A DNA stretch of 60,011 nt from contig WGMA01000025.1 of the NCBI GenBank assembly GCA_016125285.1, positions 1 through 60,011 on the forward strand. The letters run 5' to 3'. The notes under the pieces were generated by a model that was given only the letters and a program-made list of their open reading frames with translations, searched no databases and had not been told where the DNA came from. Positions 1 through 60,011 of this stretch are shown piece by piece (the stretch's first letter is position 1; the number at the start of each line of letters is the position of its first letter). The stretch comes from Phycisphaera sp. Lineage in GTDB: Bacteria; Planctomycetota; Phycisphaerae; Phycisphaerales; Zrk34. The translations under genes were made by a program, and so were the position numbers.

Positions 1-1
1 G

Positions 2-3000
2 CCGGAGGTCGCGTCGAACGACAACCCCGGCGAGGGCGAGGTGCAGCCGGCGAATCGCGAACCGGACAAGACGGACAAGAAGGACGACAAGCCGGACAAG
101 GCGCGTCTGAACGGCGGAGGCGACGCGGCGTTGCCGGATCGACCGGGCCTGCAGCCCGACCTGCCCAACGCCAACGACAGCGTCGCGGACGCCGACGGGC
201 CGGACTTCGCGCCGACGTGGCAGGTGTTCGACGACCCGCCGGCGAACGACGACCGGCGTTGGATGGGCCGGCTGGACCGCGTGATGAAGCAGACGAGCGG
301 CGGCGACATCCAGTTCGACGAGAACGGCGGGTACGCGCGGATCCGCGGGCCGCTGTCGATCACGCCCCCCACCGCCGAGGGCCGCGCCGTGCGTCTTCGC
401 ATCGACGACATCCGCAAGCTGAGCCTGTCGATGTGGCACGGCGCCAAGGGCGTGCAGATCGAGATGGTCAACGACCGCTTCCTGCGGGCGTACGAGGTGG
501 AGCGGCCGGTGAAGACCGACTCGCCGAAGGACGAGTTCCCGGCGGGGATCGACCCGCGTTTCCTGCGCGACCAGCGCGTGACGCGGATCGACGAGCGGAT
601 CAACTTCAACATCCTCGACGCGAACCAGCGTCCGCCGGGCGTGCCGGGTGAGCAGCTGGCGGTGCGTTGGACGGGCCGGGTGCTCACGCCGCGTAAGGGG
701 CATTACAACTTCTTCGCCACGTCGGACGACGGCGTGCGTCTGTACATCGACGGCAAGCGGATCATCAACGACTGGATCGACCGGGCGGCGGCCGAGTCGC
801 GCGGTGAGATCGACCTCGACGCCGGATCGCACGACATCGTCGTGGAGTACTTCCAGGGCGGCGGCGAGGCGTCGATGAAGCTGGAGTGGGAGGGCCCGGA
901 GATCGGCCGGCAGCTGCTCGACGGCGAGCACACGCGTGCGTCGGCGGCGGGCAACGCGCCGAAGGGCCTGACCGGGCGTTACTGCTACGGCGGTGGCGCG
1001 CCGGGCCAGGAGGGTCCGATCCTGCTGCGGCGTGCGGCGGTGGCGCAGGACGACTGGGCGTGGCGTCGGTTCCGCGAGGGCGCGATCGACCTGCGTTATC
1101 AGGACGGGCAGGTCGTGCTGGCGCGCGGCGACGTCGTGCTGCTCAGCGTGCCGATGGCCGCGCCGAACGAGGTGCAGTTCGACGGCGAGGTGGTGCTGCG
1201 ATACGCCGACCTGCTGAAGCTCTCGCCGCTGAAGCTGCCCAACGCCAAGCCCGCCCCGCCGGACGTGACGCTGCAGCCGGCGAAGATCGACTGGACCTTC
1301 GAGCCGAAGGACCGCCTCGACAAGGGGTGGTTCGACGTGAAGAAGGAAGCCGACGGCTCGCTGACCGTCACGCGCAGCGACAAGATCAAGGAGGGCGACC
1401 GCGAGCGCGACAACGACACCGACCTCCGCATGGAGCACGAGATCGACTACACGCCGGGCATGGAGGTGACGATCCACGTCAAGGACGCGTCGCCCGCCAC
1501 GTCGTTCACGTTCCTCAGCCCGCAGAACGAGGGGCAGCGCTGGCAGACCGACATCGGCGAGATCGACGGCAAGCGCGCCACGTGCTGGAGCCCGTTCGAC
1601 GAGAACCACATGCGTCAGCAGGCCCAGGCCGGCCTGCTGGTCGGCCGCGAGTTCTGGATCCGCGCCAGCTACGGCGCCGACCACGTGCTGTCGTCGTACA
1701 GCAACGACGGCAAGAACTTCGTCCGCACGGTCCGCTGGGACTTCGACCCCAACAACCCCACGAAGCTGACGAAGGTGAAGGTCGGCGCGTTCATCTACTA
1801 CAAGCCCGGCGAGCGGCGCATCCGCATCGCGGGCATCGACATCCGCCGCCGCCACGCCCTCGAGGACCTGGCCGACGCGAACCTCGTCAAGCGGGTCGTC
1901 AACGACATCCCCGAGGATCGGCGTCACGAGGCGTACCGGTGGCAGACCCTGATCAAGGACATGCCGAAGAAGCGTCCGAAGGACGCGTCGGAGGCGGCGT
2001 GGCAGATGGCGTGCGACGCGTGGGTGCTCGATTCGCAGGCGCCGCCGAAGTTCAAGCAGGACGCCGCGATGCGGCTGCTGCGCACGAGCATCGGCCGCGT
2101 GCCGAACGCCAACGCGCAGGCCGCGCTGGGCGACCTGCCGCTGGTCATCCAGCTGCAGAACGAGGACAACCGCGTCAACGGCTGGCGTGAGGTCGTGCGT
2201 CTGTACGACGCGCTGGCCGAGAACATGTGGCTCGGCGGCGAGCGCGACGCGCTGGCGAGCCTCGAGCACCAGTGGTACCACGACGACGTCGGCTGGGGCG
2301 CCCGCTGGTCCGACATGCGGTTCCCCGCCCCGCTGACGCTCACCCGCCTGCGGATGTACGAGCTGATGGCCGCCGGGCAGTGGGAGCAGCTGCGCGTCGA
2401 GGCGATGCGGTTCGACTACATGGCGCGGCGCGGCTACGGGCGTCACGAGCGGCACGAGCTGCACTACCCGACCGTGATGCTCGCGTCGTGGATGGAGACG
2501 CAGGCGGCGCGCCACCTCAACGAAGAGCCGCGGCTCGTGGGCGACGAGGAGACGGCCCGCCGCTTCCCCGAGCACCCGCTGATCGTCGACGCCGACCGCG
2601 AGGCGCTGAACATCGTCTCCGAGTTCCTCGCGTCGGTGCAGGCCGAGGCGTACGACCACGCGTGCCGCATCATGACGCAGAAGGCGCTGCCGGACGGCAT
2701 CGCGCCGGTGGACAACTCCGAGCGGCTGTTCAAGGCCACGTACGTGCTGCTGCGTCACCTGATCGACACGAACAACGACCTGGCGACGATGCTGCACACC
2801 AAGTACCAGGGCATCGGCATGGTGCGTCTGAAGCAGGCGCTGGCCAACGGGCAGATCGATCAGCTCGAGGCGATCGCCACGCAGTTCCACGGCACGCCGT
2901 CGGCGCGCGACGCGATGAGCTACCTGTCCGATCGCGACCTGTCGATGGGCAACTTCTTCTCCGCCGCGACGCGGTACGAGACGCTGATGGCCAAGGCCGG

Positions 3001-4402
3001 CAGCGACGAAGAGAAGCGGACGCTCGCGGCGAAGCGTCGGCTGGCGCTGGCGATGGCGGGCGTGGAGGCCGGCGAGCCGGTCAAGCACACCGTCAACCTG
3101 CAGGGCCAGAAGATGTCGGCCGGGGACTTCGAGAACCTGGTCCAGACGCTGCTCAACGAGCGTCGCAAGAGCACGGGCATGAAGGGCGTGGGCCTGGCGG
3201 ACCAGCCCGTGGCGCCCGGGCCGCGCAGCTTCGGCCTGACCCGCGTCGAGCAGCTCAACACGCCGCCCGGCCTGCCGCAGAACCAGCGCACGATCGCCGG
3301 CACCGGCGCCGGGCCGATCGCGTGGACCGTCAGCGACCGCAACCTGCTGCTGCACCAGCACGGGCGTCTGATCTGCGTCGACATCCCCGACCGGCGGGTC
3401 GTGTGGCGCAAGGACTCCAACGCCGACAACCTCGCCGCGGAGAAGATCCCGCCCGGCCGACCGCTCGTGTTCGGCGACAAGGTCTACCTGCCGCTGCAGC
3501 GTGACCGCCACTGCGAGCTGGCGTGCGTGAACCTCAACAACGGCGGCGACGTCTGGCGGCAGCGCCTCGACGACGACATCGTGTCCGACCCGGTGATCAT
3601 CGGCCCGTGGATCTACGTCGTGACGATCCGCGAGCAGCTCGGCGACTACGCCGACCTGATGCTGCGACGCGTGTCGCCCGAGACCGGCGAGTCCGTGCTG
3701 GCCAAGCGGCTGGTGCGGATGCGGTACGGCGAGCCGGTGTTCTGCGTCGGCCGGCCCGTGCTCGTCGACGACGCCCTGCTGTTCCGCGCCGGCAACACGC
3801 TGATCTGCAGCGACCTGCTCGGCGAGACCCGCTGGTTCCGCCGCCTGCCGTTCGTGCCGTCGGAGGTCGACCCCGACCTGTTCGACGACCAGAGCGTCAG
3901 CGACCTGGTCGTGCACGACAAGCACGTGATCGTCTCGGCGCCCGGCACGCCGTACCTCACCTGCGTCGACGTCGAGACCGGCGCCGAGGTGTGGGCGAGC
4001 ATGCAGCCGCAGATGCGTCGCGTCGTCGGCCTGGTCGACGGGCGGCTCATCGTCGGCGCGCAGTTCGGCGTGCAGGCCCTCGACCCGGCGACCGGCAAGC
4101 CGCTGTGGCACCACATCACCGACGCGCACCACGAGGCGATCGTCCCCGCCGCCGACGGCGCCATCGCCCTGCTGACCCTCGACCGCATCGAGCAGCACCA
4201 GGTCGACGACCCGTCGCTCCACCGACACATCGTCTGGCGCAAGGCGTCCGACGGATCGTTCCTCGGCGAGACCGACATCACCGAAAACCCCGGCGACTTC
4301 TACGACGCCCGCCTGCTGACCACCGACGGCAAGTCGCTGGTGACCGTCAGCAACTACATCAACAACCGCGAAGCCCAACTGCTGATCCTGCAACCGAAAT
4401 GA
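2..4402 (+). CDS. PA14 domain / PQQ-like beta-propeller surface protein (5' partial)
   Basis: The frame is open from the first complete codon of the window, so the true start lies upstream; a GTG at 41 is only an internal option. The visible N-terminus is a Lys/Asp/Pro-rich linker. A PA14 domain lies at about nt 590-930 (core GHYNFFATSDDGVRLYIDG). A beta-rich stretch follows (nt 1270-1850), then a long helical TPR-like middle to about nt 3200, then PQQ/WD-like propeller blades (nt 3300-4395). PA14 domains typically bind glycans. The propeller shows no catalytic ligand set I can recognise, so I infer a scaffold or glycan-binding envelope protein. Its TGA overlaps the next gene's ATG (ATGA, 4399-4402), indicating translational coupling. 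Confidence 0.8.
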   Translation, partial: PEVASNDNPGEGEVQPANREPDKTDKKDDKPDKARLNGGGDAALPDRPGLQPDLPNANDSVADADGPDFAPTWQVFDDPPANDDRRWMGRLDRVMKQTSGGDIQFDENGGYARIRGPLSITPPTAEGRAVRLRIDDIRKLSLSMWHGAKGVQIEMVNDRFLRAYEVERPVKTDSPKDEFPAGIDPRFLRDQRVTRIDERINFNILDANQRPPGVPGEQLAVRWTGRVLTPRKGHYNFFATSDDGVRLYIDGKRIINDWIDRAAAESRGEIDLDAGSHDIVVEYFQGGGEASMKLEWEGPEIGRQLLDGEHTRASAAGNAPKGLTGRYCYGGGAPGQEGPILLRRAAVAQDDWAWRRFREGAIDLRYQDGQVVLARGDVVLLSVPMAAPNEVQFDGEVVLRYADLLKLSPLKLPNAKPAPPDVTLQPAKIDWTFEPKDRLDKGWFDVKKEADGSLTVTRSDKIKEGDRERDNDTDLRMEHEIDYTPGMEVTIHVKDASPATSFTFLSPQNEGQRWQTDIGEIDGKRATCWSPFDENHMRQQAQAGLLVGREFWIRASYGADHVLSSYSNDGKNFVRTVRWDFDPNNPTKLTKVKVGAFIYYKPGERRIRIAGIDIRRRHALEDLADANLVKRVVNDIPEDRRHEAYRWQTLIKDMPKKRPKDASEAAWQMACDAWVLDSQAPPKFKQDAAMRLLRTSIGRVPNANAQAALGDLPLVIQLQNEDNRVNGWREVVRLYDALAENMWLGGERDALASLEHQWYHDDVGWGARWSDMRFPAPLTLTRLRMYELMAAGQWEQLRVEAMRFDYMARRGYGRHERHELHYPTVMLASWMETQAARHLNEEPRLVGDEETARRFPEHPLIVDADREALNIVSEFLASVQAEAYDHACRIMTQKALPDGIAPVDNSERLFKATYVLLRHLIDTNNDLATMLHTKYQGIGMVRLKQALANGQIDQLEAIATQFHGTPSARDAMSYLSDRDLSMGNFFSAATRYETLMAKAGSDEEKRTLAAKRRLALAMAGVEAGEPVKHTVNLQGQKMSAGDFENLVQTLLNERRKSTGMKGVGLADQPVAPGPRSFGLTRVEQLNTPPGLPQNQRTIAGTGAGPIAWTVSDRNLLLHQHGRLICVDIPDRRVVWRKDSNADNLAAEKIPPGRPLVFGDKVYLPLQRDRHCELACVNLNNGGDVWRQRLDDDIVSDPVIIGPWIYVVTIREQLGDYADLMLRRVSPETGESVLAKRLVRMRYGEPVFCVGRPVLVDDALLFRAGNTLICSDLLGETRWFRRLPFVPSEVDPDLFDDQSVSDLVVHDKHVIVSAPGTPYLTCVDVETGAEVWASMQPQMRRVVGLVDGRLIVGAQFGVQALDPATGKPLWHHITDAHHEAIVPAADGAIALLTLDRIEQHQVDDPSLHRHIVWRKASDGSFLGETDITENPGDFYDARLLTTDGKSLVTVSNYINNREAQLLILQPK

Positions 4403-6825
4403 TGCGAATCCGAACAACCGCCCCAATCCGTCATCCGCACGCGCGCCCCGCGGCGCCGCGCGGACGCCTCGCCGTGATCTGCCTCGCCCTGCTGGCCGCG
4501 GCCGCGCTGCTCGCGCCGACCCCCGGCCGCGCCGACGATCAGCCCAACGACCGCTACTGGGCGCTGTACGCCAACCACTCGATCAAGACCGCGCGCGAGG
4601 TCAGCGACTGGAACAACGAGAACGGCAACCCCCACGTCGCCGGCCAGCGGCTTTTCGATCAGAACAACCCCGCCCTGCTGCTGCGCGACACCACCGTCAA
4701 CGTCCACCGGCACGGCGCGTTCATCCAGTTGGCCAACGGCGACGTGCTGCCCGGCCGCGTCGTCCGAGGCGAGTCGGCCGACCCGAACACCGGCGCCCCC
4801 GAACGCCTGATCATCGCCGTGCAGTCCCCGCTCGGCACGCAGGACGACGTCGCCTCCGAGCTGCCCATCCGACCCGACCACTGCGCACGCATCGTGTTCA
4901 ACGGCGACGCCGAGGGCCCGCTCGAGCCCGGCACGCTGCTCTACAACGACGGCCGCCGCGTCAAGGTCCAGCAGATCAAGTGGTCGAAGTCCGGCATCAA
5001 GGCGCTGACCGAATCCACGACGATCCGCGCCACGTGGAACGAGCTGTCGGAGGTGCACCCGCCCGGCGTCGACGCCATCAACGCCGTGCTCGACGACTCG
5101 GTCGCCCCCTGCCCCGACCCCAACAGCGGCATCGGTCGCATGACCACCTCCAACGGCGGCGTGCTGACCTACCGCATGAACATGCTCCGCATCAACCGCC
5201 ACCGCTGGCGCAATCACGACGTGCTGTTCCACACCATCCAGCCCGCGTGGGCGCTGGCGTCGCTCCGCATCCCGTTCGACGAGGTCGCGTCCATCAGCTT
5301 CCGCCGGGCCGACGAGCTGCCGCTGTCCGTTCTGCCCTGCGAGACGCTCGAGCAGCGCAGCTTCACCGGGTTCACCTGGCCGTGGCGACGCAACACCAAC
5401 GTCCGCGGCGGCACGCTGACGGTCGGCAACGTCATCGCCGACCTCGGCCTCGGCACCCACTCGCACAGCGCCCTCGCGTTCGACCTGCCGCCCCGCGCCG
5501 AACGGTTCTACTCCTGGATCGGCATCGACCACGCCGTGGGCAACGGCGGGTGCGTCCGCTGCTCCATCTACGCCGATTCGCCCGGCGGACGACGCCTCTG
5601 GCAGTCCGACTTCCTCCGCGGCGGCAACGGCCCCGTCCACGTCGACCCGATCGACCTCAACGGCGTCAAACGCCTCGTGCTCGTCACCGAGTTCGGCCAC
5701 GAAAACCGCCCCGCCGGCGCCGACCCCGTCGACATCCGCGACGAGGTCGACTGGCTCTGGCCGACCATCGACATCAACCTCACCGAGACGCGCAAGGACC
5801 CCAAGCTCCAGGCCGACATCCGCGACGTCAACCCGATCTACGGCGCGTGGGACTTCGACAAGAAGGTCCGCGAGTCGATGGGCGTGCTGCCCTACTGGGA
5901 TCGCAAGCTCGAGACGTGGCGGTGGTCGGTCACGCCGAACCCCGACCAGCAGCAGATCAAGAACGTGCCGGCGTACCGCCTGACGCGCCGCATCCGCGTC
6001 GCGCCGGAGAACGCGTGGGTGTACATCTCCGCGGCGCGTGACGACCACGGCGACGCCGGCCACGAGATCAACGTGCTGGCCAACGGCGAGCCGGTCAAAT
6101 CGATGGACGGCAACAACATCAACACGCAGCGCGGGCCCGGCGACTTCGACACCGCGTACTGGTCGCTGGGCGCCTACGCCGGGCAGAGCATCGAGCTAGC
6201 CATCGAGGTCAAGCCGCGAGGCAACGAGAACCAGCGGCCCGCGGGACTGATCTGGGGCAGGGTCGAGGTCGGCCCGATCGTCACCGACCTGCCGCCGGAC
6301 GGGCAGGTCATCCGACCCGACGTGCCCCTCGCCTCCGTCAAGCCCGCCGAGACCGCCATCGGCAAGGAAGGCAAGGACGCCCAGCTGACCGACGGCAAGT
6401 TCGGCAAGGACCCCAAGCCGCTCGACGTCGTCGACTACCCGTTCGTCCACGGCTACGCCGTGCCCATCGACACCACGCTCACCTACAACCTCGACCCCTC
6501 GTGGCGTGCGTTCGTCGCGGTGCTCGGCATCACGTACGGCTCCAACGCCATCGGTCCCTACGAGGTCTACCTCGACGACCAGCTCGTCTTTCACAGCGGC
6601 GAGCGCGTACCCAAGACCAACCGCCAGCGCAAGCTCGACGAGAAGGAAGGCGTCAAGGACGACGACGACACGATGTGGACCGGCGGCACGTTCAGCCGAC
6701 ACACGCCCGGGCGTCAGATCCGCGTCGACATCCCGCCGGGCCACAAGACCATCAGGCTCGTGCTCGCCAAGAAGGGCAGCGGCTCGTGGGGCGCGTGGGC
6801 CGAGGCCGGGTTCATGAAGCAGTAG
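4399..6825 (+). CDS. Secreted NPCBM-domain protein, coupled to the PA14/propeller gene
   Basis: This is an 808-residue exported protein. The start at 4399 is chosen because its ATG overlaps the upstream stop and is followed by a signal peptide (basic n-region, Ala/Leu-rich core, cleavage near PGRADD); a second ATG at 4402 is equally possible. An NPCBM/NEW2-like carbohydrate-binding domain is visible at about residues 330-450 (LGLGTHSHSALAFDLP, then GGCVRCSIYAD). A second related beta-sandwich lies at about 675-808 (FVHGYAVPIDTTLTYNLD). No catalytic motif was recognised between them. The four-base overlap with the PA14/propeller gene argues that the two products act together, probably on or at surface polysaccharide; that role is inference. 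Confidence 0.8.
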   Translation: MMRIRTTAPIRHPHARPAAPRGRLAVICLALLAAAALLAPTPGRADDQPNDRYWALYANHSIKTAREVSDWNNENGNPHVAGQRLFDQNNPALLLRDTTVNVHRHGAFIQLANGDVLPGRVVRGESADPNTGAPERLIIAVQSPLGTQDDVASELPIRPDHCARIVFNGDAEGPLEPGTLLYNDGRRVKVQQIKWSKSGIKALTESTTIRATWNELSEVHPPGVDAINAVLDDSVAPCPDPNSGIGRMTTSNGGVLTYRMNMLRINRHRWRNHDVLFHTIQPAWALASLRIPFDEVASISFRRADELPLSVLPCETLEQRSFTGFTWPWRRNTNVRGGTLTVGNVIADLGLGTHSHSALAFDLPPRAERFYSWIGIDHAVGNGGCVRCSIYADSPGGRRLWQSDFLRGGNGPVHVDPIDLNGVKRLVLVTEFGHENRPAGADPVDIRDEVDWLWPTIDINLTETRKDPKLQADIRDVNPIYGAWDFDKKVRESMGVLPYWDRKLETWRWSVTPNPDQQQIKNVPAYRLTRRIRVAPENAWVYISAARDDHGDAGHEINVLANGEPVKSMDGNNINTQRGPGDFDTAYWSLGAYAGQSIELAIEVKPRGNENQRPAGLIWGRVEVGPIVTDLPPDGQVIRPDVPLASVKPAETAIGKEGKDAQLTDGKFGKDPKPLDVVDYPFVHGYAVPIDTTLTYNLDPSWRAFVAVLGITYGSNAIGPYEVYLDDQLVFHSGERVPKTNRQRKLDEKEGVKDDDDTMWTGGTFSRHTPGRQIRVDIPPGHKTIRLVLAKKGSGSWGAWAEAGFMKQ

Positions 6826-6881
6826 CGACGCCCGCCGCACGCCCCGTCGGCACGCCATCGACCCGTCCAGCGCACAAAAAA

Positions 6882-6918
6882 AGCCCCGCCGACCGTCTGG
6901 TCCGCGGGGCTCTTTTCA
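6882..6918. terminator. Bidirectional intrinsic terminator
   Basis: An 8-bp stem (AGCCCCGC 6882-6889 with GCGGGGCT 6904-6911) encloses a 14-nt loop. It is followed by CTTTT on the plus strand and, read on the minus strand, by a run of seven T (6876-6882). It therefore ends both the NPCBM operon (+) and the tRNA-Arg transcript (-). Confidence 0.8.
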
Positions 6919-6992
6919 TACGCGCGGAAGGACTCGAACCTTCAACCTCCTGATCCGTAGTCAGGTGCTCTATCCAATTGAGCTACGCACGC
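6919..6992 (-). tRNA. tRNA-Arg (anticodon ACG)
   Basis: The minus strand folds into a complete 74-nt cloverleaf. It has a 7-bp acceptor stem (GCGTGCG with CGCGCGT, two G-U pairs), D stem GCTC/GAGC, anticodon stem CCTGA/TCAGG with loop CTACGGA, a 5-nt variable loop, T stem GAAGG/CCTTC with loop TTCGAGT, and discriminator A. Anticodon ACG, presumably edited to ICG, reads CGN arginine codons. The 3' CCA is not encoded and must be added by nucleotidyltransferase. A terminator follows immediately. Confidence 0.95.
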
Positions 6993-7009
6993 ATCTGCGC
7001 GAGCGAAGT

Positions 7010-7038
7010 ATTCTAACGACCCTGTGGATCAAGGCAAA
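7010..7038 (-). promoter_or_regulatory. Candidate sigma-70-type promoter of tRNA-Arg
   Basis: On the minus strand, TTTGCC (7033-7038) and TAGAAT (7010-7015) are separated by exactly 17 nt and end 17 nt before the mature tRNA 5' end. The -10 box is good and the -35 box is weak. Confidence 0.4.
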
Positions 7039-7084
7039 TGCCCCCGGAGGCAAAACGAGATCGCGGCCCGCGGGGGCTGGGATG

Positions 7085-8020
7085 TCAGGCCGACGCGGCC
7101 GCGTGCAACGCCTCGATCAGGTCGTCGTAGGACGCGTAGCGGTCGGCCGGGTCGGTCGCCAGCATGTTGGTCAGCACGTCCGCCGTCGCGTCGGACACGT
7201 CACCGCGAAACGCCTGGACCGACGGCGCGGCCCGACGCAGCCGCGCGCGGATGGTCTCCATCGACGACTCCTCCTCGAACGGCGGCCGACCCGCCAGCAG
7301 GTGAAACAGCGTCGCGCCCAGGCTGTACATGTCCGAGCGGAAGTCCGGCGGACGCCCGCCCGCGGCCTCGGGCGCGATGTAGAACGACGTGCCCACCACA
7401 CGCTGCTCGCCGTTCGCCCCGCGCTGATGCCACGCCGCGCCGAAGTCGATCAGCTTCGCCACCCCCGCGTGATCGAAGAGGATATTGCCCGGCTTCACGT
7501 CCATGTGGATCAGCCCGACCTGCCGCGCCGCCTCGAGCGCCCCGGCCATCGCGACGCCCAGGTCGAGCACGCGACGCTCGGTCGGCCGTGTCTTCGACTT
7601 GTAGATCTGCTTCGCCGACCCGCCGCTGAGCAGTTCCATCTCGACGAACGGCTGGCCGTCGTGCTCGCCGAGCGTGTGGACGTTGACGATGTGCGGATGG
7701 TTCATCGTCGCCAGCGTCCGCGCCTCCTTGAGCAGCTCGCGGTTGACCTCCGCGTTGCCCGCACCGCCGTCGCCACCGACCAGCACCTTGATCGCCACCT
7801 GCCGCCGCAGCCGCGTGTCCATCGCCCGGAACACAAACCCGTAAGCGCCCTTGCCGAGCCGCTCATACACCTGGTAGTGCGCGAAGCCCGCGGGCACCTT
7901 CAGCGCACAACGACAGTGCGGACAGACATGGTCGTCGAACGGCCGATGCCTCGACACGTCGGAGTCGCCCCCGCATTCGGGGCACGTCATCTCACTGATT
8001 CGCCGCGCCTTGAACCCCAT
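7085..8020 (-). CDS. Zinc-ribbon Ser/Thr protein kinase (Hanks type)
   Basis: This is a soluble 311-residue kinase. The N-terminus carries a zinc-ribbon-like CPEC...CPHC pair (Cys13, Cys16, Cys33, Cys36). The kinase fold then shows the glycine loop GKGAYG (56-61), VAIK with Lys78, HMDVKPGN with catalytic Asp174 and Asn179, DFG (192-194) and APE in the activation segment. The usual HRD arginine is Met (HMD), which suggests that activation does not rely on the RD-type phospho-loop contact. There is no membrane segment or C-terminal sensor, unlike most PknB-type kinases of its phylum. A second ATG at 7990 would remove ten residues. It lies 39 nt downstream of nagB on the same strand and could be co-transcribed. 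Substrate unknown. Confidence 0.88.
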   Translation of the reverse strand: MGFKARRISEMTCPECGGDSDVSRHRPFDDHVCPHCRCALKVPAGFAHYQVYERLGKGAYGFVFRAMDTRLRRQVAIKVLVGGDGGAGNAEVNRELLKEARTLATMNHPHIVNVHTLGEHDGQPFVEMELLSGGSAKQIYKSKTRPTERRVLDLGVAMAGALEAARQVGLIHMDVKPGNILFDHAGVAKLIDFGAAWHQRGANGEQRVVGTSFYIAPEAAGGRPPDFRSDMYSLGATLFHLLAGRPPFEEESSMETIRARLRRAAPSVQAFRGDVSDATADVLTNMLATDPADRYASYDDLIEALHAAASA

Positions 8021-8059
8021 GAGGCTAGATTGTACGCGCGCCGCAACGCCCGGCGCAGG

Positions 8060-8803
8060 TCATCCCGCCGAGACCCGCGCCCCGGCCGACGCCGCGTCGA
8101 GGTAGATCGTCGTGTGCGCGTGACGCTGGAGGATGGACGCGGGCACGTCCGGCGTGACCGGGCCGTCGATCGAACCGCGCACCGCCTCGGCCTTGCGCGC
8201 GTCGGGCACCGAGCAGACGATCGCCGCCGACCGCATGATCTGCCCCACCGTCATCGAGATCGCCCGCGTCGGCACGGCCTCGAGCGACTCGAACCAGCCC
8301 TCGCCCCACTGCTGCCGCCGACACGCTTCGTCGAGGTCGACCACGATGTACTCGCCCGGCGCGTCGAAGTCCGCCGGGGGATCGTTGAACGCCAGGTGCC
8401 CGTTCTCGCCGATGCCGACGAGCGCCACGTCGATCGGGTGCTCGCGAAGGATCGCGCCGACGCGTGCGCACTCGGCGTGCGGGTCGCTCGCGAGGCCGTT
8501 GATGTAATGAAACGCCGCGAGCGGCACGCGGTCGACGAGCCGCTGCCTGAGGTATCCGCAGAACGACGCGGGGTGCTGGGGGCCGAGGCCGATGTACTCG
8601 TCGAGGTGGAAGCCGGTGACGCGCGACCAGTCGACGTCGGGCTCGGCCACGAGCGTGTCGAGTGTCGCGAACTGGCTGGCGCCGGTCGCGACGATCATGT
8701 TGGCGCGGCCGCGATCGGCGATCGCGCGGCGGATGATCGCCGCGGCGTCGGCGCCGGCGCGGGCGCCGAGATGCTGTGCGTCGTCACTGATGATCACGTC
8801 CAT
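8060..8803 (-). CDS. nagB: Glucosamine-6-phosphate deaminase
   Basis: The product should convert glucosamine-6-phosphate to fructose-6-phosphate plus ammonia, feeding amino sugars into glycolysis. The 247-residue protein shows the phosphate-binding ATGASQ (39-44), the catalytic Asp of FHLDEY (Asp68) and the active-site segment [13 protein letters not shown]. The start at 8803 is preferred over an in-frame upstream codon at 8836 because GGAGGAG lies six bases before it. It is the last nag gene of the minus-strand operon nagA-transporter-nagB, 39 nt after the transporter. Other members of the sugar-phosphate isomerase/lactonase superfamily are possible, but the context with nagA makes NagB the best reading. 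Confidence 0.9.
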
Positions 8804-8842
8804 GGTCTGCTCCTCCGTCGGCCGCGTCCGCGGCAACCTCGA

Positions 8843-10237
8843 TCACGTCAGCTGCAGGTAGAGGCGGTACGCCGTGCGCAGCGCGAGCGCCACCGTCAGC
8901 AGCACCGCCGCTCCGCACATCAGCGGCATCCACATCGGCACCATCGCCGACGATCGCCGCTTCGCCCGGATCGCCAGACCCAGCACCGCCACCGCCAGCA
9001 CCGGCACGCCCAGCACCGTCAGCGCCTGCGCGAACACGATCACGCCGATCGGATCGATCCCCGCCACCACGCTCAGCAGCGCCACCACCATGCCCACCGC
9101 CAGCGCGCCGGTCGTCATGACCTTCGGCCAGACGCCGTCGATCTTCGAGCCGAGGCCCAGCGCGTCGGAAAACAGCGTGCCGCCGATGATCGCGTTGATG
9201 ATGAACGGGTTGAACGCGCCGGCGAAGATGCCCACGCTGAACAGCAGCGTCGCCTTCCGCCCGAACGCCGGCTCGAGTTGCTGCGACACATCGGTGACGG
9301 TCTTAAGATCGCTCGGCTGGACGTGCCCGTGCAGCACCGCCGCGCTGGTCATCATGATCATCGCGCTGAGCACGCCCAGCGTCGTGATGCCGATCACCGA
9401 GTCCCGCATGCCCTGCTTCGCGTCGGCGATCTTCCAGCCTTTCTCGCGGACGAGGTACGCCTGGTAGAACGCGCCGGCGACGGAGAACGTCGTCATGATC
9501 ATGCCGAGCACCGTCAGCAGCGGATCGACGATGTGGCCGTCCTGCTCCGTGGGGATCAGCCCGCCGCTCGGCAGGCTCGGGATCAGCCCCTTGAACGCAT
9601 CGATGAGCGACGGGCGGGCGAAGATGAGGTTGGCGAGGAACGCCACGACCATCAGCATCACCATGCCCTTCATCAGCGACTCGAGCTTCTTGTAAAGGCC
9701 GCGCAGCGCGAAGAGGATCACGACGACGAACCCGTTGAAGCCGACGAGCACCAACGCCTTGATCATCTGCGCGTGCTGCAGCGCCGCGTCGCTGACGCCC
9801 TCCTGCCCATCGCGCGGCCAGTCGAACAGCGGCTCAAGCGCCGCGAGCACCGCGCCGTTGTTGCTCGTCTGGTAGCACGCGACGATCAGGAAGATGATCA
9901 GCCCGACGAATACCGTCGCCGGGCGACCGACGCTCGCGGCCAGCTCGTCGCACATCGACCCGTCGTGCAGGATGCCCAGGCGGGCGCACAGCGCGACCAT
10001 GCCGATCATGAACAGCACGGCGATCGCCAGCACCCACATCATGCCGTAGCCGTACTCCGTGCCGACCTTCGAGGAGATGAGGATGCTGCCGGGCCCGAGG
10101 ACGACGGACGCGACGATGATCGCCGGGCCGATCGCCGCGAGCCACGCCGTCGGGCCGCGACGCACGGGCGCAGCGACATCCCCCGGCGTGCCGCCGATCG
10201 CGGCGTCGCCGGGCGCGACCGTGGGTTCGTCACTCAT
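8843..10237 (-). CDS. Nramp-family transporter lacking canonical metal-binding motifs
   Basis: This 464-residue integral membrane protein has the overall pattern of the Nramp/MntH superfamily, with about 11 hydrophobic segments. The first helix segment reads VLGPGSI (residues 46-52) where metal-transporting Nramps have DPGN, so the metal-binding Asp and Asn are Gly and Ser. The helix normally carrying the MPH motif reads VAGAFYQAYLV here. Known family chemistry (Mn2+/Fe2+ with H+) is therefore doubtful. The gene overlaps nagA by eight bases (ATGAGTGA) and precedes nagB, so a role in amino-sugar uptake or in supplying a cofactor to that pathway is inferred from context only. Confidence 0.8.
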   Translation of the reverse strand: MSDEPTVAPGDAAIGGTPGDVAAPVRRGPTAWLAAIGPAIIVASVVLGPGSILISSKVGTEYGYGMMWVLAIAVLFMIGMVALCARLGILHDGSMCDELAASVGRPATVFVGLIIFLIVACYQTSNNGAVLAALEPLFDWPRDGQEGVSDAALQHAQMIKALVLVGFNGFVVVILFALRGLYKKLESLMKGMVMLMVVAFLANLIFARPSLIDAFKGLIPSLPSGGLIPTEQDGHIVDPLLTVLGMIMTTFSVAGAFYQAYLVREKGWKIADAKQGMRDSVIGITTLGVLSAMIMMTSAAVLHGHVQPSDLKTVTDVSQQLEPAFGRKATLLFSVGIFAGAFNPFIINAIIGGTLFSDALGLGSKIDGVWPKVMTTGALAVGMVVALLSVVAGIDPIGVIVFAQALTVLGVPVLAVAVLGLAIRAKRRSSAMVPMWMPLMCGAAVLLTVALALRTAYRLYLQLT

Positions 10238-11216
10238 GATTGGTCTCCATGCCCAGGCCCGCGAACGGCTCGACGCCGTCGTCCTCCAGGCCGATCGCCG
10301 CGCGCGGGTTCGTCCACGTCAGCCGGCGGATCGTCGCCGCGTCGAGGTGCATGCGGCGGCCGAGGTTCGCGGCGCTGGCCTCCATCGTGATGCACGACCC
10401 GGCCAGGTAACCGGTGTCGCCGTAGCGCGCCACGCAGTCGTCGCCGACCTCGAGCTCCATCCCGCCGAGCGTGTAGCTGCCGGGCCCCATCGACGCGGCC
10501 GCCATCGCGTCGCTGACGACGATGCACCGCTCGGGCGTGGCGCTGCGGAGGTAGTTGTTCAACGCGAACCACGGCACGTGCACGCCGTCGACGATCAGGC
10601 AGATCCAGAGCCGATCGGACAGGCTCAGCGCCCGCTGGATGATGTTGTCGTGTCGGTCGAGCGTCGCAGCGCAGCCGTTGCCGAGGTGCGTGAACATGCT
10701 CAGCCCCTCCTCCGCCGCCGCACGCAGCACCGCCAGCGGCGGGTCGCAGTGACCGGCCGAGACCGTCACCCCCGCGCCGACGAGATGCCGCGTCACCGCC
10801 AGACCGTCGTCGTGCTCCGGCGCCAGCGTCATCAGCCGCACGAGGCCCTCGCCGGCGTCGACCAGCCGCCGCGCGTCGTCGACCGTCGCGCGGCGCACGT
10901 GCTCCACGGGGTGGGCCCCGACGAAGCCGGGCGTGTCGCTGATGAACGGGCCCTCGACGTGGACGCCGCGTACCACGCGCCGCACGATTTCGCTGGACTG
11001 CACGAAGCGCGCCACCCGCGCGACCCGCTGCGTCATGTCCGCCAGGTCCGCCGTGATGATCGTCGCGAGGATGCCGCCGACGTGATCGTCCGCGAGCTGC
11101 TTGCACGCCATCTCGACCTGTTCGACCGACAGCTGCGGCGCGTTGAAATCGACGCCCGCGTAGCCGTTGACCTGCAGATCGAAGTACGGACCGGATGGAG
11201 TCGCGTGGGTGACCAA
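10230..11216 (-). CDS. nagA: N-acetylglucosamine-6-phosphate deacetylase
   Basis: This amidohydrolase-family enzyme should remove acetate from GlcNAc-6-phosphate to give the NagB substrate. Family motifs appear in order: DLQVNGYAG near the N-terminus, VEGPFIS (metal-ligand Glu), SAGHCDP and THLGNGC (His ligands), DGVHV, and VSDAMAAA with the catalytic Asp. The protein (328 residues) is shorter than typical NagA of about 380 because it begins almost at the barrel, so the small N-terminal beta-sandwich half is missing. The start is a TTG at 11216, chosen because GGAGG (11224-11228) sits seven bases upstream; a TTG at 11222 would be too close. First gene of the nag operon, with a putative operator just upstream. 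Confidence 0.88.
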   Translation of the reverse strand: MVTHATPSGPYFDLQVNGYAGVDFNAPQLSVEQVEMACKQLADDHVGGILATIITADLADMTQRVARVARFVQSSEIVRRVVRGVHVEGPFISDTPGFVGAHPVEHVRRATVDDARRLVDAGEGLVRLMTLAPEHDDGLAVTRHLVGAGVTVSAGHCDPPLAVLRAAAEEGLSMFTHLGNGCAATLDRHDNIIQRALSLSDRLWICLIVDGVHVPWFALNNYLRSATPERCIVVSDAMAAASMGPGSYTLGGMELEVGDDCVARYGDTGYLAGSCITMEASAANLGRRMHLDAATIRRLTWTNPRAAIGLEDDGVEPFAGLGMETNHE

Positions 11217-11242
11217 GGGCAAACCTCCGCTCTTTGTAGCGA

Positions 11243-11259
11243 ATTACACGTGACATCAT
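11243..11259 (-). promoter_or_regulatory. Putative operator and -10 region of the nagA operon
   Basis: The plus strand reads ATTACACGTGACATCAT. It matches 16 of 17 bases of a site before the Gfo/Idh gene (12480-12496, opposite strand) and has the same orientation relative to its gene. The core CACGTG is a dyad with a central CG step, as is usual for LacI-family operators. On the nagA strand a TATGAT -10-like box overlaps it. It lies 27-43 nt before the nagA start. Confidence 0.55.
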
Positions 11260-11321
11260 ACGATAGCAGTCGTCGCCGCCGCTGTCCACCCCGTCCGATG
11301 ATTCTGTGTAGCGCCGCCGCG

Positions 11322-12356
11322 TCAGGTCGATTCGCGGACGATCAGCAGCGGCTGGATCGTCACGGTTTCGGCGACGGCTTCGTGCTCTTCGACCATCCGA
11401 CCGAGCAGGTCGATCGCCGCCGAGGCGTACGCCGCGTGGCTCTGGTCGATGCTCGTGAGGCCCGGCTCGATGACCTCGGCGATGTCGAGGTTGTCGTAGC
11501 CGATCATCGCCACGTCGTCGGGTACACGCACGCCCTGCGCCTTCATCCGCTTCATCAGCCGCACGGCCCACACGTCGTTGGGCGCGATGATCGCGTCGGC
11601 CCGACGCTCGTTGACCAGCACGTCGATGCACCGGTCGATCGTCTGAGGATCCGGCGTCGCGGTGGGCGACTCGGCGGACCAGACCAGCGACGCCTCGACG
11701 TCGCGGTTGCGTGAGCGGTGCGCGTTGGCGTAGCCCTGGCGACGCGCCTCGCACAGCGCGTCTTCCTCGTTCCACAGCAGCATCGCCACGCGGTTTCGGC
11801 CGCGGTCGATCAGGTGCCCCGCCGCCTGGTAGATCGCGTCGGTCGTGTCGACGCGGATGCACGATCCGCCCTCAATCAGGGGTTTTCCGTGCATGACCAG
11901 GTTGGGCCGACCGGCGAGCGTCTGCCGCAGTTCCTCGCGGTAGCTGCGCATGAGGTCGAGCAGGCAGAGGACGCCGTCGACGCCGCGCGCCGCGAAGTCG
12001 TCGAGGTAGGTGATCAGGCCGGACGGCTCGCTGTGCACCTGCCCGATCATCAGGCGGTAGCCGCGCCGGCTCGCCTCGGACTCGATGGCCGCGAGGCGGT
12101 TGTACATGACGGGGGTGTTCACGGTGTCGAGCACGACGCCGATCATCTGGCTGCGCGCCCCGCGGAGCTGCTGGGCGGCGAGGTTGGGGCGGTAGTTCAT
12201 CCGCCGGGCAATCTTGAGGATCTTCTCCCGCGTGTCGTCGGCGATGCGGACGTGCTTGCCGCCCGAGCCGTTGAGCACGTGACCGACAGCGACCCGCGAG
12301 ACCCCCGCCTCGCGCGCGATATCCACCAATCGAACTGGCGACCGACCCGGTGACAT
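11322..12356 (-). CDS. LacI-family transcriptional regulator
   Basis: The 344-residue product has an N-terminal LacI helix-turn-helix (residues 9-30, DIAREAGVSRVAVGHVLNG), a hinge segment ending near RPNLAAQQLRG, and a periplasmic-binding-protein-like effector domain (SQMIGVVLDT to the C-terminus, with PDDVAMIGYDNLDIAEVI typical of the family). It is encoded between the nagA operon and the divergent Gfo/Idh gene, and both have the same 17-bp motif over their promoters. The simplest reading is a local repressor of both units, with the inducer an amino-sugar phosphate or a related sugar; the ligand is inferred. Effector-domain residues cannot be matched to a known sugar by eye. Confidence 0.9.
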   Translation of the reverse strand: MSPGRSPVRLVDIAREAGVSRVAVGHVLNGSGGKHVRIADDTREKILKIARRMNYRPNLAAQQLRGARSQMIGVVLDTVNTPVMYNRLAAIESEASRRGYRLMIGQVHSEPSGLITYLDDFAARGVDGVLCLLDLMRSYREELRQTLAGRPNLVMHGKPLIEGGSCIRVDTTDAIYQAAGHLIDRGRNRVAMLLWNEEDALCEARRQGYANAHRSRNRDVEASLVWSAESPTATPDPQTIDRCIDVLVNERRADAIIAPNDVWAVRLMKRMKAQGVRVPDDVAMIGYDNLDIAEVIEPGLTSIDQSHAAYASAAIDLLGRMVEEHEAVAETVTIQPLLIVREST

Positions 12357-12452
12357 CCCGGCGTACTCCGTACGAAAGTAGAGCCAAACCCAATGATAAC
12401 AAAGACTCGCGTGTTGCGCCGACGTTGTGACGCATGATTTGGCGACGAATGT

Positions 12453-12496
12453 TTGACCGCACCGTCGAGCCCGGCTACCATGATGTCACGTGCAAT
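12453..12496 (+). promoter_or_regulatory. Promoter with overlapping putative LacI operator before Gfo/Idh gene
   Basis: TTGACC (12453-12458), a 17-nt spacer and TACCAT (12476-12481) form a good sigma-70-type promoter. The 17-bp motif ATGATGTCACGTGCAAT (12480-12496) begins at the end of the -10 box and covers the expected start point. That placement suits a repressor, and the motif matches the nagA site at 16 of 17 bases. Confidence 0.6.
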
Positions 12497-12513
12497 CCAA
12501 CGGAGAATCGTTC

Positions 12514-13950
12514 ATGCACCAGCTCAGCCGCCGTCGTTTCGTTATGGGATCACTCGCCGCGAGCGCACTTTCGCTGGCGCCCCGCTCGCGCGTGCTCGGA
12601 GCCAACGACGACATTCGCGTCGCGATCATCGGCAACGGCAACAAGGGCAATCAGCACATCGGCATGTTCAAGAAGCTGCCGGGCGTGCGCGTGGTCGGCC
12701 TGTGCGACGCCGACTCGGCGCGTGTCAGCGAAGCCGCGACCAAGCACTTCGGCGGCGACGTGACGCAGCACGCGGACCTGCGCGAGGTGCTCGACCGCAA
12801 GGACGTCGACGCGGTGTGCGTCGCGACGCCCAACCACTGGCACGCGCTGGCGACGATCTGGGCGTGCCAGGCGGGCAAGGACGTCTACGTCGAAAAGCCG
12901 GTCGCTCACGACATCTGGGAAGGTCGGCAGATGATCGCCGCGGCGCGCAAGTACGATCGCGTCGTGCAGGCGGGCACGCAGCGGCGCAGCGATCCGGGCT
13001 GGCAGGAAGTGGTACGCATCATGCGTGCGGGGGAGCTTGGGCGCATCCAGCGGGTGCGGTTGCCGTTCTACAGCCTGCGCGGGTCGATCGGGCACGTCGA
13101 CCACGCGCAGGCTGTCCCGGCGACGGTCGATTACAACCTTTGGGCCGGGCCCGCGCCCACCTCGCCGATCACGCGCAAGCAGTTCCACTACGACTGGCAC
13201 TGGTTCTGGGAGACGGGCAACGGCGAGCTCGGCAACAACGGGCCGCACATCCTCGATCTGGCGCGGTGGATCATCGGCGCCGACGCGCTGCCGCCGCGTG
13301 TGATCAGCGTGGGCGGTCGCTTCGGCTGGGCCGACGACGGCCAGACGCCCAACACGCACGTGGTGTTCTACGACTACGCGCCGGCGCCGGTGATCATCGA
13401 GATCCGCAATCTCCCGGCCAAACCCGGCCAGCGCACGTCGGACAACTACCTCGGTGTGCGCAGCGGCGTGATCGTCGAGTGCGAGCACGGCAGCTTCCGC
13501 GGCCTGGCTGGCGGCGCGATCTACGACAACGACGGCAAACGCGTGCGCACCATCGACGGCGACAGCGGCCGCGATCACCAGGCGAACTTCATCGCGGCCG
13601 TGCGCTCGCGGAAGCGCAGCGACCTGAACTGCGAGATCGCCGAGGGACACCTGTCGACCGCCCTGTGCCTGATCGGCAACATCAGCCATCTCACCGGATC
13701 GCAGAGCACGCCGGAAGTCGTCAGGGAATCCGTTAAGGCCAGCCCCGTGATGAGCGACGCGGCCGGTCGCATGATCGAGCACCTCGCGTTGCACGAGCGT
13801 CCCAACGCCGACGAGCGTCTCGTGCTCGGCGCGGCGTTGGAGATCGACCCGGCGAAGCAGGCGTTCGCCAACACGCCGGAGGCCGCGGCGGCGAACGGCC
13901 TGCTGCGTCGCACGTACCGCGATCCGTTCGTGATCCCCGACGCGGTCTGA
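12514..13950 (+). CDS. Tat-exported Gfo/Idh/MocA family oxidoreductase
   Basis: This is a 478-residue NAD(P)-dependent oxidoreductase. The start at 12514 is preferred over a GTG at 12490 because GGAG lies about nine bases before it and a twin-arginine leader (SRRRFVM, residues 5-11, then an Ala/Leu core) follows directly. The Rossmann fold shows GNGNKGNQH near residue 40, and EKPVAHD near residue 127 carries the conserved catalytic-site lysine. Members act on pyranoses, inositols or glycosidic bonds; the exact substrate is unknown. Planctomycetes carry many Tat-exported paralogues presumed to work on polysaccharide fragments outside the cytoplasm. The gene is divergent from the LacI gene and shares its operator motif with nagA, so it probably belongs to the amino-sugar regulon. 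Confidence 0.88.
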   Translation: MHQLSRRRFVMGSLAASALSLAPRSRVLGANDDIRVAIIGNGNKGNQHIGMFKKLPGVRVVGLCDADSARVSEAATKHFGGDVTQHADLREVLDRKDVDAVCVATPNHWHALATIWACQAGKDVYVEKPVAHDIWEGRQMIAAARKYDRVVQAGTQRRSDPGWQEVVRIMRAGELGRIQRVRLPFYSLRGSIGHVDHAQAVPATVDYNLWAGPAPTSPITRKQFHYDWHWFWETGNGELGNNGPHILDLARWIIGADALPPRVISVGGRFGWADDGQTPNTHVVFYDYAPAPVIIEIRNLPAKPGQRTSDNYLGVRSGVIVECEHGSFRGLAGGAIYDNDGKRVRTIDGDSGRDHQANFIAAVRSRKRSDLNCEIAEGHLSTALCLIGNISHLTGSQSTPEVVRESVKASPVMSDAAGRMIEHLALHERPNADERLVLGAALEIDPAKQAFANTPEAAAANGLLRRTYRDPFVIPDAV

Positions 13951-14175
13951 CGCCCCGCCGGGCGGTGTTTCAATTTATAGAATCGCACCGACGCAGCGGC
14001 ATCGGTTCCCGGGGTTACAAACGTCAACCGCTCAATAGTTCCGCGTGGCGCGATCGCTGCCGGGATCACGCCTGGTGCGGCTGGATTTCGATGAGTTGAG
14101 AAGCCGCGACGGGCCTGCTACCCTCCGTAGACCTGTCGTTCAAACTTACTCAGCTATCGATCAACGGAGCCCGGC

Positions 14176-14613
14176 ATGCCCAATATCGCCACGATTCTGA
14201 AGGACGAGATCGCACGCGTCGCCCGCAAGGAGATCAAGCGTCAGACCGCCACGCTGCAGAAGCAGTCGGCGCAGTACCGACGCGACGTCGCGGAGCTCAA
14301 GCGGCAGGTGTCGGACCTTCAGAAGCGTCTGAGTTTCATCGAGAACCAGGAGAAGCGTCGGCTGGCCAATAGCGCGCCGATCGAGAAGGCCGACGAGGTG
14401 CGCTACTCGCCGAAGTGGGTCGCCCGTCACCGCGCTAAGCTGGGGCTCTCGGCGGAGAACTACGGCAAACTCGTGGGCGTGTCGGGGCTGACGATCTACA
14501 ACTGGGAGGCGGGCAAGAGTCGGCCGCGCAAGAAGCAGTTGGCCGGCTGGGCCTCGGTGCGCAACCTCGGCAAGCGTGAGGCGCTCAAGCGGCTCGAACT
14601 GCTTGAAGGCTGA
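14176..14613 (+). CDS. Coiled-coil plus helix-turn-helix DNA-binding protein
   Basis: The 145-residue product has a highly charged N-terminal coiled coil (about residues 5-65, heptad-like KRQTATLQKQ...LKRQVSDLQKRL). A C-terminal XRE/Cro-type helix-turn-helix follows (about 80-120; LGLSAENYGKLVGVSGLTIYNW), with a basic RPRKKQ tail. GGAG six bases before ATG 14176 supports the start. Such proteins probably dimerise through the coiled coil and bind DNA. No neighbour reveals the target; it stands alone with more than 100 nt on each side and may be a chromatin-like or silencing factor (inference). Confidence 0.75.
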   Translation: MPNIATILKDEIARVARKEIKRQTATLQKQSAQYRRDVAELKRQVSDLQKRLSFIENQEKRRLANSAPIEKADEVRYSPKWVARHRAKLGLSAENYGKLVGVSGLTIYNWEAGKSRPRKKQLAGWASVRNLGKREALKRLELLEG

Positions 14614-14714
14614 TCGGCCACACCCGACGACCGCGCGACCGACCGATATCCCGCGGCAACTTTTCGGGCTCTGCCGCGTTGAATTGACGGAACACCACGC
14701 GCAGGGAGCCGGGC

Positions 14715-15878
14715 ATGCGATCACGTCATTATGTCACGTCGGGGTTGCTCATCATCGCGGTCGCGTGGTCGGTGACGGGCGGGTTACGCGCCGGTGACAC
14801 GAGCGTCACGGCGCTGCGCACGCCGAACGACGGTATTCAGCCGCAGGCGGTTGTCGACGGGGACACCGTTCACCTGATCTATTTCAGCGGTGACCCGCAG
14901 GCGGGCGACGTGTACTACGTGCGGTCGCGCGACTGGGGCGGCACGTGGTCGACGCCGGTGCGTGTCAACAGCACGCCCGGCGCGGCGATCGCGATGGGCA
15001 ACGTGCGCGGCGCACATCTGGCGATCGGGCGCGACGGTCGCGCGCACGTGGCATGGATGGGTTCGAACAAGACACACGCGAAGAGCGACCCGGCGCCGAT
15101 GCTGTACGCCCGGCTTAACGACAGGGGCGACGCGTTCGAGGCGCAGCGCAACGTGATGACCAGCACCGTCGGGCTCGACGGCGGCGGTTCGATCGCGGCG
15201 GACGACACCGGGCGGGTGTGGGTCACGTGGCACGGCCGACCGCCGAACGCGCAGACCGAGGAGGCGAACCGCACGGTGTGGGTCGCGCGCAGCACGGACG
15301 ACGGCCAGACGTTTTCACCGGAGCGTCCGGCCGACCCGAGCCCCGCGGGCGCGTGCGGGTGCTGCGGCATGCGGGCGATGGCGGCGAACGGGCGGCTGTA
15401 CCTGCTCTATCGCACGGCCGAGCCGTCGCTCGAACGCAACATCCGCCTGCTCGTCTCGACGGACGGCGGCGAGCGGTTCAGGTCATCGACGCTGTCGAGC
15501 TGGAAGGTCGGCAAGTGCCCGATGAGCACGGCGGCGATCGTGCAGGGGCCGAAGCGCACCGCGGTGGTCGCGTTCGAGTCGCAGGACCGCGTGATGTACG
15601 GCGTGGCGGACGACCGCGGGCAGGTCGGTCGCGTCATCGAGCCGCGGACGAAGCGTGGGCCGAAACATCCGGTCGCGGTCGCCGACGCGCAGGGCCGCGT
15701 GCTGATGGCGTGGACCGAAGGCATGGCGTGGAACCGCGGCGGCGACGTGGCGTGGCAGGTGTTCGACGCCGAGGGCCGCCCGGTGAGCGGCGCCGAGGGC
15801 CGACGCGACGGCGTGCCCGCGTGGAGCGTCATCACCGCGTTCGCCGCTCCCGACGGCCGCTTCTTCATCGTCTACTGA
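14715..15878 (+). CDS. Secreted sialidase-like (BNR/Asp-box) six-bladed propeller protein
   Basis: The 387-residue protein starts with a signal peptide (cleavage near GGLRAG) and carries Asp-box repeats of the S-x-D-x-G-x-T-W type: SRDWGGTW, STDDGQTF and STDGGERF. This is the fold of exo-alpha-sialidases and related glycan-binding propellers. I cannot locate the full arginine triad and Tyr/Glu pair, so sialidase activity is unproven. A Cys cluster ACGCCGM and a later GKCPMS are unusual and could bind metal or form disulphides between blades. It converges on the PhoD gene with only ten bases between stops. A role in using host or algal glycans fits the SASA esterase and nag genes nearby but is inference. 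Confidence 0.7.
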   Translation: MRSRHYVTSGLLIIAVAWSVTGGLRAGDTSVTALRTPNDGIQPQAVVDGDTVHLIYFSGDPQAGDVYYVRSRDWGGTWSTPVRVNSTPGAAIAMGNVRGAHLAIGRDGRAHVAWMGSNKTHAKSDPAPMLYARLNDRGDAFEAQRNVMTSTVGLDGGGSIAADDTGRVWVTWHGRPPNAQTEEANRTVWVARSTDDGQTFSPERPADPSPAGACGCCGMRAMAANGRLYLLYRTAEPSLERNIRLLVSTDGGERFRSSTLSSWKVGKCPMSTAAIVQGPKRTAVVAFESQDRVMYGVADDRGQVGRVIEPRTKRGPKHPVAVADAQGRVLMAWTEGMAWNRGGDVAWQVFDAEGRPVSGAEGRRDGVPAWSVITAFAAPDGRFFIVY

Positions 15879-15888
15879 GCGCCGCGTG

Positions 15889-17313
15889 TCACTTCTTCGG
15901 CGACTCGAGCTGGCTGTGCTTCAGCGGGAAGCTGTGGATGACCTCGCCGTCGATGCCGATGCACTCGAAGGTCATCGTCGGGTCGGCCTGCGTCAGATCA
16001 AACTTCAGCAGCCCGTAGAAGTTGCCCTTGTTGTACGAGAACAACGCTTCCTTTTTCGTGGGGTGCGTGTGATCGTTGGTCATCTTCGACGTCTCGAACT
16101 CGTAGAGGTCGTAGCCGTTGGGCCGTTCGATCCTGTAGATGTCAGTGCGGTGTCGGTCGGCGGAGATGAGGATGACGCCGCCGAGCTTTGCGGTGTCGAT
16201 GAGGTCGAGGATCTCGTCGCGTTCCTTCATGACTCCGGACCACGAATCCTTGCCGCCCTTGTCGGCGAACTCGGTCCACAGCGTGCCGGACGCGATGACC
16301 TTGAACGTCGCGGTCGACGCCTTGAGCCTGTCGAGCAGCCACTTCTTCTGCACGGGTCCGAGCATTGTGCCGCTCTTGAAGTCGCGGTAGTACCGGCCGT
16401 CGGTCATGAAGAAATCGACGTCGCCGATGCTGAAATCGAACCAGCAGCCGGGCTGCTCGGGTCCGCCGCCGTACGCGGGGTTGTTCCAGTTCTCGGTGAA
16501 CACCTTCCAGACCGGCAGCTTCCACGCGGGCTTGAACCTGTCGGGCCCGCCCGCCGAGTCGTTCGCGCCGAAGTCGTGGTCGTCCCAGATCGAGTAGACC
16601 GACGTCTGCGAGGTCATGCGGCGGAACTCGGGGCGCAACTGACGCCGGTAGTACATCGCGCGCTGCTTGCCGCGCCAGTCGGGCTCGTCGATGTAGATGT
16701 TGTCGCCGAGGAACAGGAACCCCTGCGGGTGCGCCGACGCGACGGTGTCCCACATGCGTTCCTTGTCGGGCATGTAGCGACACCCGCCGCCGAACCCGAC
16801 GCTGAACGCGACCTTCTGATCGCGCGTCGGGTGTGTGCGGAACTTCGGCTTCAAGTCGCCCAGCGCACTCTTGCCGTCGACGAGCACGTCGTACGTGTAC
16901 TGCGTCCAGGGCTTGAGCCCGTCGATCGACAGCACCGCCGTGTAGTCGCCGTCCGCCTTCGTCTCCACCACCGCCGACTTGCCCGCGCCGTCGACGACCA
17001 CCTGCACCTTCGCCGGGTGCGCCGTCCGCACCCACACCTTCGCCGACGTCGGCGTCACGCACCCGAGCATCGGGCCGCTGAACAGACGCAGGTCGTACTT
17101 GTCGACCAGCGCGTTGAACTTCGGGTCGTCCTGCAGGCTCGCCAGCGACGCGTCGGGGTCCTTCGAGCCGTACAGCGTCTCGATGAGATACGGGTCGACC
17201 TCGCCGAGCACGGGCGTTTCGGCGGGCGTGATGACCGGCGGCTTGGCGAACGCGCCGACGGCGGCGGCCGTCATAACGATCAGGCCAACGACTCTAAAGG
17301 ATGGATAACGCAA
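15889..17313 (-). CDS. phoD: Secreted PhoD-family alkaline phosphatase/phosphodiesterase
   Basis: This protein of about 474 residues hydrolyses phosphate mono- or diesters outside the cytoplasm. A TTG at 17313 is taken as start because it is followed by a signal-peptide-like segment (LRYPSFRVVGLIVMTAAAV, cleavage near AFAKP) and preceded by GAGG ten bases upstream; the open frame continues further up without a leader. An Fn3-like PhoD N-terminal domain (GCVTPTSAKVWVRT) is followed by the metallophosphatase core: FGGGCRYMP, FLGDNIYID, WDDHDFGAND and ISADRHRTDIY, which supply the metal-binding Asp and His. It is divergent from the SASA esterase gene, with a 230-nt AT-rich control region between them containing a third copy of the operator motif. 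Confidence 0.85.
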   Translation of the reverse strand: MRYPSFRVVGLIVMTAAAVGAFAKPPVITPAETPVLGEVDPYLIETLYGSKDPDASLASLQDDPKFNALVDKYDLRLFSGPMLGCVTPTSAKVWVRTAHPAKVQVVVDGAGKSAVVETKADGDYTAVLSIDGLKPWTQYTYDVLVDGKSALGDLKPKFRTHPTRDQKVAFSVGFGGGCRYMPDKERMWDTVASAHPQGFLFLGDNIYIDEPDWRGKQRAMYYRRQLRPEFRRMTSQTSVYSIWDDHDFGANDSAGGPDRFKPAWKLPVWKVFTENWNNPAYGGGPEQPGCWFDFSIGDVDFFMTDGRYYRDFKSGTMLGPVQKKWLLDRLKASTATFKVIASGTLWTEFADKGGKDSWSGVMKERDEILDLIDTAKLGGVILISADRHRTDIYRIERPNGYDLYEFETSKMTNDHTHPTKKEALFSYNKGNFYGLLKFDLTQADPTMTFECIGIDGEVIHSFPLKHSQLESPKK

Positions 17314-17470
17314 GATGATCGAGCCTCGTGCGGGAGTGAGGGAAGTCGCCGCGTCGTCCGGCCGCGGCGTGGGCCGACGTGGTCCACAGTATGATAACGT
17401 CGCAGGTCGGCCGGGGGCTTGCCGCCGAGCGGAAACCAATCGTCGGTGAAAAAATAAATTCTCGATAAGC

Positions 17471-17487
17471 GTAACCCGTGACATCGT
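17471..17487 (-). promoter_or_regulatory. Third, weaker copy of the nagA/Gfo-Idh operator motif
   Basis: The segment matches 13 of 17 positions of the motif at 11243 and 12480, including an uninterrupted CGTGACATC. It lies between divergent phoD and the SASA esterase gene. TGACAT (17479-17484) is also mirrored by ATGTCA at 17500-17505, so a different dyad-binding factor is possible. Confidence 0.35.
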
Positions 17488-17523
17488 ACACACAATCATA
17501 TGTCAGGCCCGCGGGCAACGGGC

Positions 17524-17537
17524 TCCTTTCGAAAGGA
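17524..17537. promoter_or_regulatory. 14-bp perfect palindrome over the esterase ribosome-binding site
   Basis: TCCTTTCGAAAGGA is a perfect palindrome ending seven bases before ATG 17544 and containing the AAAGGA Shine-Dalgarno sequence. In RNA it can form a 5-bp hairpin with a UCGA loop that hides the site; in DNA its central CG makes it a possible LacI-type operator. Confidence 0.4.
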
Positions 17538-17543
17538 CACATG

Positions 17544-18668
17544 ATGTTATTCTCCAGCGTTTTTCGGGGATCCCGAGCGTTTTTTGCTGCGCTGACGGTT
17601 TGCGTGATCACCCTGCTGCTGAACGTCTCGCCCGGGCACGCCGCGGACAAGCCGGTCAAGGTGTTCATCCTCGCCGGGCAGTCCAACATGGAGGGCAAGT
17701 CCCGCAACGACCTGTGGAACTACCAGGGCCAGGACGCCAAGACGAAGGACTTTTTCGCGCACCTGCGTGACGGCGACAAGTGGGTCGAGCGCGACGACGT
17801 GTTCATCAAATTCCTCGACCGGCACGGCAACCTGACGCTGGGGTACGGCTCACCCGGCGCGACCGGCGCGGAGTACGAGTTCGGGTACATGTTGGGCGAG
17901 CACTTCGACGAGCCGGTGCTGCTGATCAAGGCCGCGTGGGGCGGGCACTCGCTGTACCAGAAGTTCCGCTCGCCGAGCAATCCGATCACGAAGGATCGCC
18001 TGGACGAAGAGCTGGCCAAGCAGATCGAGAATACCAGGAAGAAGAACGAGAACATGGCCAAGCAGGACGCCGACAAGCCGGAGAACAAGCGGCGGAAGCC
18101 CGCGCCGCTGCCGACCATGCAGGACATCGAGCCGCAGTACGGCGTCTCGTACCGCAACATGATGGCCGAGGTCGAGGACGTCAAAGCGAACTACGCGACG
18201 CTGTTCCCGCAACTCAAGGGCAGGCCGCTGGAGTTCGCGGGGTTCTTCTGGTTCCAGGGATTCAACGACCAGTTCGGCGACTACGCGCCCGACGAGTACA
18301 AGCAGAACATGGAGATGTTCATCAAGGACGTCCGCAAGGATCTCGGCGTGCCGAAGCTGCCGTTCGTCATCGCGGCGATCGGCACGTTCGCGGAGAAGCC
18401 CGAGGTGGCCGAGACGCACAAGGTCTACCAGGCGCAGATGGCGATGAACGCGGTGCCGGAGTTCAAGGGCAACGTCAAGGCGTTCGCCACGCACCCGCTG
18501 GTCGACAAGGCCGCGATGGAACTGTACCCGCACTGGAAGGATAACTTCGAGCATTGGAAGCTGACGGGCAGCGACCGGGCGTACCACTACTTCGGCAGCG
18601 CGATCTGGTACACCCGCATCGGCCACGCGGCCGGTGAGGCCATGATCGAACTCGTGGACCACAAGTAG
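17544..18668 (+). CDS. SGNH-type sialate O-acetylesterase-like carbohydrate esterase (SASA family)
   Basis: The 374-residue exported esterase has a signal peptide (cleavage near GHAADK), then block I FILAGQSNMEG with nucleophile Ser, and WFQGFNDQF, the W-x-Q-G-x-x-D block of the SASA (sialic-acid-specific acetylesterase) family. A lysine-rich helical insertion (about EELAKQIENTRKKNENMAKQ) is unusual. The catalytic His/Asp pair should be near the C-terminus, but I cannot assign it firmly. AAAGGA gives better spacing to ATG 17544 than to ATG 17541. Family members remove O-acetyl groups from sialic acids or other acylated sugars. It is divergent from phoD. Confidence 0.82.
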   Translation: MLFSSVFRGSRAFFAALTVCVITLLLNVSPGHAADKPVKVFILAGQSNMEGKSRNDLWNYQGQDAKTKDFFAHLRDGDKWVERDDVFIKFLDRHGNLTLGYGSPGATGAEYEFGYMLGEHFDEPVLLIKAAWGGHSLYQKFRSPSNPITKDRLDEELAKQIENTRKKNENMAKQDADKPENKRRKPAPLPTMQDIEPQYGVSYRNMMAEVEDVKANYATLFPQLKGRPLEFAGFFWFQGFNDQFGDYAPDEYKQNMEMFIKDVRKDLGVPKLPFVIAAIGTFAEKPEVAETHKVYQAQMAMNAVPEFKGNVKAFATHPLVDKAAMELYPHWKDNFEHWKLTGSDRAYHYFGSAIWYTRIGHAAGEAMIELVDHK

Positions 18669-18723
18669 CGCCATGCTCGCTCGTGGGGCGTGCGGGCCGA
18701 TATACTCGCCCGACGCACCCACC

Positions 18724-20223
18724 ATGAGCGACGCCCACGACACAACCAGCGACCCCACGCCGCCCGCCGACGCTGCGGACACGCCCGGCGCCTCGCCGCA
18801 GAAGGCGACCGACACGGCTGCGCCGAAGCCGAAGTCGTGGCTGCGACGCCGGTGGAAGCGCGTGCTCGGCGTGGCGCTGCTGCTCGGGTTGATCTGCATC
18901 GGCCCCTGGCCCGCGGACAACTCGACGTACGTCGCCAGCGACTACGAAACGTCGACGCTCGCGGCGATCGGCACGCCGACGATCCGGCGCGGCCCCGCGC
19001 GCCTCGGCGTCGCGGAGGTCGACATCACGCCCGACATCGGCCACCCGCTCGCAGGGTTCGGCGGGCGTCGCCCCAAGGCCGCGACGTCGATCCACTCCCA
19101 TTGCTACCTCCGCGCGATGAGCATCACCGTCGACGACCTGACCGTCACCGTGCTCGCCGCCGACATGCTGATGATCAACGCGAAGCTCGCCGCGGCGATC
19201 CTCGATCGCGCGGGCCTCGAGCCGGGCGACGTGTACTTCACCGCGACGCACACGCACAGCGGGCCCGGCGGCTGGGGCGATCACCCGCTCGAGGTGCTGC
19301 TCGACGGCGACTACGACCCGGCGTACTTCGACAAGCTGGCGGGCCTCGCCGCGGACGTCGTCAAGCAGTCGCGCGACCCCGCGGCCGCGACGCCCGTCGA
19401 CGTCGCCACCGTCACCTACCTGCAGGACAAGGCCCAGCGCAACCGCGTCACGCCCGGCGGGCCGACGTTCGACCAGATGTCGATCCTCATGTTCCGCCCG
19501 CACGGCGATGCCGACGCCAAACCCGCCGCGATGCTCGCCACGTACGGCCCGCACGCGACGGTCTGCGGCCAGTTCTCCCACGCCGTCAGCGCCGACTACC
19601 CCGGCGGCCTCGTCGACACGCTCAAGGCGCGCACCGGCGCGGGCATGGTGATGTTCGCCGCGGGCGCGGTCGGCGACGCGACCGCCAACCGCCCCAAGGC
19701 CGACACACCGGAGCAGCGCGCCGACGAGCTCGGCAGACTGCTCGGCGACCACATCGCCGACCAGATCACACACCCGCGCTGGCAGAGCGAGATCACGCTG
19801 GGCAACTGGCGCATCGGCGTCGACCTGCCCTCGCTGCGTGTGCCGGTCACCCGGTCGCTGCGCCTCAGCCCGGTGTGCACCAACTGGATCGCCGACCGAC
19901 ATACGCACCTGCACGCGCTGCGCATCGGCGACGCGGTGCTGACGGCGATGCCGGGCGACGTGGCCGGGTCGATCGCCCAGCCGCTGGCCGACCACGCGGC
20001 GCAGCACGGCGTGACCTCCATCCTCACCAGCTTCAACGGCGACTACCGCGGCTACATCATCGCCGCGGACGTGTTCAACTCGACCAGCCACTACGAGACC
20101 CGCACGATGAACTTCTACGGCCCGCAGATGGGGCCTTACATGCTGTCACTCGCGGAGCGGTTGACCGATGGGCTGACCGCGAAATCTGGCGTTTCGGGTG
20201 GCACTGACAAGGGAGAGCAGTGA
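18724..20223 (+). CDS. Membrane-anchored neutral/alkaline ceramidase-like hydrolase
   Basis: The protein (499 residues from ATG 18724; a less likely ATG lies at 18673) has a Pro/Ala-rich cytoplasmic N-terminus, one membrane anchor (VLGVALLLGLICIGPW), and a domain of the neutral/alkaline non-lysosomal ceramidase family. Visible motifs are GVAEVDITPDIGHPLAGFGG at the domain start, the zinc-site TATHTHSGPGG, and GAVGDATAN, where ceramidases carry their catalytic Ser region. Bacterial homologues of this N-terminal domain are widespread in planctomycetes and mostly uncharacterised, so amide hydrolysis is expected but the lipid substrate is not established. The last codons (GGTDKGEQ) lie inside an inverted repeat that continues into the spacer. 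Confidence 0.78.
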   Translation: MSDAHDTTSDPTPPADAADTPGASPQKATDTAAPKPKSWLRRRWKRVLGVALLLGLICIGPWPADNSTYVASDYETSTLAAIGTPTIRRGPARLGVAEVDITPDIGHPLAGFGGRRPKAATSIHSHCYLRAMSITVDDLTVTVLAADMLMINAKLAAAILDRAGLEPGDVYFTATHTHSGPGGWGDHPLEVLLDGDYDPAYFDKLAGLAADVVKQSRDPAAATPVDVATVTYLQDKAQRNRVTPGGPTFDQMSILMFRPHGDADAKPAAMLATYGPHATVCGQFSHAVSADYPGGLVDTLKARTGAGMVMFAAGAVGDATANRPKADTPEQRADELGRLLGDHIADQITHPRWQSEITLGNWRIGVDLPSLRVPVTRSLRLSPVCTNWIADRHTHLHALRIGDAVLTAMPGDVAGSIAQPLADHAAQHGVTSILTSFNGDYRGYIIAADVFNSTSHYETRTMNFYGPQMGPYMLSLAERLTDGLTAKSGVSGGTDKGEQ

Positions 20224-20296
20224 GCTTGTCAGTGGCGGAGGCGTAAGGAGTTTCGACCATCGGCAAGCTCGCGGACTCGCTTGTCAGTGCCACACC
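20197..20296. repeat. Intergenic inverted repeat with GTGGCACTGACAAG ends
   Basis: GTGGCACTGACAAG (20198-20211) is repeated in exact inverse at 20280-20293, with a third degenerate inverse copy, CTTGTCAGTGGC, starting near 20225. The left arm codes for the ceramidase C-terminus and provides its stop, and the right arm ends 25 nt before the MFS start. The layout differs from the heptamer elements found elsewhere in the window. Confidence 0.75.
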
Positions 20297-20320
20297 GGCG
20301 AGCGTGCTAAGATTCGGCCC

Positions 20321-21694
20321 ATGCGTTTTGGCTTCGGCTGGCTCCGTCTGCACTACCTGCTGCTGTTCGCGGTGGTCGGCGCGTATCTGCCTTACATGCC
20401 GGTGTACCTCAACGAGCTGGGCATGAGCGACTGGCAGATCGGGTGGGTCAGCGGCGTGTACGGGCTGTCGGTGATCCTGATGCCTGCCGTGATCGCGTAC
20501 CTCGCCGATCGCCACGCCTCCAACAAGGTACTCATCGGCGTCGGCTACGCGCTCGCGGCGGCGGGGCTCACGGCCATCGCACTCGTGAGCTTCGACGCGC
20601 AGTCGCACGCCGCGGAGGTCGTGGCCGGGGTTGACGCCGCGGCCGGCAAGACGCACCTGTTCATCGTGCTGCTGACGCTGTCGCTGCTGTTCAGCATGGC
20701 GTACACGCCGATGTTCTCGCAGCTCGACGGCCTGACGTTCGGCACGCTCGCCGACGCCGAGACCGCGGGCGTCGATCCGCCGCGCTACCACCGCCTGCGA
20801 CTGTGGGGCAGTTGGGGATTCATGCTGCCCGCCGTGGCGCTGTACCTGCTGATGCAGTTCACCGAGGCGACGAGCGTGTGGGCGATCGTCACCGCCGCGG
20901 CGTGCGCCGCCGTCGCCGCGCTCACCGCGCCCGCCCTGCCGAACACGGGTCGCGCACGCCCCGACGAAACCACCGCTGCAAGCGATGTTGACCGCGCCGA
21001 GCCCGATGACAGCCCGACCAACGACGAACCCGCGCCGTCCCGCCGCGTCATGCCCTCCACCGAGGCCTGGCGCGTCATGTCCCGCGGCCCGGTCGTCCAC
21101 CTCGTCGTCCCCCTCATCATGCTCTTCCTCGCCATCAGCATCTTCTACTCGTTCTACTCCCGCCAGCTCCAGCACCTCGACATCGACCGCAAGTGGATCG
21201 GCCTGATCGTCAACATCGGCGTCCTCTGCGAGGTGCTGCTGATCATGAAGGCCGACGTCCTGCTCAACCGCCTCGGCCTCCGCGGCGTGCTCATCCTCGG
21301 CGCGGCCGGCATGGTCCTCCGCCTCGGCCTGCTCGCCGTCGTGCCCACCGTCCCCGTCGCGATCGCCACGCAGGTCCTGCACGCGCCGATCGTCCTGGCG
21401 CTGTACTTCATTCCGCCGATGTACCTGAACCTCAAGGCCGCGCCCGCATTCCGCAACTCCATGCAGGGCCTCTACGGCATGCTCTGCTTCGGCCTCGCCC
21501 GGTTCATCGGCTCCATCGCCGGCGGGTACTTCGCCACCCTCTCCCTCGAAGCCGCGATGGCCTTCGGCGCCACGCTCGCCCTCGTCGCCACCGCCTGGCT
21601 CATCGTCGCCTTCCGCGACGACGACGCCTGCGACAAGGTCCGCGCCCAGCACGCCAAACCCAAACCGCGCGCGACGACGACGCTCGATGCGTGA
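20321..21694 (+). CDS. MFS transporter (nucleoside/sugar symporter-like)
   Basis: The 457-residue product has 12 predicted membrane segments and a large charged cytoplasmic loop after helix 6 (about residues 210-250, rich in Asp/Glu/Pro). The first helices (YLLLFAVVGAYLPYMPVYL, then WQIGWVSGVYGL) resemble the MFS_1-like group that includes bacterial nucleoside and lactose/H+ symporters. ATG 20321 is chosen because the hydrophobic helix begins ten residues later; the longer open frame upstream is repeat sequence. The substrate is not recognisable. It lies downstream of glycan-active hydrolases and upstream of UDP-HexNAc pyrophosphorylase, so a sugar or nucleoside ligand is plausible. Confidence 0.8.
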   Translation: MRFGFGWLRLHYLLLFAVVGAYLPYMPVYLNELGMSDWQIGWVSGVYGLSVILMPAVIAYLADRHASNKVLIGVGYALAAAGLTAIALVSFDAQSHAAEVVAGVDAAAGKTHLFIVLLTLSLLFSMAYTPMFSQLDGLTFGTLADAETAGVDPPRYHRLRLWGSWGFMLPAVALYLLMQFTEATSVWAIVTAAACAAVAALTAPALPNTGRARPDETTAASDVDRAEPDDSPTNDEPAPSRRVMPSTEAWRVMSRGPVVHLVVPLIMLFLAISIFYSFYSRQLQHLDIDRKWIGLIVNIGVLCEVLLIMKADVLLNRLGLRGVLILGAAGMVLRLGLLAVVPTVPVAIATQVLHAPIVLALYFIPPMYLNLKAAPAFRNSMQGLYGMLCFGLARFIGSIAGGYFATLSLEAAMAFGATLALVATAWLIVAFRDDDACDKVRAQHAKPKPRATTTLDA

Positions 21695-21731
21695 GGTCAT
21701 TTGGTGATTTGGCGAAGTGGTGATCTGGTGA
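21692..21731 (+). repeat. One-armed tandem octamer array (TTTGGTGA word)
   Basis: Four 8-bp units ending in GGTGA or GGCGA (TTTGGTGA at 21700-21707 and onward to 21731), preceded by a degenerate unit, lie directly after the MFS stop. No complementary arm follows. It resembles half of the two-armed elements elsewhere but has period 8. Confidence 0.6.
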
Positions 21732-21817
21732 TGTTGTTCACGCAATTCCCATCCGCCCCGGTTGACAAGTTCGCCGCACTTCTCTTCACTGCGTGTCTAA
21801 CCGATGGGAGCTTACGC

Positions 21818-23248
21818 ATGAGTCCGACCGAACTGGCCAGTCGTTACGAACAAGTCCGCGAGACGCTCGAATCTCATAACCAGCAGCACGTGCTGACGTT
21901 CTACGAAGAGCTGGACGACGCGGGCAAGGCGGCGCTGCTCGATCAGATCGACGCGCAGGACTGGGCGGCGCTGGCGGACCTCGTGCAGCAGTACGTCGTG
22001 CGCGAGCCCGACATCAAGCTCCCCGCGAGCATCGAGCCCGCGCCGTATTACCCCGCCGAGCCGACCGCCGAGTTGAAGACGAAGTACGACGAGGCGCGGG
22101 CGCTCGGCGAGCAGATGATCCGCGACGGCAAGGTCGCGGCGTTCACTGTGGCCGGGGGCCAGGGCACGCGGCTCGGCTGGGACGGGCCCAAGGGCACGTT
22201 CCCCGCCTCGCCCATCGAGAACAAGACGCTGTTCCAGCTGTTCGCCGAGTCGATCATCAAGGTGCGCACGAAGTACGACGCGGACGTGCGCTGGTACATC
22301 ATGACCAGCCCTATTAACGATGCGCCGACGCGGGCGTTCTTCGCCGAGCACGACAACTTCGGCCTGCCCGCCGAGGCCGTGACGTTCTTCCCGCAGGGCA
22401 CCGTGCCGTCGTTCTCGACCGACGGCGGGGCGCTGCTGGCGGACAAGGGCACGCTGGCGACGAACCCCGACGGGCACGGCGGGTCGCTGCTGGCGCTGTT
22501 CAAGAGCGGCGCGATCGATGACATGGCGTCGCGCGGCGTCGAGCAGATCAGCTACTTCCAGGTCGACAACCCGCTCGTCCGCTGCGTCGATCCGCTGTTC
22601 ATCGGCCTGCACGCGCTCGACGGCGCCGAGATGTCCAGCAAGATGGTCCAGAAGGCCAACGCCGCGGAGAAGGTCGGCGTGTTCGCCGACGTCGACGGCA
22701 AGATCAGCGTCATCGAGTACTCCGATCTGCCCGACGAACTGGCCAACGCGACGAACGCCGACGGGTCGCTGAAGTTCAACGGCGGGTCGATCGCGATCCA
22801 CGTGATCGCGTTGAACTTCGTTCGCAAGCTCAACGCCGGGGCGTTCGGGCTGCCGTGGCACCGCGCCATTAAGAAGGTGCCGCACGTGGACCTGGCGACG
22901 GGCGCGGCGGTCGAGCCGGGCGCGCCGAACGCGGTCAAACTGGAGACGTTCGTTTTCGACGCGTTGCCGCTGTGTGAAAAAAGCATTGTGCTGGAGACAA
23001 TCCGCGCCGACGAGTTCGGCCCGATCAAGAACGCCGAGGGCAGCGACTCGGCGGCGACGAGCAAGGCGTTACAGACAGATCGTGCGGCCCGCTGGCTGGA
23101 ATCACGCGGATGCCGCGTCGCGCGTGACGCGTCCGGTAACGTCGAGGCGGCGATCGAGATCAGTCCGCTGACGGCCGTGGAGCCGACAGATCTCGACAAC
23201 GACAGCGTCCCGCAGCGTGTTAACCCCGGCGAACGGGTGAGCCTGTAA
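21818..23248 (+). CDS. UDP-N-acetylhexosamine pyrophosphorylase, eukaryote-type UDPGP family
   Basis: The 476-residue enzyme should make UDP-GlcNAc (or UDP-GalNAc) and PPi from UTP and the sugar-1-phosphate. Motifs match the eukaryote-type UAP/AGX family rather than bacterial GlmU: the nucleotide-binding VAGGQGTRLGWDGPKG (about residues 110-125), KTLFQLFAE, FPQGTVPSF, the very characteristic QVDNPLV, and SKMVQKANAAEKVGVF. There is no C-terminal acyltransferase repeat, unlike GlmU. ATG 21818 is preferred because GGGAG lies seven bases before it and a UAP-like helical N-terminus follows. The protein would connect amino-sugar salvage by nagA/nagB to UDP-sugar synthesis, although it has its own transcription unit. 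Confidence 0.85.
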   Translation: MSPTELASRYEQVRETLESHNQQHVLTFYEELDDAGKAALLDQIDAQDWAALADLVQQYVVREPDIKLPASIEPAPYYPAEPTAELKTKYDEARALGEQMIRDGKVAAFTVAGGQGTRLGWDGPKGTFPASPIENKTLFQLFAESIIKVRTKYDADVRWYIMTSPINDAPTRAFFAEHDNFGLPAEAVTFFPQGTVPSFSTDGGALLADKGTLATNPDGHGGSLLALFKSGAIDDMASRGVEQISYFQVDNPLVRCVDPLFIGLHALDGAEMSSKMVQKANAAEKVGVFADVDGKISVIEYSDLPDELANATNADGSLKFNGGSIAIHVIALNFVRKLNAGAFGLPWHRAIKKVPHVDLATGAAVEPGAPNAVKLETFVFDALPLCEKSIVLETIRADEFGPIKNAEGSDSAATSKALQTDRAARWLESRGCRVARDASGNVEAAIEISPLTAVEPTDLDNDSVPQRVNPGERVSL

Positions 23249-23458
23249 CAAACCCTCTGCAGTCATCTTACGTCAGCTAACCCCCTCCTTGTCGAGTGTC
23301 TTGCGCCAATTTCATCTACGACTCACGCTTCCTAACGAAGGTCTCATCGCGAGCTAACAAACGGTGCCGACGATGAGTCTGAACCCGGTCATCAAACGTT
23401 GGTGACTGGGTATTCGTTTAAGTGGGTCAGATGGGTTTTACGCAAGGAGACACACGCA

Positions 23459-24853
23459 ATGAACCCCCGTACTCGATTGGATCGATGGAGCGTGTTCGCA
23501 GCGCTGGTGGTGGCGATGATCGGATCGCTGGGACCGGTTCGTGCTGCCGAACAGGACAAGGACATGGACGCCATGGTGAAGGAGCTTCAGGCTCTGAAGG
23601 CCAAGGTGGCCAATCTGGAAGCCAAGAGCAACGACTCGTGGCTGACCGAGCGTCGCGCCGAGGAAGTCAAGACCCTCGTGCACGAGGTTCTGGCGGACGC
23701 CGACACGCGTGCCAGCCTCGCCGGCGAGGGCATGACGGCCGGCTGGAAGAAGCACTTCTTCCTGGCCAGCGAAGACGGCAAGTTCATGATGGAGCTCGGC
23801 GGCCAGCTGCAGTTCCGCTACCTGGCGAACTTCAACCAGAAGGACGGCGTGTCGGGTCACAGCGACGACGACGAGGACCAGGGCTTCCAGTTCCGTCGCA
23901 TGAAGCTGAAGGTCAAGGGTCACGTCGAGGCCGGCCGCAAGTGGGACTACGAGCTCGTGCTCGCCGGCGACCGTGGTGACGGCGTGGTCGAGGTCGAGGA
24001 CGCGGTCATCGAGACGAAGATCGCCGACGGCCTGAAGATCAAGTTCGGTAAGTTCAAGCTGCCGTTCCTCCGCGAAGAGCTGACCAGCTCCTCGGCGCAG
24101 CTGGGCGTGGACCGCAACGTGTCGACCGAGTACTTCACGCTGGACCGCTCGGAGCAGATCGAAGTGATCTACGAGCCGATGGACGCGGTGAAGCTGATGC
24201 TGTCGATCAACGACGGTGGCGACGAGGAGTTCTCGACGATCGGTTCTGACCCGGTCGAGTTCGCGATCACCGGTCGCGCCGATGTGAAGCTGGCCGGCGA
24301 GTGGGGCCAGATGAAGGACTACGCGGCTTGGGACGGCGAGCCCTTCGGTGCGTTCGTCGGCGCCGCCTTCCACTACCAGATCGGTGACGGCAAGAACGCC
24401 GCCAACAGCTCGATCTCCGTGGCCGACGTGTTCAGCTGGACGGTGGACGGCTCGATCGAGACCAACGGCTTCAGCTTCGACGCCGCCGGTATGGGCGTGC
24501 ACGTCAACTACGACGACGACATCGCCGCCGACGACCGTGACGTCTACGGTCTGAAGCTGCAGGGCGCGTACTTCGTGATCCCCAACAAGCTGCAGCCCTA
24601 CGTCCGCTTCGACTGGATCAGCGAGGACACCGACTCCAGCGACGCGAAGTTCCTGACGTTCGGTGGCAACTACTACTTCGACAAGCACAACGCCAAGTTC
24701 ACGATGGACCTGGTGTGGTGGCTTGACGGTGAGCTGCCCGCGGGCAACCCGGTCGGCAACGGCGCGACCAGCGACGGTCTGGGCTTCAGCTCGGGCGACC
24801 CGCACGCCGAGGACAGCCTCGTGCTGCGTGCCCAGTTCCAGCTGCTGTTCTAA
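23459..24853 (+). CDS. Phosphate-selective porin O/P-type outer-membrane porin
   Basis: The 464-residue protein has a signal peptide (cleavage at VRAAEQ), a short N-terminal coiled coil (MVKELQALKAKVANLEAK) typical of planctomycete and other PVC porins, and an anionic beta-barrel region with alternating strands (GGQLQFRYLANF, FQFRRMKLKVKGHVEAG, FGKFKLPFLREEL) ending in phenylalanine (LRAQFQLLF). These match the porin O/P family. AAGGAG before ATG 23459 and a 210-nt relatively AT-rich leader suggest strong expression. The Asp-rich loops do not resemble a phosphate-binding arginine ladder, so solute choice is unknown. A strong terminator follows. Confidence 0.85.
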   Translation: MNPRTRLDRWSVFAALVVAMIGSLGPVRAAEQDKDMDAMVKELQALKAKVANLEAKSNDSWLTERRAEEVKTLVHEVLADADTRASLAGEGMTAGWKKHFFLASEDGKFMMELGGQLQFRYLANFNQKDGVSGHSDDDEDQGFQFRRMKLKVKGHVEAGRKWDYELVLAGDRGDGVVEVEDAVIETKIADGLKIKFGKFKLPFLREELTSSSAQLGVDRNVSTEYFTLDRSEQIEVIYEPMDAVKLMLSINDGGDEEFSTIGSDPVEFAITGRADVKLAGEWGQMKDYAAWDGEPFGAFVGAAFHYQIGDGKNAANSSISVADVFSWTVDGSIETNGFSFDAAGMGVHVNYDDDIAADDRDVYGLKLQGAYFVIPNKLQPYVRFDWISEDTDSSDAKFLTFGGNYYFDKHNAKFTMDLVWWLDGELPAGNPVGNGATSDGLGFSSGDPHAEDSLVLRAQFQLLF

Positions 24854-24903
24854 AGCCGCGAGAATTTAAACCGGACACCTCGAAGGTCGAGGTGACCGTC
24901 TCC

Positions 24904-24938
24904 AGCGACCCGGTCTCCACCCGCCGGGTCGCTTTTTT
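24904..24938 (+). terminator. Intrinsic terminator of the porin gene
   Basis: A perfect 10-bp stem (AGCGACCCGG 24904-24913 with CCGGGTCGCT 24924-24933) has a 10-nt loop and is followed by six T. It lies 50 nt after the porin stop. Confidence 0.9.
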
Positions 24939-24976
24939 GCGCGCATGTTATTCGCGGTGTGACGGCGAGGCGTGAG

Positions 24977-26092
24977 TTATTTGTCGAGGTACAGCGGCAG
25001 GACGCGCTCGGCGAGGCGGGCGAGGTGCTTGGGGCCGCGGCGCATCGCGTCGTCGGCCGGCACGTTGAGGTCGGGGCCGGTGACGGCGTGGTAGGCGCGC
25101 AGGCCGTGGTCGAGCGTGCGTTCGACGTCATCGCCGGTGCATCCGACCAGCGCGATCGTCGGCACGCCGTGCTTCGCCGCGGCGGTCGCCACGCCGAGGC
25201 ACGTCTTGCCCTGCACGGACTGGCCGTCGAGCCGACCCTCGCCGGTGATGACCAGATCGGCGCCGCGCACGCGCTCGTCGAAGCGCACGGCGTCGAGCAC
25301 GAGGTCGATGCCACGCTCCAGGCGCGCGCCGCAGAACGCCACGAGCCCGAATCCGAGTCCGCCGGCCGCGCCCATGCCCGGCGCGTCGGCGTCGACGTCC
25401 GGCAGCAGGGACGCGAGGTGCGCCAGGCCGGCGTCGAGCTGCGCGACCTGCGCCGGCGTCGCGCCCTTCTGCGGGCCGTACACCGCGGCAGCGCCGTTGG
25501 GGCCGCACAGCGGGTTGGTCACGTCGCAGGCGACGACGATCGCGACGTTGCGCAGGCGCGCGTCGCGTGAGAGCAGCAGCACGGCGCCGACGTCGGCGAG
25601 CTGCCCGCCGGTCATCGGGGGCTCGACGCCGGTGAACGTCACGCCCAGCGCCTGCGCCATGCCCGCGCCGCCGTCGGTCGTGGCGCTGCCGCCGATGCCG
25701 ACGATGATGCGAGCGACCTCCGCGTCGAGCGCCGCCTCGATGAGCTGGCCGACGCCGAACGTCGTGGTCCGCGCCGGGTCGCGCCGCTTGCGCGGCACCA
25801 GCGCCAGCCCCGCCGCGGCGGCCATCTCGATCACCGCCGTGGTCTTGTCACCGAGCAACCCCCACGCCGCCTCGACCGGCTCGCCGAGCGGCCCGATCAC
25901 CACCTCGCGTTTCAGTTCGCCGCCCGTCGCTTCGACCATCGCCTCGACGGTGCCCTCGCCGCCGTCGGCGACCGGGCAGAGATCGATCTCGACGTCGACG
26001 CCGAGCCGCTCGATCCCGCGCGCGATCGCCGCCGCCGCATCGGCCGCGGTCATGGATTCTTTGAAACTGTCGGGGGCAATGAGGAGCTTCAT
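24977..26092 (-). CDS. Glycerate kinase (GarK/GlxK family)
   Basis: The 371-residue kinase phosphorylates D-glycerate, in this family usually to 2-phosphoglycerate. The family signatures are all present: N-terminal APDSFKESMTA, PVADGGEGT, VGIGGSATTDGGAGMA (nucleotide/substrate loop), CDVTNPLCG, and GEGRLDGQS near the C-terminus. Length equals the family norm. It is followed on the minus strand, 46 nt upstream, by the tandem-ACT gene, so the two may be co-transcribed. Together with the ACT protein this could indicate serine/glycine or glyoxylate-linked metabolism, but that link is inference. Confidence 0.92.
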   Translation of the reverse strand: MKLLIAPDSFKESMTAADAAAAIARGIERLGVDVEIDLCPVADGGEGTVEAMVEATGGELKREVVIGPLGEPVEAAWGLLGDKTTAVIEMAAAAGLALVPRKRRDPARTTTFGVGQLIEAALDAEVARIIVGIGGSATTDGGAGMAQALGVTFTGVEPPMTGGQLADVGAVLLLSRDARLRNVAIVVACDVTNPLCGPNGAAAVYGPQKGATPAQVAQLDAGLAHLASLLPDVDADAPGMGAAGGLGFGLVAFCGARLERGIDLVLDAVRFDERVRGADLVITGEGRLDGQSVQGKTCLGVATAAAKHGVPTIALVGCTGDDVERTLDHGLRAYHAVTGPDLNVPADDAMRRGPKHLARLAERVLPLYLDK

Positions 26093-26138
26093 GGGTCGTC
26101 GGTGCGACGCGCTTAAGCGAGTCGCACCGTCACTTCAG

Positions 26139-26663
26139 TTATGCACGATCGATGTCCAGGTCGCAGTTCAGCTCGGCGCAGAGTTCTTCGAGTTCGCTGC
26201 GGACCTTCTTGAGCGGGACGGACTGCGGGACGGAGACGATCATGTCCATGGAGAACAGCGGCGTGCCGGAGTGCGGGCCGTGCTCGAGGCGGGTGGAGAG
26301 CTCTTCGATGTTGACGCCGAGCAGGTGCAGGGCGTGGGTGATGCGGTGGACGAGGCCGACCTGGTCCATGGCGTAGGTGCGGATGCGGTACGGGATGGCG
26401 GGCTTGCCGGCGGCGGGCTCGTCGCCGATGACCTGGGCGCTGGCCTGGAGCCCGGCGGCCTCGGCGTCGGCCAGGACCTGGGTCCGCAGGGCGTCCACGG
26501 CGTCGTCCGGGGCCTCGACGAGCATGACCACGGCGAACTCGCCGCGCAGGTTGATCATGCGGGAATCGGCGATATTGGCCGCGGATTGGGAGATCGCGGC
26601 GGTCAGTTGATCGACCAATCCGGGGCGATCGGGGCCGATGGCTGAGATGACCAATTCACGCAT
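26139..26663 (-). CDS. Tandem ACT-domain regulatory protein (GcvR-like)
   Basis: The 174-residue product consists of two ACT domains (about residues 1-75, beginning RELVISAIGPDRPGLVDQLT, and 90-165, beginning RIRTYAMDQVGLVHRITHAL). This is the layout of GcvR, the glycine-cleavage repressor accessory protein. Gly residues of the ligand-binding loop (GPDRPG; DQVG) are present, so amino-acid sensing is expected. GAGG shortly before ATG 26663 supports that start over an ATG at 26675. No DNA-binding domain is present, so it must act through a partner that is not visible here. Confidence 0.82.
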   Translation of the reverse strand: MRELVISAIGPDRPGLVDQLTAAISQSAANIADSRMINLRGEFAVVMLVEAPDDAVDALRTQVLADAEAAGLQASAQVIGDEPAAGKPAIPYRIRTYAMDQVGLVHRITHALHLLGVNIEELSTRLEHGPHSGTPLFSMDMIVSVPQSVPLKKVRSELEELCAELNCDLDIDRA

Positions 26664-26842
26664 GGGATACCTCATAAAAATAAGTAGACAGAACCCGCCG
26701 TAACCCGGCAACGTCTAAGATTCTAGAGGCGGCGGGCCCCCAGCGGAACCCGCCCGGGCAGAACTTGCCATGTACAGGAGGCGGAATTATGATACTTCGT
26801 TACGTTTCGGCCCATTCCGGACTTAACACGCGGGAGGCTTGC

Positions 26843-28132
26843 ATGCGCGCGGTGCCAGGGTGGATTTCATTCTCGCTGTTGGTCATGGCTCTATGTCTGA
26901 CCGGTTCGGTTCACGCGCGCGAAGTTGAGCTCAAGCTCAAGGACGGGCGTCAAATCAAGGGCACGCTGGTCGGGGAAACGCCCGACCGCGTGATCGTCAA
27001 CGTCGCGGGCATCAGCACGCCGTTCGACCGCTCGGCAATCGAGAAGCAGACGGTACGTCTGACGCTCACCGAGGAGTTCGAGGCGGCGATGGCGAACGTC
27101 AAGCCCGGCGATACCGGCGCGATGTTCGAGCTGGCGCGCAGCACGCGTGACAAGGCGATGCTGGCCGTGGCCGACGGCAACGTCGACGAGGCCAAGACGA
27201 TCTACAACAAGCTGCTGGCGTTGCTGAACGACGTTCTGAAGATCAAGCCCGATCACAGCCAGGCGAAGCTGCTCCGCACGATCATCACCGACGAAGTGAA
27301 GAAGCTCGGCGACCCGGCGACCGCCCCGACACCGACGCCGACGCCGACCCCCGCGCCCGACGCGCCGACCGTGCCCGGCACACCGAAGCCCGACGCGCCG
27401 CAGCCCGACGCGCCGAAGCCCGATCAGGCCGGCGCGTCGAAGGTGCTGACGCAGAACGACATCAACCTCATCAAGGTGTTCGAGGTCCAGCTGTCCAACA
27501 AGCCGACCATCACCAAGTTCGACAACAAGATGCTGCAGGAGATGCTCGAGCAGTTCCGCAACGACCCGGTGATGGCGCCGTACCTCGACCGCAACGGCCT
27601 CAACGAGCTGCGCAAGCTGCAGGGCTACCAGCAGCTCGAGCTGCTGTTCAAGCTCCGCGCCCGCGACTTCTACCCGCGTGTGGAGATGCGTGGCGACCCC
27701 GAAGTCATCCAGGTGTTCAAGCAGCAGGTGTACCCGCGCTACGTCGTGCCGTACTTCATCCGCAACTTCGGCGACGGCAAGGTCAAGGGCCTGTACCTGC
27801 AGTCGACGCGGGCGACGCGTGAGGACGTGCTGTACACGAACTACCTGATGCTGCACCGCACGAAGATCGACAAGCTGCCGGTGATCGACCGGTTCATCCC
27901 GATGGACTCGCTGCTGATCCAGTGGGGCCTGCCGCGTAACGAGGCGAAGTACCCCGCCCCGGCGGAGTTCAAGACCTGGCGTCCGTACTTCACGGGCCGC
28001 GAGGACCCGCGGATCAAGCCGATCGCGGACTGGATCAAGAGCCTCTGGGGTGAGAACGACGAATATCCGATCGATTTCGCGCCGCCGGCCGAGCCGGCAG
28101 CCGCTGACGCCGGGGGCGCGGCCGATCGCTGA
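26843..28132 (+). CDS. Exported protein of unknown function with Pro-rich linker
   Basis: The 429-residue protein begins with a textbook signal peptide (cleavage at GSVHARE). A small beta domain follows, reading LKLKDGRQIKGTLVGETPDR (SH3/LSm-like), then a helical segment, a long Pro/Thr/Ala linker (PTPTPTPTPAP onward), and a C-terminal region of about 220 residues (from LTQNDINLIKVFEVQLSNKP) that I do not recognise. ATG 26843 has GGGAGG six bases upstream and gives the proper leader. A second ATG at 26789 also has AGGAGG at seven bases and would add 18 residues; both are strong. It is followed 86 nt later by a coiled-coil lipoprotein gene and probably works with it in the envelope. Confidence 0.7.
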   Translation: MRAVPGWISFSLLVMALCLTGSVHAREVELKLKDGRQIKGTLVGETPDRVIVNVAGISTPFDRSAIEKQTVRLTLTEEFEAAMANVKPGDTGAMFELARSTRDKAMLAVADGNVDEAKTIYNKLLALLNDVLKIKPDHSQAKLLRTIITDEVKKLGDPATAPTPTPTPTPAPDAPTVPGTPKPDAPQPDAPKPDQAGASKVLTQNDINLIKVFEVQLSNKPTITKFDNKMLQEMLEQFRNDPVMAPYLDRNGLNELRKLQGYQQLELLFKLRARDFYPRVEMRGDPEVIQVFKQQVYPRYVVPYFIRNFGDGKVKGLYLQSTRATREDVLYTNYLMLHRTKIDKLPVIDRFIPMDSLLIQWGLPRNEAKYPAPAEFKTWRPYFTGREDPRIKPIADWIKSLWGENDEYPIDFAPPAEPAAADAGGAADR

Positions 28133-28218
28133 TCGACAGACCGACCGGGGTGCAATCGACACCCGGACGTGGTATAAGGTTACGCACTATCCCAACTACA
28201 CTTAGTGGGGCTTTCACT

Positions 28219-29661
28219 GTGAAATGGTCCAACCCGATCGTCGCCGTCTCGCTGACGCTCGCCCTCATCGGCGGCTGTGAGCGAAATCCCACCGATGCCC
28301 AGCACGAAGCCTCGCAGAAGGCGCTGGCCAAAGCCCTTGAGCAGACCGACCAGGCGATCGCCGGCGTGCGCGAGCTCAAGAACGAAGACGTCGGCAAGAT
28401 CGAGACGCGTGAGCAGTACCGCCAGACGAACCTCGCCGAGGCGACCAAGACGCTGAAGGAAGGCTCGGTGCTCCAGGGCGTCAAGCCGGCGCACATCGTC
28501 GCCGCCCGCTCGCTGAAGTCCGGCCAGCTGTCTTCGACGGCCCGCCTGAAGATCCGCGACGCGTCGGTCAGCTGGACCCACCAGGGCCCCACCACCGTGA
28601 TGATGATCTCCGACCTGTCCGGCATCCGCCTGGCCCGCACGCGTGCGACGGCCAACGAGGCGGTCGCCTACAAGTCGATCCTCGAGGACATGCAGAAGAA
28701 GATCTCCGACCTCCGCGCCATGCACGACAAGATCATGGGCGAGATGGACCCGCTGACCAAGGGCATCGCCGACCTCAAGGCGCAGGTCGAGAAGAACGAC
28801 GCGGCCCGCCGGCAGAAGATCGCCGAGGCCGACAAGAACGCCCGCGAGGCCTTCAAGTCGACCGGCAAGCAGCGGTTCGACCTCGAGAAGGTGTCGCTCG
28901 AAGCCACGCGTGAGGCCGACAAGCTCACCGCCCAGAGCGATCTGGCCGCCGCGAACCTCGACATCGACGAGGCGAAGCTCAAGATCTTCAACGCCCGCCT
29001 CGCGGACGTGGACCTGCAGATCAAGCAGCTGACCGAGGCGACCGAGTCGCTGCAGCAACGTGAGAAGGACACCGACAAGCTCGCCGCCGACGCCCGCACG
29101 CACGCCGAGGAGCTGCTCAAGCGTTTCGACGAGAACCTCGCGAAGCTCGCGAAGGTGCACGAGGAGCAGGTCACCGCGAACTTCACCGCCGCGAACTCGG
29201 CTTACGAAGAGGCGATCGACGACCTCGACACCGCCGCGAAGCAGGCCGAGCCGGACTACCGCATCAGCACGAAGATCTCGCTGAACGCGGCCCGCGCCGA
29301 GTACGGCATGTCGCTCCGCGAAGAGGCGCAGCTGCACGCCAGCTACCGCGACCTGCTCAAGGACCTCGCCACCGGCGCCGAGAAGGAAGTCTCCGAGCGC
29401 AAGCAGACGCTCGACGACATGGCCGCCGCCGCCGACAAGCTGTCGACCGAGATGGCCGACAAGGCCAAGGAAGTGCTCGACGCCGCTGACGCCGAGCTGA
29501 CCGACATGGCCGAGACCGTCAGCGACAAGAAGCTCAAGCAGGCCGTCCTGCGTCAGATCATCGAGGTGAACATGGCCATGGCCAAGCTCAGCGATGACGC
29601 GAAGTACCCCAGCAAGGTCGACACCTACAAGACCAAGCTCCGCACCGAAGAGGCCGGCTGA
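28219..29661 (+). CDS. Coiled-coil lipoprotein of unknown function
   Basis: The 480-residue product starts with GTG at 28219 (GGGG eight bases upstream). Its leader ends in a lipobox, LALIGGC, giving lipidated Cys20. The rest is almost entirely alpha-helical with long charged heptads (SILEDMQKKISDLRAMHDKI; DLQIKQLTEATESLQQREKD) and very few aromatic residues, so an extended coiled coil anchored in a membrane is likely. A short beta-rich insert (ASVSWTHQGPTTVMMISDL) separates two helical parts. It is the second gene of a pair with the exported protein upstream, and a terminator follows. An envelope spacer or adaptor role is inferred. Confidence 0.75.
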   Translation: MKWSNPIVAVSLTLALIGGCERNPTDAQHEASQKALAKALEQTDQAIAGVRELKNEDVGKIETREQYRQTNLAEATKTLKEGSVLQGVKPAHIVAARSLKSGQLSSTARLKIRDASVSWTHQGPTTVMMISDLSGIRLARTRATANEAVAYKSILEDMQKKISDLRAMHDKIMGEMDPLTKGIADLKAQVEKNDAARRQKIAEADKNAREAFKSTGKQRFDLEKVSLEATREADKLTAQSDLAAANLDIDEAKLKIFNARLADVDLQIKQLTEATESLQQREKDTDKLAADARTHAEELLKRFDENLAKLAKVHEEQVTANFTAANSAYEEAIDDLDTAAKQAEPDYRISTKISLNAARAEYGMSLREEAQLHASYRDLLKDLATGAEKEVSERKQTLDDMAAAADKLSTEMADKAKEVLDAADAELTDMAETVSDKKLKQAVLRQIIEVNMAMAKLSDDAKYPSKVDTYKTKLRTEEAG

Positions 29662-29691
29662 TCCAAACGCCGACCACCTCAGATACCCACG

Positions 29692-29720
29692 CAGCCCGGC
29701 CCCGCGCCGGGCTGTTTTCT
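29692..29720 (+). terminator. Intrinsic terminator after the coiled-coil lipoprotein gene
   Basis: A 9-bp stem (CAGCCCGGC 29692-29700 with GCCGGGCTG 29706-29714) and a 5-nt loop are followed by TTTTCTT, 30 nt after the stop codon. Confidence 0.85.
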
Positions 29721-29802
29721 TGCACCCCCATCACGCGAGACCGCCCCGCCCGGCGCGGCGCCCACTTGGACTGACACGCTTTGGCTCTACAATGCGCTGG
29801 CT

Positions 29803-30513
29803 ATGACACCCAACACCCCCGACAAGCCGGCCGTCGTGCTGCTCTCCGGCGGACTCGACAGCGCCACCACGCTCGCCATCGCCCGAGCCGACGGCTGCGC
29901 GCCCTACGCGCTGAGCTTCGACTACGGCCAACGCCACCGCTTCGAGCTCGAAGCCGCCCGCGCCGTCGCCGCGCACCTCGGCGTCGTCGAGCACCGCACC
30001 GCCGCTATCGACCTCCGCGCGTTCGGCGGCTCGGCGCTCACCGCCGACATCGACGTGCCCAAGGATCGCGACGAGTCGCAGATGTCCGCCGGCATCCCCG
30101 TCACCTACGTCCCGGCGCGCAACACGATCTTCCTCGCCTACGCGCTGGCCTGGGCGGAGGTGCTCGGCTCGGTCGATATCTACATCGGCGTCAACGCCGT
30201 GGACTACTCCGGTTATCCCGACTGCCGCCCCGCCTTCATCGAGGCATTCGAGGCGATGGCGAACCTCGCAACCAGGGCCGGCGTCGAGGGCGCGGCACGC
30301 CTCACCGTCCACACGCCCCTCATCGACCTGCCGAAGATCGACATCATCCGCCGCGGCCTCGACCTCGGCGTCGACTACGGCCTGACCCACTCGTGCTACG
30401 ACCCGGCCGACGACGGCGCACCGTGCACCCGCTGCGACTCGTGCCGCCTCCGCATCGCCGCCTTCGACAAGCTTGGCACGACCGACCCCCTGCTGATCAA
30501 ACATCATGTTTGA
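29803..30513 (+). CDS. queC: 7-cyano-7-deazaguanine synthase
   Basis: QueC converts 7-carboxy-7-deazaguanine to preQ0 with ATP and ammonia, on the path to queuosine. The 236-residue protein has the PP-loop SGGLDS (residues 15-20), [29 protein letters not shown] and a C-terminal zinc site built from HSCYD and CTRCDSCR. Length and all motifs are standard. The gene is followed at once by a two-armed heptamer repeat and then by queE, so the two form a partial queuosine operon; queD, queF and folE are not in the window. Confidence 0.95.
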
Positions 30514-30595
30514 GTTTCAAGTCTCAGGTATCAGGTCCCAAGTGACCTGCCGCCGGAGCCTTGAAACATGAGACCTGAAACTTGAAACCCGAAAC
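30514..30595. repeat. Two-armed heptamer element, GTTTCAA word (family D)
   Basis: Five 7-bp units of the type GTnTCAr (30514-30548; the fifth is degenerate) start at the base after the queC stop. After a 12-nt GC-rich centre (30549-30560) come five units of the complementary type yTGAnAC (30561-30595). The queE TTG start (30582) is the first codon of the fourth right-hand unit. The arms can pair imperfectly over 35 nt. Confidence 0.8.
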
Positions 30596-31274
30596 GCTTT
30601 CCATCAACGAGATCTTCTTCAGCGTCCAGGGCGAGTCGACGCACGCCGGGCTGCCCTGCGTGTTCGTCCGCCTGATGGGCTGCCACCTGCGCTGCGGGTA
30701 CTGCGACACGGAGTACGCGTTCTACGAGGGCGCCAAGCGCACGATCGACGACATCATCGCCGAGGTGCGCCGCGTCGCGCCGGCGTGCCGACTCGTCGAG
30801 GTCACCGGCGGCGAGCCGCTGCTGCAACCGAACGTGCACGCGCTCATGTCGCGCCTTGCCGACGACGGCTACGGCGTGCTGATCGAGACGAGCGGCGCGT
30901 GCGACATCGCGGCCTGCGACCCGCGCGTCATCCGCATCATGGACCTCAAGTCGCCCGGATCCGGCGAGGTCGAACGGAACGTCTGGTCGAACGTCGCATA
31001 CCTCACGCCGCGCGACGAGGTGAAGTTCGTGCTCACGAGCCGCGCCGACTACGAGTGGATGCGCGGCGTGCTGACCGAGCACGACCTGGCGTCGAAGGTG
31101 AACGCGGTGCTGGTCAGCGCGGCGCACGCACAGCCGGCGGGCGCGGAGCTGCCCGGCTGCACCGGGCTGTCGATCCGCGACCTGGCCGAGTGGGTCCTCG
31201 CCGACGCGCTGCCCGTGCGCGTGCAGACGCAGCTGCACAAGCTGATCTGGGACCCGCAGGCGCGCGGCGTGTGA
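30582..31274 (+). CDS. queE: 7-carboxy-7-deazaguanine synthase, radical SAM
   Basis: QueE rearranges 6-carboxytetrahydropterin to 7-carboxy-7-deazaguanine. The 230-residue protein carries the radical-SAM cluster motif C34-HLR-C38-GY-C41, followed by DTEYAF, the SAM-binding VTGGEP and the conserved N-terminal EIFFSVQGE. The only usable start is a TTG at 30582 inside the heptamer repeat: no ATG or GTG occurs in frame between it and the conserved EIFFSVQGE. There is no clear ribosome-binding site, so translation may depend on coupling to queC or on the repeat structure. Confidence 0.92.
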   Translation: MKPETLSINEIFFSVQGESTHAGLPCVFVRLMGCHLRCGYCDTEYAFYEGAKRTIDDIIAEVRRVAPACRLVEVTGGEPLLQPNVHALMSRLADDGYGVLIETSGACDIAACDPRVIRIMDLKSPGSGEVERNVWSNVAYLTPRDEVKFVLTSRADYEWMRGVLTEHDLASKVNAVLVSAAHAQPAGAELPGCTGLSIRDLAEWVLADALPVRVQTQLHKLIWDPQARGV

Positions 31275-31393
31275 GCCGCCGCGGCGCGTCGCCGCAATGA
31301 CGGTGAACCGCTCGACCGTCGCGTCGGGGCGGCATTTAATTGTGTTATCATGGCCGCGCCTTCCGGGGCGCGTCGTTGTGTGAAGGATCCGAC

Positions 31394-33418
31394 TTGAGCA
31401 AGCGTAAGAAACGCCCGTCGAACGCCAGCGCCGACGCCGGCGGCAAGGACGTCACGCCCGCGGTCGCGTCCCCGCCCGCGGCGGAGCCGTCGCTCGGCCG
31501 ACCGTCGCGCGCCTTCCGCACGACCGAGCTGATCGTGCTGGCGTTGCCCATCGTGTGGATGATCGTCGCCGGGTTCCTCGTCGAGACCGAGTACTACGAC
31601 GGCTGGGACACGATCTGCAACGCGCGCCGGTTCACCGGGCGCAGCCAGATGATGATCTACAACCGCAACCCGATGATGATGGCGCTGCTCGCCCCGGCGG
31701 AGTTCGCGCACAAGGCCGGCGGGTTTCACACGATGGACGCGCGGCCGTATCACGTCGAGATGGCGATGCTGCACGCGGCGTACCTGCTGCTGACCTGGCT
31801 GGGGCTGGTGCGGCTGTTCGGGCGATCGTGGCCGACGCTTTTGGCGTACATCGCCGCGGTACCGTGCTTCATGTTCTTCGAGTACGCGCCGTTTGTAAGC
31901 CACGACATCCTGTCGGGCGTGCTGCTGCTGGGCATGGTGATCGCCGCCGACGCGCTGCGACGCAAGTGGTGCTGGGGGTGGTGGACGCTGCTGATCGTGC
32001 TCGGCGCCTTCGCGCCGCTCATCAAGCACATCTACGCGACGTTCTGGGTGTTCCTGGTGATCGCCCACATCATCGTGACGCTGCTGCCCGCCGCCCCGGA
32101 CGAACACGTCGAGCACGGCGGCGTGGCCGACGACCGCGGCTTCGACGCCAACGCCGCGCCGTCGCGGTTCCGGCTCATCGGCATGCTCATCCTCGGGGCG
32201 TTCATCAGCGGCGCGATCACCTGGCTCGGCATGGCCGTGGCCTTCACCTTCCCCGGCGACAAGGAGCCGCTGCTCACGCTGCCGCTCAAGCAGCTCGAGT
32301 TTCTGTTCAGCGTGCACGGCAACACCGGCATGTTCCCGTGGTGGGTCTACCTGCGCAACGCCCCGGCGTACGGGCTGCTCACGACGCTGCTCATCGTCCC
32401 CGGCATCGTCATCGCCTGGCGACGCGGCGGCTACGCGCTGCGCGTCGCGGCGATCATCTGGGTCCTCACCGTCGCGATCATGCAGTACATCGCCTACCGC
32501 GAGGTGCGCTACCTGCTCTGCCTCACGCCGCTGTCCGCCATGCTGCTCGTGCCGATCCTCCGAACGCTCGTCGTCGACCGCCGCTGGTTCAACGCAGCCG
32601 TCGCCCTGCTCGTCGTCGGCCTCGTGCCCGGCTACCCCTACTCGATCCTCGCGAACATGCTCCGCGTCACCGAGCCGTTCTACCAGCACAGCGAGGCGCG
32701 CGACCTGCTCCAGCCGCTCGAACATCACGGCGAGACCCAACGGCCGCCGCTCCTGTGGTACATGCGCCTGTTCTCGTCGTCACCGCCCGGCGGCTCTCCG
32801 CTCGCCGGCGATCGCTACAACCGCAACTTCCACCTGGCGCACATGCACATCCTGACACTCTACGGCTACCAGCCGTCGCAGCTGAAGATGTTCGAGCCCG
32901 CCAAGGTCGAGCCCGACCTGATCCCCTGGCCGCCCGGCGCTCAGATGATTTACGGCACCGACGGCTGGCTCGTGAACCCCGTCTCGCTGTGGCCCGAAAT
33001 GCCCGAGACACGCCCGACGCTCGTTCAGTTCGTCGGCCGGGACTTCGCACTCCCGCTCGCGCCCGCCGGCGATGCACACTACACCCTGCCCAACGGGTCG
33101 ACGTTGGCCATCACCGTCGCGCCCGACGCCGACGGCAAACCTGTCGTGACCATCGTCAGCGCCGCGCTGACGCAACTGCTCACCGGCCGCAACACCTACA
33201 TGGGCATGCTCCGCCTCCACATCGACGGCGTGCCCAATCCGCTGGTGCTCCACGCCGTCGGCCCCGATCGCTACACCGTCCCCGGCATGTCCGTCTGGCC
33301 CGCGGGCGCCTCCGCGCGTGCCCTCGCCATCCACGCCTTCGGCCTCGAGCGCGCCATGTCCTACCCGTCGCCCGACGCCGGCGCCGTGATCGCCTCACCC
33401 GACGAGTTCGTGAAGTAG
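31394..33418 (+). CDS. Polytopic membrane glycosyltransferase-like protein (GT-C fold)
   Basis: The 674-residue protein starts at TTG 31394 (AAGGA seven bases upstream). It has a basic Ser/Ala-rich cytoplasmic tail, roughly ten membrane segments (from about residue 45 to 410), and a soluble C-terminal part. The first external loop, ETEYYDGWDTICNARRFTGR, resembles the acidic-motif loop of GT39/PMT-like GT-C enzymes that use polyprenyl-phosphate sugars. Alternative members of the GT-C group cannot be excluded. It converges on asnB with 22 bases between stops. The neighbouring GT2 polyprenyl-phosphate sugar synthase would make a suitable donor, which supports the reading. Confidence 0.65.
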   Translation: MSKRKKRPSNASADAGGKDVTPAVASPPAAEPSLGRPSRAFRTTELIVLALPIVWMIVAGFLVETEYYDGWDTICNARRFTGRSQMMIYNRNPMMMALLAPAEFAHKAGGFHTMDARPYHVEMAMLHAAYLLLTWLGLVRLFGRSWPTLLAYIAAVPCFMFFEYAPFVSHDILSGVLLLGMVIAADALRRKWCWGWWTLLIVLGAFAPLIKHIYATFWVFLVIAHIIVTLLPAAPDEHVEHGGVADDRGFDANAAPSRFRLIGMLILGAFISGAITWLGMAVAFTFPGDKEPLLTLPLKQLEFLFSVHGNTGMFPWWVYLRNAPAYGLLTTLLIVPGIVIAWRRGGYALRVAAIIWVLTVAIMQYIAYREVRYLLCLTPLSAMLLVPILRTLVVDRRWFNAAVALLVVGLVPGYPYSILANMLRVTEPFYQHSEARDLLQPLEHHGETQRPPLLWYMRLFSSSPPGGSPLAGDRYNRNFHLAHMHILTLYGYQPSQLKMFEPAKVEPDLIPWPPGAQMIYGTDGWLVNPVSLWPEMPETRPTLVQFVGRDFALPLAPAGDAHYTLPNGSTLAITVAPDADGKPVVTIVSAALTQLLTGRNTYMGMLRLHIDGVPNPLVLHAVGPDRYTVPGMSVWPAGASARALAIHAFGLERAMSYPSPDAGAVIASPDEFVK

Positions 33419-33440
33419 CCCCGCGCCGTCGCGCTCCGCG

Positions 33441-35309
33441 TCAGCCGCACCAGCGCCCCAGCACCCACTGATTCCACAGAAACAACCGGTGGTCTGCACG
33501 CCCGGCGCGGTGGTCGTCGATCATGCCGCGCACGAACCCCGCACGCTGACCCGGCGCGAGCCGCGCCGCGTCCACCGACAGCTCGCCGTCCTTGAACCAC
33601 CGACCGATCGGCATCGCGAACCCCTGCTTCGAGCGGTGCAGCACGTCGCGCGGCAGCACCTCGGCCAGCGCGCTCTTGAGCAGGTGCTTCGTCACGCCGC
33701 CGCGGAACCGGTACGCCGCGGGGATGCGCCGCACGAAGTCGACCAGGTCGCGATCCAGAAACGGCGAGCGCACCTCCAGCGAGTTGAGCATGCTCGCGCG
33801 GTCCACCTTCGTGAGGATGCCGTCCTGCAGGTACAGCTTCACGTAAAACCGCGTCGTGCGATCGACCAGGTTGTCCTGCGGGCACGTGTCCCACAGCTCG
33901 ATCGCCTCGCTGTAAACGTCCTCGACATCGACCGGCCCGTCGAAACACTCGCCCAGCTCACGCGGGTCGAGCGGCCCGAGCCACACGGGGTTCCACATCC
34001 GCGCCGGGTGCGACAGACCGCGCAGCGTCCGCTTGATCTTGAAGTCCGTGGCCATGTACCCGTGACCCACCGGCATCAGCCCGGCCAGCGTGCGGATCGC
34101 CGCGTGCACCGGTCGCGGCGTCAGCGCGTCGTACCACTTCGCGTACCGCAACGCCTTGAACGGCGCGTAACCGGCGAACAGCTCGTCGCCGCCGTCGCCG
34201 CCCAGCGTCACCGTCACGTGCTTCCGCGCCGCGCGGCACAGCAGGTACGTCGGCATCAGCGAGCTGTCGCCCATCGGCTCGTCGAGCCGCCCGACCACCT
34301 CACGCATCAGCCCGCGCGCCTCGGTCAGCGACAGGCGATCCGTCGTGTGATCCGTGCCGAACTGCTTGGCGATGCGCTCGGCGAAGGTCGACTCGTCGAA
34401 CTGCGCATCGTCGAACCCGATCGCGAAGGTGCGCAGCTTGCCGGAGTCGACGTGCCCCGCCGCGTACGCCGTGACCGCCGACGAGTCGATGCCGCCGCTG
34501 AGGAACACGCCCAGCGGCACGTCCGACATCAGCCGCCGCCGCACCGCCGCGCCGAGCAGCTCGCGCAGCTGTTCGCCCCACACGCGTTCGGCGTCCGCCG
34601 GCACGCTATCGAACGGCTCGAGCACGTAGTCCCACCAGCGTGTCACCTCGTACGACAGGTCGTCGACACGCAGCGTCAGGCTGTGCCCCGCCGGGAGCTT
34701 GCTGACGCGTTCGTACAGCGTGCGCGGCGCGGGGATGAAGCCGTACGCGAAGTACTTCCGCAGGCTCAGCGCATCCATGTTCGTCGCGACGCCGGTGTGC
34801 GCTGTCACCGCGTGCAGCTCCGAGCCGAACGCGAACGTGTCGCCCTGCTTCGCGTAGTACAGCGGCTTCTGGCCGAAGCGGTCGCGGCAGAGGAACAGCG
34901 TGCCCGCGTCGCGGTCGTAGATCGCGAAGGCCCACATGCCGTTGAGGTGTTGCGGCAGCTCGGCGCCCCACTGCCGGTAGCCGTGCAGCAGCACCTCGGT
35001 GTCGCAGTGATCGCTGGTGAACGTATGGCCGAGCTGTTCGAGTTCGGCGCGCAGCTCGGCGTGGTTGTAGACCTCGCCGTTGTACGTCACGCCGAGCCGG
35101 CCGTCGGCGGTCCACATCGGCTGCGCGCCGCCCTCGATGTCGATGATCGCGAGCCGCTTGTGCGCGAGGTGGACCGGCGTGCCGGCGTCGCCCCGCTCGT
35201 CGCTGTGCCAGTATCCCTCGCCGTCGGGCCCGCGGTGCGACAGCGCGGCGTTCATGCGTTGCAGGTCGTCGTGCGAGCCCGAGCCGACGAATCCGGCGAT
35301 GCCGCACAT
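33441..35309 (-). CDS. asnB: Glutamine-dependent asparagine synthetase-type amidotransferase
   Basis: The 622-residue protein has the full two-domain structure. The N-terminal glutaminase begins MCGIAGF with nucleophile Cys2, followed by LSHRGPDGEG. The synthetase domain carries the PP-loop FLSGGIDSSAV, the LGGDGGDELFAGY motif and KQGFAMPIG near the C-terminus. Copies next to glycosyltransferases in polysaccharide clusters often amidate sugar acids or related substrates rather than make free asparagine; that is possible here. Its start overlaps the stop of the upstream GT2 gene by one base (TGATG), so the two are translationally coupled. Confidence 0.9.
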   Translation of the reverse strand: MCGIAGFVGSGSHDDLQRMNAALSHRGPDGEGYWHSDERGDAGTPVHLAHKRLAIIDIEGGAQPMWTADGRLGVTYNGEVYNHAELRAELEQLGHTFTSDHCDTEVLLHGYRQWGAELPQHLNGMWAFAIYDRDAGTLFLCRDRFGQKPLYYAKQGDTFAFGSELHAVTAHTGVATNMDALSLRKYFAYGFIPAPRTLYERVSKLPAGHSLTLRVDDLSYEVTRWWDYVLEPFDSVPADAERVWGEQLRELLGAAVRRRLMSDVPLGVFLSGGIDSSAVTAYAAGHVDSGKLRTFAIGFDDAQFDESTFAERIAKQFGTDHTTDRLSLTEARGLMREVVGRLDEPMGDSSLMPTYLLCRAARKHVTVTLGGDGGDELFAGYAPFKALRYAKWYDALTPRPVHAAIRTLAGLMPVGHGYMATDFKIKRTLRGLSHPARMWNPVWLGPLDPRELGECFDGPVDVEDVYSEAIELWDTCPQDNLVDRTTRFYVKLYLQDGILTKVDRASMLNSLEVRSPFLDRDLVDFVRRIPAAYRFRGGVTKHLLKSALAEVLPRDVLHRSKQGFAMPIGRWFKDGELSVDAARLAPGQRAGFVRGMIDDHRAGRADHRLFLWNQWVLGRWCG

Positions 35310-36319
35310 CAGCCGCCGCTCCCCGCGCCCGGCGCGGCGCCTTCCCCTTCACCGTCGTCGAAGTTCACACGCCGCTCGACGACATACGTCGGCTTGTTCT
35401 GCGACTCGTAGTACGTGCGCATCACCAGCTCGGCGATCAGGCCCATGAGGATCGAGATGAAGCCCATCAGGAAGAACATGATCACCAGCGACGGCAGCGG
35501 CGTCTCGACGAAGTCCTTGTGCCAGGTGTTGGGCACGTCCTTCGGCTGGAGCTTGTAGAACAGCATCACGCCGAACGTCAGCACGGCGGACAGCATGCTC
35601 AGCAGGCCGAACCCGCCGAACACGTAGATCGGCTTCTGCGAGTAGCTGACGAGGAACTTGACGACGATCAGGTCGAGCAGGACCTTGATCGTCCGGTTCA
35701 GGCCGTACTTCGACGTGCCCGCGGTGCGCGGGTGGTGGTTGACGGGGATCTCCGCGACCTTTGCGCCCTGCCAGTTGGCGTAGATCGGGATGAAGCGGTG
35801 CATCTCGCCGTAGAGCTTCACGCCCTGGATCACCTCGCGGCGATACGCCTTGAGCGAACAGCCGTAGTCGCGCAGGTGCACGCCGCTGATCCACGAGATG
35901 AGCATGTTCGCGCACCGGCTCGGCAGCACGCGCGTCAGCCACGCGTCCTGCCGGTTCTTCCGCCAGCCCGACACCACGTCGTACCCCTCGTCGATCTTCG
36001 CCAGCAGCGCCGCGATGTCGGCCGGGTCGTTCTGCAGGTCGCCGTCCATCGGCACGAGGATCTCGCCGCGCGCGTGATCGATCCCCGCCATCATCGCGGC
36101 CGTCTGCCCGAAGTTCCGCCGGAACTGAACGACACGCACGCGCGGGTTCGCCGCTGCCACCGCGTCGAGCATCGCCGCCGAGTCGTCCGTCGAGCCGTCG
36201 TTGACGTAGATCACCTCCCACGCGCGATCGAGCGTCGCCATCGCCGCGTCCAGCCGCTCGGCCATCGCCGCGATGTTCTCCTGCTCGTTGTAGATCGGGA
36301 TGATGATCGACAGGTCCAT
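35309..36319 (-). CDS. GT2 polyprenyl-phosphate glycosyltransferase (DPM/ArnC-like)
   Basis: The 336-residue enzyme has a GT-A catalytic domain (LSIIIPIYNEQENI, VNDGSTDDS, MDGDLQNDP metal-binding Asp, GWRKNRQD) and two C-terminal membrane helices (YVFGGFGLLSMLSAVLTFGV; SLVIMFFLMGFISILMGLI). This is the pattern of bactoprenol-phosphate glucosyl/mannosyl or aminoarabinosyl transferases. The product, a polyprenyl-phosphate sugar, would serve GT-C enzymes such as the one encoded nearby. It is coupled to asnB by a one-base overlap. The C-terminal tail is an acidic Gly-rich extension without clear function. Confidence 0.9.
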   Translation of the reverse strand: MDLSIIIPIYNEQENIAAMAERLDAAMATLDRAWEVIYVNDGSTDDSAAMLDAVAAANPRVRVVQFRRNFGQTAAMMAGIDHARGEILVPMDGDLQNDPADIAALLAKIDEGYDVVSGWRKNRQDAWLTRVLPSRCANMLISWISGVHLRDYGCSLKAYRREVIQGVKLYGEMHRFIPIYANWQGAKVAEIPVNHHPRTAGTSKYGLNRTIKVLLDLIVVKFLVSYSQKPIYVFGGFGLLSMLSAVLTFGVMLFYKLQPKDVPNTWHKDFVETPLPSLVIMFFLMGFISILMGLIAELVMRTYYESQNKPTYVVERRVNFDDGEGEGAAPGAGSGG

Positions 36320-36393
36320 GCGTCGTATTCTACGAGGTTTGCGGCCCGTCGGTGCGGTCCGGCCGCCGACCTGTTGGCCCGCGCCCGCCGCGC

Positions 36394-37959
36394 CTACCCC
36401 CGCGACGCGGCCACCGCGTCCACCAACGCGTCCACCAGCCCCGGGATCGTGTGCGGATCGGCCTCCGTCGTCACCGTCAGCCCCAGCTCACGCACCGTGT
36501 TCGACGTGATCGGCCCGATGCTCGCGACCTTCACGCGGTCCAGCGCCGCGCGATCCTTACCCAGCAGCTCGACGAAGTTGCTCACCGTCGACGAGCTCGT
36601 GAACGTGATCCAGTCGACGACGCCGTCGCGGATCGCCTCGACCACGTCCTCCGGCAGCGACGCGGCCTGCTGCGTGATGTACACCGGCGCGTCGACCACC
36701 TCCGCGCCCGCCGCCTCGAGCTTCTCACGCAGCAGCGGCCGCGCGATGTCCGCACGCAGCATCAGCACGCGCTTGCCCTTCATGTTCTCCGCGGCGATCA
36801 GCTCCGCGGCCAGCGACTCGGCGACGAACTTCGTCGGCACCAGGTCCGGGCGGATGTTGAACTCCTGCTCGAACGCGTCGGCCGTCGCGTCGCCGATCGT
36901 CGCCACGCGCAGCTTCGACAGCCACCGCGAGTCCAGGTCCAGCTGCTCCCACTCGTCCTTCATCGCCCACACGCCGTTGACCGACGTGAGGATCAGCCAA
37001 TCGAACTTGCCGTCCGCCAGCTGGTCGAGGTACGTGCGGTTCATGTGGCGCTGGCGGTCGTCGGGCTCGACGATCTCGATCGTCGGCGCCTCCAGCACCG
37101 TCGCGCCGAGGTCTTCGAGCTCCTGCCGCAGCGCCGACGCCTGGTGGCGCGTCCGCGTGATCACGACCGTCTGGCCGAACAGCGGGCGGTGCTCGAACCA
37201 GTCGAGCGCGTGGTCGGTGTCAACGTCGCACACGGGGCCAACGATGATGATCGCCGGCGCGCCGAGGCCCGCCTCGTTCACCGCGTCGGCCAGCTCGTTG
37301 AGCGGCGCACGCAGCGAGCGCTGCTTCGGCAGCGTGCCCCACTGCACGACGCCCGCGGGCGTGTCGGGGCTCAGGCCGTGCTTCGTCAGTTCCTCGACGA
37401 TGTTCGGCAGCCGGCCCATGCCCATGTAAAAGCACAGCGTGCCGCCCTTCTGCGCCAGCAGCGACAGGCCCCGGTAATCGGTCTGCGTCGCGTCCTTCGT
37501 CGGGTCCTCGTGACCGGTGATGAACGTGACGGTGGTCGCGACGTTGCGGTGCGTGACGGGGATGCCGGCGTAGGCGGGACCCGCCATCGCGGCGGTGATG
37601 CCCGGCACGATCTCGACGGGGATGCCGCGCTCGTGGAGGTAGATGCCCTCCTCGCTGCCGCGGCCGAACACGTAGGGATCGCCGCCCTTGAGCCGCACGA
37701 CGATCTTCCCCGCCAGAGCGTGCTCGGCGAGCAGCGCGTTGGTCTCGTCCTGCGTGAGCTTGTGATCCTTGGCGCGTTTGCCGGCGTCGATCAGCTCGCA
37801 GTCTTCCGCGGCGTACTCGAGCAGCACCGGGTTCGCCAGCGCGTCGAAGACGAGCACCTCCGCCGCCTCGATGCAGCGCAGCGCCTTGAGCGTGATCAGC
37901 TCCGGGTCGCCGGGACCGGCGCCAACGAGATAGACAATTCCAATCTCTTTGTCACTCAT
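36394..37959 (-). CDS. CobA-HemD fusion: uroporphyrinogen-III C-methyltransferase / uroporphyrinogen-III synthase
   Basis: The 521-residue protein joins two steps of tetrapyrrole synthesis. Residues about 8-250 form the SUMT methylase (VYLVGAGPGDPELITLKAL, RLKGGDPYVFGRGSEE, GITAAMAGPAYAGIPVTHR), giving precorrin-2 for siroheme or cobalamin. Residues about 265-520 form HemD (VVITRTRHQAS, ADWITFTSSSTV-type loop, VASIGPITSNTVRELG), which closes the ring of hydroxymethylbilane. Such fusions are known in several phyla. The start is ATG 37959; open sequence upstream to 38022 belongs to a heptamer repeat. No other heme gene is adjacent. Confidence 0.93.
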   Translation of the reverse strand: MSDKEIGIVYLVGAGPGDPELITLKALRCIEAAEVLVFDALANPVLLEYAAEDCELIDAGKRAKDHKLTQDETNALLAEHALAGKIVVRLKGGDPYVFGRGSEEGIYLHERGIPVEIVPGITAAMAGPAYAGIPVTHRNVATTVTFITGHEDPTKDATQTDYRGLSLLAQKGGTLCFYMGMGRLPNIVEELTKHGLSPDTPAGVVQWGTLPKQRSLRAPLNELADAVNEAGLGAPAIIIVGPVCDVDTDHALDWFEHRPLFGQTVVITRTRHQASALRQELEDLGATVLEAPTIEIVEPDDRQRHMNRTYLDQLADGKFDWLILTSVNGVWAMKDEWEQLDLDSRWLSKLRVATIGDATADAFEQEFNIRPDLVPTKFVAESLAAELIAAENMKGKRVLMLRADIARPLLREKLEAAGAEVVDAPVYITQQAASLPEDVVEAIRDGVVDWITFTSSSTVSNFVELLGKDRAALDRVKVASIGPITSNTVRELGLTVTTEADPHTIPGLVDALVDAVAASRG

Positions 37960-37981
37960 AGACCACACGTCACAGGTAAGG

Positions 37982-38076
37982 AATGACCAATGACCAAGCA
38001 CCAATGACCAATGCCGGCGCAATCGCGCCCCGTCACGTCATGGTCATTGGACATTGGGATTTGGTCATTGGGCATT
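37982..38076. repeat. Two-armed heptamer element, AATGACC word (family C)
   Basis: Five 7-bp units of the AATGACC type (37982-38016; the fifth, AATGCCG, is degenerate), a 25-nt GC-rich centre, then five units of the GGTCATT type (38042-38076). It fills the spacer between the HIT stop (38081) and the cobA-hemD start (37959), both on the minus strand. Confidence 0.85.
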
Positions 38077-38080
38077 TTTT

Positions 38081-38614
38081 TCAACGATCCATCTCCAGCA
38101 CCTTCGGCAGCGCCCTGGTCATCTCGCTGTACACGTCGTCGAGCGCCTGCGGGGACACGCGGACGCCGCCGACGACGTTCATGAAGTTCGTGTCGCCGCC
38201 CCACCGCGGGACGAGGTGCACGTGCAGGTGGCCGGGGACGCCTGCGCCGGCGGCGCGGCCGACGTTGACGCCGATGTTGATCCCCTGCGGGTTGAGCACG
38301 ACGTGGATGAGCCGCTCGGCGAGGGTCGTCAGCTCCATCAGCGCCGCGCGGTCGTCGCGCGAGAGGTCCGGCAGGTCGCCGACGTGTCGGGCGGGCGTGA
38401 CCATCAGGTGACCGTTCGTGTACGGGTAACGGTTGAGCATGATCACGCCGATGTCGTCGCGGTGGACGACGAGGCGTGCGGCGTCCTCGTCGGGCCTGGC
38501 GCACGCGTCACACAGGAAGCAGCCGCCCGACGCGGCGTCACCGTCGACGCCACCGGCGTCCACGCCCTTGAGGTAATCGATGCGCCACGGCGCCCAGACA
38601 TTCGGCCATTCCAT
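38081..38614 (-). CDS. HIT-family nucleotide hydrolase/transferase
   Basis: The 177-residue protein contains the histidine-triad signature GHLHVHLVPRW near residues 128-138. It also has a Cys pair, CFLC (residues 32-35), that with a histidine may bind zinc, as in GalT-like or Ap4A phosphorylase-like HIT proteins. The N-terminal MEWPNVWAPWRIDYLKG is typical of a bacterial group annotated as HIT/Ap4A phosphorylases. Its substrate is probably a dinucleoside polyphosphate or AMP adduct. A heptamer element starts four bases after its stop codon on the coding strand. Confidence 0.9.
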   Translation of the reverse strand: MEWPNVWAPWRIDYLKGVDAGGVDGDAASGGCFLCDACARPDEDAARLVVHRDDIGVIMLNRYPYTNGHLMVTPARHVGDLPDLSRDDRAALMELTTLAERLIHVVLNPQGINIGVNVGRAAGAGVPGHLHVHLVPRWGGDTNFMNVVGGVRVSPQALDDVYSEMTRALPKVLEMDR

Positions 38615-38660
38615 AGGGGCAAAGCATACGGGCTGGATGTGGGGATGTCGACGCGGGCGA

Positions 38661-40460
38661 TCACTGCGGCGACGGCGCGGGCTTGAACCCGCCGAGCGGC
38701 TTGGCGCCGCCGTGCATCAGCTTCGCGCGGCCGTCGGTGACGGTCAGGCGGACGTCGCGGTAGTACCGCCGATCGGCCTCCGCGCCGAACCCGATCACGC
38801 CCGACGCCGAGTTCACCGCCTCGTTGAGCGCCGGGATGTCCCACCCGCCCGGCGACAGCTCGATCGGGTCGCCGTCCCACTCGAACAGCGGCTTCGTGTC
38901 GAGCTCGACGACGACGTGGAACTGTCGGCCGGACGTGTGCGTGCAGCGGATCGACACGCCGTACTCGCGCCCGCCCTGCATCGACACGTTGGTGTGCGTG
39001 GTGTTCTGCGGGTCGCGCTCGCCGCGGTGCGCCACCTCGCGCAGCCCCGACGCCGCGCCGCCCTCGCCGTTGATCACCACCCACACCTGCGCCCGGCCGA
39101 CGGGGATCAGCACGTCGGCGCGCGGCGTCTGGCCGTCGACGTTGCCGATGAACATCGTCAGCTGGTAGTCGCCCATCACGGACACGGCGGTGAGCTGGTA
39201 GTGCTGGTGGCCGCCGCCGGGCGAGACGAGGCGGCCGTTGTCGATCTCCCACCCGCCGCTGCCCGGTTCGCGGCGCGGGTCGACGGCGCGCAGCACGTCG
39301 AACATGTGCGTATCCTTGAGGTCGACGCCGTCGGCCGCGTCGGCAAATTCGCCGACCTTCTCGCGCACGCGGTTGGCGATCGCGTCACGGATCGGCCCGG
39401 CCTCGCCCGAGCGCGGACGCCGCGGAAACACCCCGTCGCGCCGCGGCTTGCCGAACGCGTCCGTCGCGTCGAAGTCGTCGCCGGGCGCGTCGGTCGGCGA
39501 GCCGTTGGCGTCGACGGGCCGGCTGCCGTCGGTGGGCGGCGGCGGCGTGCGGTAGCCCGGCTGATCGCGCTGATTCGACGGCGGCTGCGGCGACGGCGCG
39601 GGCGGCGTCGGCGTGCTGGTCGACGCGTAGGCCTGGCCCCCGGGCGGCGCGGGCTGCGGCGGAGCGTTGTTGCCACGCGTGGCCAGCGTGACCAGGTAGA
39701 TCAGTCCCCCGAGGATCAGCAGCGCGAACACACCCACGCCCGCCAGCAGCTTCGTGTCGCTGCGCTTCGACGCCTTGCGCGGCCGGCGGCTCACCGCCAC
39801 GTCGATCGACGCGCCGCGCGGCCCGGCCACCGGCGCCTCGCCGCGACCCCCGCCGCCCGTCACCGCACCCGCCAGCACCGCCAGCGCCGACGCCTCGGCG
39901 CCGCTGAGCGTCCTGCCCTGCGCCGCGCCGTCCAGCTGCACCAGCATCGTCTTCGTCATCGTCACCAGCCGACCGAGGTGCGAGTCCAGCTCGTCACCCA
40001 TCGCGTCCAGCCAGTGCGTCGCGCTCAGGAAATACTCCATGTCCGGCGACATTTTCGCGTCTTCGATGCGGAACGGGATGATCGTCACGTTCTTCGCCAC
40101 CGCACGCTCCACCTCGCGCAGCACCTGCTGCGACATGTTCGCGTGCGACGAGTAGATCACCACCATGATCCGGCAGTCCTCGATCGCCCCGATGATCGCC
40201 GAACCCCAGTTCGCCCCCGCCGCGATGTCACGCGGCGCGATCCAGCAGCGCACACGCTGAGACTCCAGCGCCCCGCACACCGCCTCCGCCACCGGCTTGT
40301 CGTTCGATGAGTAGCTGACGAACACGTCGTGGTCCGGCACGCGCGGCCCCTCGATGTCCATCTTCTCGTTGCACCCCGGGCACCGCACCTTCTTGCCGCG
40401 GAACTGGTCCTTGGCGTAAGTCTTACGCCCGCATGCTGTGCACTCGATCAGTATCGCCAT
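38661..40460 (-). CDS. Zinc-ribbon / TIR / single-membrane-span protein with external beta domain
   Basis: The 599-residue protein has a zinc-ribbon (Cys7, Cys10, Cys27, Cys30). A TIR domain spans about 44-165 (HDVFVSYSSNDKPVAEAV; VRCWIAPRDIAAGANWGSAI; IMVVIYSSHANMSQQVLREV). Glu116 occupies the position of the catalytic glutamate of TIR NADases. A Gly/Arg linker, one membrane helix (about 238-259), a Pro/Thr-rich external linker, and a C-terminal beta-sandwich (about 385-590, resembling 3-keto-disaccharide-hydrolase/LamG-like folds) complete it. A cytoplasmic TIR joined to an external binding module suggests a transmembrane sensor; NAD consumption or simple assembly are both possible. GAGG six bases before ATG 40460 supports the start. 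Confidence 0.85.
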   Translation of the reverse strand: MAILIECTACGRKTYAKDQFRGKKVRCPGCNEKMDIEGPRVPDHDVFVSYSSNDKPVAEAVCGALESQRVRCWIAPRDIAAGANWGSAIIGAIEDCRIMVVIYSSHANMSQQVLREVERAVAKNVTIIPFRIEDAKMSPDMEYFLSATHWLDAMGDELDSHLGRLVTMTKTMLVQLDGAAQGRTLSGAEASALAVLAGAVTGGGGRGEAPVAGPRGASIDVAVSRRPRKASKRSDTKLLAGVGVFALLILGGLIYLVTLATRGNNAPPQPAPPGGQAYASTSTPTPPAPSPQPPSNQRDQPGYRTPPPPTDGSRPVDANGSPTDAPGDDFDATDAFGKPRRDGVFPRRPRSGEAGPIRDAIANRVREKVGEFADAADGVDLKDTHMFDVLRAVDPRREPGSGGWEIDNGRLVSPGGGHQHYQLTAVSVMGDYQLTMFIGNVDGQTPRADVLIPVGRAQVWVVINGEGGAASGLREVAHRGERDPQNTTHTNVSMQGGREYGVSIRCTHTSGRQFHVVVELDTKPLFEWDGDPIELSPGGWDIPALNEAVNSASGVIGFGAEADRRYYRDVRLTVTDGRAKLMHGGAKPLGGFKPAPSPQ

Positions 40461-40571
40461 TGCGGCCTCGAAGAGATGTCCCCTGCCATTGCTCCCATTC
40501 TACAAAACAACGCTCTAAAGAGCCGCATTCATGCACGCGCCGCTCAAAGATGACGAGCGATATCCGCCACG

Positions 40572-41642
40572 CTACCGGTACGCCGCCGGCGGCTGCGGCA
40601 CGACGCCCAGCTCCGCGTAGTTGAATCCGCTGAACAGCGGGCGGTATTCGCCCACGTAATCCACGCTGCTGGCCGCCGAGATCCTGTCCTCCATGCCCAG
40701 GCCCCAGTACACCGCGTTGATCACCAGCCGCCGCAGACCGGCGCTCTCGAAGTCGCGGGCGCTGCCCATGGTCGAGTGAAACACGCGCGCGGTCTTGCCC
40801 GTGCTCGTCTTCCAGTCCTTGATCCACACCACCGGCAGCGGCTCCTTCTCCGGGTTGTCCTTCCCGCCGTGCTCGCGACCGATCAGCGGCTGGCCGTAGA
40901 CCAGCGCCGTGCATCCCTCCGGCAGGCTCCCGCCTTCCTTGAACGTGCGGTACACGTCCGACGGACCCCAGATGTCGCTCACGCCCGTGAGGATCGGGTG
41001 GTCCTTCATCGCCGGGACGATGTCGCCGCGCGTCGAGTCTTGATGCCAGTTGCCGTGATGCGCCATGAACGAGCCGCCGACGATCTGCCCGATGCGCACC
41101 TGCTGGCCGTCGATCTTGTAAGGCAGCGGCGTGCGGAAGCCGTGGTTCGCCGTCCGCAGCGCGATGATCGGCTTCCCCGAATCGAGATAATCGACGACGT
41201 GCTGCATCTGATCCGGCGGCAGCGTCAGCAGACGCGTAAAGAAGATCACCAGGTCCGCCTTGTCGAGATACTCGAGGCCCGGCACGTTGTGCGGCTTGAA
41301 CGCGTCGGGGTCCTTCTTGTCCGGATACACCGGCATCGTCGCATCGACCAGCCCCTCGTCGTTGATGTTGAACAGCACCGTGCAGTCAAACCCGTGACGC
41401 TTGGACAGGATCTTCGCCAGCATCGGCATCGACTGCTCGCTGCGATACTCCTGGTCCGCCGCGATCAGCACGATGTGCTTGCCCTGCCCCGGCAACGCCT
41501 CGCCGTTCGGCCCGGCCGCGCCCTCATACGTCAGCCAGTTCCGACTCGCCGGCACCGGATGCTCCGCCAGCGCGTCCGCCGCGCTCACGGCCAGCAACGC
41601 CAGCACGGTCCATGCCGCCGCGACAGATGTGTATTGCTTCAT
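40572..41642 (-). CDS. Secreted ThuA-like domain protein
   Basis: The 356-residue exported protein has a signal peptide (cleavage near ALAEHP) and a ThuA-type glutamine-amidotransferase-like fold (GKHIVLIAADQEYRSE at the N-terminus, ADLVIFFTRLLTLPPDQ, IALRTANHGFR, RVFHSTMGSARDFES). ThuA proteins are linked to trehalose and other disaccharide use, and the family is expanded in planctomycetes, usually near Gfo/Idh genes. None is adjacent here. The canonical amidotransferase Cys is not evident, so a non-catalytic or different hydrolytic role is possible. Confidence 0.8.
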   Translation of the reverse strand: MKQYTSVAAAWTVLALLAVSAADALAEHPVPASRNWLTYEGAAGPNGEALPGQGKHIVLIAADQEYRSEQSMPMLAKILSKRHGFDCTVLFNINDEGLVDATMPVYPDKKDPDAFKPHNVPGLEYLDKADLVIFFTRLLTLPPDQMQHVVDYLDSGKPIIALRTANHGFRTPLPYKIDGQQVRIGQIVGGSFMAHHGNWHQDSTRGDIVPAMKDHPILTGVSDIWGPSDVYRTFKEGGSLPEGCTALVYGQPLIGREHGGKDNPEKEPLPVVWIKDWKTSTGKTARVFHSTMGSARDFESAGLRRLVINAVYWGLGMEDRISAASSVDYVGEYRPLFSGFNYAELGVVPQPPAAYR

Positions 41643-41731
41643 GACGCCTGCGCTCAGTCCTGTACCGGCCGATGTGTCGTCTCTCGGGCTTCGTCCGTCC
41701 AGATAAACCTCGTCGGATGAAACAACGAAAG

Positions 41732-41759
41732 CGCCTCGGGGGCCGGGTTACCCGAGGCG
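41732..41759. terminator. Hairpin between cocE-like and ThuA genes
   Basis: A 9-bp perfect stem (CGCCTCGGG 41732-41740 with CCCGAGGCG 41751-41759) has a 10-nt loop. On the minus strand it is followed by a T-rich but interrupted tract, so it may be a weak terminator of the CocE/NonD gene. The rest of the 41643-41913 spacer shows nothing else clear. Confidence 0.4.
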
Positions 41760-41913
41760 ACGTGCGACCGCTCACCATTGTAATGCCCCGCGCCCGGCAG
41801 GGAGTGCCGCGATCTGTCGCAGTACGGCACAAAGACTTCGATCTCCCGACGCGCCCAAGCCCACGGGTTCCGCCCCGTGGGTCTGCCCCGTGGGTCCCCG
41901 CTCACTGCCACAC

Positions 41914-43680
41914 TCACTTCCCCGCCTCGCCCCCGTCATACACCGGCAGCACGATCGACGAAGGATGCGCCGTCGACAGGTGCAGCGTGTTCGTCGCCAC
42001 GCGCGTCGCGCCGCCCGGCTCGAGGTGCGCCGCGCCCGTGTTGGGGTTCGGCTCGAACCGCGGCGAGTTCGACGACGAGACCAGCACGCGGATGCGGTGC
42101 TCGGCGTTGAACACGATCGACGTGCACCACAGGTCCACGTCGATCGCGTACGTCTTGCCCGCCTCCAGCGGACGACGCTCCTCGCACCCGCCGCGCAGCG
42201 ACGCACGCTGGATGCCGTCCGTCACCAGCATCGAACGCCCGTCCGGGTACACGTCGCACAGCATCACCGTGAAGTCCGTGTCCGGGCAGTCGCTCGACAC
42301 GTTCAGCTTCGCGGTGATGCGCCCCGTGATCTCTGTGGGCTTCTTCAGCGGCTCGGTGCTGAACGTCAGCACGTCCTGCCGCGCCTCGGTCGGCCGCTCA
42401 TCCACCGGGCCCTTCGCCAGGAACAGCGTCTGCCCGCCGAGCGTCGGCACGGGCGCCTCGGGGTTGAACTTGTACGTCCTGCTCGCGTCGGACTCCGTCG
42501 GCGGCGCGAGGCCCAGCGTGCCGTCGGCGTGCAGGTACAGCGGCGTGTCCTTCGCCGGCGGGGGCCAGCTGTCGGCGCTGCGCCAACGATTGCCCGGCGC
42601 GGTCACGTCCGTGAAGTCGCCCATCACGTAGTAGTGCACCGGCTTGAGGCCCAGCACGCCCGCCTCCGCGCCCTTCAGCCAGTACTCATACAGGTTCAGC
42701 GGCGCGAACACGTTGATCGGCGACGCGATCGCGTTGGGGTACTTCACGTCCTTGCTCAGCCCGCCGTGGCCCACCGGCCCGATCACCAGGTAGCACCTGC
42801 CCTTCGCGTTCGGACCGCCGCGCTCCTGCACCGACTGAAACGCGTTGATCGTCCCCTGCAGAAAGATGTCGTACCAACCGCCGATGTACACACCCGGCGT
42901 GTCGACCTTCGCGGCCAGCGACTCGGTGTTCAGCTTCTTCCAGAACGCGTCGTACGTCGGGTGCGAGCGGAACAGGTCGTAGTTGCCCTCCATCAGCTTC
43001 TGCGACTGCAGCCACTTCTCGATCAGCTCCGTCCGCCACACGCCGCCCTGGTACGCGCACTGGTGGTAGTAATCCGAGAACGCCATGATCACGCACTGGC
43101 CCTTCAGCGCCGGCGGCGCGCTCGGCGCCGCCATGTTCTGCACGATCCCCAGCGCCGACCCGCCCCACGTGCCGATCTTCCCGTCCGACCACGCCTGCGA
43201 CGTGATCCAGTTCATCGTGTCGTGGCCGTCGGCGTGCTCGCCCTCGACGCCCTCGTTGGCGAAGATCGGCACGGGCTTGCCCTGCGAGTCGAACCGCCCG
43301 CGCATGTCCTGCGACACCACCACGTACCCGATCTTGCACAGGTTCACGGCGAACTGCCTGCCCACCGCGCGCCCGTACGGCGTGCGGATCAGCAGCGCCG
43401 GGTACTTACGCGTCTCGTTGGTCGGACGGTGCACGTCCGTCGCCAGCTTCACGCCGTCGGCCATCGGCAGCATCACCGTCTCCGACGTCATGTACCCCGG
43501 CTGCGCGGGCTGCGCCGGCGCCGGCTGCGCGGGCTCCGTCTTCGTCGCCTGCGCCCACGCCACGCGCGGCGCCGAAGCGCCCAGCGCCACCGTCACGCAC
43601 AGCGCCCACATCCACACACATGCCCCGCCGCCCGCCGCCCGCCCACACGCCGCCCGCAAACCGCTCCCGTTCGTGCTCAT
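41914..43680 (-). CDS. Secreted CocE/NonD-family alpha/beta hydrolase
   Basis: The 588-residue hydrolase has a signal peptide (cleavage near RVAWAQA) and a short PA-rich linker. An X-Pro dipeptidyl-peptidase-like catalytic domain follows: LMPMADGVKLATDVHRP-type start, DMRGRFDSQG, nucleophile Ser in TWGGSALGI, and VIGPVGHGG with the catalytic His. The C-terminal jelly-roll typical of CocE and glutaryl-7-ACA acylases (about residues 360-585) completes it. The start is ATG 43680, followed directly by the leader. Substrates are esters or amides; no neighbour specifies which. It is divergent from the small Tat protein across a 236-nt spacer in which I see no clear motif. Confidence 0.87.
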   Translation of the reverse strand: MSTNGSGLRAACGRAAGGGACVWMWALCVTVALGASAPRVAWAQATKTEPAQPAPAQPAQPGYMTSETVMLPMADGVKLATDVHRPTNETRKYPALLIRTPYGRAVGRQFAVNLCKIGYVVVSQDMRGRFDSQGKPVPIFANEGVEGEHADGHDTMNWITSQAWSDGKIGTWGGSALGIVQNMAAPSAPPALKGQCVIMAFSDYYHQCAYQGGVWRTELIEKWLQSQKLMEGNYDLFRSHPTYDAFWKKLNTESLAAKVDTPGVYIGGWYDIFLQGTINAFQSVQERGGPNAKGRCYLVIGPVGHGGLSKDVKYPNAIASPINVFAPLNLYEYWLKGAEAGVLGLKPVHYYVMGDFTDVTAPGNRWRSADSWPPPAKDTPLYLHADGTLGLAPPTESDASRTYKFNPEAPVPTLGGQTLFLAKGPVDERPTEARQDVLTFSTEPLKKPTEITGRITAKLNVSSDCPDTDFTVMLCDVYPDGRSMLVTDGIQRASLRGGCEERRPLEAGKTYAIDVDLWCTSIVFNAEHRIRVLVSSSNSPRFEPNPNTGAAHLEPGGATRVATNTLHLSTAHPSSIVLPVYDGGEAGK

Positions 43681-43916
43681 CCCGCTGACTCCGAAAGAGG
43701 AACCGCGACGCCGGCCCATCCGCGCCGCACACCTACACCTAAGCGCATCGCCCCCACGCGGTTGCACCCGCACGCCGGATTCCCGACCCGACCGCTCAAC
43801 ACAAAAAGACAAAAACCGGAATCGATCGGACAAATCGGCGCAGTCGCCCGCCCCGTCATCGCCGACAATCTGTCCCGGTTCAACGTCAGCAACTCGACCG
43901 AGGCTAGCGCAGATTC

Positions 43917-44360
43917 GTGATCGACCCGCCGCCCCACAACCAGGACCAGACGATCAGCCGGCGTGGATTCGTTCAAGCGGCGTGCGTCGCCGCGGCGTCT
44001 CCCCTCGTCATGACCCGCGCGGCGCTCGCCGAGAACGTCAAGGCCCTCGGCTTCGAAGTCCCCGGCAACGGCTTCATCCGCATCGTCCTGAAGATCGAGC
44101 CCACCGCCGAGCAGACCGGCTTCCGCGCGACCGTCTGGGCCACCGAAGACTTCAGCGTCACCAAGGGCAAACGCGCCGTGCTGACCTACGGCCCGTTTGA
44201 GAAGCGCCAGGTCGGCTCCAGCAAGTCCATCAAGACGCGCGGCGGCAAGTACTCGCTGGAGTTCACCGGCGCCAACATGCAGTACCGCATCCAGGCCCAG
44301 TACCGACCCGAGAACGGGCCGAAGTATCTCAACATGGGTGAAAGCTCGGGCAAGTTCTGA
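43917..44360 (+). CDS. Small Tat-exported beta-sandwich protein
   Basis: The 147-residue product starts with GTG 43917, the only in-frame start before a twin-arginine motif ISRRGFVQAA (residues 13-22), then an Ala-rich core ending near ALAEN. The mature part of about 100 residues alternates strands (GFIRIVLKIEP, FRATVWATEDFSV, KYSLEFTGANMQYRIQ). I do not recognise the family. Tat export suggests folding or cofactor insertion before transport, although planctomycetes also use Tat leaders for proteins without cofactors. A strong hairpin follows. Confidence 0.65.
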   Translation: MIDPPPHNQDQTISRRGFVQAACVAAASPLVMTRAALAENVKALGFEVPGNGFIRIVLKIEPTAEQTGFRATVWATEDFSVTKGKRAVLTYGPFEKRQVGSSKSIKTRGGKYSLEFTGANMQYRIQAQYRPENGPKYLNMGESSGKF

Positions 44361-44389
44361 GCCACCCGACATCCCTCTGACGTGCCCAG

Positions 44390-44440
44390 GGGCGGTCGCA
44401 GTCGTCATTCCTCACACTGCGGCCGCCCTTCCTTTGTTTC
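44390..44440 (+). terminator. Long-stem terminator between convergent genes
   Basis: A 13-bp stem with one G-U pair (44390-44402 with 44416-44428) is followed by TTCCTTTGTTT. It lies 30 nt after the Tat protein stop and just before the converging small acidic gene. Confidence 0.75.
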
Positions 44441-44447
44441 GACGTGC

Positions 44448-44732
44448 TCAGTCCCCGTCCCCGTCGTGGCACGGCTCGACGCCCAGCCGATCGCACAGCC
44501 GGCGCAAATGGTCCCACGCCTCGTCGGTCGCACGCGCGTGCGGGATACGGTTGATGATCAGCTGCAGCGCCTCGCGCTCCGCGTCGTCGATCACGCCGTC
44601 ACGCTCCGCGAGGCGCGTGATGAAGTCGATCTCGCCGACGCCGATCTGCCCGTCGTGCGCAAACAGGTGCAGAAACGAATACCCGCGGATCTGATCCGCC
44701 GCCGAGTCCGCCGGCTGTGGCTGCTCGCTCAT
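44448..44732 (-). CDS. Small acidic helical protein, TerB-like
   Basis: The 94-residue protein is acidic and all-helical. Its core, FITRLAERDGVIDDAEREAL, resembles one half of TerB/DjlA-type domains (acidic D-G-x-I-x-x-x-E pattern), which may bind divalent metal. The C-terminus is Asp/Gly-rich (CHDGDGD). No function can be assigned. It is convergent with the Tat protein and 87 nt before the end of the PVC dehydrogenase gene. Confidence 0.55.
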   Translation of the reverse strand: MSEQPQPADSAADQIRGYSFLHLFAHDGQIGVGEIDFITRLAERDGVIDDAEREALQLIINRIPHARATDEAWDHLRRLCDRLGVEPCHDGDGD

Positions 44733-44819
44733 GGTGTGTCCTCAATCCGGTAGACGACCGTACAGGCATGTTTCATCGTACCGACCCAACGCAAAGATCC
44801 GGTTAGGCCGCGCCTTCCG

Positions 44820-46742
44820 CTACTCATCGGCGATGCGTCGGACAACGAGCTGCCGCAGCTTCGAGGTCTTGATCTGCGCGAGCAGCCCGGCGGCGCGCGT
44901 GTGGTCCGCCGCGACCAGCGGCTCGATCGCGTACCACGTCATCAGCGTCAGGTTCAGGTCGTCGCTGTCGTCGCGCGTGGCCATCGCGCGGGCGACGGAC
45001 CAGCGCCGCTCGGCGGGCATGCGCCGCATCGACGAGGCGATGTGCAGGCGCACGAACCCGTTGTCCGTCGCCGCCATCCGCTCCACCGCCGCGTACACCG
45101 CCGACGACACCTCGCCGTCCTCGAACGCCAGCCGCACCGCCCACGCGCGCAGCTGCTCGTCATCGTCACCCAGCATCGCGCGAGTCGTCGCCTCGTCGAC
45201 GCCGCCGGTGACGTGCAGGCACCACAGCGCCCGCAGCCGCATACGCGCCGCGCCGTCGCCGAGCGCCATCGCCTTCAGCGTGTCGCGCGTGCCGTCGTGC
45301 AGCCGGCCCGAGGCGGCGCGCTCCTGCAGCGCCAGCCGCGCCCGCCGCCCCCACCACTCGTTGCGGTGCGACTGAAGCTCGATCAGCCGCGCGTCGCTCA
45401 TCGTCGAGATGTCGAACGCGTCGAGCTTCGCCGGCTCGCCGTGCACGATCTTGTACACGCGGCCGGTGTCCCGCGATTTGCCGTCGTGACAGCCGCCGGT
45501 CTCCGACCAGTCGATGACGAACACCCCGCCGTCCGGCCCGTACATCATGTTCAGCCCGCGGAACCACGGGTCGGGCACACGCGCCGTGACGTCGCCGTGC
45601 GTCGCGAGATACCCCGACGCGCGGCGTTGCAGCACGTCGCGCACGATCAGACGCCCCTGCAGGTTCAGCAGGTAGACGTGGCCGCGGTACGCGTCGGGCC
45701 AGTTGTCGCCGAGGTAGATCATCGCCCCGGTGTGCGCGTGGCCTCCCTCGTCGATCACCTCACCCGTCGCCGCGTCGGTCCGCCTGCCGTGCTTGTGCGC
45801 CACGCACGACTTCATGTACGCGTAGGCGTGCGGGTTCACGTCCTGGCCGCGCCACCGCTCGACGATCGCGCCCGGCAGCAGGTACCACAGGTGGTCGATG
45901 ACGGTGTTGCCCACGAACAGCTGGCCGTGATCGTCGAAGTCGTACCCCCACGGGTTGGTCATGCCGCGAGCCACGACCTCGAACGCGTGCGTGACCGGGT
46001 GGTACCGCCAGATCCCCGTGTCGAACGCGACGCGCTCGCCGCCGAACGCGCCGGGACGACCGACCGCCGAGAACGCGTTGATGCCCTGCTCGCCGTACAG
46101 CCAGCCGTCCGGCCCCCACCGCAGCCCGTGGAAGATCGCGTGTTTGCCGGCGGCCCACCCGTCGAGCTGCACCACCGGCGGGCCGTCCGGCGTGTCGTCG
46201 CCGTCGGCGTCCGGCACGAACAGCAGGTACGGCGCGGCGCACAGCCACACGCCGCCGTGACCGATCGCGATCCCCGTCAGGTTCGTCCCGCCGTCGAGGA
46301 AGACCTTCCGCTCGTCGAACCGGCCGTCGCCGTCACGGTCCTCGAAGATCAGCACGCGGTCCGTGTGCGCGGTCGGCGACCACTCCGGATACGCGTGCCC
46401 CTCGACGACCCACAGTCGGCCGCGGTGATCGAACGCCATCGCGATCGGCTGCGTCACGTCCGGCTCGTGCGCGAACGCCGTGGCGTGAAACCCGTCGGGC
46501 AGCGTCATGCCCGAGGCGGTGGCGTCGGCCGGCATCAGCGCCGCGGGGGGCGGCGGCTCCGTCTGCGCCGCGACGTGCGACGCCGGGTGGTCCGGCCCAT
46601 CGCCCGCGCCGCCGCCCGGACGCTGCCCCGGGGCGAGCGAAAAATACGCCACGGCGGAACCCGCGAGCGCCGCGCCCATCACGAACGCCAGCGCGTAGCG
46701 ACGCATCGCGGTAACGCGGCCGGTGTCGTGGGAAGTGCTCAT
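44820..46742 (-). CDS. PVC-type membrane-bound dehydrogenase-domain protein with HEAT-like tail
   Basis: The 640-residue protein has an N-terminal membrane anchor (RRYALAFVMGAALAGSAVAYF) and an Ala/Pro-rich linker. A beta-propeller of the PVC-type membrane-bound dehydrogenase family (PQQ-dependent sugar-dehydrogenase fold) spans about 85-440: PIAMAFDHRGRLWVVEGHAYP, DGDGRFDE calcium-like loop, GLRWGPDGWLYGEQG, VIDWSETGGCHD. The C-terminal 200 residues form HEAT-like helices. Larger homologues add a cytochrome c CxxCH domain; none is present here, so electrons would need another acceptor. ATG 46742 is taken as start; an ATG at 46706 is also possible. Substrate unknown. Confidence 0.82.
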   Translation of the reverse strand: MSTSHDTGRVTAMRRYALAFVMGAALAGSAVAYFSLAPGQRPGGGAGDGPDHPASHVAAQTEPPPPAALMPADATASGMTLPDGFHATAFAHEPDVTQPIAMAFDHRGRLWVVEGHAYPEWSPTAHTDRVLIFEDRDGDGRFDERKVFLDGGTNLTGIAIGHGGVWLCAAPYLLFVPDADGDDTPDGPPVVQLDGWAAGKHAIFHGLRWGPDGWLYGEQGINAFSAVGRPGAFGGERVAFDTGIWRYHPVTHAFEVVARGMTNPWGYDFDDHGQLFVGNTVIDHLWYLLPGAIVERWRGQDVNPHAYAYMKSCVAHKHGRRTDAATGEVIDEGGHAHTGAMIYLGDNWPDAYRGHVYLLNLQGRLIVRDVLQRRASGYLATHGDVTARVPDPWFRGLNMMYGPDGGVFVIDWSETGGCHDGKSRDTGRVYKIVHGEPAKLDAFDISTMSDARLIELQSHRNEWWGRRARLALQERAASGRLHDGTRDTLKAMALGDGAARMRLRALWCLHVTGGVDEATTRAMLGDDDEQLRAWAVRLAFEDGEVSSAVYAAVERMAATDNGFVRLHIASSMRRMPAERRWSVARAMATRDDSDDLNLTLMTWYAIEPLVAADHTRAAGLLAQIKTSKLRQLVVRRIADE

Positions 46743-46812
46743 GGACGTGTGATCCGTATCGGGCGCTGTGCCCGGCCGCGCCGCCAATAACGAATCACGG
46801 CACGCCGCGGCG

Positions 46813-47088
46813 ATGATCGAAAACCGACCGGCCAGTATATCAACCGTCGCGCACGGCCCGGCCACCGCCGCGAACCGCATGTGCGCGCTGACGCTCTACC
46901 GGCAGCTCGCCGCGCCACATGCCGGCGAAAACCTCTGGGTCGCGCCGTACAGCATCAGCAGCACGCTGGCCATGATCCTCGTCGGCGCACGCGGGCCGAC
47001 CGCCGATCAGATCGCCGACGTGCTCGCCATCCACCACCTGCCCAGCGACACCGTCCTCGTCCTCGGCCGCGTGACGGACCCGCGATAG
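46813..47088 (+). pseudogene. Serpin N-terminal fragment
   Basis: The 91-residue open frame contains AANRMCALTLYRQL, then GENLWVAPYSISSTLAMILV and GARGPTADQIADVL, matching in order the first helices of serine-protease inhibitors of the serpin family (consensus FAFDLYRQL..ENVFFSPYSISTALAM..GARGET). Serpins need about 370-400 residues; this stops after roughly 80 conserved ones and the downstream sequence shows no reactive-centre region in any frame. It is therefore a truncated remnant. It is divergent from the PVC dehydrogenase gene. Confidence 0.7.
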
Positions 47089-47448
47089 GCGGCGCTCGCG
47101 TCGCGTATCGGCGTCACGCTGGTGCGCACGGCGTGACCTGCCTGATCGGGCCGTTGGAGGGCGCATCGGCGCACCGTTGCGTGACCCGGCGCGCCGCGTC
47201 GCGCCCCCAAAGCGCCCATTCGCGCCCCCTTTGCGCCCCGTCGGGACACCATTCCGCGGCGGCTTTTTGACGTGAATGAAGGACTTATGACGCGGCGTGA
47301 TCCGGCGCAACGACGTAAACCCCTGCCACCACGCGACCGCGTGATGGCGGAGACGATCGCGCGGGGTTCTCGACGTGTCGGCGCGCACGAGATGACACGG
47401 CGAAGCGCGCACCGCGTGTCGGCGCGCACGGCGCGGCGCGCGCGACGG
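47089..47448. other. 360-nt spacer without a convincing gene
   Basis: This very GC-rich spacer separates the serpin fragment from the end of the FAD oxidase gene. Open frames in it have no recognisable domain or ribosome-binding site. A 15-bp direct repeat, GTGTCGGCGCGCACG, occurs twice near 47378 and 47418. It may be decayed coding sequence downstream of the serpin break. Confidence 0.5.
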
Positions 47449-48828
47449 TCAGAGGTTGACCGGCTCGTACGGCGGGGTCTTCGGGTCGATCTGCCCGAGC
47501 AGCATGCGGGCGACCTTGCGGCCCTCGCGGATGGCGTAGTTGGTGCCGCGGTCTTCCGGGTAGACCTGCGCCATCGTGGCGAGCCATAAGTTCTCGACGG
47601 GCATGCGGTACGGCGGCACGACGTCGCTGTAGTGGCGCGTGACGACCGGCTGCGAGTACCGCGCCCGCCAGGTGTGCCATGCCTGCACCCACTCGCGCTT
47701 GAAGTCCGGGAACATCCGCTGGATGTGCGGCAGCGAGTATTCGTAGACCTCTTCGTCGGACATCAGGTAGAGGTCGGCGGTGTGCGGCAGGTACTTCGAG
47801 AGGTACACGATGTGTCGCCCGCCGTAAGTCTCGGGCGGCTCGAAGTTGGTGTGCTCGATGATCGCGACGTAGGGGAAGTCGACGTCGCCGACGTTGAGCC
47901 AGTACGTGTCGGACAGCGAGCGGTCGAGCTGCAGGACGAGGCAGACGTTGGCGAGGTAGTCGATGCGGCTGAGTCGCGCGAGGTAGTCTGCGGGGACGTG
48001 CTCGCGCACAAGTCTACTGACGATGGGCAGCGACGGGGTCATGATGACGTGGTCGGCGTAGACGGTGCCGCCGTCGATCTGCACGGCTTTGACACGCCCG
48101 TCGGCGACGATGAGGCCGGTCGCCGGGGCGTTGGTGAACACCTGGCCGCCGCGGTGCCTGACCTCCTCGGCGATGCGCTCGGCCAGGGCCGCGAACCCGC
48201 CGCGGAAATACGCGAGCATCTCTGCGCCGCCCTTGCCGCGACTGCCGCCGCGCAGCTTCAGCTTGTTCCACATCCACACCGCCGAGATCTGCGACGCGTA
48301 CTCACCGAACTTGCCCCGCAGCAGCGGCTCCCACACCACGCGGTAGACCTCCGGCCCGGCCATCGACGTGAGCCACTGCTCGATCGTCAGGCCCTCCAGC
48401 GACTTCCAGTCGTTGATCCGCCGCGACTTCAGCGCCAGCAGGCCCAGGCGGATGCGATCACGAAACCGCAGCGGCGAGAACTTCAGCAGGTCCATCGGGT
48501 TGGACAGCTTGAAGAAGTTGTTCGCGTAGTACATGCCCGTGCGCGACTCACGCAGCAGCACGTCGTCGTGCAGGCCGAGTTCGTCGATCAGGTTCATCAC
48601 GTGCCGGTCGTTGGTGAACCAGTGGTGGTAGAACTTCTCGAGCTTGACCCCGCCGACGTCGAACGACCCGGCGAGGCCGCCGACGGTGTCGTCGGATTCG
48701 ATGAGCGTGACCTTGCGACCGGCACGCGCGAGTTCGTACGCGGCGGCGAGGCCGGTGAACCCCGCGCCGACGATCGCGACGTGCTCGGCGTGCGTGTCGG
48801 GTTGCGAATCTGGCGGCGAGTCTGGCAT
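47449..48828 (-). CDS. FAD-dependent amine-oxidase/protoporphyrinogen-oxidase-like flavoprotein
   Basis: The 459-residue protein has an N-terminal FAD-binding Rossmann fold (VAIVGAGFTGLAAAYELARAG, then TLIESDDTVGGLAGSF). The rest resembles the flavin amine oxidase superfamily, including UDP-galactopyranose-mutase-like, carotenoid desaturase-like and protoporphyrinogen-oxidase-like members. Family signature YPEDRGTNYAIREGRKVA, which contacts FAD, is near the C-terminus. It sits 96 nt downstream of a flippase-like gene and a GT2 gene on the same strand, so action on a polyprenyl- or lipid-linked sugar is plausible. ATG 48828 is preferred over a GTG at 48840. Confidence 0.8.
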   Translation of the reverse strand: MPDSPPDSQPDTHAEHVAIVGAGFTGLAAAYELARAGRKVTLIESDDTVGGLAGSFDVGGVKLEKFYHHWFTNDRHVMNLIDELGLHDDVLLRESRTGMYYANNFFKLSNPMDLLKFSPLRFRDRIRLGLLALKSRRINDWKSLEGLTIEQWLTSMAGPEVYRVVWEPLLRGKFGEYASQISAVWMWNKLKLRGGSRGKGGAEMLAYFRGGFAALAERIAEEVRHRGGQVFTNAPATGLIVADGRVKAVQIDGGTVYADHVIMTPSLPIVSRLVREHVPADYLARLSRIDYLANVCLVLQLDRSLSDTYWLNVGDVDFPYVAIIEHTNFEPPETYGGRHIVYLSKYLPHTADLYLMSDEEVYEYSLPHIQRMFPDFKREWVQAWHTWRARYSQPVVTRHYSDVVPPYRMPVENLWLATMAQVYPEDRGTNYAIREGRKVARMLLGQIDPKTPPYEPVNL

Positions 48829-48924
48829 AGGTGGCGTCACGTATCAGAAGGCGTCACGGCGGCGTCGGTCGTCCGACGGCCGGCCTGTATGTTAGCGGCA
48901 GTTGAGCGGCGTGTGCGGGCCTTG

Positions 48925-50010
48925 TCACGACTGGTCGGCCCCGGCCTGTTCGTCGGCGGATGCGTCGGCCGCGGCATCGGCGGTGTCGTGCGCGGCGTGC
49001 CACGCCGACCGGCCGCGCGGCGCCAGGAAGAACAGCCCGCCGACCACCGTCACCGGCAGCCACAGCACGAGGTGCACCAGCAGCGCGAACGCCACGGCCG
49101 CGTCGCTGTCGGCGCCGTACGCGATGATGCCGAGCTTCGTGCCGAAGTCGAACGGCCCGACGTTGCCCGGCGTCGAGGGCACGAGCGTCGCCACGGTCCC
49201 CGCCGCCGCGGAGAACCACGGCCCGACCGGGTCGGTGTGGATCGCCAGCGACCACGCCACGCAGAAAAACACGCCGCCCTCCAGCACCCACCCCAGCACC
49301 GACAGCGCGACCAGCTGACCGAGCAGCCCGGGCGAGCGGAACATCGACAGCGTCTCCATCGCCTCGTCGGCCAGGTGCACCGCCTTGCCGACCAGCGTCC
49401 GCTCCTCGGCCGACGGCGAGCGGTCCAGCGACTTGAGCACGCGGCGGAGCGGGCTGAGCAGCGCGACGACGATGATCACCCCCGCGAGCCCGACGCCCGT
49501 AACCCAGACCGCGGTCGTCGTGAACCACGCCGGCAGACTGCCCTCGGGCAGCCAGATCAGGCCGACGAAGAACATGCCCAACAGCGTGAACAGATCGAGG
49601 ATGCGCTCGACGACGAGCGTGCCCAGCAGCCGCATCGGCGACGTCTGGAGCTGGCGGCGGAAGCCGAACACGCGCACCAGGTCGCCGAGGCGCATCGGCG
49701 TGACGTTGTTGATCGCGAAGCTGCCGACGAACGGCCCGAAGCACGCCCGCAGCGGCAGCTTCGGCTCGTAGACGCGCAGCATCACCCACCACCGCGCCGT
49801 CCGCACGCTGAAGTCGATCGCCAGCACGGGCAACGCCACGAGCAGCGGCAAGAGGGCCGCGCCGTTCAGCGTCGCCCACACCTCGTCCCACTTCTGCCCG
49901 CGCACGAGCAGCCAGATGAACAGCCCCGCGATCGGCAGCCCGATCGCCAGACGCGTCAGGCCCTTCCGCCACGAGACGCCCCCACGCTGATCAACCCCAT
50001 CGTCACTCAA
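48925..50010 (-). CDS. Flippase-like integral membrane protein (LPG synthase TM / UPF0104 family)
   Basis: The 361-residue protein has about eight membrane helices and the family landmarks SVRTARWWVMLR, NVTPMRLGDLVRVF and VERILDLFTLLGMF, followed by VPSTPGNVGPFDFG. This family includes the flippase half of lysylphosphatidylglycerol synthases and AglD-type proteins encoded beside GT2 enzymes. Here it lies between a GT2 gene and an FAD oxidoreductase, all on the minus strand, consistent with a three-gene lipid-linked glycan module. The C-terminal tail is Ala/Asp-rich and probably unstructured. Confidence 0.87.
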   Translation of the reverse strand: MSDDGVDQRGGVSWRKGLTRLAIGLPIAGLFIWLLVRGQKWDEVWATLNGAALLPLLVALPVLAIDFSVRTARWWVMLRVYEPKLPLRACFGPFVGSFAINNVTPMRLGDLVRVFGFRRQLQTSPMRLLGTLVVERILDLFTLLGMFFVGLIWLPEGSLPAWFTTTAVWVTGVGLAGVIIVVALLSPLRRVLKSLDRSPSAEERTLVGKAVHLADEAMETLSMFRSPGLLGQLVALSVLGWVLEGGVFFCVAWSLAIHTDPVGPWFSAAAGTVATLVPSTPGNVGPFDFGTKLGIIAYGADSDAAVAFALLVHLVLWLPVTVVGGLFFLAPRGRSAWHAAHDTADAAADASADEQAGADQS

Positions 50011-50050
50011 GACGTCACTGCCCCTTCAACCCGTACGTCGGAGCGGGAAT

Positions 50051-50164
50051 TGAAAAATGCAACATGCAAAGTGCAAAGTGCAAAATGGCCCCGTCGAATA
50101 CCAACGGTCCACCGCTTACGGGTCCCCCACTTTGCATTTTGCACTTTGCATTTTTCAATTTGCA
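50051..50164. repeat. Two-armed heptamer element, TGCAAAG word (family B, copy 1)
   Basis: Five 7-bp units of the TGCAAAr type (50051-50085), a 44-nt GC-richer centre (50086-50129), then five units of the complementary yTTTGCA type (50130-50164). It separates the flippase start (50010) from the GT2 gene, whose stop codon (50155-50157) and last residues are inside the right arm. Confidence 0.88.
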
Positions 50165-51159
50165 TTTTCCACCTCCCCACCGCCTCCCGTCTCCAGTCCC
50201 CTGTCACCTGTCCCCTGCCCGAACCCGAGCTTCTCGCCGACGAGGTACAGCGGTCGCCGCTTGACCTCGCGGTAGATGCGGCCGACGTACTCGCCGATGA
50301 TGCCCAGCGAGATCAGCTGCACGCCGCCGAGGAAGAAGATCGCGATGACCTCGGTGGTCCAGCCGGGCTCGTGCACCTCGGTGAAGATGCGCATGTACAG
50401 CGCGTAGAGGATACCGAGCATCGCGAGGAAGCAGGCGATGAAGCCGGTCATCGTCGCGAGCTTCAGCGGCACGAGGCTGAACGACAGCATGCCGTCGAGC
50501 GCGAAGCGGAGCATCTTGCGCAGCGGGTACTTGCTGGTCCCGGCGAAGCGCGCTTCGCGGTGGTACTTCACGGCGGTCTGCCTGAAGCCGACCCAGCTGA
50601 CCATGCCGCGGATGAAGCGGTCGCGCTCGGGCATGCGTTTCAGCGCCTCGACGACCTTGCGGTCCATCAGGCGGAAGTCGCCAGTGTCGAGCGGGATCGC
50701 GGTGTCGGACATGCGGTTCATCAGGCGGTAGAACGCCTTGGCGGTCAGCAGCTTGAAGGCGGACTCGCCCTCGCGGTCGGTGCGCTGGCCGTAGGCGACG
50801 TGGTAGCCTTCGCGCCACTTGGCGACCATCTCGAGGATCACGGCGGGCGGGTCCTGCAGGTCGGCGTCGATGAGCACGACGGCGTCGCCGGTCGCGAAGT
50901 CGACGCCCGCGGTCACCGCGACCTGGTGCCCGAAGTTGCGGGCAAAGCTGACGACCTTGACGTTGGGGTCTCCCGCCTGGATCTCGCGGAGCAGGTCCAG
51001 CGTCGTGTCGCGCGAGCCGTCGTTGACGTAGATCAGTTCGTAGTCGAGGTCGTCGAGCCCGTCACGCAGCGTCTGGGTCAGCCGCTCGTGCGTCGTGCGG
51101 ATGACCTCCTGCTCGTTGTAACACGGGACGATCACGCTCAGGAGTTGGCGGTCGGACAT
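50155..51159 (-). CDS. GT2 glycosyltransferase with C-terminal membrane helices, repeat-derived tail
   Basis: The 334-residue enzyme has a GT-A domain (LSVIVPCYNEQEVI, VNDGSRDTT, LIDADLQDPP metal site, RTDREGESAFK, DTGDFRLMDRKV) and two C-terminal membrane helices, as in bactoprenyl glucosyltransferases (GtrB-like). ATG 51159 is followed directly by the catalytic domain. The last 20 residues (GTGDRGLETGGGGEVENAN) are not part of the family: they are coded by a one-armed heptamer array and the right arm of a two-armed element, which supply the stop codon. The gene is bracketed by two elements of the same repeat family and is divergent from crcB. Confidence 0.9.
   Translation of the reverse strand: MSDRQLLSVIVPCYNEQEVIRTTHERLTQTLRDGLDDLDYELIYVNDGSRDTTLDLLREIQAGDPNVKVVSFARNFGHQVAVTAGVDFATGDAVVLIDADLQDPPAVILEMVAKWREGYHVAYGQRTDREGESAFKLLTAKAFYRLMNRMSDTAIPLDTGDFRLMDRKVVEALKRMPERDRFIRGMVSWVGFRQTAVKYHREARFAGTSKYPLRKMLRFALDGMLSFSLVPLKLATMTGFIACFLAMLGILYALYMRIFTEVHEPGWTTEVIAIFFLGGVQLISLGIIGEYVGRIYREVKRRPLYLVGEKLGFGQGTGDRGLETGGGGEVENAN
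50184..50218 (+). repeat. One-armed heptamer array, CCCCTGT word
   Basis: Five 7-bp units of the type CnCCnGT (50184-50218) lie within the 3' end of the GT2 gene and abut the right arm of the family B element. On the coding strand they give the GDRGLETG stretch of the protein tail. No complementary arm is found nearby. Confidence 0.7.
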
Positions 51160-51198
51160 GTTGCGGATTGTAGCAGGGGTTCGGGGTTGGGGAGAAAA

Positions 51199-51310
51199 TG
51201 CAAAATGCAAAATGAAAAGTGCAAAATGCAAAATGCCGGCCCGTCTCGGCCGTGTTGCCGCGTTCGGCGCGTCCGTTTTGCATTTTGCAATTTGCATTTT
51301 TCAATTTGCA
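51199..51310. repeat. Two-armed heptamer element, TGCAAAA word (family B, copy 2)
   Basis: Five 7-bp units of the TGCAAAA type (51199-51233), a 42-nt GC-rich centre (51234-51275) unrelated to that of copy 1, then five units of the TTTTGCA/ATTTGCA type (51276-51310). It occupies the divergent control region between the GT2 start (51159) and the crcB start (51334). Confidence 0.88.
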
Positions 51311-51333
51311 TTTCCCCCTGCTACACTCGCGGA

Positions 51334-51720
51334 ATGGGTAACGCAGCCACGCTCGCGGCGATCGCACTCGGCGGCGCGATCGGTGCGCTATGCCGGTTCG
51401 GCCTCGCCCGGCTCGTGGCGATGGCCAGCCCGTCGTTCCCCTACGGCACGCTCGCGGCCAACATCATCGGCTGCTTCCTCATCGGCCTGCTGACCGTCTG
51501 GTTCGAGCAGCGCTCCCTGCCCTACCTCCGCAGCGGCATCCTCATCGGCTTCCTCGGCGCGCTCACGACGTTCAGCACCTTCAGCTACGAGTCCCTCATG
51601 CTCATGGAACGCGGACAGACCCTCGCCGCGTTCCTCAACGTCGTGGGCACCGTCATCGTCTGCCTCGCCGCCGCGTTCGGCGGACTGGCGCTGGGCAAGG
51701 CGATGTTCGTCGCGGGGTGA
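51334..51720 (+). CDS. crcB: Fluoride channel CrcB/Fluc
   Basis: The 128-residue protein has four membrane helices and the Fluc signatures GGAIGALCRFGLAR, GTLAANIIGCFLIG (pore Asn) and GFLGALTTFSTFSYE, where the TTFST segment forms the central sodium site. It should export fluoride as an antiparallel dimer. I see no fluoride riboswitch upstream; the leader instead holds a heptamer element ending 24 nt before the ATG. A DUF190 gene, a known companion of crcB in other bacteria, lies 1.7 kb downstream on the same strand. Confidence 0.93.
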   Translation: MGNAATLAAIALGGAIGALCRFGLARLVAMASPSFPYGTLAANIIGCFLIGLLTVWFEQRSLPYLRSGILIGFLGALTTFSTFSYESLMLMERGQTLAAFLNVVGTVIVCLAAAFGGLALGKAMFVAG

Positions 51721-51726
51721 ATCAGA

Positions 51727-52767
51727 ATGAGCAACGCACGCCTCAATGGCAAGTTCGCGACCGCGATCAAAAACGCACGCCTCAAGGAGGCCATCCGCAT
51801 GATCGCAGACGGTGCTGACATCAACCGGTACTACCCCAGGCTGCTCGGCGCGCCCCTGAATTACGCGGTCTACTATCCGGAATTGTTCGAGGCACTTCTT
51901 GACGCTGGCGCTGACCCTCTATGTGGAAGTGTTCCGCCGCTGCATCGCACACCAGCGATTCACTCCACCCTGCAACCCGGACCCGGTATGGAGCCGTGCA
52001 CAAAGATACTGCTCGATCGCGGCACCGACCCAAATACAAGAGTGCCTCGGAACGGTCGAACACCAGCGATGACTCTGGCGTACTGTTGTGACCATGAGCG
52101 ATCTTTGCGTCTGGCTACGATCTTGCACGATCACGGCGCCGATTTTTCAGTTTGTGATGTAGCGGGGGACTCAGTTGTTGACCATGCGTGCAGGCAGATG
52201 ACACGACTAACGTCCGGTTTTCCTCCCAGCATGAACGTTGAGTCCTTTAAAGAAGTGCCTATGGCATTCATCGACCTAGTGACGCCGTGGTCGACGCCAC
52301 CCCGATATATCGACCCGTGGGACGACACGCCCGAGGATGCCCGACCCGTTGTGTTCAATACGTTGGCGAGACTCGGACACCGCGACGAGATTGATCGTTT
52401 CATTGCCAACGGCGTGATTGAGCAGTTCGGTCGCGAAGCATTGCAACTTGGACTCCGCGGAGCCATCGGGGGCAAGCACCTGGACCTGATTGATCGGTTC
52501 ATCAAACTCGGTGCGGAACTGAATGAAGCCCCACCAATCGAAAGGGATTGGCCAGCGCCGATTATTGCAGCAATATCGCATGAGCACATCCTGCGAGCCC
52601 TTATCGAGCGAGGCGCGAATGTCGATGTGATCGATCAATTCGGCAAGTCGCTGCTGAGGCGACTCGAAGACATCAACTGGCACGATCAGAAGCAGGGCAA
52701 GCACGGGTGCCCGGAACTCATCGAACTCGTCCAAGCAAAACTCGACGAGGAACGGAATCGCGCATGA
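51727..52767 (+). CDS. Ankyrin-repeat protein
   Basis: The 346-residue protein consists of degenerate ankyrin repeats: KEAIRMIADGADINR, PELFEALLDAGADPL, TKILLDRGTDPNTRV, ATILHDHGADFSVCD, LIDRFIKLGAELNEAPP and ILRALIERGANVDVID. There is no leader or membrane helix, so it is probably a cytoplasmic binding protein. It starts six bases after the crcB stop. The base composition is clearly less GC-rich than all neighbours, with many A/T-ending codons, which suggests more recent acquisition. No toxin or effector domain is fused. Confidence 0.8.
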   Translation: MSNARLNGKFATAIKNARLKEAIRMIADGADINRYYPRLLGAPLNYAVYYPELFEALLDAGADPLCGSVPPLHRTPAIHSTLQPGPGMEPCTKILLDRGTDPNTRVPRNGRTPAMTLAYCCDHERSLRLATILHDHGADFSVCDVAGDSVVDHACRQMTRLTSGFPPSMNVESFKEVPMAFIDLVTPWSTPPRYIDPWDDTPEDARPVVFNTLARLGHRDEIDRFIANGVIEQFGREALQLGLRGAIGGKHLDLIDRFIKLGAELNEAPPIERDWPAPIIAAISHEHILRALIERGANVDVIDQFGKSLLRRLEDINWHDQKQGKHGCPELIELVQAKLDEERNRA

Positions 52768-52780
52768 CCATGCCGTGTGA

Positions 52781-53173
52781 TCACCCCTTCGGCGGCAGGC
52801 ACGTGTTGATCATGTCGCGGTAGAGCAGCCACTGGTCGCCGACTCTTTTCCAGAGGACGAAGAACTTGCCTTCGTCGAGCACCTGGCCGTCGGCGCTTTC
52901 GAGGCGGTAGCGGCCGACCTCGGAGGCGGTGTCGCCGAACGATTCGACCTCGAGGGTCTCGAGCGTGATCGACTTGATGCCCATGTCCATGAAGGCCCGG
53001 AAGGTCGCCTGGATCGCCTTGCGGCCGACGACGAAGTCGCTGTTGGGCGGCATGAACTGCGCGTCTTCGGTGTAGAGGCTGGCGAGCGCGGCGGCGTCGC
53101 CGGAGGCGAATGTCGTTTCGAAGACTCGGTCCGCGGCGACGATCGCGTCGTAGACGTCCGTTGAGTCGGTCAT
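52781..53173 (-). CDS. SnoaL-like / DUF4440 NTF2-fold protein
   Basis: The 130-residue protein has the cone-shaped NTF2 fold pattern of the SgcJ/EcaC and DUF4440 groups: AIVAADRVFETTFASGDAAA, LYTEDAQFMPPNSDFVVGR, then a curved sheet ending KFFVLWKRVGDQWLLYRDMI. Such proteins range from small isomerases and hydrolases to non-catalytic binding domains, so no reaction is assigned. It converges on the ankyrin gene with 13 bases between stops. Confidence 0.82.
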   Translation of the reverse strand: MTDSTDVYDAIVAADRVFETTFASGDAAALASLYTEDAQFMPPNSDFVVGRKAIQATFRAFMDMGIKSITLETLEVESFGDTASEVGRYRLESADGQVLDEGKFFVLWKRVGDQWLLYRDMINTCLPPKG

Positions 53174-53378
53174 GGCGAACCCCGTTGATGTTGGTGATGA
53201 TCGGAACGATTGCGGCGGACGACATTATGGGCGCGACCGGCGTGCCCGGCAACGCGGCCGGGCGGAGCGGGGGAGGCGGAGCGACCCGTGCGTCGTGTAT
53301 GATCCGTGGTGCGGGGCGACCCGGGACGGCGCTGCGTCCCGGCTTTGGGGTTGCGGAACTTACGGGAAGGAGTGCGGC

Positions 53379-53714
53379 ATGCCACACGAGATCACCGAAG
53401 CGGATCGGCTGACCATCTACACGACGGAGACGGCGCGGCACGGGGGCAAGCCGCTGTTCGAGTGGCTGCTGGAGGAGGCGATCCGCCGAAAGCTGCACGG
53501 GGGCACGGCGCACAAGGCGTTGGCGGGGTTCGGGCGGCATCACCACCTGCATCACGAGCACATCCTGGCGTTGTCGGACGATCTGCCGGTGGTCGTGACG
53601 GTGATCGACACGCCGGACCGGATCGACGCGTTCATCAACGATCACGAGGCGCTGGAGGGGTGCGCGTTCGTGCGGGAGCGCGTGTGGTGGCACCTGCCGG
53701 ACGGGAAGGCGTGA
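53379..53714 (+). CDS. DUF190 (UPF0166) PII-like protein
   Basis: The 111-residue protein matches the DUF190 pattern: LTIYTTETARHGGKPLFEWL, then RRKLHGGTAHKALAGFGRHHHLH, LSDDLPVVVTVIDTPDRI and a short C-terminal strand. The fold is that of PII signalling proteins, and members are often encoded next to or fused with CrcB, so a nucleotide-responsive role in ion export is plausible. AAGGAG six bases before ATG 53379 supports the start. Family A heptamer repeats begin 30 nt after its stop. Confidence 0.88.
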   Translation: MPHEITEADRLTIYTTETARHGGKPLFEWLLEEAIRRKLHGGTAHKALAGFGRHHHLHHEHILALSDDLPVVVTVIDTPDRIDAFINDHEALEGCAFVRERVWWHLPDGKA

Positions 53715-53744
53715 AGGCGGAGTGACGATTGCGTCTTCTGATTG

Positions 53745-53855
53745 ATTTTCCATTTTCCATTTGCCGTTTTCCATTTGCCATTGGCGCAGCGCCCCGCATG
53801 TTAGAGGGCGCTTCCGAAATGGAAAATGACAATTGGAAAATGGAAAATGGAAAAT
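53745..53855. repeat. Two-armed heptamer element, ATTTTCC word (family A, copy 1)
   Basis: Five 7-bp units of the ATTTTCC type (53745-53779), a 41-nt centre with its own 7-bp dyad (AGCGCCC with GGGCGCT), then five units of the GGAAAAT type (53821-53855; the second is degenerate). It lies between the DUF190 stop and the DinB start. Confidence 0.9.
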
Positions 53856-53941
53856 TACTCTCGCGAGTCTCACGAAACCGGCGCCGCGCACGCGTCATCT
53901 AATCCGCGACCACACCCACACCGATACAGGAGAGGCACACG

Positions 53942-54466
53942 ATGTCGACACCGATGATGGCGCCGTTGATCGCGGAGATGAAGCACGAGTTCGAGGCGAC
54001 GAAGCGTGTGCTCGAGGCGATGCCCGGGGACAAGCTGGACTGGCGGCCGCACCCGAAGTCGATGTCGCTGGGGAAGCTCGGCATGCACATCGCGACGGCG
54101 ACGGGCGGCGTGACGCAGATGCTGATGGCCGACACGCTGGACATCGCGGAGCTGCGCAAGCGCGGCGTGCCGGAGGCGGATTCGAAGCGGGCGATCCTCG
54201 ACGCCGCGGACGAAAACGTCGCCAAGGCGGTCGAGCTGCTGGAGGGCTGGACGGACGATTTCGCGACGGGCGACTGGTCGCTGACGAACGGCGGGCAGCC
54301 GATGATGACGGCGCCGCGGGTGGCGATGCTGCGGATGATCGCGATGAGCCACGTGTATCACCACCGCGGGCAGATGACGGTGTACCTGCGTCTGCTCGAC
54401 GCGCCGGTGCCGTCGGTGTACGGCCCGTCGGCGGACGTCGATCCGTTTGCGCAGGCCAAGGCGTGA
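53942..54466 (+). CDS. DinB-family metal-binding four-helix protein
   Basis: The 174-residue protein shows the DinB pattern: MKHEFEATKRVLEAMPGDKLDWRPHPKSMSLGKL, a first His in LGMHIATA, and the H-x3-H pair of SHVYHHRGQM near residue 140, together the usual Ni/Zn ligand triad. DinB-like proteins include thiol-dependent transferases (bacillithiol, mycothiol) and many of unknown function. AGGAG about nine bases before ATG 53942 supports the start. It lies between a family A element and a CTCACCCC-type repeat. Confidence 0.88.
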   Translation: MSTPMMAPLIAEMKHEFEATKRVLEAMPGDKLDWRPHPKSMSLGKLGMHIATATGGVTQMLMADTLDIAELRKRGVPEADSKRAILDAADENVAKAVELLEGWTDDFATGDWSLTNGGQPMMTAPRVAMLRMIAMSHVYHHRGQMTVYLRLLDAPVPSVYGPSADVDPFAQAKA

Positions 54467-54494
54467 GCGACGCGCAACGCCTCGCGCCCGGGTC

Positions 54495-54611
54495 GGGGAG
54501 AGGTTGGGTGAGGGGGTTGATTCCGTGAACGCGGCGCACCGCGCGGGCGGCGCGCGACGTGCTCGAAGGGCTGACCCTCACCCCGGCCCTCTCCCTGGAA
54601 GGGCGAGGGGG
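54495..54611. repeat. Inverted repeat of the CCCTCACCCC type (family E, copy 1)
   Basis: GGGGAGAGGTTGGGTGAGGG (54495-54514) is mirrored by the CCCTCACCCC...CCCTCTCCC segment at 54574-54595. The right arm also forms a local hairpin of about 10 bp with 54600-54609. It fills most of the spacer between the DinB and lipoprotein hydrolase genes. Confidence 0.75.
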
Positions 54612-54667
54612 TCGCGGCGATCGCGGCGGCGCTTTTCATCGGGGGTTGTTGACGTTTCAATACGCGT

Positions 54668-55666
54668 ATGAGCGGACGCGTTGGCATCGCGATGTTGGGC
54701 GCGGCGGTGTGGCTGTTGACCGGCTGCACGACGCTGCCGATGAACCCGGACTACGCCGGGCCGAAGGCGATGCCGCAGGAACTGGCGGATCAGTTCGCGT
54801 ACACGCTGCCGAAGGTGTGGACGACGGGGAACGAGACGGTCGAGCGCGGCTGGGGGTATCGCGTCGAGCGTGTGCGGTTCAGGTCGGCGGTGACGCTGAT
54901 CAAGGATGACGGCGCCGACGGGCACGACGTGGTGCTGGACTACTACGAGCCGACGGGCTGGTGGCGTGGCGATGCGCCGCGTCCGGCGATCATGGTGCTG
55001 CCGATATTGGGCGGCGCGTACGAGGCGGCGAAGTATTTCGGCGGGCACTTCGCGCGGGCGGGTTTCGCGGCGGTGGTGGTGCACAAGAACGACCGCAACA
55101 AGGACCCGGACTCGATCGCGGACCTCAACGCGACGTTCCGGCAGATGGTGCTGGACCACCGGCAGGCGCTGGACTGGATGGCGACGGAGCCGGGCATCGA
55201 CATCGACCGCGTGGGCGTGTTCGGCATCAGCGCGGGGGCGATCAAGGGGTCGCTGGTGTACGCGGTGGACCCGCGGCTGCGCGCGGCGCTGCTGGCGCTG
55301 CCCGGCGGCGACATCCCGTACATCCTGGCGTACTCGAACGATCCGGGCGTGCGGCGGCGGCGTGTCAGCACGCTGAGCAGGGAGGACATCACCGCCGAGC
55401 AGCTGTACGCGGAGCTGAAGGCCGGGTTCCGTTACGACCCGCTCGACCTGGCGCCGTACGCGGACGCGCGGCACGTGCTGATGATCCTCGGCGAGCGGGA
55501 CAGGGTGGTGTTCTACAAGAAGGGGCTGGAGCTGCGGGAGGCGATGGGCGGGCCGAAGACGGAGGTGCTGCCGACGGGGCATTACGACTCGATCGTGTTC
55601 ACGCCGTTCATCCAGGACCAGGCGGTGGATTTTTTCCGTGCGGAGTTGGCGGCGCGGGAGCCGTGA
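54668..55666 (+). CDS. Alpha/beta-hydrolase lipoprotein
   Basis: The 332-residue protein has a lipoprotein signal (lipobox LLTGC, Cys20) and an alpha/beta-hydrolase domain: IMVLPILGGAYEAAKYFGGH, GVFGISAGAIKG with nucleophile Ser in the G-x-S-x-G elbow, ILGERDRVV with the likely acid, and LPTGHYDS with the catalytic His. The predicted location is the inner face of the outer membrane or the outer face of the inner membrane. Substrate unknown; acyl ester or peptide are options. A family A element begins three bases after its stop. Confidence 0.85.
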   Translation: MSGRVGIAMLGAAVWLLTGCTTLPMNPDYAGPKAMPQELADQFAYTLPKVWTTGNETVERGWGYRVERVRFRSAVTLIKDDGADGHDVVLDYYEPTGWWRGDAPRPAIMVLPILGGAYEAAKYFGGHFARAGFAAVVVHKNDRNKDPDSIADLNATFRQMVLDHRQALDWMATEPGIDIDRVGVFGISAGAIKGSLVYAVDPRLRAALLALPGGDIPYILAYSNDPGVRRRRVSTLSREDITAEQLYAELKAGFRYDPLDLAPYADARHVLMILGERDRVVFYKKGLELREAMGGPKTEVLPTGHYDSIVFTPFIQDQAVDFFRAELAAREP

Positions 55667-55668
55667 TG

Positions 55669-55776
55669 ATTTTCCATTTTCCAGTTGCCATTTTCCATTT
55701 TCCATTGGGCGGGAGAGCGGCCGCTGTGCGCGGTCTGAAATGGAAAATGACGAATGGAAAACGGAAAATGGAAAAT
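55669..55776. repeat. Two-armed heptamer element, ATTTTCC word (family A, copy 2)
   Basis: Five 7-bp units of the ATTTTCC type (55669-55703), a 38-nt centre holding the palindrome AGCGGCCGCT (55716-55725), then five units of the GGAAAAT type (55742-55776), of which the second is degenerate as in copy 1. It starts directly after the hydrolase stop codon. The centre differs from that of copy 1. Confidence 0.9.
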
Positions 55777-55908
55777 GATCCGTCCACGCCTGGATGTGTC
55801 CAAAGTCGTATGCGTGCGCACTATATCTCATGCCGGGCCGACCGCGGTCCGGGTATGATGATGTAGGCACATCATCTCCTGCTGCGAACAGAAATCTGTG
55901 AGGCTGCA

Positions 55909-58245
55909 ATGCTTATGTATCGACGTATATCGGTGTGGATGGCCGTGGCGGCCGTGTGTGTGATCGTCGGGGCGGGTGCGGGCGCGGCTCGAGCGGCGGA
56001 CGGGGCGGTGCTGGTGGAGGCCGAGTCGTTCGAGAAGCCCGGCGGGTGGGTGCTGGACACGCAGTTCATCACGAGCATGGGCTCGCCGTACCTGCTGGCG
56101 CACGGGATCGGCCGCCCGGTGGCCGACGCGTCGACGACGGTGCAGCTGCCCGGCGCGGGAACGTACCGCGTGTTCGTCCGCACGAAGGACTGGGTCGCGC
56201 ACTGGGACGGCACATCGGGCAGCCCCGGCAAGTTCCAGGTGCTGATCAACGGCAACGCGCTGAGCGAGACGTTCGGCACGAAGGGCGCGGAGTGGAACTG
56301 GCAGGACGGCGGCACGGTCGCGATCGACGGCGACGCGAAGATCACGCTGTCGCTGCACGACCTGACCGGCTTCGACGGGCGCTGCGACGCGATCTACTTC
56401 ACGAAGGACGTCAACGGCACACCGCCGCCGAGCGAGGGCAAGATCCTGCCGGCGTGGCGTCGCAAGCTGCTGGGCCTCGGCGACGAGCCGACGCTCAAGG
56501 ACGGCTACGACCTGGTGGTCGTCGGCGGCGGGTACAGCGGCATGGGCGCGGCGATCAGCGCGGCGCGTCAGGGCATCAAGGTGGCGTTGATCCAGGACCG
56601 CCCGGTGCTCGGCGGCAACGGCTCGAGCGAGGTACGCGTGTGGGCGATGGGCAACATCCGCCGCGGGCCGTACCCGACGATCGGCGAGATCGTCGCGGAG
56701 TTCTCGGATCACGCGCACAAGTCGCCGGGCACGTACGAGGAGTTCGAGGACGCCAAGAAGGAGGCGATCGTCCGGGCGGAGCCGAACATCGATCTGTTCC
56801 TGAATCACCACGCGTACAAGGTGGACATGGACGACAAGAAGATCGGCGCGGTGTACGCGTTCGACACGCGGACTTCCGAGCAGAAGAAGTTCGTGGGCCG
56901 GTTCTTCGTCGACTGCACGGGCCACGGCACGATCGGCGCGCTGGCGAACGCGGACTACGACATGACGGACAAGGGCCGCATGGGCATGAGCAACATGTGG
57001 GCGTGGGACGAGTCGGACAAGCCCGCGGAGTTCCCCGACGTGTCGGGCTGGGCGTTGCCGCTGAAGATGAAGGACTTCCCTTACCCGCGTGACCATCACG
57101 GTCAGTGGTTCTGGGAGAGCGGGTTCGACCAGGACCCGATCAACGGCGCGGAGTACATCCGCGACTGGAACCTGCGTGCGGTGTACGGGGCGTTCAACGC
57201 GATGAAGAACGGCGACGGCGCGGACAAGCACGACACGGCGTTCCTGACGTGGGTGGCGTTCGTGGGCGGGCCGCGCGAGAGCCGACGGCTGCTGGGCGAC
57301 GTGATCCTTTCCGAAGACGACATCGTCTCGAAGAAGGAATTCAAGGACGGCACGGCGCCGAGCACGTGGTCGATCGACCTGCACTACCCCAAGCAGCAGT
57401 ACGCCGAGAAGTTCCCGGACAACCCGTTCATCTCGATCGCGAAGATGAATCACGCGGTGGACCGCAACTACGGGTATCCGATCCCGTACCGCTGTTTCTA
57501 CAGCCGCAACGTGCCGAACCTGTTCATGGCGGGTCGCTGCATCAGCGTGACGCACGAGGCGCTGGGCACGGTGCGCGTGATGAAGACGTGCGGGATGATG
57601 GGCGAGGTGGTGGGCAAGGCGGCGGCGATTGCCACGGCGCATTCTTGCACGCCGCGCGACGTGTACGAGCAGTACTGGGACGAGATGACGGTGCTGCTGA
57701 AGCAGCCGGGCGCGATGCGGCGTGACACGCTGGCGGGTGACTTCTACCTGCGCGACGACGCGGTGAAGCTCGACCCGCCGAAGGTGATCGCGCCGAGCGG
57801 CGGCGGCGGGCACGCCAAGGGGCTCGACCCGAAGAAGCTGCCGGGCATCGTGATCGACGACGACCAGGCGAAGCTGACCGGCAAGTGGGGCCAGGGCCCG
57901 GGCAGCCTCACGACGTTCGTCGGTTCGCGTTACCTGTACTCGACGTCGGACGACGCGACGGCGACGTTCGAGATCAAGCCGCCCAAGGCGGGCCGGTACG
58001 AGGTCCGCATCTGCTACGCCGAGCACGAGAAGCGCGGCAAGACGACGCCGGTGACCGTGACGTCGGCCGACGGCGAGAAGACCGTCGTGATCGACATGAC
58101 GAAGAAGGCGCCGCTGGAGCACGGGTTCATGTCACTGGGTGTGTTTACGTTTGACCCGGCGAAGCCCGGCTCGGTGACGATCGCCGCGAAGGGCGCCAAC
58201 GGCGCGGCCCACGCGGACGCGATTCAGCTGCTGCCTGTCGAATGA
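55909..58245 (+). CDS. Secreted FAD-dependent oxidoreductase with N- and C-terminal beta-sandwich modules
   Basis: The 778-residue protein has a signal peptide (cleavage near ARAADG) and an N-terminal carbohydrate-binding-like domain (about 30-165; VLVEAESFEKPGGWVLDTQF). An FAD_oxidored domain spans about 200-610: YDLVVVGGGYSGMGAAISAA dinucleotide-binding loop, VLGGNGSSEVRVW, FVDCTGHGTIGALA, NLFMAGRCISVTHEALGTVR. A C-terminal golvesin/xanthan-lyase-like sandwich follows (about 645-778; VGSRYLYSTSDDATATFEI). This architecture is common in planctomycetes and Verrucomicrobia and is presumed to oxidise polysaccharide-derived substrates outside the cell. ATG 55909 or 55915 can be the start. Confidence 0.88.
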   Translation: MLMYRRISVWMAVAAVCVIVGAGAGAARAADGAVLVEAESFEKPGGWVLDTQFITSMGSPYLLAHGIGRPVADASTTVQLPGAGTYRVFVRTKDWVAHWDGTSGSPGKFQVLINGNALSETFGTKGAEWNWQDGGTVAIDGDAKITLSLHDLTGFDGRCDAIYFTKDVNGTPPPSEGKILPAWRRKLLGLGDEPTLKDGYDLVVVGGGYSGMGAAISAARQGIKVALIQDRPVLGGNGSSEVRVWAMGNIRRGPYPTIGEIVAEFSDHAHKSPGTYEEFEDAKKEAIVRAEPNIDLFLNHHAYKVDMDDKKIGAVYAFDTRTSEQKKFVGRFFVDCTGHGTIGALANADYDMTDKGRMGMSNMWAWDESDKPAEFPDVSGWALPLKMKDFPYPRDHHGQWFWESGFDQDPINGAEYIRDWNLRAVYGAFNAMKNGDGADKHDTAFLTWVAFVGGPRESRRLLGDVILSEDDIVSKKEFKDGTAPSTWSIDLHYPKQQYAEKFPDNPFISIAKMNHAVDRNYGYPIPYRCFYSRNVPNLFMAGRCISVTHEALGTVRVMKTCGMMGEVVGKAAAIATAHSCTPRDVYEQYWDEMTVLLKQPGAMRRDTLAGDFYLRDDAVKLDPPKVIAPSGGGGHAKGLDPKKLPGIVIDDDQAKLTGKWGQGPGSLTTFVGSRYLYSTSDDATATFEIKPPKAGRYEVRICYAEHEKRGKTTPVTVTSADGEKTVVIDMTKKAPLEHGFMSLGVFTFDPAKPGSVTIAAKGANGAAHADAIQLLPVE

Positions 58246-58264
58246 AGCGCGGGACTCCTCTCCC

Positions 58265-58398
58265 CCAAGTGGGGGCAGGTTGGGTGAGGGGGATGGATCT
58301 GCGCACGCGACAGGGCCCACGCGAAGCAGGCATCGAATCACGAACGCTCGACCCTCACCCCAGCCCTCTCCCTGGCAGGGAGAGGGGGAAGTCGTTTC
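58265..58398. repeat. Inverted repeat of the CCCTCACCCC type (family E, copy 2)
   Basis: The left arm (58265-58300) and right arm (58362-58398) are imperfect reverse complements about 36 nt long, around a 60-nt centre. Each arm also folds on itself: CCCCC/GGGGG in the left, and a perfect 10-bp CCCTCTCCCT/AGGGAGAGGG hairpin in the right. It lies between the FAD oxidoreductase and DUF1501 genes. Confidence 0.8.
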
Positions 58399-58399
58399 C

Positions 58400-58427
58400 G
58401 ATTTAGGGTTTAGGATTTCGAGTTTTG
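58400..58427 (+). repeat. One-armed heptamer array, GATTTAG word
   Basis: Four 7-bp units of the type GrTTTmG (58400-58427) follow the family E element directly. No complementary arm is present; a small GGCGG/CCGCC hairpin follows. It is shorter than the 35-nt arms elsewhere. Confidence 0.55.
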
Positions 58428-58492
58428 AAGGCGGTTTCACACCGCCGCGCCGCATATACTCCCCCAAGCGAGGGCACGCTTAGGGCATCACC

Positions 58493-59839
58493 ATGCTGAC
58501 GATCCGCAACGGCAAGTACCGGCTATGCGACGGGCACACCCGGCGCGACGTGCTGCGCATCGGCGCACTGGGCGCGTTCGGCGCGGGCCTGACGCTGCCG
58601 GACCTGCTGCGGGCCGAGCAGCGCAAGGGCATCCGCAACGGTCACAAGGCGGTGATCATGGTGTACATGTGCGGCGCCCCGCCGCACCAGGACATGTACG
58701 ACCTGAAGGTGGATGCCCCGAGCGAGATCCGCGGGCCGTTCAATCCGATCAAGACCAACGTGCCGGGCATCGAGATCAGCGAGCTGCTGCCGCGCATGGC
58801 GGGGATGATGGACAAGCTGATCCCGCTGCGTGCGGTGTACGGCTCGCCGGACGGGGCGCACGATTCGTATATCTGTTACACGGGTCGCGCCAAGCGGAAC
58901 GAACCGACGGGCGGCTGGCCGAGCGTGGGCTCGTGCGTGTCGAAGCTGATGGGGCCGACCGACCCGGGCGTGCCGCCGTTCATCGGCCTGGCGCCGGACG
59001 CCGGTCACCCGCCGTACGGCTCGCCGGGACTGCCCGGCTTCCTCGGACAGGGGCACGCGGCGTTTCGCCCGTCGGGCCCGGTCGGGCAGGACATGGTGCT
59101 CAACGGCATCGACAAGGCGCGGCTCGGGCGACGGCGCTCGCTGCTCGAATCGTTCGACACGATGCGCCGCGACATCGACGCGACCGGCCAGATCCACGGC
59201 CTGGACCAGATCCAGGAACGCGCGCTGGGCATCCTCACGTCGAAGCGGCTCGCCGAGGCGCTGGACCTGTCGAAGGAAGACCCGCGCATCATCGCACGCT
59301 ACGGCAAGGGCGATCCCGCCAAGCACGGCGACGGCGCGCCGCGCAACCTGCAGCACTTTCTGCTGGCGCGGCGGCTCGTCGAGGCGGGCGCACGTGTCGT
59401 GACGCTGAACTTCGGCCGGTGGGACTTCCACTCGAACAACCACTCGGAGCTGAAGGACAAGTACCTGCCGCTGTGGGACCAGGGCGTGACCGCGCTCGTG
59501 GAAGACCTGCATCAGCGTGGCTTGGACAAGGACGTGGCGGTGGTGATGTGGGGCGAGTTCGGGCGGACGCCGACCATTAATAAGGACGCCGGTCGCGACC
59601 ACTGGCCGCGTGTCGGCGGCGGGCTGCTGGCGGGCGGCGGGTTCAAAACCGGCCAGGTGATCGGCGCGACCGACCGCCTCGGCGGCGAGCCGACCGATCG
59701 CCCCACCCACTTCGGCGAGGTCATCGCCACGCTGTACCGCCACCTCGGCATCGACGCGACGCAGACCACGGTCGACGACCTGCAGGGCAGGCCGCGGTAT
59801 CTGGTGGATGATTATGAGCCGATGAAGGAAGTGATCTGA
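58493..59839 (+). CDS. DUF1501 protein (sulfatase-like fold, Tat-type leader)
   Basis: The 448-residue protein begins with TRRDVLRIGALGAFGAGLTL, a twin-arginine-like leader, and matches the planctomycete-rich DUF1501 family: KAVIMVYMCGAPPHQDMYDLK, PEIRGPF-type segment, AVYGSPDGAHDS, GWPSVGSCVSKL, TLNFGRWDFHSN and WGEFGRTPTINKDAGRDHWP, where Asp/His residues resemble the metal site of alkaline-phosphatase-superfamily enzymes. DUF1501 genes normally sit beside a DUF1549/DUF1553 cytochrome-type partner; the upstream neighbour here is an FAD oxidoreductase instead. Function unproven. Confidence 0.9.
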   Translation: MLTIRNGKYRLCDGHTRRDVLRIGALGAFGAGLTLPDLLRAEQRKGIRNGHKAVIMVYMCGAPPHQDMYDLKVDAPSEIRGPFNPIKTNVPGIEISELLPRMAGMMDKLIPLRAVYGSPDGAHDSYICYTGRAKRNEPTGGWPSVGSCVSKLMGPTDPGVPPFIGLAPDAGHPPYGSPGLPGFLGQGHAAFRPSGPVGQDMVLNGIDKARLGRRRSLLESFDTMRRDIDATGQIHGLDQIQERALGILTSKRLAEALDLSKEDPRIIARYGKGDPAKHGDGAPRNLQHFLLARRLVEAGARVVTLNFGRWDFHSNNHSELKDKYLPLWDQGVTALVEDLHQRGLDKDVAVVMWGEFGRTPTINKDAGRDHWPRVGGGLLAGGGFKTGQVIGATDRLGGEPTDRPTHFGEVIATLYRHLGIDATQTTVDDLQGRPRYLVDDYEPMKEVI

Positions 59840-59893
59840 GTCGCGCCATCCGCAAAGCCCCCTCTCCCTTGAGCAGGATATTGCATAGTTGCC

Positions 59894-60010
59894 TTAAGTG
59901 GTGCCTTGTTTGATGGTCAAGGCGATGAGGATCTTGGCGTGAATCCAGCGTCGCACGCGATCGAGGGTTCGGACCCAGCCGGGCAGGTGGTCGAGACCAA
60001 CCGCGCTGGA
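59894..60010 (-). mobile_element. C-terminal end of a transposase-like gene (partial)
   Basis: On the minus strand an open frame enters from beyond the window and ends at TAA (59894-59896), giving 38 residues. The sequence includes WVRTLDRVRRWIHAKILIAL, resembling the basic C-terminal helix (R-x-W-x-x-A-K-x-L-x-A-L) of IS4-type DDE transposases. Between this stop and the DUF1501 gene, a CCCCCTCTCCCTTG segment (59861-59874) looks like the start of a family E repeat that is cut off, which would place the IS edge near 59874. Too little is visible to name the element. Confidence 0.4.
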
Positions 60011-60011
60011 C

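Follow-up and report, generated by a model that had tools for sequence, protein, structure and literature searches.

In the planctomycete Phycisphaera sp., queC and queE are separated by an inverted pair of heptamer arrays, and the apparent start codon of queE lies within one of the arms. Did this element create the translation start of queE, does it control it, or is it a repeat that inserted there and was tolerated? We analyzed the element within a window of 60,011 nucleotides (the whole stretch of DNA under study), the repeats like it elsewhere in the genome, and the same gene junction in relatives.

The dyad between queC and queE

The features of the junction are listed in Table 1. For QueE, the best model is TIGR04349 (275.3 bits, E = 3e-82), which is below that model's own cut-off of 300; four further QueE models match as well. 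Each arm of the element has four degenerate heptamers, which follow TYTCANG on the left and its complement on the right, with departures, and 24 of the 29 outer positions pair end to end. Neither 2000 Markov resamples built on the 400 bp around it nor 2000 resamples with the element's own composition gave a comparable period-7 dyad (0 in each set), so the heptamer element described in a first-pass annotation of this DNA is real. That annotation had placed it at 30511–30600: the dyad is there, but its true span is 30514–30588, and the rest is the queC stop codon and 12 nt of queE. As had been noted, the left arm begins at 30514, one base past the TGA of queC (30511–30513), and the right arm extends into queE (the arm ends at 30588 and queE starts at 30582). 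Owing to the dyad, the two genes are now 68 nt apart.

The queE frame is closed by a TGA two codons upstream of the TTG, which is the first ATG, GTG, or TTG afterwards, and the frame contains no further ATG, GTG, or TTG between this codon and the motif EIFFSVQGE. The claim that the TTG in the fourth right-hand heptamer is the sole start for QueE before that motif therefore holds among these three codons. We found no preQ1 riboswitch or other Rfam family in the whole window, where the sole match at the gathering score was to a tRNA.

Table 1. Features at the queC–queE junction and other dyads in the window
Feature	Position	Strand	Basis
queC (7-cyano-7-deazaguanine synthase)	29803..30513	+	ORF; NCBIfam TIGR00364, 189.9 bits (cut-off 150.3); stop TGA at 30511–30513
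queE (7-carboxy-7-deazaguanine synthase, radical SAM)	30582..31274	+	ORF; TIGR04349 and four further QueE models
Heptamer dyad element, 75 bp	30514..30588		Sequence, end-to-end pairing, period-7 dyad detector
Left arm, G + TTTCAAG TCTCAGG TATCAGG TCCCAAG	30514..30542	+	Sequence
17-nt spacer	30543..30559		By eye; differs from spacers of other copies seen
Right arm, CTTGAAA CATGAGA CCTGAAA CTTGAAA + C	30560..30588	-	Sequence
In-frame TGA within right arm, closing queE frame upstream	30576..30578	+	Sequence
TTG, QueE start, in fourth right-hand heptamer	30582..30584	+	Sequence, among ATG/GTG/TTG
TTGA, left copy, overlapping queC stop	30510..30513	+	Sequence; right copy at 30582–30585
Dyad, AATGACC class, between genes	37980..38078		Detector
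Dyad, AAAATGC class	50044..50177		Detector
Dyad, AAAATGC class	51190..51316		Detector
Dyad, ATTTTCC class	53736..53861		Detector
Dyad, ATTTTCC class, overlaps end of preceding called gene	55663..55783		Detector

A family of dyads and its placement in the genome

In a sample of 59 stretches (1,205,649 bp) from this Phycisphaerae-like genome, we found 58 period-7 dyads. The control periods 4, 5, 6, 8, 9, 10, 11, and 12 gave 0, 2, 4, 6, 7, 1, 3, and 15 dyads in the same sequence. All 15 period-12 dyads and 6/7 period-9 dyads have their midpoints in genes; 5/6 period-8 dyads are intergenic. The window and 18 other stretches (420,011 bp) contain 19 period-7 dyads, 13 of which lie outside the window in 360,000 bp, and 0–4 dyads at each of the periods 4–6 and 8–12; Markov resampling gave 0. 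Extrapolating from the density in the sampled stretches suggests between ~220 copies (from the 13 in 360,000 bp) and 290 copies in the 6.09-Mb genome. So, although an element is present at queE as first described, it is a member of a genome-wide family and not a queE-specific device.

At a linkage of 17 of 21, the 58 dyads form six clusters and one singleton. Example heptamers are TTTCAAG/TCTCAGG, AATGACC, AAAATGC, ATTTTCC/GATTTTT, GTCAG/GACAGG, and ATGCTGG. We compared by eye eight loci listed among 32 matches (one of them is the copy in the window itself, and two represent a single site read from both strands) and found that the arms are alike and the spacers unrelated. In 42 of 57 cases, the two arms of an element resemble each other more than they resemble other arms of the cluster, though the detector itself favors such likeness. 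Arm polarity appears by eye to be fixed within classes; at a threshold of 17, arm pairs have the same polarity in 174 cases and the opposite polarity in 27, a count that mixes classes.

The window also contains a GTCCCCT-like heptamer array at 50176–50223, beside the dyad at 50044–50177, and a GATTTAG-like array at 58400–58429; the detector found an inverted partner for neither. Three dyads of the ATGCTGG class (L217:3049–3180, L207:16675–16847, and L228:3683–3828) have very unequal arms, with up to ~13 near-perfect units in one of them by eye, which suggests that one arm may have grown recently by slippage.

To relate the dyads to genes, we used a home-made codon-pair gene caller, whose starts are rough. 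The midpoints of 54/58 dyads are outside called genes, and no dyad (0/58) is wholly inside a gene. The distance to the gene on the stop side has a median of 1.5 nt, with 44/62 flanks within -15 to 10 nt; on the start side, the median is 18 and 14/54 flanks are within this range. The flanking genes are co-directional for 42 of the 58 elements, convergent for 10, and divergent for 6, while gene pairs with gaps of at least 60 nt are co-directional in 374 cases, convergent in 69, and divergent in 117.

The co-directional elements are concentrated at tight junctions. The residual gap is at most 20 nt for 20 of these 42 elements and at most 40 nt for 29 of them, versus 1.3% and 5.6% expected from uniform insertion over the 632 element-free co-directional gaps. 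Strongly negative residual gaps are due at least partly to rough gene starts or loose dyad ends, and the detector's ends overshoot (30506–30597 for 30514–30588), which makes residual gaps look smaller; with the 10 negative values dropped, 10/32 are at most 20 nt. The excess at tight junctions reflects either targeting or strong retention there. Where more than 10 nt is left over, 20 of 26 elements are nearer the stop.

At ten start-side flanks, the called start is no more than 3 nt from the dyad or slightly inside it. Among these, queE alone has TTG and the other nine have ATG. Five further start-side flanks with larger overlaps are probably wrong starts.

Gene junctions and repeat units in relatives

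We searched 60 relatives for QueE and obtained a match in 59. Among the 29 loci listed besides the genome's own, queC is directly upstream of queE in seven, and all seven are from the same family as this genome. By strict or relaxed detection, none of these seven queC–queE gaps contains a period-7 or period-8 dyad. The gap from queC to the nearest in-frame queE ATG is -4 nt in four of them, which have an ATGA overlap, and 17, 27, and 28 nt in the other three. All seven have an in-frame ATG at or near the equivalent place (some have other in-frame starts further upstream), and their QueE proteins begin with M-x(1-3)-[TS]-L-x-[IV]-N-E, which is the type of N-terminus obtained here from the TTG (M-KPE-TLSINE). 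It had been proposed that the element created the translation start of queE. That all seven relatives share this N-terminus from an in-frame ATG, after a gap without the repeat, refutes creation of the start position.

Since the repeat is absent from all seven relatives and the junctions there are tight, we infer that the element is a lineage-specific insertion at a queC–queE junction that overlapped or nearly touched before. If the 75 bp of the dyad are excised, or the 72 bp that separate the two TTGA copies, what remains is TTTGA and then the QueE codons in frame, so that the TTG overlaps the queC stop as ATGA does in relatives. This backs insertion into an overlapping junction, as support but not proof: with three start codons and several positions, an in-frame start is sizeably likely by chance. 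The flanks in the relatives have diverged too far for a base-exact empty site. The nearest QueE among named loci (a list that possibly lacks the window's own genome) is at 74%, from a Phycisphaeraceae metagenome-assembled genome.

The element may also have changed the start codon (ATG in relatives, TTG here) or its context. Alternatively, the TTG might be ancestral: the element would have inserted into a TTGA stop/start overlap and QueE would have kept its old codon, whose likeness to the arm would be due to chance or to site choice. This is suggested by the presence of TTGA on both sides of the element (30510–30513 and 30582–30585), by the deletion of the 72 bp between these copies, which leaves the present N-terminus TTG-KPETLSINE in frame, and by the 4-nt overlap in four of the seven relatives. 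However, the heptamer CTTGAAA matches the consensus of its class and is complementary to TTTCAAG of the left arm, which makes it look like a piece of the element, and the codon at this place is ATG in all seven relatives. Also, the ends of the 58 dyads show no excess of direct repeats (mean 3.22 observed versus 3.31 permuted), which indicates that there is no duplication rule; on the same grounds, we rejected a MITE with target-site duplication. At queE itself, the flanking TTGA copies are compatible with such a duplication but not significant. The 75-bp and 72-bp excisions both fit, so the TTG may have arrived with the element or been there before it; we regard an ancestral TTG as a serious possibility, though not a probable one.

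In this genome, elements also lie between genes that look, from their sequences, like ybaB and recR, argB and argF, argF and its neighbor, and trkA and trkH. The ybaB–recR element is a GATTTTT-class dyad, and genome G004 has a 4-nt gene overlap there and no element. Between argB and argF, G004 carries a heptamer dyad whose arms are fairly similar to those here and genome G001 has none; between trkA and trkH, there is an octamer dyad in G001 and a heptamer dyad here. Two further sites in G001 have dyads: a CGATCTG-class dyad is directly past the stop codon at its ybaB–recR junction (L144:11601–11669, L262), and a GATTGACC-like octamer dyad is upstream of trpG (L253:2148–2334), at a site that is occupied here by a GTCAGTA-class heptamer dyad (L041:18903–19009).

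Most elements appear to be lineage-specific. Among 62 gene pairs that are adjacent in the samples of both this genome and G001, six have an element here only, three in G001 only, one in both, and 52 in neither. Of the three sites with an element in G001 only, two correspond to gaps of -4 and 9 nt in this genome. At the six here-only pairs, the gaps in G001 are 35, 47, 121, 121, 148, and 236 nt, so not all of the counterparts are tight; one of these has an octamer dyad (L293). We do not claim that junctions recur between genera (Fisher p = 0.39 with strict detection; p = 0.04 with relaxed detection, with 3 in both, 5 and 4 in one, and 50 in neither).

The repeat classes also differ between genomes. 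A pattern of three consecutive TYTCANG units has 30 matches here and 2 (in one array) in just one of 150 other genomes of the order, while the reversed pattern, as a control, has 0 matches here and 57 in five other genomes. These 57 matches are divided among G117 (42), G037 (8), G087 (5), G105 (1), and G150 (1); those in G117, which belongs to another family, probably represent its own heptamer class. The ATTTNCC pattern has 4 matches here and 4 in G004, G057, and G124 (control: 4 in two genomes), and so is rarer and less exclusive to this genome than TYTCANG.

In 400 kb from ten relatives, we found 4 dyads at each of the periods 7, 8, and 9. In 835,405 bp of G001, there are 20 dyads with period 7, 13 with period 8, and 1–6 with each of the periods 5, 6, and 9–12. 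A scan of 80 named loci from other bacteria (1.2 Mb) gave 9, 7, and 6 dyads at the periods 7, 8, and 9, which suggests that the detector is near noise outside this group; by eye, several of the nine period-7 dyads are plain heptamer arrays (L103, L111, L139).

Because octamer dyads have the same outline, the unit length is not fixed at seven. The six period-8 dyads in this genome, one of which overlaps a heptamer element, include L196:17146–17263, L201:5232–5419, L201:8811–8993, L211:17895–18063, and L211:18603–18788, with units such as ATTTGGTG. In the 835 kb of G001, 12/13 period-8 dyads are intergenic; octamer dyads are found in L287, L292, L293, L312, L320, and others, with units such as GCCACCGA and GGTCAATC. 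In 80 kb of G006, there are nonamer dyads with CACAGAGGG-like units (L146:11575–11649, L148:6892–6979, and L148:8574–8680).

A broader reading, which we put forward tentatively and consider doubtful, is that all of these are one class of k-mer dyads (with units mainly of 7 nt here, also of 8 here, and of 8 and 9 in relatives) whose unit changes between genera while one placement rule is kept: the dyads abut stop codons, chiefly where genes of an operon overlap or adjoin. The hairpin would set the stop and start codons side by side and so preserve translational coupling despite the insertion, and sites would be selected through the stop codon or through termination and not through their sequence. 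If the rule of stop-flush placement at tight junctions is general, then the role and spread of heptameric repeats become a question of translation termination.

Translation of queE and similarity to published repeats

The explanation that we favor, with a probability of nearly 60% (0.58), is that a dispersed intergenic repeat inserted between queC and queE and was tolerated, with QueE still coupled to QueC. In the lineage of this genome, a repeat with two inverted arms, about four degenerate heptamers in each, and a variable spacer would have inserted between the two genes, and the sequence shows that one arm now carries the initiator TTG of QueE where relatives have ATG. The arms are predicted to pair in the mRNA, which would hide the TTG but also place the codon that ends queC beside the one that begins queE, at the hairpin's base. 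A ribosome that ends queC would open the base and free the TTG. QueE would thus stay coupled to QueC, at a lower rate or with a stricter dependence than in relatives.

Folding predictions bear on several of these steps. The RNA of 30505–30606 has a predicted fold of -33.1 kcal/mol (z = -3.2; 2/200 shuffles are equally good). With a context of -150 to +60, the T, T, and G of the start codon are predicted to be unpaired with probabilities of 0.17, 0.15, and 0.06, in agreement with the first-pass suggestion of a hairpin that buries the TTG. Given this pairing, QueE probably depends on ribosomes finishing queC. If the left arm is deleted in silico, the TTG is still mostly paired (unpaired probabilities of 0.23, 0.22, and 0.10), so this arm does not decide the predicted pairing. 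There is no Shine-Dalgarno-like tetramer at -17 to -5 of the TTG; such a tetramer is found at this place for 335/995 called genes, versus 81/995 at a control place within genes. The lack of this tetramer and the pairing of the TTG make coupling by unwinding a fair guess. PMC7538156 presents two models of translational coupling, unwinding and re-initiation, and argues that re-initiation plays no major part in coupling in E. coli; on that argument, only the unwinding form may hold. As a proxy for the terminating ribosome, we left out everything as far as 12 nt beyond the end of queC. Most of the pairing of the TTG persists (unpaired probabilities of 0.10, 0.19, and 0.33), and this partial release gives weak support at best to the idea that coupling would free the TTG.

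By our favored explanation, a little-studied repeat can separate neighboring tRNA-modification genes without destroying the second gene, and a start codon can come to lie inside a repeat arm. Start-codon calls beside such arms need care.

The element might act on queC instead, as a REP-like intercistronic hairpin on mRNA ends that impedes 3' exonucleases, or ribosomes, at the stop codon of queC and so protects or lowers queC, with queE as a bystander. The small stop-side distances across the 62 flanks would fit, as would the report in PMC4692102 that, in Xanthomonas, transcripts start or end at G4-forming repeats more frequently than at control repeats. But proximity to stops could also be explained by selection against insertions on the start side (promoter, ribosome site), and there is no T-run directly past the right arm, which is followed by CCGAAACGCTTT. 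The latter also rules out an intrinsic terminator in its usual form. We consider an effect on mRNA ends unlikely.

Still less likely is that the hairpin was selected as a translational switch that sets the ratio of QueC to QueE. The predicted pairing of the TTG, and the stop and start codons that flank the base of the hairpin, are what a switch would show, but the element is absent from the junction in all seven relatives, and the same kind of element is found at unrelated junctions (such as those presumed to be ybaB–recR, argB–argF, and trkA–trkH). We also saw no sign of selection on the sense RNA in the 42 co-directional elements: the sense RNA folds better than the antisense in 21/42, and compatible GU pairs (42) are not in excess over AC (60). 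For the queE element itself, the sense fold is worse (-33.1 versus -46.3). Because the sense strand has no folding advantage, there is no indication that an mRNA switch was selected; the element at queC–queE is most likely tolerated, not selected as a switch for queE.

A REPIN moved by a Y1 (RAYT) transposase is the least probable of these alternatives, and we think it very unlikely. REPINs have the same outline, with two inverted repeats that fold into a single hairpin around a spacer of lower conservation (PMC3116915), and one of the four Y1_Tnp matches in this genome has a dyad ~1 kb away. But in 104,909 bp around 33 Y1_Tnp loci (4 here and 29 among the matches listed elsewhere), there is just one period-7 dyad, the one ~1 kb from its gene in this genome. 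This is a weak test, as the density of dyads predicts ~0.5 in the genome's own four loci (10.5 kb) and other genomes may have few dyads. Also, neither strand of 30514–30588 has a GTAG or CGTC tag. More generally, the dyads are like REP, BIME, and REPIN sequences in being extragenic inverted pairs with a variable spacer and many copies (PMC3116915 and PMC3733652), and REP GTAG ends often provide the stop codon of flanking genes (PMC3733652). Unlike REPs and REPINs, which by these accounts have GTAG/CGTC tags and RAYT transposases, the queE element has arms built of heptamers and no tag, and a link to RAYTs was not found in our weak test.

In a search of the open-licence PMC literature, we found no publication on such dyads in planctomycetes, but repeats of this type have already been described in other bacteria. 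The closest published kind that we found is the GGGAATC heptameric repeats of Xanthomonas (Rehm et al. 2015, PMC4692102). These are degenerate heptamers, commonly with four units, that are 89–93% intergenic; inverted pairs number 70 in one genome and 75 in another. They are biased to be very near or overlapping the upstream stop codon, are generally not associated with mobile elements, and had no function found. The dyads here similarly have about four degenerate heptamers per arm, form inverted pairs, and are intergenic and near the upstream stop. The Xanthomonas repeats are of one G-rich class that can form G-quadruplexes and also occur as single arrays. In contrast, the planctomycete dyads were found as inverted pairs and fall into at least six class clusters, and the queE element has no G4-like tracts. 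It contains no GGGANTN units, no GGG on the + strand, and just one CCC, so it is of the same kind as the Xanthomonas repeats but not of the same family.

Two other published cases are similar in part. The TAACTGA repeats of Beggiatoaceae are heptamers that are mostly intergenic, lineage-specific, and at gene edges, like the dyads here (PMC4679880). Unlike the dyads, they are direct repeats (with one inverted case) of one heptamer and related variants, and they are on the start side: the largest single category ends 1 nt before the start codon. The P6b stem of the Nostoc trnL intron (PMC4476775) lies at a single locus within a group I intron and is part of a structural RNA, unlike the dyads here. 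It is built of degenerate heptamers (TDNGATT or NNTGAGT) whose classes have been replaced repeatedly at one site, and this swapping resembles the different classes at the ybaB–recR junction in two genera here.
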